Positions 1-64,000 of a DNA stretch of 64,000 bases are shown one piece after another. The position numbers were made by a program, and so were the translations under genes. The DNA comes from Bacteroidales bacterium (lineage in GTDB: Bacteria; Bacteroidota; Bacteroidia; Bacteroidales; Muribaculaceae), in NCBI GenBank assembly GCA_029007645.1, contig JAQXIE010000018.1, positions 1 to 64,000 on the forward strand, in the 5' to 3' direction. Position 1 is the first letter of the stretch. Each line of letters begins with the position of its first letter. The notes beneath the pieces were generated by a model that was not told the origin of the DNA, did not search any database, and saw only the letters and a program-made list of their open reading frames with translations.

Positions 1-1751
1 AATTCCACCGACGAACCGATGCGGTAAGCGCCGGAGCCGAGCACGATGATGGAGCGGTGGTCGCCGAGGTAGTCCACATCGTTCTGCGAACCATTATAAG
101 TAAGGTATAGATAGTTGGTGGCGGCGGGGTACTCGGCGGCAAGGGTGTCGATTTGCTTCACCACGGGCACGATGCCGAGCTCTTTGCGGCGAGCGCGCAC
201 GGTGAGCAGCGCTTCTTCGGCGTTGGTCATCGCGGCCTTGAGCACGCTGCGAGCCACTTGGAAGTCGCTGAAACCCTGTTGCTTAGCCAAGCGCAACAGG
301 GCGGCAGGCAGTTCGGCCACCGAGTTGTACTGCTCCATTTCGCGGGCGGTGGCGAGGATGTTTTGCAGCTTGAACAGGAACCAGCGGTCGATTTTGGTGA
401 GCTCGTGGATGCGGTCGACGGTGTAACCGGCGGCCATGGCGTCGGCGATGGCAAACACGCGCTTGTCGGTGGGCGCGGTGAGGGCGCGGTCGAGGTCGGC
501 CACGTTAGCGGCCTTGTTTTCCACGAAGCCGTGCATGCCTTGGCCAATCATGCGCAGACCTTTCTGGAAGGCTTCTTCGAAGGTGCGGCCGATGGCCATA
601 ACTTCGCCCACGGACTTCATCGACGAGCCGATTTCGCGGTTCACGCCGTGGAATTTGCCGAGGTCCCAGCGGGGGATTTTCACCACCACGTAGTCGAGCG
701 CCGGCTCGAAGAAAGCTGATGTAGAGCGAGTTACGCTGTTTTGCAGGTCAAAGAGACCGTAGCCGAGGCCTAACTTGGCGGCCACGAAGGCCAAGGGATA
801 ACCGGTGGCTTTCGATGCAAGAGCCGAGGAACGCGACAGGCGCGCGTTGACCTCGATGACGCGGTAGTCCATCGACGCGGGGTCGTAGGCATATTGCACG
901 TTGCACTCGCCCACTATGCCGATGTGGCGGATGATTTTGATGGCGAGCGAACGGAGTTTGTGGTAGTCGTCGTTGGAGAGTGTCTGCGAAGGAGCCACCA
1001 CGATGGATTCGCCGGTGTGGATGCCTAAGGGGTCGAAGTTCTCCATGTTGCAGACGGTGATACAGTTGTCGAAGCGGTCGCGCACCACCTCGTACTCGAT
1101 TTCCTTCCAGCCCTTCAGGCTCTTCTCGACGAGGACCTGGGGCGAGAAAGCGAATGCCTTTTCGGCAAGTTTGGTCAGCTCCTCGGGCGTATCGCAGAAA
1201 CCGGAACCGAGACCGCCGAGCGCATAAGCGGCGCGGAGAATCACGGGATAGCCGAGGCGATCGGCGGCGGCAAGCGCCTGGTCGATATTTTCGCAGGCCT
1301 CCGAGCTGATGGTGTTGACGTCGATCTGGTTCAGCTTCTCGACGAAGATCTCGCGGTCCTCGGTGTCGATGATCGACTGCACGGGAGTGCCGAGCACCTT
1401 GACGTCATACTTCTCGAAGACGTGGTTGTGATAGAGCTCGACGCCGCAGTTCAGGGCCGTCTGGCCGCCGAAGGCGAGCATGATGCCGTCGGGGCGCTCC
1501 TTCTCGATGACGCGCTCCACGAAGAACGGAGTCACCGGGAGGAAGTATATATGGTCGGCCACGCCCTCGGAGGTCTGTACCGTGGCGATATTTGGGTTGA
1601 TCAGAACAGTTTCGATGCCCTCCTCGCGGAGTGCCTTGAGGGCCTGTGAGCCGGAATAGTCGAACTCACCGGCCTCGCCAATCTTGAGGGCTCCGGAACC
1701 AAGCACCAGAACCTTACGGATTTCTTTGTTATCTACTTTTATATCGGACAT
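1..1751 (-). CDS. carB: carbamoyl-phosphate synthase large subunit (3' part truncated by window edge)
   Basis: Reverse strand from ATG at 1751 reads [66 protein letters not shown]..., classic CarB; open to window start; adjacent to carA. Not in the supplied ORF list because it is truncated. Confidence 0.96.
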
Positions 1752-1760
1752 AGGAACTGG

Positions 1761-2852
1761 TTATTTTGAATTCTTAACTTGGTCAATAAACTCGTCGAAG
1801 AGGAATTCGGTATCGACGGGGCCGCCGCATGCCTCGGGATGGAACTGGACGGAGCGCCAGGGTTTCGAGGTGTGACGGATACCCTCGTTGGATCCGTCGT
1901 TCATATTGGTGAACCAAGCCTCCCAGCCTTCGGGCAGTGAGTCGGCGTCGACGGCGTAGCCGTGGTTCTGGCTCGTCACGAAGCATCGGGGAGTGCCGGC
2001 CATGCGCGCGGGCTGGTTGTGCGAGCGGTGGCCGTAAGGCAGTTTGTATATCGAAGCGCCCGCGGCTTTGCCCAGCAACTGGTGGCCGAGGCAGATTCCC
2101 ATCACGGGTCGCGACTCACCGGGAGTCTCCAGGAACTTACGGATATGTCCGACAGTCACCGCGCAGGTCTCGGGGTTGCCGGGGCCGTTGCTGATGAAGA
2201 GGGCGTCGAAATCCAGGGTGTTGAAATCATAATCCCAGGGCACACGGATCACCTCGACGCCGCGGCGTGTCAGGCAGCGCACGATGTTGTTCTTGGCACC
2301 GCAGTCCACGAGCACGACCTTCGGAAGATCCTTGCCCTCGTTGTAGCGGCGCACCTCGGTGGGCGACACACGCTCCACGAAATTGATTTCGGCATAATTC
2401 TCTTCGGCGGGTTCGGGAGTTCCCTCCACGATGATACGGCCGCGGACCACGCCCTGCTCACGCAGATGCTTGGTGAGCGCGCGGGTGTCGATGCCGGTGA
2501 TTGCGGGCACACCCTCGCGGTCGAGCCACTCGGCCAGACTCGATTTCGCGTTCCAGTGGCTGTGCTGCTCCGAGTAATCGCATACCACCATGCCGGCCGC
2601 ATGTATCCGTTCGCTCTCCATGAAGCGGGCCATCCCGTCGTCGGCGAGTTCCGTGCCCGGAACACCGTAATTTCCTGCCAACGGATACGTCAGCGTCATA
2701 ATCTGCCCGGCATACGAGGGATCGGTAAGACTCTCGGGATATCCTGTCATGGCGGTGTTGAACACTACCTCGCCCGAGACACTGGAGTCATGGCCGAACG
2801 AATATCCTTCGTAGCGGCTTCCATCATCCAGAACCAATGTGGCTTTCTTCAT
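1761..2852 (-). CDS. carA: carbamoyl-phosphate synthase small subunit; start refined to MKKATLVLDDG
   Basis: GYPESLTDPSYAGQI, GICLGHQLLG and HPEA glutaminase motifs; upstream M in the ORF track is likely 5' extension. Confidence 0.96.
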   Translation of the reverse strand: MKKATLVLDDGSRYEGYSFGHDSSVSGEVVFNTAMTGYPESLTDPSYAGQIMTLTYPLAGNYGVPGTELADDGMARFMESERIHAAGMVVCDYSEQHSHWNAKSSLAEWLDREGVPAITGIDTRALTKHLREQGVVRGRIIVEGTPEPAEENYAEINFVERVSPTEVRRYNEGKDLPKVVLVDCGAKNNIVRCLTRRGVEVIRVPWDYDFNTLDFDALFISNGPGNPETCAVTVGHIRKFLETPGESRPVMGICLGHQLLGKAAGASIYKLPYGHRSHNQPARMAGTPRCFVTSQNHGYAVDADSLPEGWEAWFTNMNDGSNEGIRHTSKPWRSVQFHPEACGGPVDTEFLFDEFIDQVKNSK

Positions 2853-3175
2853 GAAAATCTGTATTATTGTCGTTTTGTAACTGCTTATTTCTGCTTTGGA
2901 ATCTATAAAAAAAATCCGCATTCACCCGTCATCAACATTCGGAAAGCACTTCCGGAAAACGGGGGAATACGGCCTGCGTATATGGCGACATCCAAAACAA
3001 GATGCCGCTATGATGCATCGATTGTTCCATTATTATATTTCGCTGTGCAAAATTACAAAAAAAAACGTAAACCACCAATTATGAAATATAAATCCGATTA
3101 TAAAAATAGACAAATGCAAGAATTTGCAGAATTTTTCTTAATTTTGCCGTTCGAATCAAGCAAAATGCGAGCAAG

Positions 3176-3946
3176 ATGAAAGATATGCATATCGGAGTGA
3201 TCGGAGCCGGAGCCATGGGCGGGTCTTTTGCCGCCGGGTTGGTGCGTGCCGGTTACTCGCCGTCGCTGATCACCGTAACCAATCCGCACGAGGGGCGTCT
3301 GGCATGCCTGAAGGAGATTGGAATCAACGTCAGCACCGACAATCTTGATGCCGTCAGCGGCAGCGATCTGATAATCGTGGCCGTGAAGCCATGGATTGTA
3401 CCCGACGTGATCAGACAGATACGTCCGGCCATTCTTGAGGGTCAGGAAGTGGCGCTAATCGTAGCCGGCATCAGCGGCGCCGATCTGAGCGCAATGATGG
3501 AGCTGCAGGGCGTGATCCCGACATTTTCAATCGTCATGCCCAACACGGCGATGCGTCTCGGCGAATCGATGACATTCCTGGTGCCCGTGCACGGAGAATG
3601 TCCCCTTGCCGGCGAGGCTTTCGGAATGTTAGGCAAAGTGATGAAGATCGAGGAACGTCTGTTGGGAGCCGGCACGGCACTGGCCTCGTGCGGCATAGCC
3701 TACGCCATGCGTTACGTCCGCGCCGCCGTCGAGGGCGGAGTGCAATTGGGATTCCGCGCCGCCGACGCCCAGGCCATCGTCACCGAGACAATCCGCGGCG
3801 CCGCCGCTCTGCTGTCGCAGCCCGGCGCCCATCCCGAATCGGAAATCGACAAGGTCACCACTCCCGGTGGCATAACCATACGCGGCCTGAACACCATGGA
3901 ACAGTACGGGTTCAGCAACGCTGTAATAAAAGGACTGACCATATGA
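3176..3946 (+). CDS. proC: pyrroline-5-carboxylate reductase
   Basis: IGVIGAGAMGGSFAAGL Rossmann motif; TTPGGITIRGLNTMEQYGF C-terminal motif; next to proB/proA. Confidence 0.93.
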   Translation: MKDMHIGVIGAGAMGGSFAAGLVRAGYSPSLITVTNPHEGRLACLKEIGINVSTDNLDAVSGSDLIIVAVKPWIVPDVIRQIRPAILEGQEVALIVAGISGADLSAMMELQGVIPTFSIVMPNTAMRLGESMTFLVPVHGECPLAGEAFGMLGKVMKIEERLLGAGTALASCGIAYAMRYVRAAVEGGVQLGFRAADAQAIVTETIRGAAALLSQPGAHPESEIDKVTTPGGITIRGLNTMEQYGFSNAVIKGLTI

Positions 3947-4722
3947 GGATCGTAGTAAAAGTAGGAAGCAACATCCTGACGCGCTCCGACGGCAAGCCGA
4001 ACGTGACGAACATGTCGGCACTTGTCGACCAGATAGCGCAGCTGCATGGCAAAGGTCATCAGGTGGTGCTCGTATCCAGCGGCGCCGTGGCCTGCGGCCG
4101 CGGCAGCATCACCCCCGACCATCCCCTCGACAGCGTGGCCGCCCGTCAGCTTTTCTCCTCGATCGGCCAGATCCGGCTCATCAATTATTATAGCCAGCTA
4201 TTCTCCGAATATGGCATCGTAGTCGGCCAGGTGCTGACTCAGAAGGAAAACTTCTCGTCGCCCACCAGCTACGAAAACCAGCAGCAGTGCATGCTGAATC
4301 TGCTCGGCAACAACGTGATACCCATCGTCAACGAGAACGACACGGCGAGTCTGACCGAGCTGATGTTCACCGACAACGATGAATTGGCCGGTCTGATCGC
4401 GACGATGCTGTCGGCCGACATGCTGATCATCCTGTCGAACGTCGACGGCATCTACACGGGCAATCCTTCGGATGCCACGTCCGAGCTGATCTCGGTCGTA
4501 CCCCAGGGTCGCGATCTGAGCGAATGCATCAGCGGGGAGCAGAGCGGCTTCGGCCGCGGCGGCATGGAATCGAAGTGCGGCACCGCGCAACGCGTGTCGG
4601 CTCAGGGCATTGCCGTCTGCATCGCGCGCGGCGACCGCCGCAACGTGCTCGTCGACCTGATGGAATGTCCCGACGAGGTGCCCCATACATTGTTTGAGCC
4701 AAAGATGACTGATACGTTATGA
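3943..4722 (+). CDS. proB: glutamate 5-kinase (short, no PUA domain)
   Basis: MRIVVKVGSNILTRSDG...VLVSSGAVACGR...NENDTASL; ATGA overlap with proC; the 3598 start in the ORF track is only an upstream open frame. Confidence 0.94.
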   Translation: MRIVVKVGSNILTRSDGKPNVTNMSALVDQIAQLHGKGHQVVLVSSGAVACGRGSITPDHPLDSVAARQLFSSIGQIRLINYYSQLFSEYGIVVGQVLTQKENFSSPTSYENQQQCMLNLLGNNVIPIVNENDTASLTELMFTDNDELAGLIATMLSADMLIILSNVDGIYTGNPSDATSELISVVPQGRDLSECISGEQSGFGRGGMESKCGTAQRVSAQGIAVCIARGDRRNVLVDLMECPDEVPHTLFEPKMTDTL

Positions 4723-5960
4723 AACAGATATTCAAGAACGCCCGGGAGGCGTCGCGCCGGCTGGCCACGTTGAGCGACGCTGAACGCTCGGCAGCAATAA
4801 TAAGATTGGCGGAATTGACCGAGGCAAACATCGCCGGGCTGATCGCGGCGAATGCCGAGGATCTGTCGAGGATGGACCGCAGCAATCCGCTGTACGACCG
4901 TCTGCAGCTGACAGAATCGCGGTTGCGCGCCATCGCGTCCGACCTGCGCCATGTGGCCGCACTCCCCTCGCCCGTAGGTGAAGAGATCGAGCACCGCACC
5001 CTGCCGAACGGCATCGACCTGCTCCGTGTGCGCGTGCCCTACGGCGTGATCGGCGTGATCTACGAGGCCCGGCCCAATGTGACGTTCGATGTGTTCGCGC
5101 TCTGTCTGAAAAGCGGCAACGCCAGTCTGCTCAAGGGTGGACGCGATGCCGAGTCGAGCAACCGTGCGGCTATGGAACTGATCAGGCGCGCCCTGCGCGA
5201 ATGCGGACTCCCCGAGGATGCCTCGCAGCTTCTCCCCTCGACCCACGAAGCCACCGCCGAACTGCTCAATGCCGTAGGCTATGTCGACGTCTGCATTCCG
5301 CGCGGAGGTCGCCGCCTCATCGACTTTGTACGCGACAACGCACGCGTTCCGGTGATTGAGACTGGCGCCGGCGTGGTCCATGCCTATATAGACAGCGCCG
5401 CCGACCTCGACATAGCCCGCGCCGTGGTCAACAACGCCAAGACGCGCCGTGTCAGCGTATGCAACGCCCTCGACACGATGCTGATCCACCATGACCGCCT
5501 TGCCGATCTGCCCGCCATCGTGGCTCCGCTGGCCGACTGCAATGTCGAAATCCATGCCGACGACGCGGCTTTACAGGCCCTGGACGGGCATTATCCGGCA
5601 CAACTGCTTGTCAAAGCCGCACCCGAAGATTTCGACACCGAATGGATGGACCACAAAATGGGATTGCGCACGGTCGCCTCGCTCGACGAGGCTCTGGAAC
5701 ATATCGCCACGCATGGCTCGGGTCATAGCGAAAGCATCGTCACCGAGGATTCCGCAGCCGCCGACCGCTTCCGCAATGAAGCCGACGCCAGCTGCGTCTA
5801 CGTGAACCTGCCGACAAGTTTCACCGATGGCGGACAGTTCGGACTCGGTGCCGAAATCGGTATCTCCACACAGAAATTAGGCCCCCGGGGCCCGATGGGC
5901 CTGCGCGAAATCACCACCACAAAATATCTGCTGACAGGCCGGGGACAAATCCGTCCATGA
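4719..5960 (+). CDS. proA: glutamate-5-semialdehyde dehydrogenase
   Basis: RVPYGVIGVIYEARPNVT, ETGAGVVHAYID, LGAEIGISTQKLGPRGPMGL; ATGA overlap with proB. Confidence 0.96.
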   Translation: MKQIFKNAREASRRLATLSDAERSAAIIRLAELTEANIAGLIAANAEDLSRMDRSNPLYDRLQLTESRLRAIASDLRHVAALPSPVGEEIEHRTLPNGIDLLRVRVPYGVIGVIYEARPNVTFDVFALCLKSGNASLLKGGRDAESSNRAAMELIRRALRECGLPEDASQLLPSTHEATAELLNAVGYVDVCIPRGGRRLIDFVRDNARVPVIETGAGVVHAYIDSAADLDIARAVVNNAKTRRVSVCNALDTMLIHHDRLADLPAIVAPLADCNVEIHADDAALQALDGHYPAQLLVKAAPEDFDTEWMDHKMGLRTVASLDEALEHIATHGSGHSESIVTEDSAAADRFRNEADASCVYVNLPTSFTDGGQFGLGAEIGISTQKLGPRGPMGLREITTTKYLLTGRGQIRP

Positions 5961-5976
5961 CAGATACCGACAAAGA

Positions 5977-6010
5977 CCGAAAATAGCTGAATTCCGAAAA
6001 TAGCTGAATA
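5977..6010. repeat. 17-bp tandem repeat (2 copies) CCGAAAATAGCTGAATW
   Basis: ccgaaaatagctgaatt / ccgaaaatagctgaata read directly. Confidence 0.85.
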
Positions 6011-6013
6011 CTG

Positions 6014-6043
6014 AAAAAAGGATGCCTCACGGCATCCTTTTCC
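6014..6043. terminator. bidirectional-looking rho-independent terminator between proA and GH97 gene
   Basis: AAAAAAGGATGCC tcac GGCATCCTTTTC hairpin with A/T tracts. Confidence 0.8.
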
Positions 6044-6145
6044 CATCTAACAAATCAACTTACTTTCAATTTAATAAACCTGATTCAACATCTTATTCAT
6101 CAATCAATCTAACCTAATTCAGAGTTCTTATGAAGTCTTTACTTT

Positions 6146-8221
6146 TCAGTTTTTGGCCGTGGGATTTCCGGCCGGTTTGTTCTTGACGATCATCACCGCC
6201 GCACCGCCTCCGTTGGCGAGGTTGAGCGCGAGTTCGTCACCGGCCTTGACCTGCATCGTCTCGATATCCACCGGATAGGGATTCGTGCGATAGTCGGCCT
6301 TGAAGCCATCCTTGAAGACCTTGGCCGTATAGGTTGCGTCCTTGTCAAGGAAATCGAGTTTCACCTTTGCGTCACGGCTCTTGGAATTGGTGATCGAACC
6401 GATGAACCAGTTGTCGCCGCCGCGTTCCTTGCGGGCCACGGTGACATATTCGCCGATAGCGGCCTCAGGAATCACTGTTGTCTCCCAGTTGGTGGGACAG
6501 CTCTTCAGGAATTCCAGTTCGGGACGTCCTTCATAATTCTCGACCATATCCGACGACATCACTACGGGACTATAGATCACGACGGCAAGAGCAAGCTGCT
6601 TGGCGAGTGTGGTCTGCGGGTGGGTGCCGGGATGGGCCTTGTTGTTGAAATTGAACGTACCGGGTGTGAAATCCATAGGTCCGGCCAGTGCGCGGGTGAA
6701 AGGAAGCGTGCAGGTATGCTCGGGCAGATTGCCTCCGTCGGGGCTCCAGGCATCATATTCCTGACCGCGCATGTTCTCCTGGGCCATGAAGTTGGGATAA
6801 GTGCGTTCCCAACCGGTACCCATTACGCCCTCGTGGTTCACGATCATAATCTTGTTGCGGGCAGCAGTCTCGACCACCTTGCGATAATGGCGGACGCCGT
6901 ACTGCGAGCCGTGCAGCTCCTTGCCGTCAAGCATCATGTTGACATAACCGGTTTTGACCGTATTCATGCCGAGGCGGTTGTAGAGCGCGAAAGCAGAATC
7001 CATCTGGGCTTCGTAGTTCCGGGAGGCTCCGGCGGTTTCGTTATGACCGATCAGGCGTACGCCTTTCTGACGGGCATATCGGTTCACTTCGGCCAGATCG
7101 AAGTCGGGATAAGCCTTGGTGAAGCTGAACTTGTCGCCGTTCATGGTCCATTCGCCGTCCCAGCCTTCGTTCCAGCCTTCGACCAGTACGCCGCTGTATC
7201 CGTTGGCAGCCGCGAAGTCGATGTATCGCTTGGCATTCTCGGTGGTGGCGCCATGTTTGTCGCCCGAATGCCAGGTGTAATCCTCCATGTGCATGCCCCA
7301 CCAGATGCCCACGTAGCGTCCGGGTTCAATCCAGGAAGTATCCTCGATGGCGCAGGGATCAGCCAGATTCAGGGTGACATGCGACAGAGCCAGTGCACCG
7401 GGATTGGCAGCGACGGTAACCGTACGCCAGGGCGTTTTGAGCGGCAGAGCGGCAAACACCTTCTCGCCCGTCGACCAGGGCGTCAGATATGAGCGCAGAC
7501 GCGTCGTGCCCTTCTCGGGAGTGAGGTTCATCTCGGCATAGTCGATCAGATTGGCCTCATGCAGCGACACGTAGAGTGAATCGGTAAGCTTCATGGTGAG
7601 CGGTGTTGCTACGGTGTCGAGTTTGCTGACGGGGCTGGGCAGGTAGTAAGCCTCGTAGTACTCGTGGTCCCAGGGCTGCGCCCATGCCGTGGCGTCCTCG
7701 TGGATATTGAACTGCGTGTTCTCGTCCATGATCGTGATCGAGTCCAGACCGTTCTGTTTCGGAATCTCATAGCGGAATCCGAGACCGTCGTCGAAAAGGC
7801 GGAACACTACGGCGAACTTCTCGAGGTCCTTACCCTCTTCGGCCAGTTCCACAACCATTTCGTTGTAATTGTTGCGGATCTTGGCTTCCTGACCCCAGGG
7901 CTGTTCCCAGGTCTCGTCCTTGGAGGAGTGCGACACCTTGCGGACCTTGCAGTTCTGTCCCACGGCTCCTTCCTTGGCCTGGATCGATACATAGGAAGTG
8001 TCGATCACGGCGGTACCCTTGTCGGCCAGTGTGTAGAACAGGCGGCCCTGCGGGTCGACGCCGGCATTGAGCACCAGCTGACCGTTCGGCGACTTCAGCG
8101 CCAGATCGGCCGCGTCGGCACGGCTGCATCCGCCTGCCAGGACAGGTATCAGCGCGCTGACCACCAGTACACCGGCTCCAAGCAGGCCTATTGTTATTTT
8201 TTTGTCCATAACTTGAATCAA
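6146..8221 (-). CDS. glycoside hydrolase family 97 (SusB-like alpha-glucosidase/galactosidase)
   Basis: SPNGQLVLNAGVDPQGRLFYTL, EPGRYVGIWWGMH, NGYSGVLVEGWNEGWDGEW, VNHEGVMGTGWERTYPNFMAQENMRGQEYDAW; likely start MDKKITIGLLGAG (8209). Confidence 0.93.
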   Translation of the reverse strand: MIQVMDKKITIGLLGAGVLVVSALIPVLAGGCSRADAADLALKSPNGQLVLNAGVDPQGRLFYTLADKGTAVIDTSYVSIQAKEGAVGQNCKVRKVSHSSKDETWEQPWGQEAKIRNNYNEMVVELAEEGKDLEKFAVVFRLFDDGLGFRYEIPKQNGLDSITIMDENTQFNIHEDATAWAQPWDHEYYEAYYLPSPVSKLDTVATPLTMKLTDSLYVSLHEANLIDYAEMNLTPEKGTTRLRSYLTPWSTGEKVFAALPLKTPWRTVTVAANPGALALSHVTLNLADPCAIEDTSWIEPGRYVGIWWGMHMEDYTWHSGDKHGATTENAKRYIDFAAANGYSGVLVEGWNEGWDGEWTMNGDKFSFTKAYPDFDLAEVNRYARQKGVRLIGHNETAGASRNYEAQMDSAFALYNRLGMNTVKTGYVNMMLDGKELHGSQYGVRHYRKVVETAARNKIMIVNHEGVMGTGWERTYPNFMAQENMRGQEYDAWSPDGGNLPEHTCTLPFTRALAGPMDFTPGTFNFNNKAHPGTHPQTTLAKQLALAVVIYSPVVMSSDMVENYEGRPELEFLKSCPTNWETTVIPEAAIGEYVTVARKERGGDNWFIGSITNSKSRDAKVKLDFLDKDATYTAKVFKDGFKADYRTNPYPVDIETMQVKAGDELALNLANGGGAAVMIVKNKPAGNPTAKN

Positions 8222-8242
8222 TTATAAATTCGCCGTGAGCAA

Positions 8243-10090
8243 TTAATAATTGTAGTTCTGACGGAGGTTGCCGTTATAGTTCTCGATTTCCTTCAAGGGG
8301 ATGGGCTGCGCGTACTGGCGTTCGCCGATGTACTGAGCCGTACCGTAGGTCGACGAGGGATAAACCTTGATCTCGTTCTCGATGATCTCATAGCGGCGCA
8401 CATCGTACCACCACTGGCCTTCGGCGAAGAGCTCGGCCCAGCGTTCATACTTGATCACATCGTGACCGAGGATGTCAGCGGAATTGCCCTTGGCGGCCAT
8501 GGTCTCGTCGGTGAGCGACTTGTAATCGTAAGCCGATGCCGTGTTGGGATCGCAGCCGTAAGCGCGACGGTGAACCTTGTTGACATACTCCAGAGCGGTT
8601 GCCGGATTCTTGTCAGCGATGGCCTCTGCGTAGAGCAGGTAGAGGTCGGCCAGACGGATCTGCGGGTAGTTGGCGCCGCTCGACATGTTCAGAGCCGATT
8701 CCGGACCGTCGAGGTTGGTGAACTTCTTGGGCGCGAAGTAGAGGTGGTTGTAACCGAGCGAAGCGACTTCGGTTGCCGAAACGTCATACCAGGTGTCGGT
8801 GCCGGTCTGATCCTTCATAGTGTCGAAATAGGGCTGTGCGGCGCTGATAAAGAGGCGCGGGTCGCATTCCTTGTTGTCGCGGACTTCCTGCGAGCGTTTC
8901 GTGTACTCCGGGGGCAGGATCCAGGGGAAGTTGTCGATTGTGGCGAAACGGCCGCACTTCGTGACGTCGAAGTTTTCGTTTCGTACGCGGCAAGTGGGCT
9001 GCAGGGGCCATCCGAAACGCTTCACGGAGAAATCGTTCACGTAGTTGTTGCCCCATCCGCCGTTGGCGCAAGTCGAAGCTTCCTTGCCGGGCTCTTTGGG
9101 ACCGATCCAGTCGCCCGACTTGGTGACGAACGTATTCCAGCCGCCTCTGTTCACAAACCAGGGAGCCATTACCATCGGCTGGCCGGAACCGGTGGTGAAA
9201 CCGGCCCAGGGACCCTCCTGCTTGGTGTTGCGGGTCATATCGATCTCGTAGAGAGTCTCGGCGTTGAACTCATGAGCCTCGTCGGCATAGAAGCTCTTGG
9301 AATATGTGTCGAAATCGAGCAGTTTGGCGCCGGAGTTGGCGAAGATATCCTCAAGCACGGGGATAGCCTTCTCGGGCTGACGAGCCTGCATCAGTACCTT
9401 GGCGAGCAGACCGCGAGCGGCCCAGTAGGTGGCGCGGGTCTTGTCGCTGTTATGGCCTTTGAGCAGTGTCGAAGCCTGTTCCAGAGTCTCAATCACGAAA
9501 TCCCAGGTTTCACGTACGGTGGCACGCTGGGGCATCATCTCAGTTATGGATGTCGGCGTGGTGCGTATAATGGGGAATCCGAGACCGTCAGCCTTCGATT
9601 CGAGCTCGAAGAAGATCTGTGCATGCCAGTAGGCCAGTGCCCGCTGGAACAGCGCCTGTCCCTGCATGTAGTCAAGCTGTGCCTTCTCATTCTCGGCAGC
9701 GTTCGGCCGATAGGACTCACAGGCGTCGTTGGCGGTGTTGGCATACTGAATCCAGCACATTATGTCGCTGTAGGTCTTCTCGAGTTTCTCGTTCGATGTC
9801 TGGGCGTTCCAGCTCAGGAACTGCGAACGGCCGTCATAGTTGCCGAACGTATCGTGCGAGTGGTCGAGCAGATACATTATTTCCGGCAGGTAAGTGTGCG
9901 CATATAGTCCCAGGCCATGGCTGCCGGCGTAAGCCGAGTTCAGCAGCAGGTCTACATGGTTCATATTGGTCGGGAAATTGGCGTCCGATACCGATGACTC
10001 GTCCTCCACGTCCAGAAAGTCCGAGCATCCGGCAGTTCCCAGCGCAACGGCACTCACGGCCAACCCAAGTATATATTTCGTTATCTTCAT
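8243..10090 (-). CDS. RagB/SusD family nutrient-uptake outer membrane lipoprotein
   Basis: Lipoprotein signal (VALGTAGCSDFL), ARGLLAKVLMQ, RLADLYLLYAEA, RWAELFAEGQWWYDVRRY. Confidence 0.95.
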   Translation of the reverse strand: MKITKYILGLAVSAVALGTAGCSDFLDVEDESSVSDANFPTNMNHVDLLLNSAYAGSHGLGLYAHTYLPEIMYLLDHSHDTFGNYDGRSQFLSWNAQTSNEKLEKTYSDIMCWIQYANTANDACESYRPNAAENEKAQLDYMQGQALFQRALAYWHAQIFFELESKADGLGFPIIRTTPTSITEMMPQRATVRETWDFVIETLEQASTLLKGHNSDKTRATYWAARGLLAKVLMQARQPEKAIPVLEDIFANSGAKLLDFDTYSKSFYADEAHEFNAETLYEIDMTRNTKQEGPWAGFTTGSGQPMVMAPWFVNRGGWNTFVTKSGDWIGPKEPGKEASTCANGGWGNNYVNDFSVKRFGWPLQPTCRVRNENFDVTKCGRFATIDNFPWILPPEYTKRSQEVRDNKECDPRLFISAAQPYFDTMKDQTGTDTWYDVSATEVASLGYNHLYFAPKKFTNLDGPESALNMSSGANYPQIRLADLYLLYAEAIADKNPATALEYVNKVHRRAYGCDPNTASAYDYKSLTDETMAAKGNSADILGHDVIKYERWAELFAEGQWWYDVRRYEIIENEIKVYPSSTYGTAQYIGERQYAQPIPLKEIENYNGNLRQNYNY

Positions 10091-10136
10091 TTTTTCAGAT
10101 TTTTATAAGTCACAAATCAGATCCGTTCAACATTTC

Positions 10137-13100
10137 TCAGAACACCAGGTCGAGACCGAAGCTATAGAGGCGCGAGGGCAGGTAGCGGTTGTAAGTATCG
10201 ACACCGCGGGCGGTCATCGATGTTCCGGCCATGTTGGATCCGCTGGTCGACGTACCTGCGATCTCAGGATCTATACCCGAGTACTTGGTGATGGTGAAGA
10301 GATTGGAAGCCGAGAAGTAAATACGGCATTTCTGGATGTAAGCCTTCTTGGTGAGGTGCTGGGGGATGGTGTAACCGAACACGAGGTTCTTGCACTTGAA
10401 GTAATCGCCCTTCTCAACCCAGAACGAGGAGATGGTACCATAGTTCTTGGAGGGGTCGCCCACCCATGCTCCGTTGTCGCCGACAGCACCGCAGCGGGGC
10501 TGATCGGTCAGACCGTTGTCGCCAAAGAAGGAGCACTTGTAGATGTCCATTGTGGAGTTACCGTCGGTGGCGAAAGTCTGCGTGTAAGCCTTGACAGCGT
10601 TGTAGATTTCGAAACCAGCTGCGCCCTGGAAGACAGCCGAGAGGTCGAATCCGCGCCAGTTGGCCGACAGGTTGAGACCGTAAGTCATCTTAGGCCAGGG
10701 ATTGCCTATGTAATCCTTGCAGTTCTCGTCGACATAACCCTGACCCTTGTCGTCGAAGATGATATCGCCGGGGGCTGTGCCCTGCTGCCAGTAGTAGGGA
10801 CGGCCTGCAGCCTGTGCGCGGGCATTGTATTCGTCCACCTGTGCCTGATCCTTGAAGATTCCCACAGCCTTGTAGCCGTAGAGTTCCGACATGGAGCGGC
10901 CGTTCTCCGTGCGGTTGATGCCGTCGGGCGATACCAGCGGAGCTGCACCATCCTCGCCGAGCTGCTTGACTTCGTTCTTGTTGAACGACATGTTGAAGCC
11001 CACGTTGTAGTTGAAGTCGGATACGCGATGACGCCAGTTGATCGTCACCTCATGACCGATGTTCGACACACGGCCGATGTTGATGGGCATCAGGTTGGTG
11101 GCTCCCTCGTGGTACCAGTTGATACCCGATCCCAGGGGCACAACCTTCCAGTAGAGCATGTCGCGTGTCTGACGGTTGTAGTAGTCGTAGCTTACGGTGA
11201 GTCGGTTGTTCAGGAAGCTGAGGTCGATACCGAAGTCGCCCTGATGCACTTCCTCCCACTTGATGTCCTCGTTGGGCACCTTGTAGTTGGCCCAACCGGA
11301 AACTTCATTGTTACCGCCGAAATTGTAGATGATCTGGTCGCCGACGAAAGCGCGGGCGTAAAGGAACTGGGCGATGCCGTCGTTACCGAGGATACCGTAG
11401 CTGCCGCGGATCTTGGCGTCGGTGAGCCATGGCAGGTTCTCGGTGATGAATTTCTCCTGACCGAGTCGCCACATCACGTTGACCGAGGGGAACGTACCCC
11501 AGCGGTTGTTCTTACCGAAGCGGTCGGAACCGTCGCGGCGGATGTTGGCCGTGATGTAATAACGGTTGTCGTAGCTGAGGTTGACACGGCCGAAGAACGA
11601 AAGCTGGCGTCCCTTGTAGGGAGCATCGCTGGCCTCCTTGGCGGTGTTGGACGAAAGGTTCACGGAGTTGACCTTGTCAACAGGGAAATCGATGGCGCGA
11701 ATGTAGTTGTAATACGATTCGGCTGCCGTGGCCTCCGTACCGATCATGACCTTGACGCCCCACTTGTCGGCGAAAGTCTTGTCGAATGTCAGCGTGGCAT
11801 TGTAGGTGAGTTCCTGCGATGTGCCGGCACGGCTTTCGAAGTATGCCTGCTCCTGAACGGCACGGAAGTCGTAGGCCTCGGAGAATACGCGCGAGTGCGA
11901 CGAACCGAGTTTCACGGCGCCGTTGACGCGGAATGTCAGCCAGGGAGCAAAGTTGATGTTCAGATATGCCAGAGCGTTTACGGAATATTCCTTGCCGTTC
12001 TGGTGGTAGGTAAGCTCGTTACCGTACAGGTTGGGTCCGTTCAGATAGAAAGGAGTCTTGCTGAAGTTGCCGTCATCGTCAACGGGAGCCATGGTAGGAA
12101 CCGTACGGAACGGAATGGCATTGGTATAGATGGAGTAAACCTTGGTCGGGTTGCGTTTCAGGATCGAACCGTAGATTGAAGTTCCGACCGTGAATACCTT
12201 GCTGATATCATAGTCGACATTGGTACGCAGCGAGAAACGCTGGGCCTTGGAGTCAATGTAGGTACCTTTCTCGTCGTAGAAACCGCCCGAAAGGAAGTAT
12301 TTGAGTTTCTGGCTGCCACCGGAGAGCGACAGGGCGTATTCCTGCTCGTGGCCGGTGTCGTACATTACGTCCATCCAGTCGACGTCGGGAAGTTCGTCAG
12401 CGCTTGCCACGCCCTCCGATCCGAGGATATCCACGCCTGTCAGAAGTTTGGCGGCGATAAACTGGTCGCGGTTCATCAGCTTGACCTTATTGTCGATTTT
12501 GCGGAAACCGTAACGTGCCGTGACATTGAGAGTGGGCTTCATGGTGCTTCCGCGCTTGGTGGTGATGAGGATTACGCCGCCGGCGGCCTCGGCGCCATAG
12601 ATGGCGCAGGAACCTGCGTCCTTGAGGATTTCGATGCTCTCCACATCACGCATGTTGAAGTCGAAACCTGTGGACTGACGCACGCCGTCGACCACATAGA
12701 GAGGTGACATTCCGTTGACCGAAGCGGCACCGCGGATAATGATGTCGGGATTCTCTCCGGGAGCGCCGGTCGATTTGGTGACTGCCACACCTGCGGCCAT
12801 ACCTCCCAGGGCATCGGCCACGGAGTTGGACGAGAAGTCCTTGATGGCATCCGACTTCACCGATGTGATCGAACCGGTGACTTCGCTCTTCTTCTGCGTG
12901 CCGTATCCGACAACGACAACCTCGTTGAGCTGCTTGGCGGCATCTTCTACAAGCTTGATGTTGTAGACCGAACGGCCCTTGGTGACTTTCACCTTGGACG
13001 TGTCGTAGCCAACATAAGAGATTTTAAGAGTAGAACCCACGGGGACGTTGATTGTAAACTTGCCGTCGAGGTCGGTGGTGGTGCCGGTTGTGGTGCCATC

Positions 13101-13253
13101 GGCCATGACCGTGGCGCCGATCAGCGGTTCGCCATGTTCGTCGACCACCGTACCGGACAATGTGCTGTCCTGTGCAAAGGCTGCCGTCGCGAGTGACAGA
13201 GTGACTGCCACAGCCGCAACGCGACCTGCTGCTTTAAATGAATACTTATCCAT
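10137..13253 (-). CDS. SusC/RagA family TonB-linked outer membrane protein
   Basis: CarboxypepD_reg-like N-terminus, EVVVVGYGTQKKSEVTGSI, plug and barrel motifs; start refined to MDKYSFKAAGR. Confidence 0.95.
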   Translation of the reverse strand: MDKYSFKAAGRVAAVAVTLSLATAAFAQDSTLSGTVVDEHGEPLIGATVMADGTTTGTTTDLDGKFTINVPVGSTLKISYVGYDTSKVKVTKGRSVYNIKLVEDAAKQLNEVVVVGYGTQKKSEVTGSITSVKSDAIKDFSSNSVADALGGMAAGVAVTKSTGAPGENPDIIIRGAASVNGMSPLYVVDGVRQSTGFDFNMRDVESIEILKDAGSCAIYGAEAAGGVILITTKRGSTMKPTLNVTARYGFRKIDNKVKLMNRDQFIAAKLLTGVDILGSEGVASADELPDVDWMDVMYDTGHEQEYALSLSGGSQKLKYFLSGGFYDEKGTYIDSKAQRFSLRTNVDYDISKVFTVGTSIYGSILKRNPTKVYSIYTNAIPFRTVPTMAPVDDDGNFSKTPFYLNGPNLYGNELTYHQNGKEYSVNALAYLNINFAPWLTFRVNGAVKLGSSHSRVFSEAYDFRAVQEQAYFESRAGTSQELTYNATLTFDKTFADKWGVKVMIGTEATAAESYYNYIRAIDFPVDKVNSVNLSSNTAKEASDAPYKGRQLSFFGRVNLSYDNRYYITANIRRDGSDRFGKNNRWGTFPSVNVMWRLGQEKFITENLPWLTDAKIRGSYGILGNDGIAQFLYARAFVGDQIIYNFGGNNEVSGWANYKVPNEDIKWEEVHQGDFGIDLSFLNNRLTVSYDYYNRQTRDMLYWKVVPLGSGINWYHEGATNLMPINIGRVSNIGHEVTINWRHRVSDFNYNVGFNMSFNKNEVKQLGEDGAAPLVSPDGINRTENGRSMSELYGYKAVGIFKDQAQVDEYNARAQAAGRPYYWQQGTAPGDIIFDDKGQGYVDENCKDYIGNPWPKMTYGLNLSANWRGFDLSAVFQGAAGFEIYNAVKAYTQTFATDGNSTMDIYKCSFFGDNGLTDQPRCGAVGDNGAWVGDPSKNYGTISSFWVEKGDYFKCKNLVFGYTIPQHLTKKAYIQKCRIYFSASNLFTITKYSGIDPEIAGTSTSGSNMAGTSMTARGVDTYNRYLPSRLYSFGLDLVF

Positions 13254-13483
13254 AGGAGATGTTGTTGTTTTGTCGCAATTGATGGAAGAGAGGTGATGTG
13301 GCGGGGATGAGAGGAATCGCACGAAGCGCCGGGCCTCGTGATTTTGGATGGATGTTAAGATTATTATTGACGGATGATCAATAGATCGGAAGAGAGTGGA
13401 AGATAGATTGCAAAATTAGGGAAAGCCCCTGAACCCGACAATAGCCGGAATCGAATTTAACCTTTAATGTTAAATTTTAATAT

Positions 13484-13521
13484 GGATAGTTAATTATATC
13501 CGGGATAGTTAATTATATCCG
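13484..13521. repeat. 19-bp tandem duplication GGATAGTTAATTATATCCG
   Basis: two consecutive copies read directly. Confidence 0.85.
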
Positions 13522-13556
13522 GGAGGAGTCAGAATGCATGGGCTCCTCCCGGAATT
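13514..13556 (-). terminator. strong hairpin downstream of the 13569 gene
   Basis: CCGGGAGGAG ... CTCCTCCCGG stem; no long T tract. Confidence 0.5.
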
Positions 13557-13568
13557 AGATCAGATTAA

Positions 13569-14525
13569 TCAGCGGATCACCTTAACAGCCTTGGCAGCGC
13601 CGTTAGCCATGATGTTGCGGACGATAGTCACACCGTTCTCGGCGGGAGCGTCCATGCGACGGCCAGCGAGGTCGAAGTATTCGGTAGCAACAACCTGAGA
13701 CTTGTCGATCGAAGCGCTGTTAACGCCACCGGCCTCGGGCACAAAACCCTCGCCGGGAGCCATAGCGGCATGATCCTTGTAAGATGCAGGCACATCATAT
13801 CCGCCCCAGGCAGAGCACATTGAGTAGTATGCACCGGGATCAAGACCCTCGAGCGGGCAAGGTTCGGTGTCGGGATGCAGCGTACCCCAATTCCATTCTT
13901 CACCAGTCTTTTCACCGGTGTAGGGAGCCATCTGCCACTGCAGAACATCCTGTACGGGAGCACCGATTGCATCCCACCATTCAGCACCGGGGTTATCAGT
14001 CGACCAGCCGAATGCGAATACATTGTCTCCGAAGGCTACCTGGCAACCCTTCTCGAGAACCTTGTAGCTGGAGTAGTCGGCGTTGGGACCGAAAGCCATG
14101 TCGTTCATCCTTGATGTAATGAGCTGGTACATATTGACTACCATACCGTAGATGTTCTTGTCACGGTTGATGGGAAAGAGACGTCCGTCAGCCTTGGCTG
14201 TAGCACCCTCAACGTCGGAAAGGTTGAACAGATTGAACATATCGAAAGCACCACTGCGACCCTGAACGTTTGCGCGGTTGGGCTCCGGCAGAGTCTTCAT
14301 CTTGTCCTCCAGGCCCGTGCCTGTGAAGTCGATGGCGAACACGAAGGTCTGGTCGATCTCGGGAAGTTCATGGATGAACTCACCTTTCTCCATGTCATAG
14401 GCTACGAAATAGTAGTCATTGCCATTCTCGTCCTTGATGCCTGTCTTGGGGTTGCCCACTGTCTGCGCGCCTGCGGTTCCGGCGATTGCCAGAGCGGCTG
14501 CTGCGATTAAGTAACTCTTCTTCAT
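13569..14525 (-). CDS. secreted protein of unknown function with Bacteroidota C-terminal tag
   Basis: Signal peptide MKKSYLIAAAALAIAGTAGAQ; C-term EYFDLAGRRMDAPAENGVTIVRN...KAVKVIR; located upstream of susC-like gene. Confidence 0.75.
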   Translation of the reverse strand: MKKSYLIAAAALAIAGTAGAQTVGNPKTGIKDENGNDYYFVAYDMEKGEFIHELPEIDQTFVFAIDFTGTGLEDKMKTLPEPNRANVQGRSGAFDMFNLFNLSDVEGATAKADGRLFPINRDKNIYGMVVNMYQLITSRMNDMAFGPNADYSSYKVLEKGCQVAFGDNVFAFGWSTDNPGAEWWDAIGAPVQDVLQWQMAPYTGEKTGEEWNWGTLHPDTEPCPLEGLDPGAYYSMCSAWGGYDVPASYKDHAAMAPGEGFVPEAGGVNSASIDKSQVVATEYFDLAGRRMDAPAENGVTIVRNIMANGAAKAVKVIR

Positions 14526-15039
14526 GTCTAAGAGATTTTGTTGGTTATTGAATAAGTTTAGTTTTGTTCACTGCGAATGTTGTCGGGAAGAATGTCCGGT
14601 AGACACTCGCCGCGGTCATTTCTTCGGCAGCAAAATTAAGGTGCAAAATCGCGTCTGTCAAGCAGTATAATCCATATATTGTCGAAATAAGTCGACTTAA
14701 AACTTTACGCACTGACTATCTGCACGTTATGTCCATATGTGAATTTTTGAATATAAATGTTCTTATTTGTTTATTTTTACCGGATTTCAAGCTAAAATCG
14801 CTGATATTTTCTATACCGGAATAAAATTTCAGTTTTATACCCTGTTGATAATGTGACATTTGCAGCAAAACATAATTCTACAACATAATATTTTGGGATT
14901 TTTTAGAAAATTTCAGAATCCATGGAACTCTCACGACTCCATGGAAAACAAAAAAAGGGATTTTTGAGCTTATTTCAAGAATTTTTCCTAACTTTGTGAT
15001 GCTGACATGAAAAACCTCAATACCTAACAGAAATTCTGA

Positions 15040-17037
15040 ATGAAACGAACAAAATTATTCGTTGTGGCAATGCTGTCAACAATAGCTTTGCCCGGTTGGT
15101 CTCAAGCAGTAAAATTCGAAGAAGATGCTCTTGGGCGTGGCTACGTAGCGCGTCCATACCTTCGTTACGAGGCTGAGCAAGGCCGCTGTGAATCGGAAGG
15201 GGTTAAATTCATCGACGCCCGCAATGATTACAATCAGGAGAACCTGGCCTCGGAGGCCAGTTTCATGGAGTGCGCCGAGCTTGGCGCACGCGGCAGCAGC
15301 GTGAGCTGGACACTCGACAAGGATGCCGACGCACTGACCATCCGCTTCTCCCTGCCCGACAGCAGCGACGGCAAAGGCACGAAGCAGACAGTCGGCATTC
15401 TCAGCGATGGAGTCAAGGTGTCCGACGTGGAACTGGATTCCTACTGGGCATGGCAATATACCGTCAAGGCTAATGTCGGCGAGAAATACCCCGACAACAC
15501 GCCGGCCGACAACAAATTCGCCCGGATGCGCTTCGATGAAGCCAACATACTGCTGCCCAGAACGTTGAAAGCAGGCAGCAAGCTGACCATCGTCAAGGAG
15601 AACGACGCGGCCGATGCCGTGACCATCGACTTTGTGGAGGCTGAAATGGCGCAGCACTACGCCAAGACCGATTATTCGGGCGATGTCGTGGTATACGAAG
15701 GGGACGGCAGCACGCTGCAGAACTTCGTGAATCAGAACGCCGGCAAGACAATTTACATTCCGGCGGGAACCTACACAATTCCCGTCTGGCTTGAAATCCG
15801 CAACGAAAACACGCATATAGTCGGCGCCGGCATGTGGCATACCATCCTGATGTTCAGCGCGAATCCCGACAACAACCGGACCTATATGCGCCGTGGCGTA
15901 CGCTGCAGCGTCAATAAGGTATCGATTGAGAACCTAACGCTCAACACGCTGTGCAACAAACGATACTTCGAAAACAAGTCCTCGCAGCAGATGGGCAAGG
16001 GTCTCAGCGGATCGTGGGGAACGAATTCGGTGATCCGCAACGTACGCGCCGACCATTTCGAATGCGGAGCCTGGATTGCGGATTACGACGGCAATTCCAC
16101 CCGTGGACTCCTTGTGGAGGGTTGTCGGTTCCGCAACAACTACGCCGACGGCATCAACCTCTGTTCGGGCACACAGAGCGTAACGGTGCGCAACTGCTCG
16201 TTCCGCAACAACGGCGACGACGACATGGCGTCGTGGAGCACGGGCAACGAGGCACGCAACAATACATTCGAGAACTGTACGGCCGAGAACAACTGGCGCG
16301 CTTCATCGCTGGGCATCTTCGGCGGCCGCAACCATAAGGCCCTCAACATAGCCATCTACGACGGCATGGAGTGCGGAGCACGCATCACGGCCGACTTTGA
16401 CGGCACCGGATTCTCCACTCAGGACGAGATCCTGTTCAAGGGAATCACCATCCGGCGGTGCGGAGCGCGCAGCGGAGGCCCCTGCGGCACGCAGGGCGAC
16501 TTCTGGGGCAACGCCAATCCGTCGCTCAACATCAGCGCCGGCTACTTCTACGACCTCAACAATATCCGGCTTGAAGATATCCTCATAGCCGAGAGCCGTC
16601 ACGACGGCGTTCGCCTGCAGTCGTCATCAGGCAAAAAAATCAACAATATCACTATGCGCAATATCACCGTCCGCGACCAGCACAACGACGGCTGGCCCTT
16701 CAATTTCAAATCGGGCCTGCAGGGCAACGGCAAGGGCATCAACCTGCGTACGGAGAATTGCGGCGAATATGAATTCTCGCCTATCCCCTCGGGATTTGAC
16801 TTCACTATCACCGACAACGACGACAGCGGCATCGCCTTGCCTGACGCCGTTGGACAGCTCACCGTAACGGGCCGGTGCGTGAGCCTTGCGTCCGGTGCCG
16901 CGGACGCCGACCTGTACGACATCTCCGGAACACGCGTAGCAACACTGCGTGCCGGCGAAAGCTACACCGCCTCCTTCCCCACCCTGCTCATTGTCAGGAT
17001 GGCAGGTCACAAAGCCACTAAGATATATCTTCAATAA
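15040..17037 (+). CDS. right-handed beta-helix secreted protein, GH87/mycodextranase-like (alpha-1,3-glucanase candidate)
   Basis: CBM35-like N-terminal (RYEAEQGRCESEGV...), then YADGINLCSGTQSVTVRNCSFRNNGDDDMASWSTG, resembling GH87 catalytic Asp motifs; C-terminal tag. Confidence 0.65.
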   Translation: MKRTKLFVVAMLSTIALPGWSQAVKFEEDALGRGYVARPYLRYEAEQGRCESEGVKFIDARNDYNQENLASEASFMECAELGARGSSVSWTLDKDADALTIRFSLPDSSDGKGTKQTVGILSDGVKVSDVELDSYWAWQYTVKANVGEKYPDNTPADNKFARMRFDEANILLPRTLKAGSKLTIVKENDAADAVTIDFVEAEMAQHYAKTDYSGDVVVYEGDGSTLQNFVNQNAGKTIYIPAGTYTIPVWLEIRNENTHIVGAGMWHTILMFSANPDNNRTYMRRGVRCSVNKVSIENLTLNTLCNKRYFENKSSQQMGKGLSGSWGTNSVIRNVRADHFECGAWIADYDGNSTRGLLVEGCRFRNNYADGINLCSGTQSVTVRNCSFRNNGDDDMASWSTGNEARNNTFENCTAENNWRASSLGIFGGRNHKALNIAIYDGMECGARITADFDGTGFSTQDEILFKGITIRRCGARSGGPCGTQGDFWGNANPSLNISAGYFYDLNNIRLEDILIAESRHDGVRLQSSSGKKINNITMRNITVRDQHNDGWPFNFKSGLQGNGKGINLRTENCGEYEFSPIPSGFDFTITDNDDSGIALPDAVGQLTVTGRCVSLASGAADADLYDISGTRVATLRAGESYTASFPTLLIVRMAGHKATKIYLQ

Positions 17038-17087
17038 ACCGAACTTTTCCATAACACTAACTTTCCGACACTTCCTTCTTATAATTC

Positions 17088-18779
17088 ATGCAAAGACACA
17101 CTCGTATCATAATGGCGTTGCTGCTGGCGCTGACCTCTCTCACAGCATCGGCCTACGACAAGACCACTACGTCGCTTCTGGATTCGTTGAACCGGATCAT
17201 CGAGCGCCGCGACACATATTATACGATGCACCAGTGGCAGATCGACTCGGTGAAACGGGTTCTGGCGCAGACGCCTGTCGAGGAGAAGTCACGCCGCGCA
17301 GTGCTGCTTCACGACATATTCTCGCGCTATAAGAGTTTTCAGGGCGATTCGGCCCTGAGCACCGCCGAACAGGAGATCGCGTTGGCGCAGGAACTGGGCG
17401 ATCGCGACGCGCTGGTGCGCGCCAAGACCGACAAACTGCTTTCGCTGGTGTCGACGGCCACCTTCACCGATGCCCTTGACCTGGTGCGGAGCACCGATCT
17501 GAGCGGCACTTCCAACACCGTGCGCGGCCAGTTCTACTTCGTCTGCATCCGTATGTTCTCCGACCTGAGCAACTATTACGGCGAGAACATGCGCGCGCGA
17601 TACACGCCGGTCTACCGCGCATATGCCGATTCCGTCATAGCAACAATGCCGGCCAACAGTTACGAGGCTCAGTACGCGAGCATCTTCAAGTCGCTCGATG
17701 ACATGACCGATCAGGAAAAAATCAAGGTATTCGAGAAACTTCTGGCCAGCAATATTATTGACAATCAGGATCTGGCCACGATCTCGTCGATAATCGCCGA
17801 CATACACCTGCGCATGGGCAACCGAATCGAAGGACTGCGCTACAAGGTGCGAGCCGCCATCTACGACATAACCTACGCCAAACGGGAGACTTCGGCACTG
17901 CAGTCGATTGCCGAGATGGTGTTCCAGGACGGACAGTACGAGGAGGCTTCGCGCTACATAAACGTGGCGCTGGCCGACGCCGATTTCTTCAACGCGCCGC
18001 AGCACAAAAGCGACATAGCCATCATGCTGCGTCTGATCGAGTCGCAGCGCTACGCCTCGATGGACAGCCGCCGCAAGGCCGTGGAACTGGCTTTCATAGT
18101 CTGTCTGGCGCTCTTCATCATCGCCGTAGTGGCCATTGTCTTCTACATCCGCGCTGCACGCCGCCTGGCCGAGAGCAACAAACTGCTCAACAAGCGGCAC
18201 CAGGAGCTGAAACACCTCAACGAAAAGCTGGAGGAGGCCAACGAAAACACGTCGCAAGCCAATGCCAAGCTGCAGGAAACCCTGCAGAAAATGCAGGAAA
18301 TAGTGCGCATCAAAGATGAGTATTTAGGATACAGCCTATATACGAATTCGGAATACATAAAACGCATCGAGAATCTGCACAATCTGGTTAAGGCCAAGCT
18401 ACGCAACAAGCAATACGACACACTGGCCCAGGTCATCAAGGAACAGGACATAACCGCCGAGCGCAAGAAGATACTGAAGGATTTCGACCATGCCTTCCTG
18501 CGTATCTTCCCGCATTTCGTGGAGAAATACGAGGAACTGTTCGACCGTGTCGACGACGAGGAGACGCATGGCCGCAAGAGTGACAGCGACAGCCTGCTGA
18601 CTCCCGAGATGCGCATATTCGCCATGATCCGTCTCGGAGTGACCGACATATCGAAGATAGCCCTCTTCCTGGATTATTCGGTCAATACGGTGAACACCTA
18701 CAAGACGCGGGCCAAGAACAAGTCGCGGCTCCCCAACGACCAGTTCGAAGCCGCCATAATGAACATCAAATCCGTTTGA
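17088..18779 (+). CDS. membrane-anchored transcriptional regulator, SusR/DUF6377-like
   Basis: Signal peptide, helical repeat periplasmic region, TM (FIVCLALFIIAVVAIVFYI), coiled coil, C-terminal LuxR-type HTH (TDISKIALFLDYSVNTVNTYKTRAKNKS). Confidence 0.75.
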   Translation: MQRHTRIIMALLLALTSLTASAYDKTTTSLLDSLNRIIERRDTYYTMHQWQIDSVKRVLAQTPVEEKSRRAVLLHDIFSRYKSFQGDSALSTAEQEIALAQELGDRDALVRAKTDKLLSLVSTATFTDALDLVRSTDLSGTSNTVRGQFYFVCIRMFSDLSNYYGENMRARYTPVYRAYADSVIATMPANSYEAQYASIFKSLDDMTDQEKIKVFEKLLASNIIDNQDLATISSIIADIHLRMGNRIEGLRYKVRAAIYDITYAKRETSALQSIAEMVFQDGQYEEASRYINVALADADFFNAPQHKSDIAIMLRLIESQRYASMDSRRKAVELAFIVCLALFIIAVVAIVFYIRAARRLAESNKLLNKRHQELKHLNEKLEEANENTSQANAKLQETLQKMQEIVRIKDEYLGYSLYTNSEYIKRIENLHNLVKAKLRNKQYDTLAQVIKEQDITAERKKILKDFDHAFLRIFPHFVEKYEELFDRVDDEETHGRKSDSDSLLTPEMRIFAMIRLGVTDISKIALFLDYSVNTVNTYKTRAKNKSRLPNDQFEAAIMNIKSV

Positions 18780-18808
18780 CCCCCCCGGCCGAACATCAAC
18801 CACACCGT

Positions 18809-27987: not shown

Positions 27988-29706
27988 ATGAAAAAGTTTT
28001 TACGCACAATGGCGAGTCTGGCCATCCTGGCGACTCTCGGCGCCGGTGCAGCTTTCGCTCAGGAAACTGTGGACCGCGTCATAGAGTTCAAAAGCAACAC
28101 AAGTGATGCCACCAATGACATCAAAGCCGCCGATTTCGCCGCTCAAGTAACCTCGGACCCCAACTATGTCGGAAGCATTTCGGACGTAAACAAAGTCTAC
28201 GCCGGCAAAAACGGTCTCAAGTTCAGCACGTCAAGTGTTGGCGGTACAATAACGCTGAACCTGACAGAACCCATGGATGTCAAGAAAGTCACCGTCGAGG
28301 CATATGCATGGAAAGCGAACGAGGCATGTTCTCTCACAGTAAATGAAAAAGCATCTACCCCTGCGAATATCAATTCCACAAACACCACGGATGCAACTAC
28401 TCTGACGTACGACATCACAGGGAAGACGGAGGCTTTGAAGCTTCAAGCCACCAAGCGTCTCTATGTGAAGAAAATCACACTGACCGTAGTGCCCCCCGCT
28501 GTAGCGGCACCGGTGCTGGAACTGGTCGAGGGCACGGACTACACCTACACAGTGAAGATGTCGTGCGCGACAGAAGGTGCCGAAATCTACTATACCGACG
28601 ACGAAACGGACCCCACCGCCGCGTCCAACCAATATACCGCTCCCATTGAAGCGTGGCCCGGCATGACTCTGAAGGCTATCGCCATCAAGGGTTCGACCTC
28701 AAGTCCCGTCACCACCTTCAGCCCGGCCGTACCGGTGGTTATCGATTCATTCTCGCCGATGCTGGATTTCCCCGAGGGCACTGAAATCATCGTCAACGGC
28801 AAGATGACCGCCGTATATCAGAACGGCAACAGCCTGTATGCCAAAGATTCCAACGGCGCATACATGCTGATTTTCGGCAAACTGGACAAGGAACTGAAGA
28901 ACGGCGACACCTTCAATGTTCTGAAGGGTGTTTACAAGCCTTACAAAGGACTTCCCGAGGTAGCCAGCCCCGAGATTGTTGGCGACGTGACCACCGGCGG
29001 CGCAGCTGTAGAGCCCATGGAGACCACCATCGACATGCTGATGAAGAGCATGCTCAACATGTACTTCAAGCTGGATCATGTATCTGTCAGCGCTTTCGAT
29101 GAAAACCGCAACGCAACGATGAAGGATGTCGAAGGCAACGAGATCGTACTTCGCGACAACTTCAAGCTGTTCACAGAGAACTTCGTTCCCACCGACTGCA
29201 TGAATGTCACCGGCTTTCTGGCCATCTTCGGCGAGACACTGCAGTTCTATCCCACCGCTATCGAGGCCGTGCCTCTGACAGTGACAGTAACCCTGCCCGA
29301 CGGCAGCGTAGCTGAAGAGGGAGGCACATATACCATCAAGGTCGGCGAGAAGATCGTAGCCACCGCCGAGGGTGCCGACATGATCAACATCTATGCCGAC
29401 AAAGAGGGCAGCGATGAGAAGATCGACGTATCGACCGAGGAAGGCGAATGCGAAGGCACGCTGGAATGGACAGCCGAGAAAGTGCTTGACAGCTGGAATA
29501 TGGTTGTCAGCGCCGAGGCAGGTCTGCTGAAGGAGAGCGTATCGTTCACACTGAGCGTAGAAGAGGAGGACAGCGGCGTCGAGGCCATCGAGACAGCGGG
29601 CGCAGCCACCTATTTCAACCTGCAGGGCATGCGCGTGGAGAAGCCGGCCAAGGGCGGCATCTACATCCGCGTAGCCGACGGCAAAGCCAGCAAGGTTGTA
29701 AAATAA
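27988..29706 (+). CDS. secreted protein with chitobiase/beta-hexosaminidase C-terminal-like (CHB_HEX_C) module and C-terminal tag
   Basis: Signal peptide; AEIYYTDDETDPTAASNQYTAPI; TYFNLQGMRVEKPAKGGIYIRVADGKASKVVK. Confidence 0.75.
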   Translation: MKKFLRTMASLAILATLGAGAAFAQETVDRVIEFKSNTSDATNDIKAADFAAQVTSDPNYVGSISDVNKVYAGKNGLKFSTSSVGGTITLNLTEPMDVKKVTVEAYAWKANEACSLTVNEKASTPANINSTNTTDATTLTYDITGKTEALKLQATKRLYVKKITLTVVPPAVAAPVLELVEGTDYTYTVKMSCATEGAEIYYTDDETDPTAASNQYTAPIEAWPGMTLKAIAIKGSTSSPVTTFSPAVPVVIDSFSPMLDFPEGTEIIVNGKMTAVYQNGNSLYAKDSNGAYMLIFGKLDKELKNGDTFNVLKGVYKPYKGLPEVASPEIVGDVTTGGAAVEPMETTIDMLMKSMLNMYFKLDHVSVSAFDENRNATMKDVEGNEIVLRDNFKLFTENFVPTDCMNVTGFLAIFGETLQFYPTAIEAVPLTVTVTLPDGSVAEEGGTYTIKVGEKIVATAEGADMINIYADKEGSDEKIDVSTEEGECEGTLEWTAEKVLDSWNMVVSAEAGLLKESVSFTLSVEEEDSGVEAIETAGAATYFNLQGMRVEKPAKGGIYIRVADGKASKVVK

Positions 29707-29729
29707 ACTGAAACCACGAGCCACTCAGG

Positions 29730-29762
29730 CAACCGGGCCATTGCTGGCCCGGTTGTTTTTTT
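29730..29762 (+). terminator. rho-independent terminator
   Basis: CAACCGGGCCA ttgc TGGCCCGGTTG TTTTTTT. Confidence 0.92.
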
Positions 29763-29794
29763 GCTTAATTTTAGAATCTTATGGGCGTAAGCGT

Positions 29795-29825
29795 TTGGAA
29801 ATGTGGATTTAATTTTCTAATTTTG
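29795..29825 (+). promoter_or_regulatory. rpsA promoter candidate
   Basis: TTG - 20 nt - TAATTTTG upstream of rpsA. Confidence 0.6.
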
Positions 29826-29897
29826 CGGCGCTAAGCGCGTGGAATGTTACCGCGGGCAGCACGAGAGTATTAATCATATATTTATTAACTTATTTTA

Positions 29898-31685
29898 ATG
29901 ACTGAATCAAAAGTTCAATCCCCTATCGCAGATTTCGATTGGGATGCCTTTGAGAACGGCACAGCCGCCGGCGAGAAGAGCCGCGAGGAACTTACCAAGA
30001 CCTACGACGACTCACTGAAGACGGCAAAAGAAAACGAGATAGTAACCGGCACGGTAAAATCGATCACCAAGCGTGAGGTACGCGTGGACATCGGCATGAA
30101 GTCGGATGCTATCATCCCCATCAGCGAATTCCGCTATAACCCTGACCTGAAGCCCGGCGACGAGGTGGAGGTTTACATCGAGACGCTCGAGGACAAGAAC
30201 GGGCAGCTCCGTCTGAGCCACAAGAAGGCATGCCAGACGCGCAGCTGGGACCGCGTGAACCAGGCTCTCCAGAACGACGAGATAATCAAGGGCTACGTCA
30301 AGAGCCGCACCAAGGGAGGTATGATTGTCGACATCTTCGGCATCGAGGCCTTCCTGCCCGGATCGCAGATCGACGTACGTCCTATCCGTGATTACGACGT
30401 ATACCTTGACAAGAACATGGAGTTCAAGGTGGTCAAGATCAACCAGGAATACAAGAATGTAGTAGTAAGCCACAAGGCCCTGATCGAGGCCGAGCTCGAA
30501 GCTCAGAAGCGCGAGATCATCTCGAAGCTGGAGAAGGGCCAGGTGCTCGAAGGCAAGGTGAAGAACATCACCAACTACGGTGTGTTCGTAGACCTTGGCG
30601 GCGTAGACGGACTGGTACATATCACCGACCTGAGCTGGGGCCGCGTATCGGATCCCCGCGAGGTTGTGGAGCTGGATCAGGACATCAAGGTCGTTATCCT
30701 GGACTTCGACAACGAGAAGAAACGTATCGCGCTGGGTATCAAGCAGCTCATGCCGCACCCCTGGGACAATCTGGATCCCAACCTCAAAGTTGGCGACCAT
30801 GTCAAGGGCCGCGTAGTGGTAATGGCCGACTACGGAGCATTCGTAGAGGTACAGCCCGGTGTTGAGGGACTGATCCACGTCAGCGAGATGAGCTGGAGCC
30901 AGCACCTGCGCAGCGCTCAGGATTTCCTGAAAGTCGGCGAGGAAGTAGAGGCAGTGATCCTGACTCTGGACCGCGACGAGCGCAAGATGAGCCTGGGTCT
31001 GAAGCAGCTCAAGAAAGATCCCTGGGAGGATATCGAGGAGAAATACGCCATCGGTTCGCGCCACACTGCCAAGGTGCGCAACTTCACCCACTTCGGCGTG
31101 TTCGTTGAGATCGAGGAGGGTGTGGACGGTCTGATCCACATCAGCGATCTGAGCTGGACCCGCAAGATCAAGCACCCCAGCGAGTTTACGCAGGTCGGCA
31201 ACGAGATCGAGGTACAGGTACTGGAGATCGACAAGGACAACCGTCGTCTGAGCCTGGGCCACAAGCAGCTTGAGGAGAATCCCTGGGAGACCTACGAGGG
31301 TATCTACACCGTAGGATCGATCCACGAGGGTGAGGTAACCGAGGTTCTCGACAAGGGCGCTGTCATCTCGCTGGAGCATGGCATCGAGGGCTTCGCAACT
31401 CCGAAGCACCTTGTCAAGGAGGATGGCACTCAGGCCAAGCTGGGCGAGAAGCTTCCCTTCAAGGTAATCGAGTTCAACAAGGACAACAAGCGCATCATTC
31501 TGAGCCACAGCCGCATCGCCGAGGACGCAACCCGCAGCGAGAAGCGTGAGAAGACACCGCGTCGCGCCGAGAAGCATGACAAGGCTGCCGAGGCTATGCC
31601 GCAGCAGAATCTGGAGAAGACCACCCTGGGCGACCTGGGCGCTCTGCAGGCTCTGAAGGAGCAGCTCTCGAAGGAGGAGAAATAA
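29898..31685 (+). CDS. rpsA: 30S ribosomal protein S1
   Basis: Repeated S1 OB domains (VKNITNYGVFVDLGGVDGLVHITDLSWGRVSDP etc.). Confidence 0.96.
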   Translation: MTESKVQSPIADFDWDAFENGTAAGEKSREELTKTYDDSLKTAKENEIVTGTVKSITKREVRVDIGMKSDAIIPISEFRYNPDLKPGDEVEVYIETLEDKNGQLRLSHKKACQTRSWDRVNQALQNDEIIKGYVKSRTKGGMIVDIFGIEAFLPGSQIDVRPIRDYDVYLDKNMEFKVVKINQEYKNVVVSHKALIEAELEAQKREIISKLEKGQVLEGKVKNITNYGVFVDLGGVDGLVHITDLSWGRVSDPREVVELDQDIKVVILDFDNEKKRIALGIKQLMPHPWDNLDPNLKVGDHVKGRVVVMADYGAFVEVQPGVEGLIHVSEMSWSQHLRSAQDFLKVGEEVEAVILTLDRDERKMSLGLKQLKKDPWEDIEEKYAIGSRHTAKVRNFTHFGVFVEIEEGVDGLIHISDLSWTRKIKHPSEFTQVGNEIEVQVLEIDKDNRRLSLGHKQLEENPWETYEGIYTVGSIHEGEVTEVLDKGAVISLEHGIEGFATPKHLVKEDGTQAKLGEKLPFKVIEFNKDNKRIILSHSRIAEDATRSEKREKTPRRAEKHDKAAEAMPQQNLEKTTLGDLGALQALKEQLSKEEK

Positions 31686-31728
31686 ATCCCGCGAAACTTC
31701 AGGCCACTGAGGCCGAAACGACAATAGG

Positions 31729-31767
31729 ATGGCCGGACGCAGCAATGTGTCCGGCCATCTTTTTTTG
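31729..31767 (+). terminator. rho-independent terminator after rpsA
   Basis: GATGGCCGGAC gcagcaatgt GTCCGGCCATC TTTTTTT. Confidence 0.9.
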
Positions 31768-31810
31768 TAAGATTGAAAAGAATTTTGTAATTTTACGAAT
31801 CAAAGACAAG

Positions 31811-32146
31811 ATGAGGAACAGAATTCGAAAAATAGCCATAACATCAGCCATAGCGCTGATGACATGCCTCACGGTGCTTCCGGTGTCGGCACGCGGTTGG
31901 GAGCCACTCAAGGCCGCGCGCGAAGATGCCCGTCTGGTTGTCCGCGAGGCAGAAATCGAAGTCAGTTCCGCCCCCGGGGTGATCCAGGTCAGCAGCAACA
32001 GAGCCGTACAGATCAAGATATTCACGATTCTGGGCCGCATTGTGAGCAGCGAGACCCTGCAACCCGGTATCATGCAGTTCCGCGTACCGGCTCACGGCGT
32101 CTATATAGTCAAAGCCGGCACCCTGACTTGTAAAGTAGCAGTATAA
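31811..32146 (+). CDS. small secreted protein consisting mostly of a T9SS/Por-like C-terminal domain
   Basis: Signal peptide; KIFTILGRIVSSETLQPGIMQFRVPAHGVYIVKAGTLTCKVAV; start refined to MRNRIRKIAIT. Confidence 0.65.
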   Translation: MRNRIRKIAITSAIALMTCLTVLPVSARGWEPLKAAREDARLVVREAEIEVSSAPGVIQVSSNRAVQIKIFTILGRIVSSETLQPGIMQFRVPAHGVYIVKAGTLTCKVAV

Positions 32147-32177
32147 GCCAAGAGCTTGTTCCTTAAAATTGAATCCT

Positions 32178-33203
32178 ATGGAGAAAGAAATTTGCTGGGA
32201 GAAACTTCCCTTCAGTTACATCAAGACGGACTACAACGTTCGCTGCACGTATTCCAACGGCAAGTGGGGTCCGATCGAGGTCAGTGATTCGGAGTACATA
32301 CCGATGCACATAGCGGCCTCATGTCTTCATTATGGCCAGGAGGCCTTCGAGGGACTGAAGGCGTTCCGTGGCAAAGACGGCAAAGTGCGCGTGTTCCGTA
32401 TGGACGAGAACGCCAAGCGTTTCCGCCGCAGCGCCGAAGGCATCCTGATGGAGCCTCTGCCCGAGGAGCTGTTCAAGGACATGGTGCGCATGGTTGTGAA
32501 GCTGAATGCAAAGTTCATACCTCCTTACGGATCGGGAGCATCGCTCTACATACGTCCGTTGGAGATCGGCATGAGTCCGCGCGTGGGCGTGAATCCCGCC
32601 GACGAATACACCGTGATAATGCTTGTGACTCCCGTGGGCCCCTACTTCAAGGCCGGCTTCAAGCCCACAAAGGTGTGTCTGAGCCGCGAATACGACCGCG
32701 TGGCTCCCAAGGGAACAGGAAGCATCAAGGTGGGCGGCAACTACGCCGCATCGCTTGTGGCCGGAGATAAGGCTCACAAGCTGGGTTACTCCGTGATGCT
32801 CTACCTTGATCCCAAGGAAAAGAAATACCTCGATGAGTGCGGAGCCGCCAACTTCTACGGCGTCAAAGGCAATACGTATGTGACGCCCAAGTCGGATTCG
32901 ATCCTGCCGAGCATCACCAACAAGAGCATCCGCCAGCTGGCACACGACCTGGGCATGAAAGTCGAGGAGCGTCACATCCCGTACGAAGAACTGTCGGAAT
33001 TTGACGAGGTGGGCAACTGCGGCACAGCTGCCGTCTGCAGCCCCGTGGGTCAGATCGACGACCTGGACAACGGCCGCACCTTCGAATACGGCATGGAGGA
33101 AGCCGGTCCCGTCACCACCAAGCTCTACAACAAGCTCCGCGCCATCCAGTACGGCGAAGAGCCCGATGAGCACGGCTGGTGCGAAATCATTGACGTTCAA
33201 TAA
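32178..33203 (+). CDS. ilvE: branched-chain amino acid aminotransferase
   Basis: QEAFEGLKAFRGKDGKVRVFR, SIKVGGNYAASL, YLDECGAANFYGVKGNTYVTP. Confidence 0.95.
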   Translation: MEKEICWEKLPFSYIKTDYNVRCTYSNGKWGPIEVSDSEYIPMHIAASCLHYGQEAFEGLKAFRGKDGKVRVFRMDENAKRFRRSAEGILMEPLPEELFKDMVRMVVKLNAKFIPPYGSGASLYIRPLEIGMSPRVGVNPADEYTVIMLVTPVGPYFKAGFKPTKVCLSREYDRVAPKGTGSIKVGGNYAASLVAGDKAHKLGYSVMLYLDPKEKKYLDECGAANFYGVKGNTYVTPKSDSILPSITNKSIRQLAHDLGMKVEERHIPYEELSEFDEVGNCGTAAVCSPVGQIDDLDNGRTFEYGMEEAGPVTTKLYNKLRAIQYGEEPDEHGWCEIIDVQ

Positions 33204-33215
33204 CCGTCAAGAAAT

Positions 33216-33758
33216 TTATCCGAATTCATCATGCATGGCCTGGAAACGACTCACCGTTTCCGGGCCATGTTTACGCATTGACCGGAGCACGCTTTCCAGT
33301 GACTTCTCCTTCCAGAATTGGCCGGATTTGCTGAAGAATTTGTCGGCGTAGCATATCAGCCGTTCCTCGGTTGATATCGGAACCATATCTCGGTAAGGCA
33401 ACGGCAGATTCTGAGCGATAATGTCATCGACAGTCAGACCGGCGCCGGTGTGACGTTCACACACCAATGCATGACGTGGCAGGCCGAGACCGTCGAGCAA
33501 CTCGCGGCCTATCACCCCGTGCCGGATATACGGCTCGGTGCCGTTGCACAGGATTCCGGGGGCGTCGGTGCGGAAGATGCCGATGTCGTGCAGCATAGCC
33601 GCCTCCCACACGAAACGCCGGTCGATATCCAGAGCATGGCGCTCGGCGCAGTCCAAAGCCTTCTGCGCGACCAGCGCCGAATGGGTACGCAGCAGCTCGT
33701 AGAGGGGACTCCCCTCTTCGTACCACAGTGCGTAAATTTCAGCCACATCACATTCCAT
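33216..33758 (-). CDS. HD domain-containing protein
   Basis: AAMLHDIGIFRTDAPGI; YADKFFSKS. Confidence 0.85.
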   Translation of the reverse strand: MECDVAEIYALWYEEGSPLYELLRTHSALVAQKALDCAERHALDIDRRFVWEAAMLHDIGIFRTDAPGILCNGTEPYIRHGVIGRELLDGLGLPRHALVCERHTGAGLTVDDIIAQNLPLPYRDMVPISTEERLICYADKFFSKSGQFWKEKSLESVLRSMRKHGPETVSRFQAMHDEFG

Positions 33759-33872
33759 GCTGCAAATTTAACATTTTTTCAGCATAAATGATTAATCTAA
33801 ACGACCATTAAATAGTCTGAATTTACAGGAAAACGAATTTTGCATTTGCTAAAAACACATGACAATAGAAAG

Positions 33873-36353
33873 ATGAATCTGAAGAGTGTGATTCTGGTCG
33901 GACTTGCCGCAGCGGGATGTTGGGCGACAGCCGGCGCCAAAGGAAATATCACAGGCACCGTATTGAACAAGGATAGCGGAGAGCCTATGGATTATGTAAA
34001 TGTCCAGATATTTGACAAGAATGGGAAGCCGCTGCAGATCAACGCAGTGACCGATGAGGCGGGACATTTTACGTTGAACGGCATACCCGACGGCTCATAT
34101 TCCGTGAGGATAACCAACGTTGGGTCAGTCAATCAGGAAAGGCCGGTGACGGTCAGCGGAAAGGACGTCGACCTTGGTCAGGTACGGCTTGCCGACGACG
34201 CCAAGGTGCTGAAGGAGGTTGTGGTTGAAGGCATCCGCAGCCAGATGCGCTTTGAACTTGACAAGAAGGTATTCCAGGTCGACAACAACATCGCGTCGGC
34301 CGGCGCGAGTGCCAGCGAGCTTCTCGAATCGATACCGAGCGTCGAGGTCGATCAGGACGGCGCCGTGTCGCTTCGCGGCAACTCGTCGGTGACCGTATGG
34401 ATCAACGGCAAGGATTCGGGACTGACAGCCGATACCCAGGGCTCCATTCTGGAGCAGATTCCGGCAGAAACAATCGACAAAATCGAGGTGATCACCAACC
34501 CGTCGGCCAAATATAACCCCGAAGGCACGGCCGGTATCATCAACATCGTACTTAAGAAGAATACGCGCGCGGGCTATTACGGGTCGGCCGAATTAGGCGC
34601 CAATTCGCGCGGCGGCGGAAATGCATCGGTCAACATCAACTTCAACAGCGCGAAGTGGGATCTGTTCGGCAGCGTGGGCTTCCGTATGCGCCACAACAAA
34701 GGAGGGTCGCTGATGAACCGTGATTTCGACAACGGCGAATATGTGCACAGCATCGGCAGCAGCCGCAACCATGGCAACAACCTGTTCGTGCGACTGGGCG
34801 CGACCTATCACCTGACCGACCGCGACGACTTCTCGCTGAGCGGTTTCGGCATGTTCGGCCACCGCTGGGGACACAGCGAGACCAACTATACGTCGACCAT
34901 GCCCGGCCAGTGGGCCACGGATCTTCAGTATAGCCGCAACAAGGGCGACATGAACGGCGCGCACGGCGAGTTCGGATACGTCCACCGCTGGAGCGACGAC
35001 CATAAAATCGAGGCTTCGGTATCGTTCAACCACTGGGGCGGCCCGTCGCACAACTACTACAGCGAGGAAGAGCACTATGCAGCGACGGAAACGGAGCCGG
35101 AACCTCCCTCCACAACCTACCGCGAGACGAGCATGCCCGTCAACAACAACGGCTGGGAGGCAAAAATAGATTACACCAATGTCTTCAACCAGTATCTGAA
35201 ACTGGAGGCCGGATTCAACGGCAACTACAGCCGCGAGAACACGCCGACCACCACATGGCGCGGTACGACACAGGAAAGCGCCGAGCTTGTGGAGAATCTT
35301 TACAACCGGTTCATATACAACAACAATATCTCGGCCCTCTACTTCACGCTGGGCGGTCGCGCGGGCATCTTCAGCTACTCGGCCGGACTTCGCGCTGAGG
35401 CATGGCAGATCAACACCCGCAGTCTGGAATTCGGACAGAGCGAAAGCGATGTGACGCCCTACAAGAAAAACAAATTCTCGTTGTTCCCGTCGGTCTACAT
35501 GTCGCTGTCGTTGCCGCACGACAACGAGCTGCAGCTGAACTATACACGACGAATCCGCCGTCCCTGGGGCGGTCAGCTCAACTCCTTCCGCGACATATCG
35601 GACCCGACATCGATCAGCTACGGTAATCCCCAGCTGGAACCGCAGTACAGCAATTCGTTCGAACTCAACTATCTGAAGAGCTGGACCAACCATATGATAT
35701 CGGTGTCGGCCTACATGCGCCAGGCGTCGAACATCACCAACCGGGTGTCGTTTATGGACGGCGACATCATGTACAGCACCTGGGCCAACGTGTCGAGTCA
35801 GATCAACTCGGGCGTCGAGATCGTGGCCAAGAACTCGCTGTTCCGCCGCGTGCTTGACCTGACTACGACCGTCAACCTCTACCAGAACCATATCAGCGCA
35901 TGGGATCTGACCATGCGGGCACCGTCGGGCCAGAATGTGACGATGGGCCGTGGCGCGCAGAACTCGTTCGCATGGGACGCCCGCATGATGGCCAACGTCC
36001 GGCTGCCCTGGGGATTGAGCCTGCAGGTAACGGGCCGCTATAATTCCGAGCACAAGGAAGCCACGGGCTCGCGCGCGGCCGGATGGTCGGTCGACGCCGG
36101 CCTCCGCAAGGCTTTCGGCAACTGGTCGATATCGCTCAATGCCCGCGACATCTTCGACTCCCGCAAATGGAAGAGCACGATCTACGGCAACGGCTACAGC
36201 CAGTACTCCGAGAACTGGCGCGGCGGCCGTACATTCCGCATCACCGTGAAATACACCTTCGGCAACATGAAGAGCAAACGTTCCAGCGACATGGAGAGCG
36301 AGCCGATCGAGGACGGCTCGGGATACGGCAACATGGAAGGCATGGGCGAGTGA
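33873..36353 (+). CDS. TonB-dependent receptor / outer membrane beta-barrel family protein
   Basis: ITGTVLNKDSGEPMDYVNVQIFD CarboxypepD_reg domain; plug motif VWINGKDSGL...IEVITNPSAKYNPEGTAGIINIVLKK; start refined to MNLKSVILVG. Confidence 0.9.
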   Translation: MNLKSVILVGLAAAGCWATAGAKGNITGTVLNKDSGEPMDYVNVQIFDKNGKPLQINAVTDEAGHFTLNGIPDGSYSVRITNVGSVNQERPVTVSGKDVDLGQVRLADDAKVLKEVVVEGIRSQMRFELDKKVFQVDNNIASAGASASELLESIPSVEVDQDGAVSLRGNSSVTVWINGKDSGLTADTQGSILEQIPAETIDKIEVITNPSAKYNPEGTAGIINIVLKKNTRAGYYGSAELGANSRGGGNASVNINFNSAKWDLFGSVGFRMRHNKGGSLMNRDFDNGEYVHSIGSSRNHGNNLFVRLGATYHLTDRDDFSLSGFGMFGHRWGHSETNYTSTMPGQWATDLQYSRNKGDMNGAHGEFGYVHRWSDDHKIEASVSFNHWGGPSHNYYSEEEHYAATETEPEPPSTTYRETSMPVNNNGWEAKIDYTNVFNQYLKLEAGFNGNYSRENTPTTTWRGTTQESAELVENLYNRFIYNNNISALYFTLGGRAGIFSYSAGLRAEAWQINTRSLEFGQSESDVTPYKKNKFSLFPSVYMSLSLPHDNELQLNYTRRIRRPWGGQLNSFRDISDPTSISYGNPQLEPQYSNSFELNYLKSWTNHMISVSAYMRQASNITNRVSFMDGDIMYSTWANVSSQINSGVEIVAKNSLFRRVLDLTTTVNLYQNHISAWDLTMRAPSGQNVTMGRGAQNSFAWDARMMANVRLPWGLSLQVTGRYNSEHKEATGSRAAGWSVDAGLRKAFGNWSISLNARDIFDSRKWKSTIYGNGYSQYSENWRGGRTFRITVKYTFGNMKSKRSSDMESEPIEDGSGYGNMEGMGE

Positions 36354-36393
36354 TCCCGGCGCTTGCAATTGCATGACTTTGCACAACTTTATC

Positions 36394-36426
36394 AGGCATT
36401 GTTTGGCAGACTGCCAAACAATGCCT
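36394..36426. repeat. perfect 16-bp inverted repeat with 1-nt centre
   Basis: AGGCATTGTTTGGCAG A CTGCCAAACAATGCCT. Confidence 0.95.
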
Positions 36427-36433
36427 AATTTTG
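36403..36433 (+). promoter_or_regulatory. promoter candidate for LptD-like gene
   Basis: TTG (36403-36405) - 20 nt - TAATTTTG (36426-36433). Confidence 0.6.
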
Positions 36434-36491
36434 TAGTTTGTAACTGAACTCCGCATCGGAAATAACGATAAAGCCGAGATAGAATAAGCGT

Positions 36492-39275
36492 TTGAAGCGG
36501 TTATTGATATACATGGCGGCGGCAGCCGCGGTGGCCATGGGCTATTCGCAGCAGTCGGGGCGCACGGCCCGGGATGGATTCCCCGGGTCGGACGGCGGTG
36601 CGTTCGTCAACGATTCGCTGACAGCCGACGCCATCGTTGCCGATTCGATGACTGTCGGCCCGCTGACGCATGCCTCTCCGCTCACAGATTCACTTGCCAC
36701 CGATACCGCCAAGACCCGCATCACGCGCATCAACCGCGACAGCCGCGACATCACCTCGACAGTGACTTTCTCGGCCAAGGACTCGCTGGTGATCCGCGGC
36801 GACAACAGCGCATTGCTCTACGGCAACGGCACGGTGGAATACCAGGATTTCAAACTCAATTCGGCGGAGATCCGCATGGAGCTCGACTCCAACACGGTAT
36901 ATGCCAACGGCACGCTCGACTCGGTGGGACAGTTGCAGGACAACCCCGTATTCAAGGACAAGAGCGGCGAGTACGAATCGGAGACGATGAAGTACAATTT
37001 CAAGACGCAGCGCGGCTACATCACCGGAGTCATCACGGAGCAGGACGAAGGCTATCTGACCGGAGGCCGGGCCAAACGCAACGACGACGGCAGCTTCTAC
37101 GTCGAAGACGGCAAGTACACCACTTGCGAGGACCACGAGCATCCCCACTTCTACTTCCAGCTGACCCGCGCCAAGGTGCGCCCGCAGAAAGATGTGGTGA
37201 CCGGACCCGGATATATGGTGCTTGCCGACGTGCCCCTGCCCCTGGCATTGCCCTTCGGTTATTTCCCCTTCAGCAAAAAATACTCGTCGGGCGTGATTTT
37301 CCCGACGGTCGGCGAGGACTACCGCCGAGGTTTCTACCTGCGCGACGGGGGCTACTACTTCGCCATCAACGACAATGTCGACCTGGCGCTGCGCGGTGAG
37401 ATCTACACCAAAGGCTCCTGGGGAGTCAGCGCCTATTCTACCTACAACAAGCGCTATAAATACCGCGGATCGTTCCAGGCGTCGTTCCTGAGCACCGTCA
37501 CCGGCGACAAGGGGACCGCCGACTATATGAAGATGAACAACTTCCAGGTCGTATGGAGCCACTCGCAGGACACCAAGGCCAACCCCAACCTGAATTTTTC
37601 GGCGTCGGTTAACTTCGCCACGACAGGATATTCGCGCAACGACCTCAACTCCTACTACAGCAACGCGTTTACGGAAAACACGAAGTCGTCGACGGTCAAC
37701 CTCAGCTATCGTTTCCCCGGGTCGAAGTGGAGCATTTCGGCCAACATGAACATAGCTCAGCGCACCAAGGACTCGACTCTGTCGGTGTCGCTGCCCACGC
37801 TGACAGTGACCATGGCGCAGACAGCACCCTTCAAACGCAAGCATTCGGCCGGGAAGGAGCGCTGGTACGAGAAGATCCGCATGAGCTACTCGGGCCAGCT
37901 GCAGAACTCGCTGACGGCCAACCAGAATGAATTCTTTAAGAAGAGCCTGGTCAAGGACTGGCGCAACGGAATGAAGCATCTGGTGCCGATCTCGGCCACC
38001 TTCTCGCTGTTCAAATACATAAACCTCTCGCCCAGCATCATGCTGAACGACCGTATGTACACCACCAAGATCAAACGCCAGTGGGACTCGCAGGCCAGCC
38101 GTGAGGTTCAGGACACGACCTATGGATTCTACAACCTGTTCGACTTCAACCTGTCGATAGGCATGGATACGAAGATTTACGGATTCTGGAAACCGGCCAA
38201 GTTCCTGGGCGACAAGATCCAGATGGTGCGCCATGTGCTGACGCCTACAATATCGTTCGGATGGAATCCCGACTTCGGGGCTCCGGGCTGGGGTTATTAC
38301 AACTACTACATGCGGCCCGGCGGCGAGGGTCTGCCCGACCAGCGCGTGGATTATTCCTACTTCTCGCACGGGCTGTTCGGAGTGCCGGGCCGGGGCCGAA
38401 GCGCCGCCCTGTCATGGAGCCTGGCCAACAATCTGGAAATGAAGGTTAAGAGCGACAAGGACACGACGGGCTACAAGAAGATATCTCTGATCGAGAATCT
38501 GACCCTGGCGCAAAGCTACAACTTCGCCGCCGACTCGCTGCGCCTGAGCATGCTCTCGGCCAACGTGACGCTGCGACTGCTGAAGAATTTCAATCTGAAC
38601 CTGAGCACAACCTGGGACCCGTACGTCTACCGGCCCGACCAGTACGGCAGCATCACGCGCATAGACCGCTACCGCTGGCAGGAGCACAAGGGACTGCTGA
38701 AGCTGTCGAGTTTCGGCACGTCGTTCAGCTATACGTTCAACAACGACACGTTCAAACGGAAAGGAAACAGGAGCGACGCCCGGCGCGACCGTGATGACGA
38801 GGAGGAGGGCGAGCCGACCGAGGAGGAGAGTTTCAGCGACATGGCCGCACGGCGGCGGTCGAAGCAACCCGGCAACAGCGGCAGCGAGAGCGACAGCGAC
38901 GGCTACGCGAAATGGAATGTCCCATGGAGCCTGACGCTGAACTATTCGGTGAGCTACGGATACGGCGCGTACGACTATAAGAAGATGGACTACAGCGGGC
39001 GGTGGACACAGAATCTGTCGATGAGCGGCAACATCCGGCCCACGGCAGGATGGAATTTCAGTTTCTCGGCCTCCTATAATTTCGACCTGCACAAGCTGGC
39101 CTACATGAACTGTTCGATATCGCGCGACCTGCACTGTTTTACGATGACAGCCAGTTTTGTGCCCGTCGGACCGTATAAAAGTTATAATTTCCACATAGCC
39201 GTAAAATCGTCGCTGCTCCAGGACCTGAAATACGACAAGCGGTCGCAGAGCAACAACGGCGTACGATGGTATTGA
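36492..39275 (+). CDS. putative LPS-assembly protein LptD-like (Bacteroidota type)
   Basis: OstA-like N-term (DSLVIRGDNSALLYGNGTVEYQDFKLNSAEIRM), DVPLPLALPFGYFPFSKKYSSGVIFP, long barrel; apparent TTG start. Confidence 0.85.
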   Translation: MKRLLIYMAAAAAVAMGYSQQSGRTARDGFPGSDGGAFVNDSLTADAIVADSMTVGPLTHASPLTDSLATDTAKTRITRINRDSRDITSTVTFSAKDSLVIRGDNSALLYGNGTVEYQDFKLNSAEIRMELDSNTVYANGTLDSVGQLQDNPVFKDKSGEYESETMKYNFKTQRGYITGVITEQDEGYLTGGRAKRNDDGSFYVEDGKYTTCEDHEHPHFYFQLTRAKVRPQKDVVTGPGYMVLADVPLPLALPFGYFPFSKKYSSGVIFPTVGEDYRRGFYLRDGGYYFAINDNVDLALRGEIYTKGSWGVSAYSTYNKRYKYRGSFQASFLSTVTGDKGTADYMKMNNFQVVWSHSQDTKANPNLNFSASVNFATTGYSRNDLNSYYSNAFTENTKSSTVNLSYRFPGSKWSISANMNIAQRTKDSTLSVSLPTLTVTMAQTAPFKRKHSAGKERWYEKIRMSYSGQLQNSLTANQNEFFKKSLVKDWRNGMKHLVPISATFSLFKYINLSPSIMLNDRMYTTKIKRQWDSQASREVQDTTYGFYNLFDFNLSIGMDTKIYGFWKPAKFLGDKIQMVRHVLTPTISFGWNPDFGAPGWGYYNYYMRPGGEGLPDQRVDYSYFSHGLFGVPGRGRSAALSWSLANNLEMKVKSDKDTTGYKKISLIENLTLAQSYNFAADSLRLSMLSANVTLRLLKNFNLNLSTTWDPYVYRPDQYGSITRIDRYRWQEHKGLLKLSSFGTSFSYTFNNDTFKRKGNRSDARRDRDDEEEGEPTEEESFSDMAARRRSKQPGNSGSESDSDGYAKWNVPWSLTLNYSVSYGYGAYDYKKMDYSGRWTQNLSMSGNIRPTAGWNFSFSASYNFDLHKLAYMNCSISRDLHCFTMTASFVPVGPYKSYNFHIAVKSSLLQDLKYDKRSQSNNGVRWY

Positions 39276-39325
39276 TATTTGCCGGAAAGAATTTTTTTTG
39301 CTAATTTTGTGAAAAATTGGCATAG

Positions 39326-39619
39326 ATGGCCGGGAATCTGTTATCAGAACTGGAAAGTCTGAAAGCTAAGATCCAGGAGACGGGAGCACGGATACGTGCA
39401 CTTGAGGAAAGGAACAGGACACTGATGCTGGAGAACGAGGATCTCCGGCGGCAGACCCGCGAAGCCCTGTCGGAGCGCGACCGCGTGCGTCAGGACTGCG
39501 AATATCTGGAAGTGTCGCACAAGCTCGCCGACAACCCCGACACGCTGGTGGCCACCCGCCGCCGTCTGGCCGGTTTGATCCGCAACATCGACCGTTGCCT
39601 TGATATGCTCAAGGAATAA
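39326..39619 (+). CDS. small coiled-coil protein upstream of zapA
   Basis: Heptad-rich ELESLKAKIQETGARIRALEERNRTLMLENEDLRRQ; TAATTTTG promoter just upstream. Confidence 0.75.
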   Translation: MAGNLLSELESLKAKIQETGARIRALEERNRTLMLENEDLRRQTREALSERDRVRQDCEYLEVSHKLADNPDTLVATRRRLAGLIRNIDRCLDMLKE

Positions 39620-39631
39620 AATGGCACCGCG

Positions 39632-39940
39632 ATGGAAAGTACGGAAAAGATTAAAATGTACCTCAATATAGGCGGTTCGCAGATAGCTGTGACCGTCCCG
39701 TTCTCCCAGCAGGACACAGTGCGGGATGTGGAGAAACAGGTCAACGACCTCTACACTTCCTGGCGCCATCAGTTTTCGAAGAAGACAGACCGGGAGATTA
39801 TGGCCATGGTGGCCTATCAGTTCGCCTCGCATTACAACGAGTTGCGTGGCCGATACGCAGAAGCCGGAGAACTCGCCAGGGAATGCCTGGATGCCATGGA
39901 CCGGCTCGACCAGGAGGAGCAAGGCACAACCACGGCCTGA
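39632..39940 (+). CDS. zapA: cell division protein ZapA
   Basis: MYLNIGGSQIAVTVP...MVAYQFASHYNEL; neighbour of rny. Confidence 0.85.
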   Translation: MESTEKIKMYLNIGGSQIAVTVPFSQQDTVRDVEKQVNDLYTSWRHQFSKKTDREIMAMVAYQFASHYNELRGRYAEAGELARECLDAMDRLDQEEQGTTTA

Positions 39941-39944
39941 ACAA

Positions 39945-40105
39945 TCTGTTTCGCGACATTTTTCATCACCGAGTTGCGGATCCGCCCGACAATCCGAGAT
40001 ATGCGACGAGCTATCGACGGTTGGCGTGCGGAACTGAGAATGCTTGTGTCCGCATTATAAGCGGCTGAACCGATACGAAGAAGTGACTGAAACCGAAACT
40101 GAAAC
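39945..40105 (+). ncRNA. candidate structured RNA (6S-like?) between zapA and rny
   Basis: Nested complementarity: TGCGGA(39975)/TCCGCA(40049) outer, TCCGCCCGACAA(39981)/TTGGCGTGCGGA(40021) inner; position next to zapA, as for some 6S RNAs. Confidence 0.35.
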
Positions 40106-40132
40106 CCAATAAAAAAGAGCATACTATAAACA

Positions 40133-41674
40133 ATGGAAACAGCGATATGGATAATAATAGCGGTATTGGCAGCAATACTGGGCTATGTTGCGGCGTCGAT
40201 GATGAGTCGTCGCAACGCTCGCAGCCAGGCCAACGCCATCACCGCCGACGCACGCCGCGAGGCCGATGTAATTAAGGAAAAGACCCTGCTCCAGGCCAAG
40301 GAGGAGGAGATGCGCATACTGTCGGAGGCCGAAAAGACGGCCTCGCAGAAACTGCAGAAGGCTCAGAGCGCCGAGAACCGCAACAAGCAGCGGGAACGCG
40401 AGCTGAACCACGTGCAGCAGGACAACCAGCGCCGCAAGAAGGAACTGGACACGCTGCAGACCAATCTGGAGAACCGCGAGCAGCTGCTCGACAGCCGCGC
40501 CGAGGAGCTGGACCATCTGACCCGCCAGACGCAGGAAGAGTTGCAGCGCATATCGGGCCTCAGCGCCGAGGAGGCTCGCGAGAAGCTTGTGGAGAGCCTC
40601 AAGGACGAGGCTAAGAGCGCGGCGGCCGGATATATCAACGACATCATGGACGATGCCAAGATGACGGCCAGCAAGGAGGCCAAACGCATTGTGATCCAAA
40701 GCATCCAGCGCATGGCCACTGAGACGGCCATCGAGAACTCCGTGACCGTGTTCCATATCGACAACGATGAAGTGAAGGGCCGTATCATCGGCCGCGAGGG
40801 CCGCAACATCCGCGCCCTGGAGGCTGCCACGGGCATAGAGATTATCGTCGACGACACCCCCGAGGCCATCGTACTGTCGGGCTTCGACCCCGTGCGCCGC
40901 GAGATAGCGCGTCTGGCCCTGCACCAGCTCGTCACCGACGGCCGAATCCATCCCGCCCGTATCGAGGAGGTGGTGGCCAAGGTCCGCAAGCAGGTCGAGG
41001 AGGAGATAATCGAGACCGGTAAGCGCACGGCCATCGACCTCGGCATCCACGGACTGCACCCGGAACTGATCCGCATGGTCGGCAAGATGAAATACCGTTC
41101 GAGTTACGGCCAGAACCTGCTGCAGCACAGCCGCGAGACCGCCAATCTGTGCGCCATCATGGCCGCCGAACTGGGTCTCAATCCCAAGAAGGCGCGCCGC
41201 GCCGGTCTGCTGCATGACATCGGCAAGGTGCCCGATGACGAACCGGAGCTGCCGCACGCACTGCTCGGTATGAAACTGGCCGAGAAGTTCAAGGAGAAAC
41301 CCGACATCTGCAACGCCATCGGCGCTCACCACGACGAGGTGGAGCAGACCACACTGCTGGCGCCCATCGTTCAGGTATGCGACGCCATCTCGGGTGCTCG
41401 CCCCGGCGCGCGCCGCGAAATCGTCGAGGCATACATCAAGCGCCTCAACGACCTGGAGCAGCTGGCCCTCTCCTATCCGGGCGTCCTCAAGACATATGCC
41501 ATCCAGGCCGGTCGCGAACTCCGCGTGATCGTCGGCGCCGACAAGATCTCGGACGACGAGACCGAGAAGCTGTCGGCCGAAATCGCCAAGAAGATTCAGG
41601 ACGAGCTCACCTACCCCGGTCAGGTCAAGATCACCGTGATCCGCGAGACCCGCGCCGTAAGCTTCGCCAAATAA
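40133..41674 (+). CDS. rny: ribonuclease Y
   Basis: TM + coiled coil, KH ([39 protein letters not shown]), HD (LLHDIGK). Confidence 0.97.
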
Positions 41675-41700
41675 GCAGGTTGAGTTGTTGAGTTGTTGAG

Positions 41701-42987
41701 ATGACAGACCATAACAAGAAACAGTTCAGCTTCCGGCAGGAATGTCCGCGAGCCAAGCTGCAGGCCACCAACTGGCTGGCCGGCATCTCGGACGCGCGTG
41801 ACTTCGACATCGTGGAGGTGATCTTCAAGAACACGCGCGCAGGCTATTACATCAACAGTCTGGGCCCGGAGGTAAAGATCGGCGACACGGTGGTGGTGGA
41901 GTCGCAGCCCGGCTACGACATCGGACGCGTGAACATGACGGGGCGTCTCGTGAAGCTCCAGATGCGCAAGAACGGCATCAAGGAGGATTCCGAGCTGCGG
42001 AAACTGCTGCGCTACCCCACGCCCCAGGAACTTGACCGCGCCGACGAGGCCCACAGCCTGGAGCATGAGACGATGATCAAGGCGCGCCGCATCGCCGAGG
42101 GATTGTTGCTGAACATGAAGATAGGCGACGTCGAATACCAGGCGGATGCTGCAAAAGCCATATTTTATTACATAGCCGACGAGCGCGTGGACTTCCGGGC
42201 TCTGATCCGTGTGCTTGCAGACACTTTCAAGGTGCGCGTGGAGATGCGCCAGATCGGAGCACGTCAGGAAGCCGGCCGTATCGGCGGCATCGGACCCTGC
42301 GGACGGCCGCTTTGCTGCTCGCAGTGGATTACCCGCTTCAGCAGCGTGGGCACAGGCGCCGCCCGCATTCAGGACATCAGCATGAGTCCGCAGAAACTCG
42401 CCGGACAATGCGCCAAGCTGAAATGCTGTCTGAATTTCGAATCGGCCATCTACGCCGAAGCCCAGAAACAGATGCCCGGCAAGGATGTGCAACTCGAGAC
42501 CAAGGACGCCACCTACTACCTGTTCAAAAGCGATATCCTGGCGCATAAGGTGACCTACAGCACCGACCGCAAGATTCCGGCCAATCTGGTGACCATCGAC
42601 TCAAGCCGCGCGTTCGAGATAATCGCACTCAACAAACAGGGCGTGCGCGTAGACTCCCTGCTGCCCGAAGAGGAAGCCGCCCAGGGCGAGGAGACACCCA
42701 CCGATCTGGTGGAACAGGAAAGCCTGACCCGCTTCGACGGCTCGAAGGGCAAGAAACGCAAGAACCGCGGCCGCCGCGACAAATCGCAGGGCGAAAAGAA
42801 GCAGCAAGGCGAAAAGAAACAGCAGGGAGAGAACAGGCCGCAAGGCGAAAAGAAACAGCAAGGCGAGAACAGGCCGCAGGGTGAAAAGAAACCTCAGGAG
42901 GAGGGCCGGCATCAGCACCAGCGGCGCCGGCAACGTGGCCGCGGCGGCGAACAGCGAGGCGGCGAACAGAAAAAGTCCGAATCATGA
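41701..42987 (+). CDS. ricT: PSP1/RicT family protein with low-complexity basic tail
   Basis: RVEMRQIGARQEAGRIGGIGPCGRPLCCSQW; Cys motifs; QGEKKQ repeats at C-terminus. Confidence 0.88.
   Translation: MTDHNKKQFSFRQECPRAKLQATNWLAGISDARDFDIVEVIFKNTRAGYYINSLGPEVKIGDTVVVESQPGYDIGRVNMTGRLVKLQMRKNGIKEDSELRKLLRYPTPQELDRADEAHSLEHETMIKARRIAEGLLLNMKIGDVEYQADAAKAIFYYIADERVDFRALIRVLADTFKVRVEMRQIGARQEAGRIGGIGPCGRPLCCSQWITRFSSVGTGAARIQDISMSPQKLAGQCAKLKCCLNFESAIYAEAQKQMPGKDVQLETKDATYYLFKSDILAHKVTYSTDRKIPANLVTIDSSRAFEIIALNKQGVRVDSLLPEEEAAQGEETPTDLVEQESLTRFDGSKGKKRKNRGRRDKSQGEKKQQGEKKQQGENRPQGEKKQQGENRPQGEKKPQEEGRHQHQRRRQRGRGGEQRGGEQKKSES
42787..42894 (+). repeat. 18-bp coding repeat, six units QGE[KN][KR][QP]
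   Basis: QGEKKQ QGEKKQ QGENRP QGEKKQ QGENRP QGEKKP. Confidence 0.9.
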
Positions 42988-43502
42988 AATGGGCAGCAGC
43001 CGTCGCCCTGATTCTACTGGCATTGCCGGCATGCAGAGAGGTCGACGACACAATATACATGCATTACCACGACGTGCCGCGTTCAGGGTGGGACATGTCC
43101 CGGCCTATGAATTTCGAGGCCTTCCCGGCCGACTCATCCTACATCGGCACTCCAACGCGGATGGAGCTCCTTGTCAGATACCTGGAATCGCAGCCCATAG
43201 CGGAAATCCCAGTGCTGGCGTCGGTCGAGGACGATAACGGCGACATCGTCAGCGACACCCTGCGGCTGAAACTGTTCGGGCCGGAGGGACGGCCTCTGGA
43301 CCGTCCGAAGTTCGGCATCGCAGAACATGTCGTGCATCTGCTGGATCATTATCGGCTTCGGCCGGGCCTTTCGGTAAACCTGATACCTCTGGCCCCGGCC
43401 AATGCAAGCAAAGGATTGTTGAATATCGGGGTGAGACTCGCCAAGGATGCTGACCGGAGCATGCCGCCGAAATCCTCACTGCCCACAAAACATAAAGACT
43501 GA
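42984..43502 (+). CDS. gldH: gliding motility lipoprotein GldH
   Basis: Lipobox LALPACREV; YMHYHDVPRSGWDMSRPMNFE typical of GldH; ATGA overlap with ricT. Confidence 0.82.
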   Translation: MKWAAAVALILLALPACREVDDTIYMHYHDVPRSGWDMSRPMNFEAFPADSSYIGTPTRMELLVRYLESQPIAEIPVLASVEDDNGDIVSDTLRLKLFGPEGRPLDRPKFGIAEHVVHLLDHYRLRPGLSVNLIPLAPANASKGLLNIGVRLAKDADRSMPPKSSLPTKHKD

Positions 43503-44942
43503 ATGAATCTGTCGGAGGATCTGAAACATCCCATATTCCGGCGCATCGGCCGCATTGCAGACGCGATGGGCCGGGAAGTATATGTGGTCGGCGGCTATGT
43601 GCGCGACATTTTTCTGCAACGGCCGTCGCAGGACATCGATCTTGTGACCGTGGGGAGCGGCATAGAGCTTGCCGAGGCCGTGGCCCGCGATCTCGGGCCC
43701 CGCACGCCGCTGAATGTGTTCGCCACCTACGGCACGGCCCAGGTGAAACATCACGGACTCGAGCTGGAGTTTGTCGGCGCCCGCCGCGAGTCATACCGCC
43801 GGGAGAGCCGCAATCCGATAGTGGAGGACGGTACGCTGACCGACGACCAGAACCGCCGGGATTTCACCATCAACGCCATGGCCATCTGCCTGAACGCCGA
43901 CCGGTTCGGCGAACTCGTGGACCCGTTCAACGGACTTGTTGACCTGGCCAAGCGCGTGATCCGCACGCCTCTCGACCCCGACATCACATTCTCGGACGAT
44001 CCGCTGCGTATGATGCGCGCCGTGCGGTTCGCCACGCAGCTCGACTTTGAGATCCTGCCGGAAACGCTTGAGGCGATACGCCGCAACGCTTCGCGGCTGG
44101 AGATCATAACCCGCGAGCGCATCAACGACGAGCTGGGCAAGATCATGCGTTCGCCGCGCCCGTCGATAGGTTTCAAACTGCTCGACAGCACGGGGCTGCT
44201 GGCCATAGCCTTCCCCCCGATCCTCGACCTGAAGGGGGTTGAGACTGTAGAAGGCGTGGGTCACAAGGACAATTTCCTGCACACGCTTCAGGTGGTCGAC
44301 AATGTGGCCGCCCGCAGCGACAATGAATGGCTCCGTTGGGCAGCCCTGCTCCACGACATCGGCAAACCGGCTACCAAACGGTTTGACGACAAGCTGGGCT
44401 GGACGTTCCATAACCACAACTTCATCGGCGAGAAGATGGTGCCGCGCATTTTCCGCAAGTACAAGATGCCGATGAACGAGAATATGAAGTATGTGGCCAA
44501 ACTTGTGGGTCTGCATATGCGACCGCAGTCGGTGGGCGAAAGCGGAGTGACCGATTCGGGAGTGCGCCGCCTCATCACCGATGCCGGTCCCGATCTGGAC
44601 GATCTGATGATACTCGCCGAGGCCGACATCACGTCGAAGAATCCGGGGAAAGTGCGCCGTCAGCTGGAGGGCTTCCGCCGGTTGCGCGAGCGCATGGAGC
44701 AGATCAACGATGCCGACGCCCTGCGCAACTGGAAAAATCCGGTTAACGGCAACGAAATCATGGAGCACTTCGGGCTTGCGCCCGGCGAAGAGATAAAATG
44801 GATCAAGGATGCCGTGAAGGAAGCCATCATGGAGGGAGAAATTCCGTATGACCATGCCGCGGCATGGCAATATGCGCTGGAGCACGGCGAGGATATTCTT
44901 GCCGCGAACCGCGATGCTCGCAATGCAAAAACATTGCAGTAG
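43503..44942 (+). CDS. cca: CCA tRNA nucleotidyltransferase / poly(A) polymerase family with HD domain
   Basis: YVVGGYVRDIFLQRPSQDIDLVTVG; RDFTINAMA; LLHDIGKPATK. Confidence 0.93.
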   Translation: MNLSEDLKHPIFRRIGRIADAMGREVYVVGGYVRDIFLQRPSQDIDLVTVGSGIELAEAVARDLGPRTPLNVFATYGTAQVKHHGLELEFVGARRESYRRESRNPIVEDGTLTDDQNRRDFTINAMAICLNADRFGELVDPFNGLVDLAKRVIRTPLDPDITFSDDPLRMMRAVRFATQLDFEILPETLEAIRRNASRLEIITRERINDELGKIMRSPRPSIGFKLLDSTGLLAIAFPPILDLKGVETVEGVGHKDNFLHTLQVVDNVAARSDNEWLRWAALLHDIGKPATKRFDDKLGWTFHNHNFIGEKMVPRIFRKYKMPMNENMKYVAKLVGLHMRPQSVGESGVTDSGVRRLITDAGPDLDDLMILAEADITSKNPGKVRRQLEGFRRLRERMEQINDADALRNWKNPVNGNEIMEHFGLAPGEEIKWIKDAVKEAIMEGEIPYDHAAAWQYALEHGEDILAANRDARNAKTLQ

Positions 44943-45178
44943 AAATTGAATTTTTTTTAAAATTTTTAAAAATCGCAGATAGTGAAAATACCTGAGTTGC
45001 ATAAAAAATATTTTCGCTATAAATTCGCAAATGATAACAATGCTGATGTCCGGATGTGACTTCCGGACGTTAGAAAAAAGGACCGGTGTGACGATAGGTG
45101 CCGGAATATAAATACAACCAACTATGAACAAGAATGCCGGAGAGCCGGCAGAATAACCAGGTAAATAATAAGTCGATT

Positions 45179-45388
45179 ATGGACATTGGACAGGAAATCA
45201 GGAAGCGTCGGCAGGAGCTGAGATTAACGCAGCAGTCGCTTGCCGATATCTCTGGAGTTAGTGTTCGGATGATTAAGTCGATAGAAGGAAATTATGCCAA
45301 CCCTTCGATACGCACGGTCGAGAAGCTGTTGAAGTCACTGAACCTGGGTCTTGAGATAATGGAAATGCGCCCGGCCGTAGAGGCCTGA
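45179..45388 (+). CDS. XRE family helix-turn-helix regulator
   Basis: MDIGQEIRKRRQELRLTQQSLADISGVSVRMIKSIEGNYANPSIRTVEKLLKSLNLGLEI. Confidence 0.88.
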   Translation: MDIGQEIRKRRQELRLTQQSLADISGVSVRMIKSIEGNYANPSIRTVEKLLKSLNLGLEIMEMRPAVEA

Positions 45389-45396
45389 CATTTCGA

Positions 45397-45433
45397 ACGG
45401 GGCCGCAGCAAAGCTGCAGCCCCGTTTCGTTTA
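45397..45433 (+). terminator. rho-independent terminator
   Basis: ACGGGGCcGCAGC aaa GCTGCaGCCCCGT TTCGTTT. Confidence 0.8.
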
Positions 45434-45550
45434 AGCAGTTTCGGAGATGGGTTTCGCAGATTCGATTTTTTTTGTTATTTTTGCAATTTGAACCGGATAT
45501 GTGACGGGGATAACTTAAATTGTAACTAATCAGACAACAAAGATAAAAAG

Positions 45551-47101
45551 ATGGCAAAGCAGGAAGACGTATTCAAGTCAATAATAGCGCACGCCAAGGA
45601 ATACGGTTTCGTATTCCAGTCGTCGGAGATATACGACGGTCTCTCGGCGGTATACGATTATGGCCAGAACGGAGTAGAGCTTAAGAACAACATCAAGCGC
45701 TACTGGTGGGAGGCGATGACGATGTTGCACGACAACATTGTCGGCATCGATTCCGCCATATTCATGCATCCGACCATCTGGAAGGCATCGGGCCATGTCG
45801 ACGCGTTCAATGACCCGTTGATCGACAACCGCGACAGCAAGAAGCGCTACCGCGCGGACGTACTGATCGAGGACGAGATAGCCAAATTCGACGACAAGAT
45901 CAATAAGGAAGTGGCCAAGGCCGCCAAGCGTTTCGGCGACAGCTTCGACGAGGCACAGTTCCGCAGCACCAACGCCCGCGTTCTGGAGAACCAGGCCAAG
46001 CGCGACGAGCTGCATCAGCGTTACTCCGACGCAATGAACGCCAACGACCTCGACGCTCTGAAGCAGATAATCCTGGACTATGAGATCGTCGACCCGATCA
46101 GCGGCACGCGCAACTGGACCGACGTACGTCAGTTCAACCTGATGTTCAAGACCGAGATGGGATCCACGGCCGACGGCGCGATGGATGTTTACCTCCGTCC
46201 CGAGACCGCCCAGGGTATCTTTGTGAACGACCTGAACGTTCAGAAGACCGGACGCATGCGTATCCCGTTCGGTATCGCGCAGATCGGCAAGGCATTCCGC
46301 AACGAGATCGTGGCCCGTCAGTTCATCTTCCGCATGCGCGAGTTCGAGCAGATGGAGATGCAGTTCTTCGTACGTCCCGGCGAGGAGATGAAATGGTTCG
46401 ACTACTGGCGCAAGCTGCGTCTGGAGTGGCACAAGAACCTTGGACTGGGCGATGAAAAATACCGTTACCATGACCACGAGAAGCTGGCTCACTACGCCAA
46501 CGCCGCCACCGACATCGAGTTCCTCATGCCGTTCGGATTCAAGGAAGTGGAGGGTATCCACTCGCGTACCAATTTCGACCTGTCGCAGCACGAGAAATTC
46601 TCGGGCAAGAAGATACAGTACTTCGATCCGGAGCTGAACCAGAGCTACGTGCCTTACGTAATCGAGACCTCGATTGGCGTTGACCGCATGTTCCTGAGCG
46701 TGATGTGCAGTTGCTACGAGAACCAGCAGCTCGAGGGCGGCGACAGCCGCGTGGTGCTGCACTTCCCCGCGCCGATCGCGCCAGTGAAATGCGCCGTACT
46801 CCCACTGGTCAAGAAGGACGGACTGCCCGAAAAGGCCCGCGAAATCCAGCACCGCCTCCGTTTCGACTTCACCTGTCAGTACGATGAGAAGGACTCGATC
46901 GGCAAACGTTACCGCCGTCAGGACGCCATCGGCACCCCCTACTGCGTGACCGTCGATCACCAGACGCTCGAGGACAACACCGTGACACTGCGTCACCGCG
47001 ACTCGATGGAGCAGAAACGCGTCAACATCGACGATCTGGAGAAGATCCTGGCCGACGAAGTAAGCCTGAACAGCCTGCTGCGCCGTCTGGCCGACAAATA
47101 A
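45551..47101 (+). CDS. glyS: glycine--tRNA ligase (dimeric type)
   Basis: GFVFQSSEIYDGLSAVYDYGQNGVELKNNIKRYWW; RPETAQGIFVN; EQMEMQFFV. Confidence 0.96.
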   Translation: MAKQEDVFKSIIAHAKEYGFVFQSSEIYDGLSAVYDYGQNGVELKNNIKRYWWEAMTMLHDNIVGIDSAIFMHPTIWKASGHVDAFNDPLIDNRDSKKRYRADVLIEDEIAKFDDKINKEVAKAAKRFGDSFDEAQFRSTNARVLENQAKRDELHQRYSDAMNANDLDALKQIILDYEIVDPISGTRNWTDVRQFNLMFKTEMGSTADGAMDVYLRPETAQGIFVNDLNVQKTGRMRIPFGIAQIGKAFRNEIVARQFIFRMREFEQMEMQFFVRPGEEMKWFDYWRKLRLEWHKNLGLGDEKYRYHDHEKLAHYANAATDIEFLMPFGFKEVEGIHSRTNFDLSQHEKFSGKKIQYFDPELNQSYVPYVIETSIGVDRMFLSVMCSCYENQQLEGGDSRVVLHFPAPIAPVKCAVLPLVKKDGLPEKAREIQHRLRFDFTCQYDEKDSIGKRYRRQDAIGTPYCVTVDHQTLEDNTVTLRHRDSMEQKRVNIDDLEKILADEVSLNSLLRRLADK

Positions 47102-47130
47102 TCCCCTGACCGAACTAAAAATTCAAAATC

Positions 47131-47715
47131 ATGACAATCAAGAGAATCATATACATGCTGGTGGCGCTGACTGCCATGACAGGATTGAGCTCGTGCAACT
47201 ACAACTCGCTGGTCGAAAAGCAGCAGGGCGTTGACCAGGCGTGGGCACAGGTGGAGAACCAGTATCAGCGTCGCGCCGACCTGATTCCGAACCTGGTGAA
47301 CACGGTCAAGGGCTACAGCACCCACGAGGAAGAGACGCTGACCAAGGTGACGGAAGCCCGCGCCAAGGCGACGTCGATAACACTCACCGCCGACGAACTG
47401 ACCGAGGAGAATCTGGCCCGCTATCAGGCAGCCCAGAACGAGCTTTCGGGCGCGCTGAAGTCGCTGCTCGCCGTATCCGAGGCGTATCCCGACCTGAAAG
47501 CCAACGAAAACTTCCTGAACCTGCAGGCTCAGCTCGAGGGAACGGAAAACCGGATCTCGACCGAGCGCAAGCGCTACACCGAGGCCGTGATGGACTACAA
47601 CACGAGCATCAAGAAGTTCCCGACGATGATTTACGCCGGATGGTTCGGGTTCAAGGAAAAACCGCAGTTCAAAGCCGAGGCGGGCGCCGAGCGCGCTCCT
47701 GAAGTAAAATTCTGA
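47131..47715 (+). CDS. LemA family protein
   Basis: YNSLVEKQQGVDQAWAQVENQYQRRADLIPNLVNTVKGYSTHEEETL. Confidence 0.95.
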   Translation: MTIKRIIYMLVALTAMTGLSSCNYNSLVEKQQGVDQAWAQVENQYQRRADLIPNLVNTVKGYSTHEEETLTKVTEARAKATSITLTADELTEENLARYQAAQNELSGALKSLLAVSEAYPDLKANENFLNLQAQLEGTENRISTERKRYTEAVMDYNTSIKKFPTMIYAGWFGFKEKPQFKAEAGAERAPEVKF

Positions 47716-47717
47716 CA

Positions 47718-48242
47718 ATGAAGAAACTGTCATTACTCAGCCTGGCCTCAGTCGCCTTGATGTCGCTCACCTCCTGTCTGGGCTCCGACGTGGAGACCTA
47801 CGACAACTGGAGGAAACAGAACGAAGACTACATAGCCTCGATCGACCTGAACGAGTACGAGCGCTATATTCCGAGCTGGGCTCCCGAGCACGCCATCTAT
47901 ATGAAATGGCACAACGATCGGGCGCTGACCGCCGGAAACCTGGTGCCGATCTCGACGTCGACCGTCAGGGTGAAATATGAGCTGGAGGACATCGAAGGCA
48001 ACAAACTCCAGAACTCCTACAAGGCCAACGGCGACAGCATCTACGAGTCGCAGGTCAACACCAACATCCTGGGCTTCTGGGCCGCTCTGACCAACATGCA
48101 TGTCGGCGACTCGGTGACGATGATTCTGCCCTACCAGTCGGCTTACGGCAACTACTCGTCGGGCAGCGTTCTCCCCTACTCGGATCTGATCTACCACGTG
48201 AAACTCGTATCTGTAAAGGCCTACGAGCGACCGGATAAGTAA
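47718..48242 (+). CDS. FKBP-type peptidyl-prolyl isomerase-like lipoprotein
   Basis: Lipobox SLTSCLG; LGFWAALTNMHVGDSVTMILPYQSAYGNYSSGSVLPYSDLIYHVKLVSV. Confidence 0.8.
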   Translation: MKKLSLLSLASVALMSLTSCLGSDVETYDNWRKQNEDYIASIDLNEYERYIPSWAPEHAIYMKWHNDRALTAGNLVPISTSTVRVKYELEDIEGNKLQNSYKANGDSIYESQVNTNILGFWAALTNMHVGDSVTMILPYQSAYGNYSSGSVLPYSDLIYHVKLVSVKAYERPDK

Positions 48243-48264
48243 ATAACGCAACACTCATTTATAT

Positions 48265-50793
48265 ATGAGAAGGACTATCGCAGCCATGGCCTTGTGTGCA
48301 ACACTCGGGGCCATGGCTTATACCATAACCGGCTACCGGGAGGCACCGATGGCGCGTCTGAGGGTGCCGGCACAGCCCGACAGCGTGGAAAGCGAAAACA
48401 AGTTCGAGGCAACACAATTGCTGCACTCGCGGCATCTGGCCGGCCAATGGCCCGACGACAGCAAATGGAAGCCGTTGCTGACCGACAGCACAGGAATGGT
48501 CGGGGGCTCGAAGAGTACCGACGCGCCGGAACTGCGCACCTACACCACGCGTCTGCGCGCTGCGCGCTATGCCAAGGGCACGCTGAAACTGACCACAGCC
48601 TCGCGTGCGGAAGTAAGCGTCAACGGCGAGGCATTGGTATCGCATGAAAGCTCCGACAGCACAGCCAAGCCGACAACCGCTCCGCTCGAACTGCTCCCCG
48701 AAGCCGACATGCAGATCACTGTCAACATCCTGACCATGCCCGATGACAAGGGCCCGGCGGGATTCAAACTGGAATTCGCCCCCGATGCCGAATACAAGGA
48801 CGTGTCCCTGCAATCCGGAGCCGACCTTCACAGGCGCGTCAGCCCTGTGGCCACGATGCAGGGTGACCGCGTGACGGGAGTGTCGCTCTCGCCCGACGGC
48901 AAGTACCTGCTGACCCGGTACCGCGAGACTGTGTCGGCGACCGAGACGCGACGCCGCGCCGTGCTGACCGAAACGGCCACCGGCCGCGTCATCAGCGAGG
49001 ATATCAACCAGTCGGCCGAATGGATGCCCCGTGGAAACCGGCTCTATTTCACCCGCGCCGGTGTGAAGGGCTACGATCTATACACGCTGAGCGTGCCCGG
49101 CATGCGCAGCCAGCGGATAGCCACGGCCATTCCCTCGGACGAGATCACCGTTTCGCCCGATGAACAGTATCTGATCTATTACACGAATGTCGAGGGCGCG
49201 AAGGAGACCGGCGTGATGCGCCGCGTGCGCACTCCGGACGACCGTATTCCCGGCGACCGAGACCGTTATTATCTGTCGCGCTACGACATGGAGACCGGCG
49301 TCTCGACGGTGCTCACCTACGGCGGCGCCACGACACAGTTCTGCGACATGACCCGCGACGGCTCGAAGCTGCTCTACATTTCATCGCGGGCCACACCCGA
49401 CAAATATCCCTTCTACCGGTCGTCGCTGATCCAGATGGACATGCGCACGTTCGCAACGGATACGATCGTGACGACCTCCAACGCCGACAGCGGCGTCAAT
49501 GACGCGGTATACTCGCCCGACGGACGCCAGGTGTTCCTGACGGGAGGCCCGGACGCCCTGGGCGGAATCGGCGCCAACTATGCGCCGGAACCTATCGGCA
49601 ACGACTTCGACCGTCAGGGTTTCATCATGGATATCGCCACGCGCAGAGTGCGCGCCATGACCCGCGACTTCGATCCGTCGATCGAAGGGAGCGTGACGTG
49701 GAACCCCGTCAACAATATGATATATTTCATCGGCGAGCGCGGATTCTTCCGCGACCTCTACGAGCTGAATCCCGGCAGCGGAGTAATCCGCATGCTGGCC
49801 AAAGAGGTGGAGACGGTGCGCGGTTTCAGCATCGGCGACAACGAGGAACGCCTGGTGGCCTACTACGGCGGCGGCTTCACCAACGAGGGCGCGGCATGGC
49901 TGCTCGACCTCAAGAACGGCCGCAACACGCTGGTCGACGATCCGCTGAAACAATACCTGGGCGACATGCAGTTTGGCGAAATGCGCCCCTGGAGCTTCAC
50001 AGCGTCCGACGGCAGCCTGATCGACGGCTACATGTGCCTGCCTCCCGATTTCGATCCCCAGCGCAAGTATCCGCTGATCGTATACTACTACGGAGGGACA
50101 TCGCCGACAAGCGCCGGATTCTATCACCTCTACTCGCCGCAGGTGTTCGCCAGCCGCGACTATGTGGTCTACACTCTCAATCCGAGCGGCACCACAGGCT
50201 ACGGCCAGGAGTTCTCGGCACGTCATGTCAATGCCTGGGGCAAGCGCACGGCCGACGAGATCATCGAGGGCGTGAAGGCTTTCTGCAAGGCACACCCCTT
50301 TGTCGACGACAAGAAGATTGGCTGTCTGGGAGCCTCCTACGGCGGCTTCATGACCCAGTACCTGCTCACGAAGACCGACATCTTCGCCGCAGCCATGTCG
50401 CATGCCGGCATATCGAACGTGACAAGCTACTGGGGCGAGGGCTACTGGGGATATTCCTACAATTCGGTCGCGGCTGCCAAGAGCTACCCCTGGACCGATC
50501 CCGAGCTTTACACAAAGCAAGGTTCGCTGTTCAATGCCGACAAGATACACACGCCGTTATTGCTGCTGCACGGAACGGCCGATACCAACGTGCCCATCGG
50601 CGAGAGCATCCAGCTGTTCAACGCACTGCGCATCCTGGGCCGCGATGTGGAATTCATCACCGTCGAAGGTGAGAACCATGTGATCTCGGACTACGAGAAG
50701 AAACTGCTGTGGCAGAACACGATAATGGCCTGGTTCGCCAAGTGGCTGCAGGATGATCCCCGCTGGTGGAACAGCCTCTACGGTAACAAATAA
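48265..50793 (+). CDS. S9 family peptidase (prolyl oligopeptidase/DPP-like)
   Basis: WD40-like TolB repeats; GCLGASYGGFMTQYLLT nucleophile motif; HGTADTNVPIGES; ENHVISD. Confidence 0.93.
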   Translation: MRRTIAAMALCATLGAMAYTITGYREAPMARLRVPAQPDSVESENKFEATQLLHSRHLAGQWPDDSKWKPLLTDSTGMVGGSKSTDAPELRTYTTRLRAARYAKGTLKLTTASRAEVSVNGEALVSHESSDSTAKPTTAPLELLPEADMQITVNILTMPDDKGPAGFKLEFAPDAEYKDVSLQSGADLHRRVSPVATMQGDRVTGVSLSPDGKYLLTRYRETVSATETRRRAVLTETATGRVISEDINQSAEWMPRGNRLYFTRAGVKGYDLYTLSVPGMRSQRIATAIPSDEITVSPDEQYLIYYTNVEGAKETGVMRRVRTPDDRIPGDRDRYYLSRYDMETGVSTVLTYGGATTQFCDMTRDGSKLLYISSRATPDKYPFYRSSLIQMDMRTFATDTIVTTSNADSGVNDAVYSPDGRQVFLTGGPDALGGIGANYAPEPIGNDFDRQGFIMDIATRRVRAMTRDFDPSIEGSVTWNPVNNMIYFIGERGFFRDLYELNPGSGVIRMLAKEVETVRGFSIGDNEERLVAYYGGGFTNEGAAWLLDLKNGRNTLVDDPLKQYLGDMQFGEMRPWSFTASDGSLIDGYMCLPPDFDPQRKYPLIVYYYGGTSPTSAGFYHLYSPQVFASRDYVVYTLNPSGTTGYGQEFSARHVNAWGKRTADEIIEGVKAFCKAHPFVDDKKIGCLGASYGGFMTQYLLTKTDIFAAAMSHAGISNVTSYWGEGYWGYSYNSVAAAKSYPWTDPELYTKQGSLFNADKIHTPLLLLHGTADTNVPIGESIQLFNALRILGRDVEFITVEGENHVISDYEKKLLWQNTIMAWFAKWLQDDPRWWNSLYGNK

Positions 50794-50797
50794 AACA

Positions 50798-51160
50798 ATG
50801 ATCAAAATGAAATATATCAAAGCTATTATGGCTGCCGGGGCGATCGCCCTGTTGTCGCTTGCTTCGTGCAACAGCAAGAGTATGAAGGACAGCGAGGAAA
50901 CCGCAGCCGAAATCGAGGCAGCCCAACTCGAAGGCCGCGAGGCGGCACGCATTTTCGTAAACCGGCCATGGCACGACACGATCTCGCTGCAGGCCCGGCT
51001 CCTGGAAGCACGTGCTGGTCAGAGCAAATATGTCACGGCCAAGAAGCCACGTTGCGCGGCGGCTTACGACTCGGCATTTGTCTCGACCCTGCGCACGGTG
51101 AATATCAGTGTGGCGCTCGAACTTGAGAAAGCGCACCGCACACCGAAAGTAAACCGTTGA
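50798..51160 (+). CDS. hypothetical lipoprotein
   Basis: IALLSLASCNSKSMKD lipobox. Confidence 0.65.
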   Translation: MIKMKYIKAIMAAGAIALLSLASCNSKSMKDSEETAAEIEAAQLEGREAARIFVNRPWHDTISLQARLLEARAGQSKYVTAKKPRCAAAYDSAFVSTLRTVNISVALELEKAHRTPKVNR

Positions 51161-51171
51161 AAGGAGACCCG

Positions 51172-51966
51172 ATGAGCGTCATTCCCGGTGACATTGCGCA
51201 GCTTCTGGATGAAGAGGCGGCACGCATCAACAATCCGGATTTCATCGCATCGGATCCGGTACAGTTTCCGCGTCGCTTCACACGCCTGCAGGATATTGAA
51301 ATCGTGTCACTGCTGGCGGCGACACTGGCATGGGGCAACCGCCGGATGATATGCCGCGATACCGAACGGCTTCTGGACCTGATGGAACATGAGCCCTACC
51401 GCTACGTGATGGAGCGGGGATACGACGATCTGGACCCGGAGATCAACATCCACCGGACCTTTTTCGGACGTCATCTCAAGCAATTTCTCAACGGGTTGCA
51501 CGGCATTTATACGAACAATCCGAGTCTGGATGCGTTTAGCAAAAAGACGGGAAGCGGCGAGGACGCCGCGCCGGCATGGCGTCTGACTGCCGCGATGCAG
51601 GAAGTTTTCACGGCGCAGAACGGCGGCGTGCCCTGCGAGCGGTGTCTGCCGGCCGATCTGAAGCACACGGCACTGAAGCGCATCAACATGGCGCTCCGCT
51701 GGCTGGTGCGCGATGACGGCATCGTCGACCTCGGCGTATGGAAGTCCATTCCGAAAAGCCGGCTTTACATTCCGCTGGACGTACATGTGGGCAATACCGC
51801 CCGCAACCTGGGTCTCACCACGCGCAAGGCCAACGACCGCCACACGGTCGAAGAACTGACCGCCACGCTGCGCGCACTGCGACCGGACGACCCGGTCTAC
51901 TACGACTATGCCTTGTTCGGCATAGGCGTGACTGCCAAAGAATCCTCTAACCAAAATAACCTCTGA
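51172..51966 (+). CDS. TIGR02757 family protein
   Basis: RFTRLQDIEIVSLLAATLAWGNRRMI; MALRWLVRDDGIVDLGVWKSIPKSRLYIPLDVHVGNTARNLGL. Confidence 0.88.
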   Translation: MSVIPGDIAQLLDEEAARINNPDFIASDPVQFPRRFTRLQDIEIVSLLAATLAWGNRRMICRDTERLLDLMEHEPYRYVMERGYDDLDPEINIHRTFFGRHLKQFLNGLHGIYTNNPSLDAFSKKTGSGEDAAPAWRLTAAMQEVFTAQNGGVPCERCLPADLKHTALKRINMALRWLVRDDGIVDLGVWKSIPKSRLYIPLDVHVGNTARNLGLTTRKANDRHTVEELTATLRALRPDDPVYYDYALFGIGVTAKESSNQNNL

Positions 51967-51980
51967 ACAAACTGACCGAC

Positions 51981-53468
51981 ATGACGCGACGCTTCTTACA
52001 ATTGCTTCTGGCACTTACCATATCGCTGACAGCCTTTGCCTACAACAACCCGAAACGGGAGTTCCGGGGGGCCTGGCTGCATGTCATTGGCCAGAGTCAA
52101 TGGCAGGACAAGAGCCCCGAACAGGCCCGGGCCTATATTGTGGACCAATTCAACAAGCTGCAGGACGCCGGATGCAATGTGGTGATATTCCAGGTGCGTC
52201 CTACGGCCGATGCGGTCTACAAGTCGGAGCTGGAGCCCTGGAGCGCGTGGCTGACGGGTAAACGGGGCAAAGCGCCGAATCCGGTGTGGGATCCGATGGA
52301 ATTCGCCATCGCCGAAGCCCATCGCCGCGGCTTGGAGTTCCATGCTTGGCTCAACCCCTACAGGGTGACGTCGACCGCCAAGGAAACACTGCCCGCCGAT
52401 CATCTGTCGAACCGTGAGCCTGAACGGTTTTTCCGCTACAACGGACAGGTGCTGTTCGACCCGGCCTATCAGGAGAACCGCGATTTCATCTGCGAGGTGG
52501 TTACCGACATTCTGCGGCGCTACGACGTGGACGGCATTCATATCGATGACTATTTCTACCCCTACCCCGCCGCCGGGAAATCGATTCCCGACGACGCGAG
52601 CTACCGTAAATTCGGCAACGGCATGGACCGCGGCGACTGGCGCCGGCACAATGTGGATCTGTTGATCGAGCAGCTGCACCGTACTATCAAGAAGGAGAAG
52701 CCCTGGGTGCGCTTCGGAATCAGCCCGTTCGGCATCTGGCGCAACAAGTCGAACGATCCGCGCGGGTCGGAAAGCAGCGGGCTGCAGAACTACGACGGCC
52801 TCTACGCCGACGTGCTGCTGTGGGACCGCAAGGGCTGGATGGACTATATCGTGCCGCAGCTCTACTGGAATCTGGACACGAAGGCCGCACCGAGCCGCAA
52901 GCTGGTGAAGTGGTGGAACGACAATATCCATAACAGCGACCTTTACATCGGCCAGGACGTGCAGCGCACCATGAACATGGCCGATCCGGGCAACAACGAC
53001 CGCAACGAGCTCGACACGAAGGTGCGTCTGACACGACAGCTTCCCAACGTGAAGGGCAATGTCTGGTGGCATGGCTATTGGGTGACCGGCAACTACAAGG
53101 GAGCGGCCGACTCGCTGGCGTCGAAATACCAGTCGACAATAGCGCTGCCCCCCGTCTACGACGGTCCCGGACATGGTCCCAAAGGAATCAAACACCTTAA
53201 AATCGTTAAGAGCCATGAGGGAAAATTCCTGGAATGGAACCGTCCGGAGCAGGGCCGCGAGCCGAAGAGCGACGACGTAGTGAAGTTCGTGGTCTATGAA
53301 TTCTTCCCGGGCGAAAAGCAGGACACCGAGGATCCCCAGGCCATAGTGGCGATGACGCCCTACAACCGCGTGCGCGTTGAGAATGCCGAGCGCGGCATGA
53401 CCTACGCCGTGACCACCCTGGACCGCCTGAACCGCGAATCCAAACCCGTCTTCCTCTACGTCAAATAA
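51981..53468 (+). CDS. family 10-like glycosyl hydrolase (GHL10/DUF187)
   Basis: KREFRGAWLHVIGQSQWQ; NVVIFQVRPTADAVYKSELEPWSAWLTG; YDVDGIHIDDYFYPYP; YIVPQLYWN. Confidence 0.93.
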   Translation: MTRRFLQLLLALTISLTAFAYNNPKREFRGAWLHVIGQSQWQDKSPEQARAYIVDQFNKLQDAGCNVVIFQVRPTADAVYKSELEPWSAWLTGKRGKAPNPVWDPMEFAIAEAHRRGLEFHAWLNPYRVTSTAKETLPADHLSNREPERFFRYNGQVLFDPAYQENRDFICEVVTDILRRYDVDGIHIDDYFYPYPAAGKSIPDDASYRKFGNGMDRGDWRRHNVDLLIEQLHRTIKKEKPWVRFGISPFGIWRNKSNDPRGSESSGLQNYDGLYADVLLWDRKGWMDYIVPQLYWNLDTKAAPSRKLVKWWNDNIHNSDLYIGQDVQRTMNMADPGNNDRNELDTKVRLTRQLPNVKGNVWWHGYWVTGNYKGAADSLASKYQSTIALPPVYDGPGHGPKGIKHLKIVKSHEGKFLEWNRPEQGREPKSDDVVKFVVYEFFPGEKQDTEDPQAIVAMTPYNRVRVENAERGMTYAVTTLDRLNRESKPVFLYVK

Positions 53469-53483
53469 CGCCGGTCATATCGT

Positions 53484-53540
53484 TATTTTTGTCACTGCAG
53501 AGACAATTTATTATCTTTGTCACTGCAGAGACAATTTATA
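53484..53540 (+). promoter_or_regulatory. 28-bp tandem duplication carrying two TAnnTTTG elements and two GTCaCTGCAGaGAC near-palindromes
   Basis: TATTTTTG (53484-53491) and TATCTTTG (53512-53519); 24-bp identical segment tttgtcactgcagagacaatttat at 53488 and 53516. Confidence 0.75.
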
Positions 53541-54559
53541 TGGAAATAAACAGCCTCTATTATGTCTACGGATTGTGCACGATGTTCTACGCCATGATGA
53601 CGTACTTCTTCGTGCGCAAGGCTGACCGTCTGTCGCGCCTGCTGGCTCTGCTGATGTGCACACTCGCCCTGCAGTGCCTCTCGGCCAACTTCTTCATGCT
53701 CAAGGGCCAGTATACCGACGGCTACTGGTGGAACATGCAGTCGTCGCTCGACATGATCGCCGTGCCGATGTACTCGTTCATCCTGGTGGAACTTGTCGAG
53801 CCCGGGCGGTTGAAAATACGGGACATGCTGCTGATGGAGGCGCCGTTCCTGGTGCTACCGGCTCTGTTCATTCCCACGCGCAACGACATCTTCTATTACA
53901 TACTGACCGCCTGGGCCGTGGTGTACGGCAATTTCTTCATGATATGGACGCTGGTGCAAATTCCCCGTTACCACAGTCGTCTCAGAGAGCATTTTTCGTA
54001 TACCGAGAACATCAACCTCAACTGGCTGCGCACTATTCTGGTGTCGTTTTACGTTCTGCTGACCCTGTGGGTGGTCAACTGCGTGGCCATACACCTCAAC
54101 GTGGAAATTCTGTACATGCTGCTGTCATTAGGCATCTGGACCACCATCTGCTACTTCCTGTACAAACACGAGCAGGTGATGGACGAGCTGCGGACAGATG
54201 TGGAGACGCCCGCCGAAACGCCAGCACCGGCGCTCTCGGAGCTGGGCCGGAAGATAGAGCAGCTGTTCCGCGAGAGCCAGATTTTCCTCAACCCGCATCT
54301 CAAGTTGTCGGACGTGGCCGAGGCCTGCAACACCAACCGCACCTACGTCAGCAACTATTTCAACCAGGAAGCCGGCGCCTCGTTTTACGAATACGTCAAC
54401 ACGATGCGCGTCGACCACGCGTGCGCGTTGTTGCGCGACACAAACGATTCGGTCAAGGTCATAGCCGCGCGGTCAGGCTTCAACAGCCCGCAGTCCTTTA
54501 TCCGTACCTTTGTCAAGGTGAGGGGCGTCAAGCCGACCGATTTTCGCAACAGCTTGTAA
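53540..54559 (+). CDS. AraC-family transcriptional regulator with N-terminal transmembrane sensor
   Basis: Six to seven hydrophobic segments; C-terminal KLSDVAEACNTNRTYVSNYFNQEAGASFYEYVNTMRVDHACALLRDTNDSVKVIAARSGFNSPQSFIRTFVKVRGVKPTDFR. Confidence 0.92.
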   Translation: MEINSLYYVYGLCTMFYAMMTYFFVRKADRLSRLLALLMCTLALQCLSANFFMLKGQYTDGYWWNMQSSLDMIAVPMYSFILVELVEPGRLKIRDMLLMEAPFLVLPALFIPTRNDIFYYILTAWAVVYGNFFMIWTLVQIPRYHSRLREHFSYTENINLNWLRTILVSFYVLLTLWVVNCVAIHLNVEILYMLLSLGIWTTICYFLYKHEQVMDELRTDVETPAETPAPALSELGRKIEQLFRESQIFLNPHLKLSDVAEACNTNRTYVSNYFNQEAGASFYEYVNTMRVDHACALLRDTNDSVKVIAARSGFNSPQSFIRTFVKVRGVKPTDFRNSL

Positions 54560-54713
54560 ATCATACATATTTACGTATTATCAACATCTTTTGACGGATT
54601 GTAACCTCCCAACCCTCCTGTTGTGACGATAATTTTACGCATTGTGCGCTGCGTTGATTCATTTATAATTAGTTTTGTGACCGCAACGATTAACCTTTAA
54701 AGAACTATTTACT

Positions 54714-55130
54714 ATGAAGAAAATCCTTTATGTGGCATTCATGGCCATAGCAGCAGCCACGATGACCGCCTGCGGCGGTTCGAACGAGAAGAAGTCAGTG
54801 AACGTGGACGGCCAGGAGGTTGTCGTGTCGGAAGAGGTTGCCGACCTGGACCTGCAGGGCATCAGCGACCTGGTGAAGAAGGACAGCAAGGACGTCACCG
54901 CCGACGATTACGACTTCGTGATCGACCAGCTGGAGATCCTGAACAAGAAGACCGCCAAGATGAACAACGAGGAGTTCCAGATATGGCGGGACAGCCTGAG
55001 CAGCGACGACAAGGGCGTGGTGATGACCTTGGGCTTAATGGCCGAGGGCATGCAGAAACGCGCAGAGCTGTCGGATTCCCAGCGCGAACGCCTGGACAAG
55101 GTGCTGGCCGAACTGGACAAGCGCGACTGA
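54714..55130 (+). CDS. hypothetical lipoprotein
   Basis: AATMTACGGSNEKK lipobox; TAGTTTTG upstream. Confidence 0.7.
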   Translation: MKKILYVAFMAIAAATMTACGGSNEKKSVNVDGQEVVVSEEVADLDLQGISDLVKKDSKDVTADDYDFVIDQLEILNKKTAKMNNEEFQIWRDSLSSDDKGVVMTLGLMAEGMQKRAELSDSQRERLDKVLAELDKRD

Positions 55131-55163
55131 CATATGCGTAACTACGACCTCCTCCCCCGCTAA

Positions 55164-55273
55164 AATTAATCCCGATTAATCTCGATTTATCTTGATTAAT
55201 CGGGATTTGTCCTGATTATTCGGGATTTGTCCTGATTAATCGGGATTTGTCCTGATTGATCAGGATTAATCTT
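55164..55273. repeat. upstream array: eleven 10-bp units GATTNNTCNN
   Basis: aattaatccc gattaatctc gatttatctt gattaatcgg gatttgtcct gattattcgg gatttgtcct gattaatcgg gatttgtcct gattgatcag gattaatctt. Confidence 0.95.
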
Positions 55274-55363
55274 GAGTCATTGGGCGCAATCCATCGCAGC
55301 GCGGATCTGTTGTCCGGCTGTCGGGAACATCGCGGCGGGGCGCAATTATTCGTCTATTAAGAT

Positions 55364-55394
55364 TTGCGGATGTTTTGTAATTGCATTATATTTG
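55364..55394 (+). promoter_or_regulatory. promoter candidate of four-helix gene 2
   Basis: TTG (55364-55366) - 20 nt - TATATTTG (55387-55394). Confidence 0.55.
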
Positions 55395-55414
55395 TGTGAA
55401 ATACCGGAATAATT

Positions 55415-56170
55415 ATGAGCGTCAATATTCAGTTTTCTCAATCTTATTATTGGCTTAACTCCTGGATTTTAGCCAACGTGATTCAGCTTGGCACACAGGA
55501 TTTCTGCGACCGGTTTATCGACCATCGAATGGATCCCGGACGTCGTCTTTACGACCAGATGGTAATGGCTGCCCGTTGTGGTGTGGCCAATATCGCAGAA
55601 GGCTCAGCCCGACACTCTACGTCGGTGGAAACTGAAATGAAGCTGCTCGACGTGGCAAGAGCGAGTTTTGACGAACTTCAGGGCGATCTCTTTAATTTCC
55701 TGCTGCGTCTCCGGGCAGATGTATGGGCTATAGGTAACCCTGACCGCGAGGTAATTTGGCAAATGAGGCTTGATACGCCGCAATATACCAACAGCTATCT
55801 GCATGATGCAGCCATACACATTCTCAATCAAAAAAGCAAATTCGACAGATGGCTCAATAATAAGAATCCCGAAATAGTGGCCAATGCGCTGTTAGTGTTG
55901 TGTCTCAGACAGAACAAGATGCTACAGTCCCAGATTCAGAGTCAGCTTGAGAGCTTCCGCCAGACGGGTGGCTTCACTGAAAATATGACAGCCGAACGAC
56001 TTGAAGCCCGCAAGGTCCAGGCAGCAGAGGCTGGCGCACCGCTCTGTCCGAAGTGCGGAAAGCCGATGTTGCGTCGTATGCAGAAGAAAGGCCAGATGCA
56101 GGGCCGCGAGTTCTGGGGTTGCAGCGACTATCCGCGCTGTGATGGGCTCCGCCCGATGAATCAAGATTAA
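55415..56170 (+). CDS. four helix bundle protein with C-terminal suffix containing a topoisomerase-type C4 zinc ribbon
   Basis: DQMVMAARCGVANIAEGSARHSTSVETEMKLLDVARASFDEL; C-term CPKCGKPMLRRMQKKGQMQGREFWGCSDYPRCDGLRPM. Confidence 0.88.
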   Translation: MSVNIQFSQSYYWLNSWILANVIQLGTQDFCDRFIDHRMDPGRRLYDQMVMAARCGVANIAEGSARHSTSVETEMKLLDVARASFDELQGDLFNFLLRLRADVWAIGNPDREVIWQMRLDTPQYTNSYLHDAAIHILNQKSKFDRWLNNKNPEIVANALLVLCLRQNKMLQSQIQSQLESFRQTGGFTENMTAERLEARKVQAAEAGAPLCPKCGKPMLRRMQKKGQMQGREFWGCSDYPRCDGLRPMNQD

Positions 56171-56244
56171 TCCCGATGAATCAAGATTAAACCTGATAAA
56201 TCCTGATAAATCCTGATAAATCCCGATTAATCGGGATTTGTCTC
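56155..56244. repeat. downstream array: nine 10-bp units GATNAATCNN, inverted in sense relative to upstream array
   Basis: gatgaatcaa gattaatccc gatgaatcaa gattaaacct gataaatcct gataaatcct gataaatccc gattaatcgg gatttgtctc; overlaps last codons and stop of 55415 CDS. Confidence 0.94.
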
Positions 56245-56313
56245 GGAGCTTCTTTCTGGCGGCAACCCGGAGGGGCGTTCGATTGTTATAGCCTTTGAAA
56301 GGAGATTATAACA

Positions 56314-64000: not shown

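Follow-up and report, generated by a model that had tools for sequence, protein, structure and literature searches.

To our knowledge, S23/23S rRNA IVP proteins have been known since 1993 from intervening sequences (IVSs) of rRNA genes, with no function shown for them. The IVS of Coxiella has complementary ends and is cut by RNase III (PMC4990558), and a mobility role for its ORF was suggested by Ralph and McClelland in 1993, at least as PMC4990558 cites them. IVSs have been described only in rRNA genes, with plain inverted repeats as ends (PMC4990558). Several other systems share some of these traits. The palindromic REP sequences flank the gene of their TnpA-REP/RAYT protein and also occur dispersed without it (PMC8266576), and RAYTs are HUH nucleases. 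Avd of the diversity-generating retroelements (DGRs), a relative of PF05635, acts with nucleic acid in retrohoming (PMC10053308). MITEs are short, gene-less derivatives with inverted ends. Finally, intergenic heptamer arrays of patchy distribution are known as the cyanobacterial STRRs, as TAACTGA repeats (PMC4679880), and as the GGGAATC/GGGGAYT repeats of Xanthomonas and Nostoc, with about 70 close inverted heptamer pairs per Xanthomonas genome (PMC4692102). Neither of these two papers names a mobile element, and S23 or four-helix-bundle (4HB) proteins do not come up in their main texts; the link between such arrays and 4HB genes is proposed here, and it may extend to Xanthomonas.

The unit considered here occupies positions 55164-56244 of a 64,000-nucleotide stretch of a Bacteroidales (Muribaculaceae) draft genome (hereafter, the window), and it looks like a copy of a widespread mobile element without a transposase of its own. 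Like an IVS, it has an ORF of the 4HB family between ends that are predicted to pair into a stem, and IVSs have long been suspected to be mobile (PMC4990558). It differs in being intergenic rather than inside an rRNA gene, and in its 10-bp near-palindromic unit, suffix domain, and zinc ribbon. Unlike a REP/RAYT system, it encodes no nuclease, and the repeats of such elements are arrays of 7- to 10-bp units. A search of the open-access literature (subscription journals and preprints being outside its scope) returned no paper joining 4HB genes to short-unit arrays.

The locus and its protein

The upstream array (55164-55273, unstranded) starts 33 bp past the stop codon of a lipoprotein gene and consists of eleven 10-bp units of type GATTNNTCNN, in the order AATTAATCCC, GATTAATCTC, GATTTATCTT, GATTAATCGG, GATTTGTCCT, GATTATTCGG, GATTTGTCCT, GATTAATCGG, GATTTGTCCT, GATTGATCAG, and GATTAATCTT. 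The register is strictly 10 bp, and the first unit (AATTAATCCC) is degenerate. Nine 10-bp units of type GATNAATCNN make up the downstream array (56155-56244, unstranded), in the order GATGAATCAA, GATTAATCCC, GATGAATCAA, GATTAAACCT, GATAAATCCT, GATAAATCCT, GATAAATCCC, GATTAATCGG, and GATTTGTCTC. TRF also detected both arrays, with scores of 140 (upstream) and 92 (downstream). The unit counts and the strict period given in the first-pass annotation are borne out. That annotation also had the arrays bracketing the gene. There is indeed one on either side, with the correction that the downstream array begins inside the ORF (55415-56170), the last codons and stop of which (...MNQD*) are encoded by its first units. 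The leader between the upstream array and the start codon (55274-55414, forward strand) is not conserved among homologs; even where these are >80% identical, the flanks are not alignable. A run of three GATTWATC units spaced 10 bp apart is present in 14 of 61 genomes of the genus, and its reversal, used as a control, is absent from all of them, which excludes chance as the source of the 10-bp arrays.

The two arrays had been described as an inverted pair. Their best alignment scores 65 inverted and 64 direct, and the longest exact word common to both is 18 bp in direct orientation (GATTAATCGGGATTTGTC), longer than the 15 bp of the inverted one; because the unit is near-palindromic, the two orientations cannot be told apart for this pair. 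Pairing between upstream and downstream, which the first-pass annotation considered possible because many units are near-palindromic, is predicted as well: in the RNA minimum-energy fold of the locus, 58 of the 110 upstream-array bases are joined to the downstream array, which places a 4HB-family ORF between pairable ends, as in an IVS. Rfam searches over the arrays of the window returned sub-threshold chance matches only and thus no known RNA family.

The ORF (forward strand) encodes a protein of 251 aa that combines a 4HB region with a TIGR04258 suffix domain (55868-56014, forward strand; codons 152-200) and a topoisomerase-type C4 zinc ribbon (56045-56161, forward strand; codons 211-249; PF01396, E = 5e-10). 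The zinc ribbon is absent from the first-pass annotation; the four-helix-bundle call made there holds via the suffix domain, for which the protein scores 52.3 bits (E = 3.7e-14), above the curated cut-off of 40 bits. Scores for TIGR02436 (21.9 bits vs. a cut-off of 24) and PF05635 (21.2 vs. 33.8) fall below threshold. Judged by profile comparison, the protein is a distant relative of the S23/23S rRNA IVP family and, by score, a non-member: a profile search matched it to the S23-family member 2GSC at E = 3.1e-4, and Foldseek gave weak matches only, to 2GSC (XCC0516) and 2RLD (BT_0352), both of the S23 family. The solved relative 2GSC forms a pentameric ring. The AlphaFold2 model (pLDDT 85) predicts a helical bundle and a small beta zinc ribbon, and domain searches found no HUH (Y1) nuclease domain in the protein. 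Among close homologs, dN/dS is 0.04, a value from six usable pairs with saturated synonymous sites that is only indicative of purifying selection.

Arrays beside homologous genes

The draft genome that contains the window (2.01 Mb, 112 contigs, about 90% complete) has six TIGR04258 matches, each with a short array of its own unit beside it (CTATGAGAA, TTAAGGTCC, TCTTATAAG, TAGCTAAGA, ATAGCCTCA at 26947-27150 of the window, and GATTAATCNN). The paralog at 27 kb in the window (27234-27791, forward strand; 186 codons including stop; TIGR04258 75.8 bits) is a 4HB-suffix gene without a zinc ribbon. Both of its 9-bp arrays lie upstream, forming an inverted pair with an 18-bp spacer (ATAGCYYCA at 26947-27025 and GCTATYRAG at 27044-27150, both unstranded), and there is none on the other side. 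Three of the six genes (L001, L002, L006) look truncated or interrupted but still have their arrays, as copies in decay should. A pattern search, the only means by which solo arrays were counted, found GATTNNTC arrays without the gene at two places in the genome (C18:66338 and C31:15234), so gene-less dispersed repeats, as known from REP sequences, occur here as well. One of the two lies in the gcvT-gcvH gap, directly after the gcvT stop codon; among 29 other species fetched, none has an array upstream of gcvH. For the unit of a 9-bp paralog (TAGCTAAGN), no solo array was found outside its own locus. Separately, the AraC-type regulator gene of the window opens with a near-perfect 28-bp tandem duplication (53483-53539), and three copies of a 36-bp tandem repeat, probably coding, lie at 42786-42892.

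Homologs were chosen by protein similarity alone (56 loci from Muribaculaceae and Prevotella), and an array was scored as associated if it lay within 250 bp of the gene. Arrays were found at 42 of the 57 zinc-ribbon loci with enough flank, on 56 of 114 flanks (28 upstream and 28 downstream), and in 2.0% of 1666 control windows from zinc-ribbon loci. Suffix-type genes have them on 22 of 54 flanks. Plain TIGR02436 genes, a single one from each of 30 Bacteroidales genomes, were meant as a control for specificity to the suffix type; they also have arrays, of period 7 or 8, on 28 of 56 flanks. A search of plasmid records with one plain gene matched mainly cyanobacterial plasmids, and 26 of 36 flanks of the plasmid-borne genes carry arrays. 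Each of the 18 examined, which come from Cyanobacteriota, a Riemerella, an Azospirillum, and a Gemmatirosa, carries a 7- or 8-bp array on one side or both. The layout of a 4HB gene between two repeat runs recurs in relatives from four phyla. Over the four sets, arrays are enriched 26- to 48-fold in odds beside 4HB genes relative to control windows, 2-6% of which have them (Fisher p 2e-50 to 2e-11); no array could be detected beside about a quarter to a third of the zinc-ribbon, suffix, and plain Bacteroidales homologs. Random tandem repeats are ruled out by the controls. The first-pass annotation was to fall if gene and arrays proved unassociated among relatives, and they are associated far above control levels, though solo arrays do occur.

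The unit itself differs between zinc-ribbon homologs (GATTAATCNN, ATCATGATNN, CGATATATNN, and GTCAGTACTGAC-type 9-mers, with TCGANNNN 8-mers in a rumen clade). Among homologs >80% identical, similarity ends at the ends of the ORF, and, a few close pairs apart, they occupy different sites with different neighbors in different species. None of the 29 same-genus orthologs fetched of the window's downstream neighbor has a 4HB gene beside it, the gaps being too diverged to give an exact junction. These varying neighborhoods indicate that the zinc-ribbon 4HB gene has moved, with arrays that are either rebuilt or fast-diverging. Simple co-occurrence of the gene with GATTWATC arrays reaches only borderline significance within the genus (8 of the 21 genomes with the gene vs. 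6 of the 40 others, p = 0.057), partly because homologs use other units; the six genomes in the latter group have the arrays and no close gene.

Some individual loci deserve description. By eye, the zinc-ribbon 4HB gene of L041, L061, and probably L034 starts directly after the apparent 3' end of a gene for type I restriction specificity (hsdS). At L070 (4700-5950), the TCGA-type 8-bp arrays form larger blocks (CTCGACCGCTCGAATGCTCGAATGCTCGACCGCTCGAG), which in turn recur on either side of the gene. In L160 (1430-1620), an inverted 7-bp pair (TTTTAGG.../...CCTAAAA) encloses a solo 10-bp GATTWATC array, so that one type of element appears to have inserted into another. In Gemmatirosa (L281, upstream of 1201), an inverted 8-bp pair precedes the 4HB gene and a third array directly follows its stop codon.

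Where plain loci show similarity between the upstream and downstream arrays, the inverted match is the stronger one at 18 of 21 (10 of 12 and 8 of 9), as in L258 (AGTAGGG.../...CCCTACT) and L262 (AGGGAAC.../...GTTCCCT), so the earlier description as an inverted pair suits these 7-bp relatives; some plain cassettes have direct arrays (L235, L265). Period follows lineage: 7 bp for plain genes, 9 bp for the suffix type, and 10 or 8 bp for the zinc-ribbon type. The suggestion that the unit might track the phylogeny of the protein was followed up for unit length, and it does: on a tree of 128 proteins, the long branches of which make details unsure, period (7, 8, 9, or 10) requires 15 changes, vs. 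a mean of 53.5 when shuffled, and none of 200 shuffles was as low. The window copy conforms, with 10-bp arrays on both sides and a protein within the 10-bp clade. With periods of 7, 8, and 9 bp among relatives, a fixed helical phasing at 10 bp per turn does not hold generally.

The 9- and 10-bp arrays are self-complementary (0.64-0.68 vs. 0.52-0.54 in column-permuted arrays), which makes inversion across the gene unnecessary. The signal is weak for 8-bp units, and plain 7-bp arrays are not self-complementary and mostly inverted across the gene. The two flanks can thus pair in either design, by inversion of the arrays (7 bp) or by self-complementarity of the unit (9 and 10 bp), and in RNA folds of plain cassettes they are predicted to pair as in the window copy. 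In our view, this capacity of the flanks to pair, common to both designs, offers the best lead on the mechanism.

Occupied and empty sites in relatives

Related cyanobacterial plasmids with flanks that are 85-99% identical allowed occupied and unoccupied states to be compared at four sites, and the exact junctions given here stem from these 7-bp relatives rather than from the window copy. At the TraM site, 486 bp (L262) and 479 bp (L278) replace 42 bp of L272; at the integrase site, 518 bp (L267) replace 11 bp of L274/L275; and at the third site, L259 has 447 bp where L276/L279 have 2 bp, and a 7-bp sequence (ATTCTAA) may be duplicated. At all three, the gained segment (447-518 bp) has arrays at both borders and starts no more than a few bases from the upstream gene's stop codon, and no heptamer arrays were found at the empty sites. 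In these relatives, array, ORF, and inverted array were gained together as one segment. The fourth site, between cas6 and cas4, has 849 bp in L268 and an unrelated 273 bp in the 99%-identical L273, and because L273 carries this different segment, the pair is not a clean empty site. No target-site duplication of constant length was seen at these few sites, all from relatives, which argues against an ordinary DDE transposase.

The TraM gap of N. punctiforme (L277) holds a gene-less inverted pair of GGCAGAA-type arrays, a unit that also lies beside the 4HB genes of one protein clade in Nostoc 7120 and Stanieria (L256, L257, L266). Such derivatives resemble MITEs, from which the 4HB element differs in lacking a transposase partner, in having arrays as ends, and in the absence of a constant target duplication. 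Between near-identical copies (L262 and L278; L256 and L257), the difference is exactly one unit, and an identical 4HB protein of Nostoc 7120 occurs on two plasmids with differing upstream sequence.

Two further contexts bear on published observations. In L265 and L268, a 4HB gene with heptamer arrays lies between cas6 and cas4 of CRISPR loci. CRISPR surveys have listed 23S_rRNA_IVP genes among cas genes, often with cas4 and cas6 (PMC3936711, PMC10910872); the layouts seen here suggest insertion rather than a CRISPR function and may explain those associations. In Azospirillum (L280), a 23S rRNA gene (RF02541, 2109 bits) is interrupted by a 4HB ORF bounded at either end by inverted 7-bp arrays, so at least some rRNA IVSs belong to the array-ended class. 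This one record supports the old suggestion of a mobility role for the ORF and the view that such an IVS results from insertion of an array-ended 4HB element into rRNA.

A proposed element class and its alternatives

We consider it probable that 55164-56244 is a copy of a mobile element consisting of one gene and array ends, the ends being recognized by its 4HB protein and catalysis being borrowed. Mobility, which was demonstrated in relatives, is firmer than the role of the 4HB protein, which, like the source of catalysis, we infer. The original description of a gene-plus-ends cassette without a recognizable transposase is thus supported by the changing sites, by the array association, and by joint gain in relatives, and reaches much further than was proposed. 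In the relatives, gene and arrays are acquired jointly at new sites, typically in the gap right behind a stop codon. A pentameric 4HB protein may hold both element ends together by binding the units of its own element, in the form of folded single-stranded DNA or an RNA stem. Catalysis would come from the host, by template switching during replication or repair, or from an enzyme supplied in trans. At the RNA level, the stem may in addition keep damage in check, as in the rRNA IVSs that RNase III cuts out. Arrays would lengthen and shorten through slippage, and gene-less arrays would be either mobilized in trans or left over after decay of the gene.

Four other explanations need to be weighed. 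The one that survives best, though we judge it unlikely, is that the 4HB gene is a passenger and the arrays are moved by a different enzyme, such as a Y1 (REP-type) transposase or a reverse transcriptase. REP/RAYT systems share a similar autonomous and non-autonomous layout (PMC8266576), the 4HB relative Avd works with a reverse transcriptase in DGRs (PMC10053308), and there are five Y1_Tnp matches in the genome of the window. These matches are on contigs other than those with GATTNNTC arrays, however, and the arrays are specific to 4HB genes, with a period that follows the 4HB lineage. A reverse transcriptase as partner in this genome is rejected: unlike a DGR, the draft, about 90% complete, has no RVT_1 match.

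Slightly less likely again is that the arrays are operators, or RNA leader or terminator elements, through which the 4HB protein regulates itself and a small regulon, with movement by ordinary horizontal transfer. Arrays do lie in intergenic gaps beside start and stop codons, and operators too would have a period that tracks the protein lineage. However, arrays are as frequent downstream as upstream, periods of 7, 8, and 9 bp keep no fixed face of the DNA helix, and gene and both arrays enter an operon as a single unit. A gene-less inverted pair entering the same gap (L277) and a copy within 23S rRNA also speak against regulation.

We give still less credence to the arrays being pre-existing targets into which the 4HB gene homes, splitting an array in two. 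That would account for the solo arrays of the window unit in its own genome and for arrays read in the same sense in L235 and L265, but the empty plasmid sites lack heptamer arrays (the arrays belong to the gained segment), the gcvT-gcvH gap is array-free in the 29 other species, and splitting one array would not produce the inversion across the gene that is seen for most plain arrays. Simple-sequence slippage in loose intergenic DNA, with an incidental 4HB association, fits the whole-unit length differences between near-identical copies (L262 vs. L278, L256 vs. L257) and as a full explanation is refuted by the enrichment beside 4HB genes, by arrays arriving together with the gene, and by unit length and inversion following the gene, leaving it a negligible probability.

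Returning to the mobile element, we propose, with the chances about evenly balanced, that it represents a new class without a transposase, in which an S23-type 4HB protein acts as the mobility factor, reading and perhaps even setting the array period, and of which rRNA IVSs, many of the heptamer arrays of Cyanobacteria, Xanthomonas, and Bacteroidota, and the CRISPR association are traces. Three orphan observations may then share one cause: the S23/IVP proteins, the intergenic heptamer arrays (described repeatedly, their mover never named; PMC4679880, PMC4692102), and the CRISPR-associated 23S_rRNA_IVP genes. If 4HB genes and arrays are indeed halves of one element, the function of the family would become directly testable as binding to the cognate array, and the CRISPR association of 23S_rRNA_IVP genes would be better read as a hitchhiking insertion. 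There would also be a new kind of mobility to explain: its ends would be arrays of 7- to 10-bp units whose period follows the protein, and it would involve neither an encoded nuclease nor a constant target duplication.

Follow-up and report, generated by a model that had tools for sequence, protein, structure and literature searches.

A four-helix-bundle gene between two repeat arrays

Towards the right-hand end of the window (the whole 64,000-nucleotide stretch analysed, from a Muribaculaceae contig), a gene for a four-helix-bundle protein lies between two arrays of 10-bp repeats, where no other sizeable ORF matches a family (Table 1). The locus is flanked by protein genes and stands outside rRNA. 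Family S23/IVP, to which the gene product bears a likeness, has no settled function; four-helix-bundle proteins of this family are present in 156 of 200 sampled Bacteroidota genomes, and the origin of short-unit bacterial arrays is likewise largely unexplained.

Table 1. Coordinates of repeat arrays, genes and protein domains in the window
Feature	Position	Strand	Description	Basis
Upstream array	55164..55273		eleven 10-bp units GATTNNTCNN; as a single strand, a near-perfect long hairpin	direct reading, TRF, pattern count, folding
Downstream array	56155..56244		nine 10-bp units; first 16 bp are the gene end	direct reading, TRF, pattern count
Four-helix-bundle gene	55415..56170	+	251 aa: four-helix core, 4helix_suffix, Top1-type zinc ribbon	
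Four-helix-bundle suffix domain	55868..56014	+	residues 152-200; TIGR04258 positions 1-49 of 49	
Topoisomerase-type C4 zinc ribbon	56045..56161	+	residues 211-249	PF01396, alignment
Comparison arrays	26944..27133		two facing 9-bp arrays, ATAGCNNCA then GCTATNNNN, each lying upstream of the 27234 gene	
Second four-helix family gene	27234..27791	+	TIGR04258 73.7 bits; without zinc ribbon; different repeat word	

The protein passes the curated cut-off of NCBIfam TIGR04258 (52.3 bits, cut-off 40) as well as that of Pfam PF01396 (39.5 bits, cut-off 32), and its scores stay below the cut-offs of TIGR02436 (21.9 bits against 24) and PF05635 (21.2 against 33.8). The four zinc-ribbon cysteines, C211, C214, C236 and C242, are invariant in an alignment of 51 sequences. 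A structure model (mean pLDDT 86.8) shows a helical bundle plus the zinc ribbon, and its best PDB matches are the S23 proteins 2gsc (probability 1.00) and 2rld, with E-values above 0.01; the case for S23 fold kinship therefore needs sequence and structure jointly, neither being strong alone. Taken together they indicate that the protein is related to the S23/IVP family, outside its membership as drawn by the TIGR02436 and PF05635 models. Avd of diversity-generating retroelements is a further relative of the four-helix-bundle fold; in an unsystematic look at the locus, neither a reverse transcriptase nor a pair of template and variable repeats was noticed.

No transposase family, and in particular no HUH (Y1) transposase, was matched at the cassette in the NCBIfam and Pfam scans, and no catalytic domain was recognised in the four-helix protein, which may thus recognise sites without itself recombining them, or have nothing to do with movement.

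The arrays and their relation to each other

The eleven upstream and nine downstream units counted in the earlier note were borne out. The upstream array, strictly of 10-bp period, reads AATTAATCCC, GATTAATCTC, GATTTATCTT, GATTAATCGG, GATTTGTCCT and so on to GATTAATCTT, its first unit starting with A, and the downstream array reads GATGAATCAA, GATTAATCCC and onwards to GATTAATCGG and GATTTGTCTC, with GATTAAACCT as unit 4 and GATTTGTCTC as the final unit. The downstream array begins within the gene, as the coding end together with the stop codon (56155-56170) is itself array sequence. Both arrays were detected by TRF. When the pattern GATNNNTCNN was searched in three consecutive copies with one mismatch allowed, 29 matches were obtained in the window, all within or at the edge of the two arrays, compared with a mean of 0.02 in shuffled windows, none of which (0/100) reached 29. 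The units are contiguous and without spacers, which sets the arrays apart from a CRISPR array. Folded alone as a single strand, the upstream array forms one long hairpin (-56.2 kcal/mol, z -8.8), as had been anticipated from the near-palindromic units.

The two arrays had also been taken for an inverted pair, a reading that we dropped after left-right alignments. In the window the two relations tie, with a local score of 38.6 for the direct and 39.6-40.6 for the inverted comparison, and as GATTAATC reads the same on both strands, they cannot be told apart there. Of 79 loci in the zinc-ribbon branch, 62 score higher for direct similarity, and at a margin above 3 direct loci outnumber inverted ones 37 to 6; an inverted pair therefore does not characterise this branch in general. 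At L172 (97 bp) and L188, the flanking copies are direct and share long identical stretches. The remaining suffix-domain loci go both ways (8 direct, 16 inverted, mostly close to background), and the classical TIGR02436 loci tend to the inverted relation, at modest scores. At the classical TIGR02436 genes of L095-L124, the flanks tend to weak mutual inverted similarity, and a few have 7-8 bp arrays.

Two further tandem repeats were seen in the window: a 28-bp duplication at the start of an AraC-type regulator ORF (53483-53539), and an 18/36-bp repeat at 42786-42892 that is probably coding.

Arrays accompany the gene family

Eighty loci of the zinc-ribbon branch were taken from public genomes. 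Within 200 bp, 55 of 76 zinc-ribbon relatives have an array of 8-10 bp units, compared with 37 of 511 other ORFs of the same loci (p = 4e-35), where the ORFs were called mechanically, the relatives are statistically dependent and most genomes are draft MAGs. Arrays on both sides are found for 25 of the 76 relatives against a single one of the 511 other ORFs. At genome level, 10-bp arrays are present in 22 of 61 genomes and the reversed pattern in none (0/61); within the genus, they occur in 13 of 14 gene-bearing genomes versus 8 of 23 genomes without a detected intact gene (p = 6e-4). One of these eight (G012) holds an internally deleted gene copy beside its array. Some family genes have no array, for example G004/L051, and at classical TIGR02436 loci arrays are fewer and their periods shorter. 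The earlier note had expected its cassette reading to fail if relatives kept genes without arrays, or arrays without genes, and the two showed no association; array-only sites did prove common and a few genes are array-less, whereas the association between gene and array is strong.

No relative of the gene was found in viral contigs or phages. Plasmids yielded one clear suffix-domain match, in Prevotella nigrescens; the threshold scan gave no array on this plasmid, and downstream of the gene a degenerate run of CCTAGNNNN can be seen. At another locus (L266, G022), the start of a Cas9-like ORF lies from about position 1923, downstream of a four-helix remnant.

Each protein lineage has its own repeat word

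Muribaculaceae arrays have units of 10 bp, those of rumen Prevotella and its relatives units of 8 bp, and in some others the period is 9 bp. Following the suggestion that the unit sequence be compared with the protein phylogeny, we found that the one tracks the other: array and protein similarity are correlated (Mantel rho 0.57), a value reached in 0 of 1000 permutations. Where a genome also holds paralogues, the array is closer to that of the nearest cross-genome relative than to that of any paralogue in 16 of 19 cases, and in the three exceptions a close relative is absent. On these comparisons, array period and sequence follow the protein lineage rather than the genome. A cross-genome match of arrays alone is no proof of recognition, as gene and array could be co-inherited.

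The genome of the window (G000) illustrates this diversity, with six suffix-domain loci, each of which has, by reading, its own short repeat word beside it (two of the runs are short). These words comprise GATTAATC-type 10-mers and 9-mers built on ATAGC, TAGCTA, AAGGTCCTT, CTTATAAGT and CTATGAGAA. At the second cassette in the window (Table 1), the two opposed arrays could form a large single hairpin.

In addition, two gene-less 10-bp arrays were found in this genome, one between a helicase gene and tsf (contig 18:66338) and one between gcvT and gcvH (contig 31:15234), the gene names being taken from translations. The gcvT-gcvH array was found only in this genome, and 29 congeners are without it. 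On contig 75, L267 (1501-1640) carries a decayed copy, a 3' remnant of the gene with its zinc-ribbon end, which adjoins a RhuM-like ORF.

Gene and array change place together

For 122 of 187 pairs of relatives with at least 80% protein identity, no homology between the flanks could be detected within 6 kb, some of these flanks ending at contig ends. In the relocated pairs, the alignment covers just the gene and at most about 80 bp beyond it; for L132 and L165 (85% DNA identity), it starts at -77 bp and stops with the gene. General rearrangement could explain part of this loss of synteny. In one Prevotella lineage, the gene occupies a single site across many species, and movement would therefore be slow or occasional.

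A comparison with related genomes for presence or absence of the whole cassette, as the earlier note had proposed, found the site empty in syntenic congeners. The lipoprotein at 54714 is found only in this genome and is unusable as a synteny anchor, and the helicase served instead. The helicase and orf182, which neighbour the cassette in the window, stand side by side in five congeners (G062, G009, G006, G001, G024), and in all five the gene and the 10-bp array are absent from the stretch fetched. In G062, G009 and G006, helicase-orf182 is followed by the block that starts at 39.3 kb in the window; G001 and G024 keep helicase-orf182 alone, and in G001 this block is joined differently. The block (39300-53500) is inverted in the window relative to G062, G009 and G006, and one of its edges lies at the four-helix cassette. 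At its far edge (39.3 kb) an array was looked for and none was seen.

The gene itself can be found in either orientation at one site, being opposite at the miaB-side locus in L043 compared with L044 and L046. No clean short target-site duplication emerged, and variation of the arrays blurs the junctions. At two loci the 3' end of a host gene, named by eye, stands on both sides of the four-helix gene: a comM-like end in L202 (5807-5911 and 6862-6966) and a miaB-like end in L161 (5770-5948 and 6811-6975). These repeated host-gene ends resemble a long target duplication.

A probable mobile cassette and its alternatives

Branch-specific words, joint relocation of gene and array, and solo arrays together give the locus the look of a mobile element that lacks any known transposase, and the earlier idea of a gene with its ends, lacking a recognisable transposase, was supported. 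We consider it probable, with room for doubt, that this is a mobile or selfish cassette of about 0.8-1.1 kb, made up of an S23-like gene and arrays of the palindromic unit proper to its protein. The protein may assemble as an S23-type ring, which would recognise its own array DNA either as duplex palindromes or, when single-stranded, as hairpins, and the Top1-type zinc ribbon, where present, might aid this recognition. Through the protein, host replication or recombination enzymes would duplicate or shift the array, alone or together with the gene, to new intergenic sites. Recombination between flanking arrays could then turn the cassette round, or remove the gene so that only a solo array is left. 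The sequences themselves show the arrays, their tie to the gene, the match of unit and protein by lineage, relocation with tight boundaries, an empty site, a species-private solo array, an inversion and decayed copies. Ring assembly, DNA binding, movement driven by the protein and the route of that movement are all proposals that we infer from the pattern at these loci. Counted against the cassette reading are the array-only genomes (8/23), the array-less genes, the fixed site in Prevotella, the failure to recognise a catalytic domain or to define a clean short target duplication, and general rearrangement as a partial cause of lost synteny.

The best-placed alternative, which we nevertheless regard as unlikely, is a chromosome-organising or regulatory protein that binds scattered intergenic arrays in the manner of ParB-parS or a global regulator, so that the arrays beside the gene would be autoregulatory and gene movement incidental. 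Such a protein would be at home with palindromic units, a zinc ribbon, a stable site in the Prevotella lineage and solo arrays in intergenic positions, one of them inside an operon; yet that very array, in a conserved operon, is private to one species. Also against a regulator are the several paralogues of one genome, each with a different unit, the units and periods that differ between lineages, and the joint relocation of gene and array with boundaries near the gene.

We think it improbable that the element acts at the RNA level, like the intervening sequences (IVS) of 23S rRNA, with transcript hairpins bound by the S23-like protein and spread through RNA. The fold family is shared with proteins encoded in rRNA intervening sequences (PMC4990558) and the arrays fold strongly, but the 94 family arrays examined fold much better than shuffled sequence on either strand and have no strand preference (30 vs 31). 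Folding without strand bias fits palindromic DNA and argues against an RNA-specific structure, and the RNA reading was therefore set low. Moreover, Rfam gave no match across 54600-57000, of four rRNA motifs any is present in only one fetched locus (L180), and an unsystematic look noticed no reverse transcriptase.

Still less credit is given to a conventional, unrecognised transposon, in which an unseen host or phage transposase would treat the arrays as its ends, with the four-helix gene carried as cargo. A repeat-ended cassette, its relocation and the gene-less copies would all follow from it, whereas a cargo role leaves unexplained that the end sequence is matched to the protein in every lineage, and the viral contigs and phages gave no relative. 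Finally, slippage repeats that hitch-hike without a functional link to the gene could account for variable array length and for arrays overlapping gene ends, but this reading has very little chance of being right and was already strongly disfavoured, given units that go with the protein lineage in different genomes and at unlinked sites, the excess of both-sided arrays and the empty reversed control.

The mobile cassette reading gives both the family and the arrays a testable job, in that, protein by protein, each would recognise its own word. Should movement be confirmed, these cassettes would represent a class of mobile element without known transposase, in which matched pairs of protein and DNA word evolved in parallel. 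More tentatively, and with the balance somewhat against it, we suggest a new class of small mobile elements in which an S23-like protein with no recognisable recombinase mobilises arrays of its own short palindromic word, with or without the gene, and whose principle would also explain the short tandem repeats of Bacteroidota, Beggiatoaceae and cyanobacteria as well as the suspected mobility of rRNA IVS. The open-access literature, which omits most subscription journals, yielded no report of the family-array pairing.

Comparison with known systems

The 23S rRNA IVS are suspected to be mobile, with their ORF as a possible mobility component (PMC4990558). S23/TIGR02436 proteins and these IVS share with the cassette the four-helix-bundle fold (2gsc, 2rld) and an ORF that lies between repeats. 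In contrast to the IVS, the cassette lies outside rRNA genes, its protein adds the suffix and the zinc ribbon, and it has, apparently in place of a single terminal stem, arrays of protein-matched 8-10 bp units, with solo arrays dispersed.

In RAYT (TnpA-REP) systems, palindromic REP/REPIN repeats adjoin the gene (PMC3116915, PMC8266576). The likeness is one of working only: cognate palindromic repeats flank the gene, gene-less copies are dispersed, there is usually one gene of a kind per genome, and the repeat tracks the protein lineage. Unlike in RAYT, no HUH transposase is matched, the protein is an S23-like bundle and the units are 8-10 bp tandem repeats.

Intergenic TAACTGA arrays were described in 2015 from Beggiatoaceae, cyanobacteria and Bacteroidetes, and how they are transferred is reported as not evident (PMC4679880). 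Like the arrays described here, these STRR/TAACTGA heptamers form short-unit intergenic arrays dispersed in scattered lineages; that description makes no mention of a four-helix/S23 protein (PMC4679880), whereas each type of cassette unit has a protein partner. In Bacteroidota, 2 of 13 TAACTGA sites have a TIGR02436 gene no more than about 100 bp away (p about 4e-4 against a rough, self-estimated background), and with just two such sites the link is only a lead. TAACTGA arrays adjoin classical TIGR02436 genes at L284 (1495-1962) and L288 (1063-1548), and in L288 degenerate TAACTGA copies, reversed, are seen on the far side.
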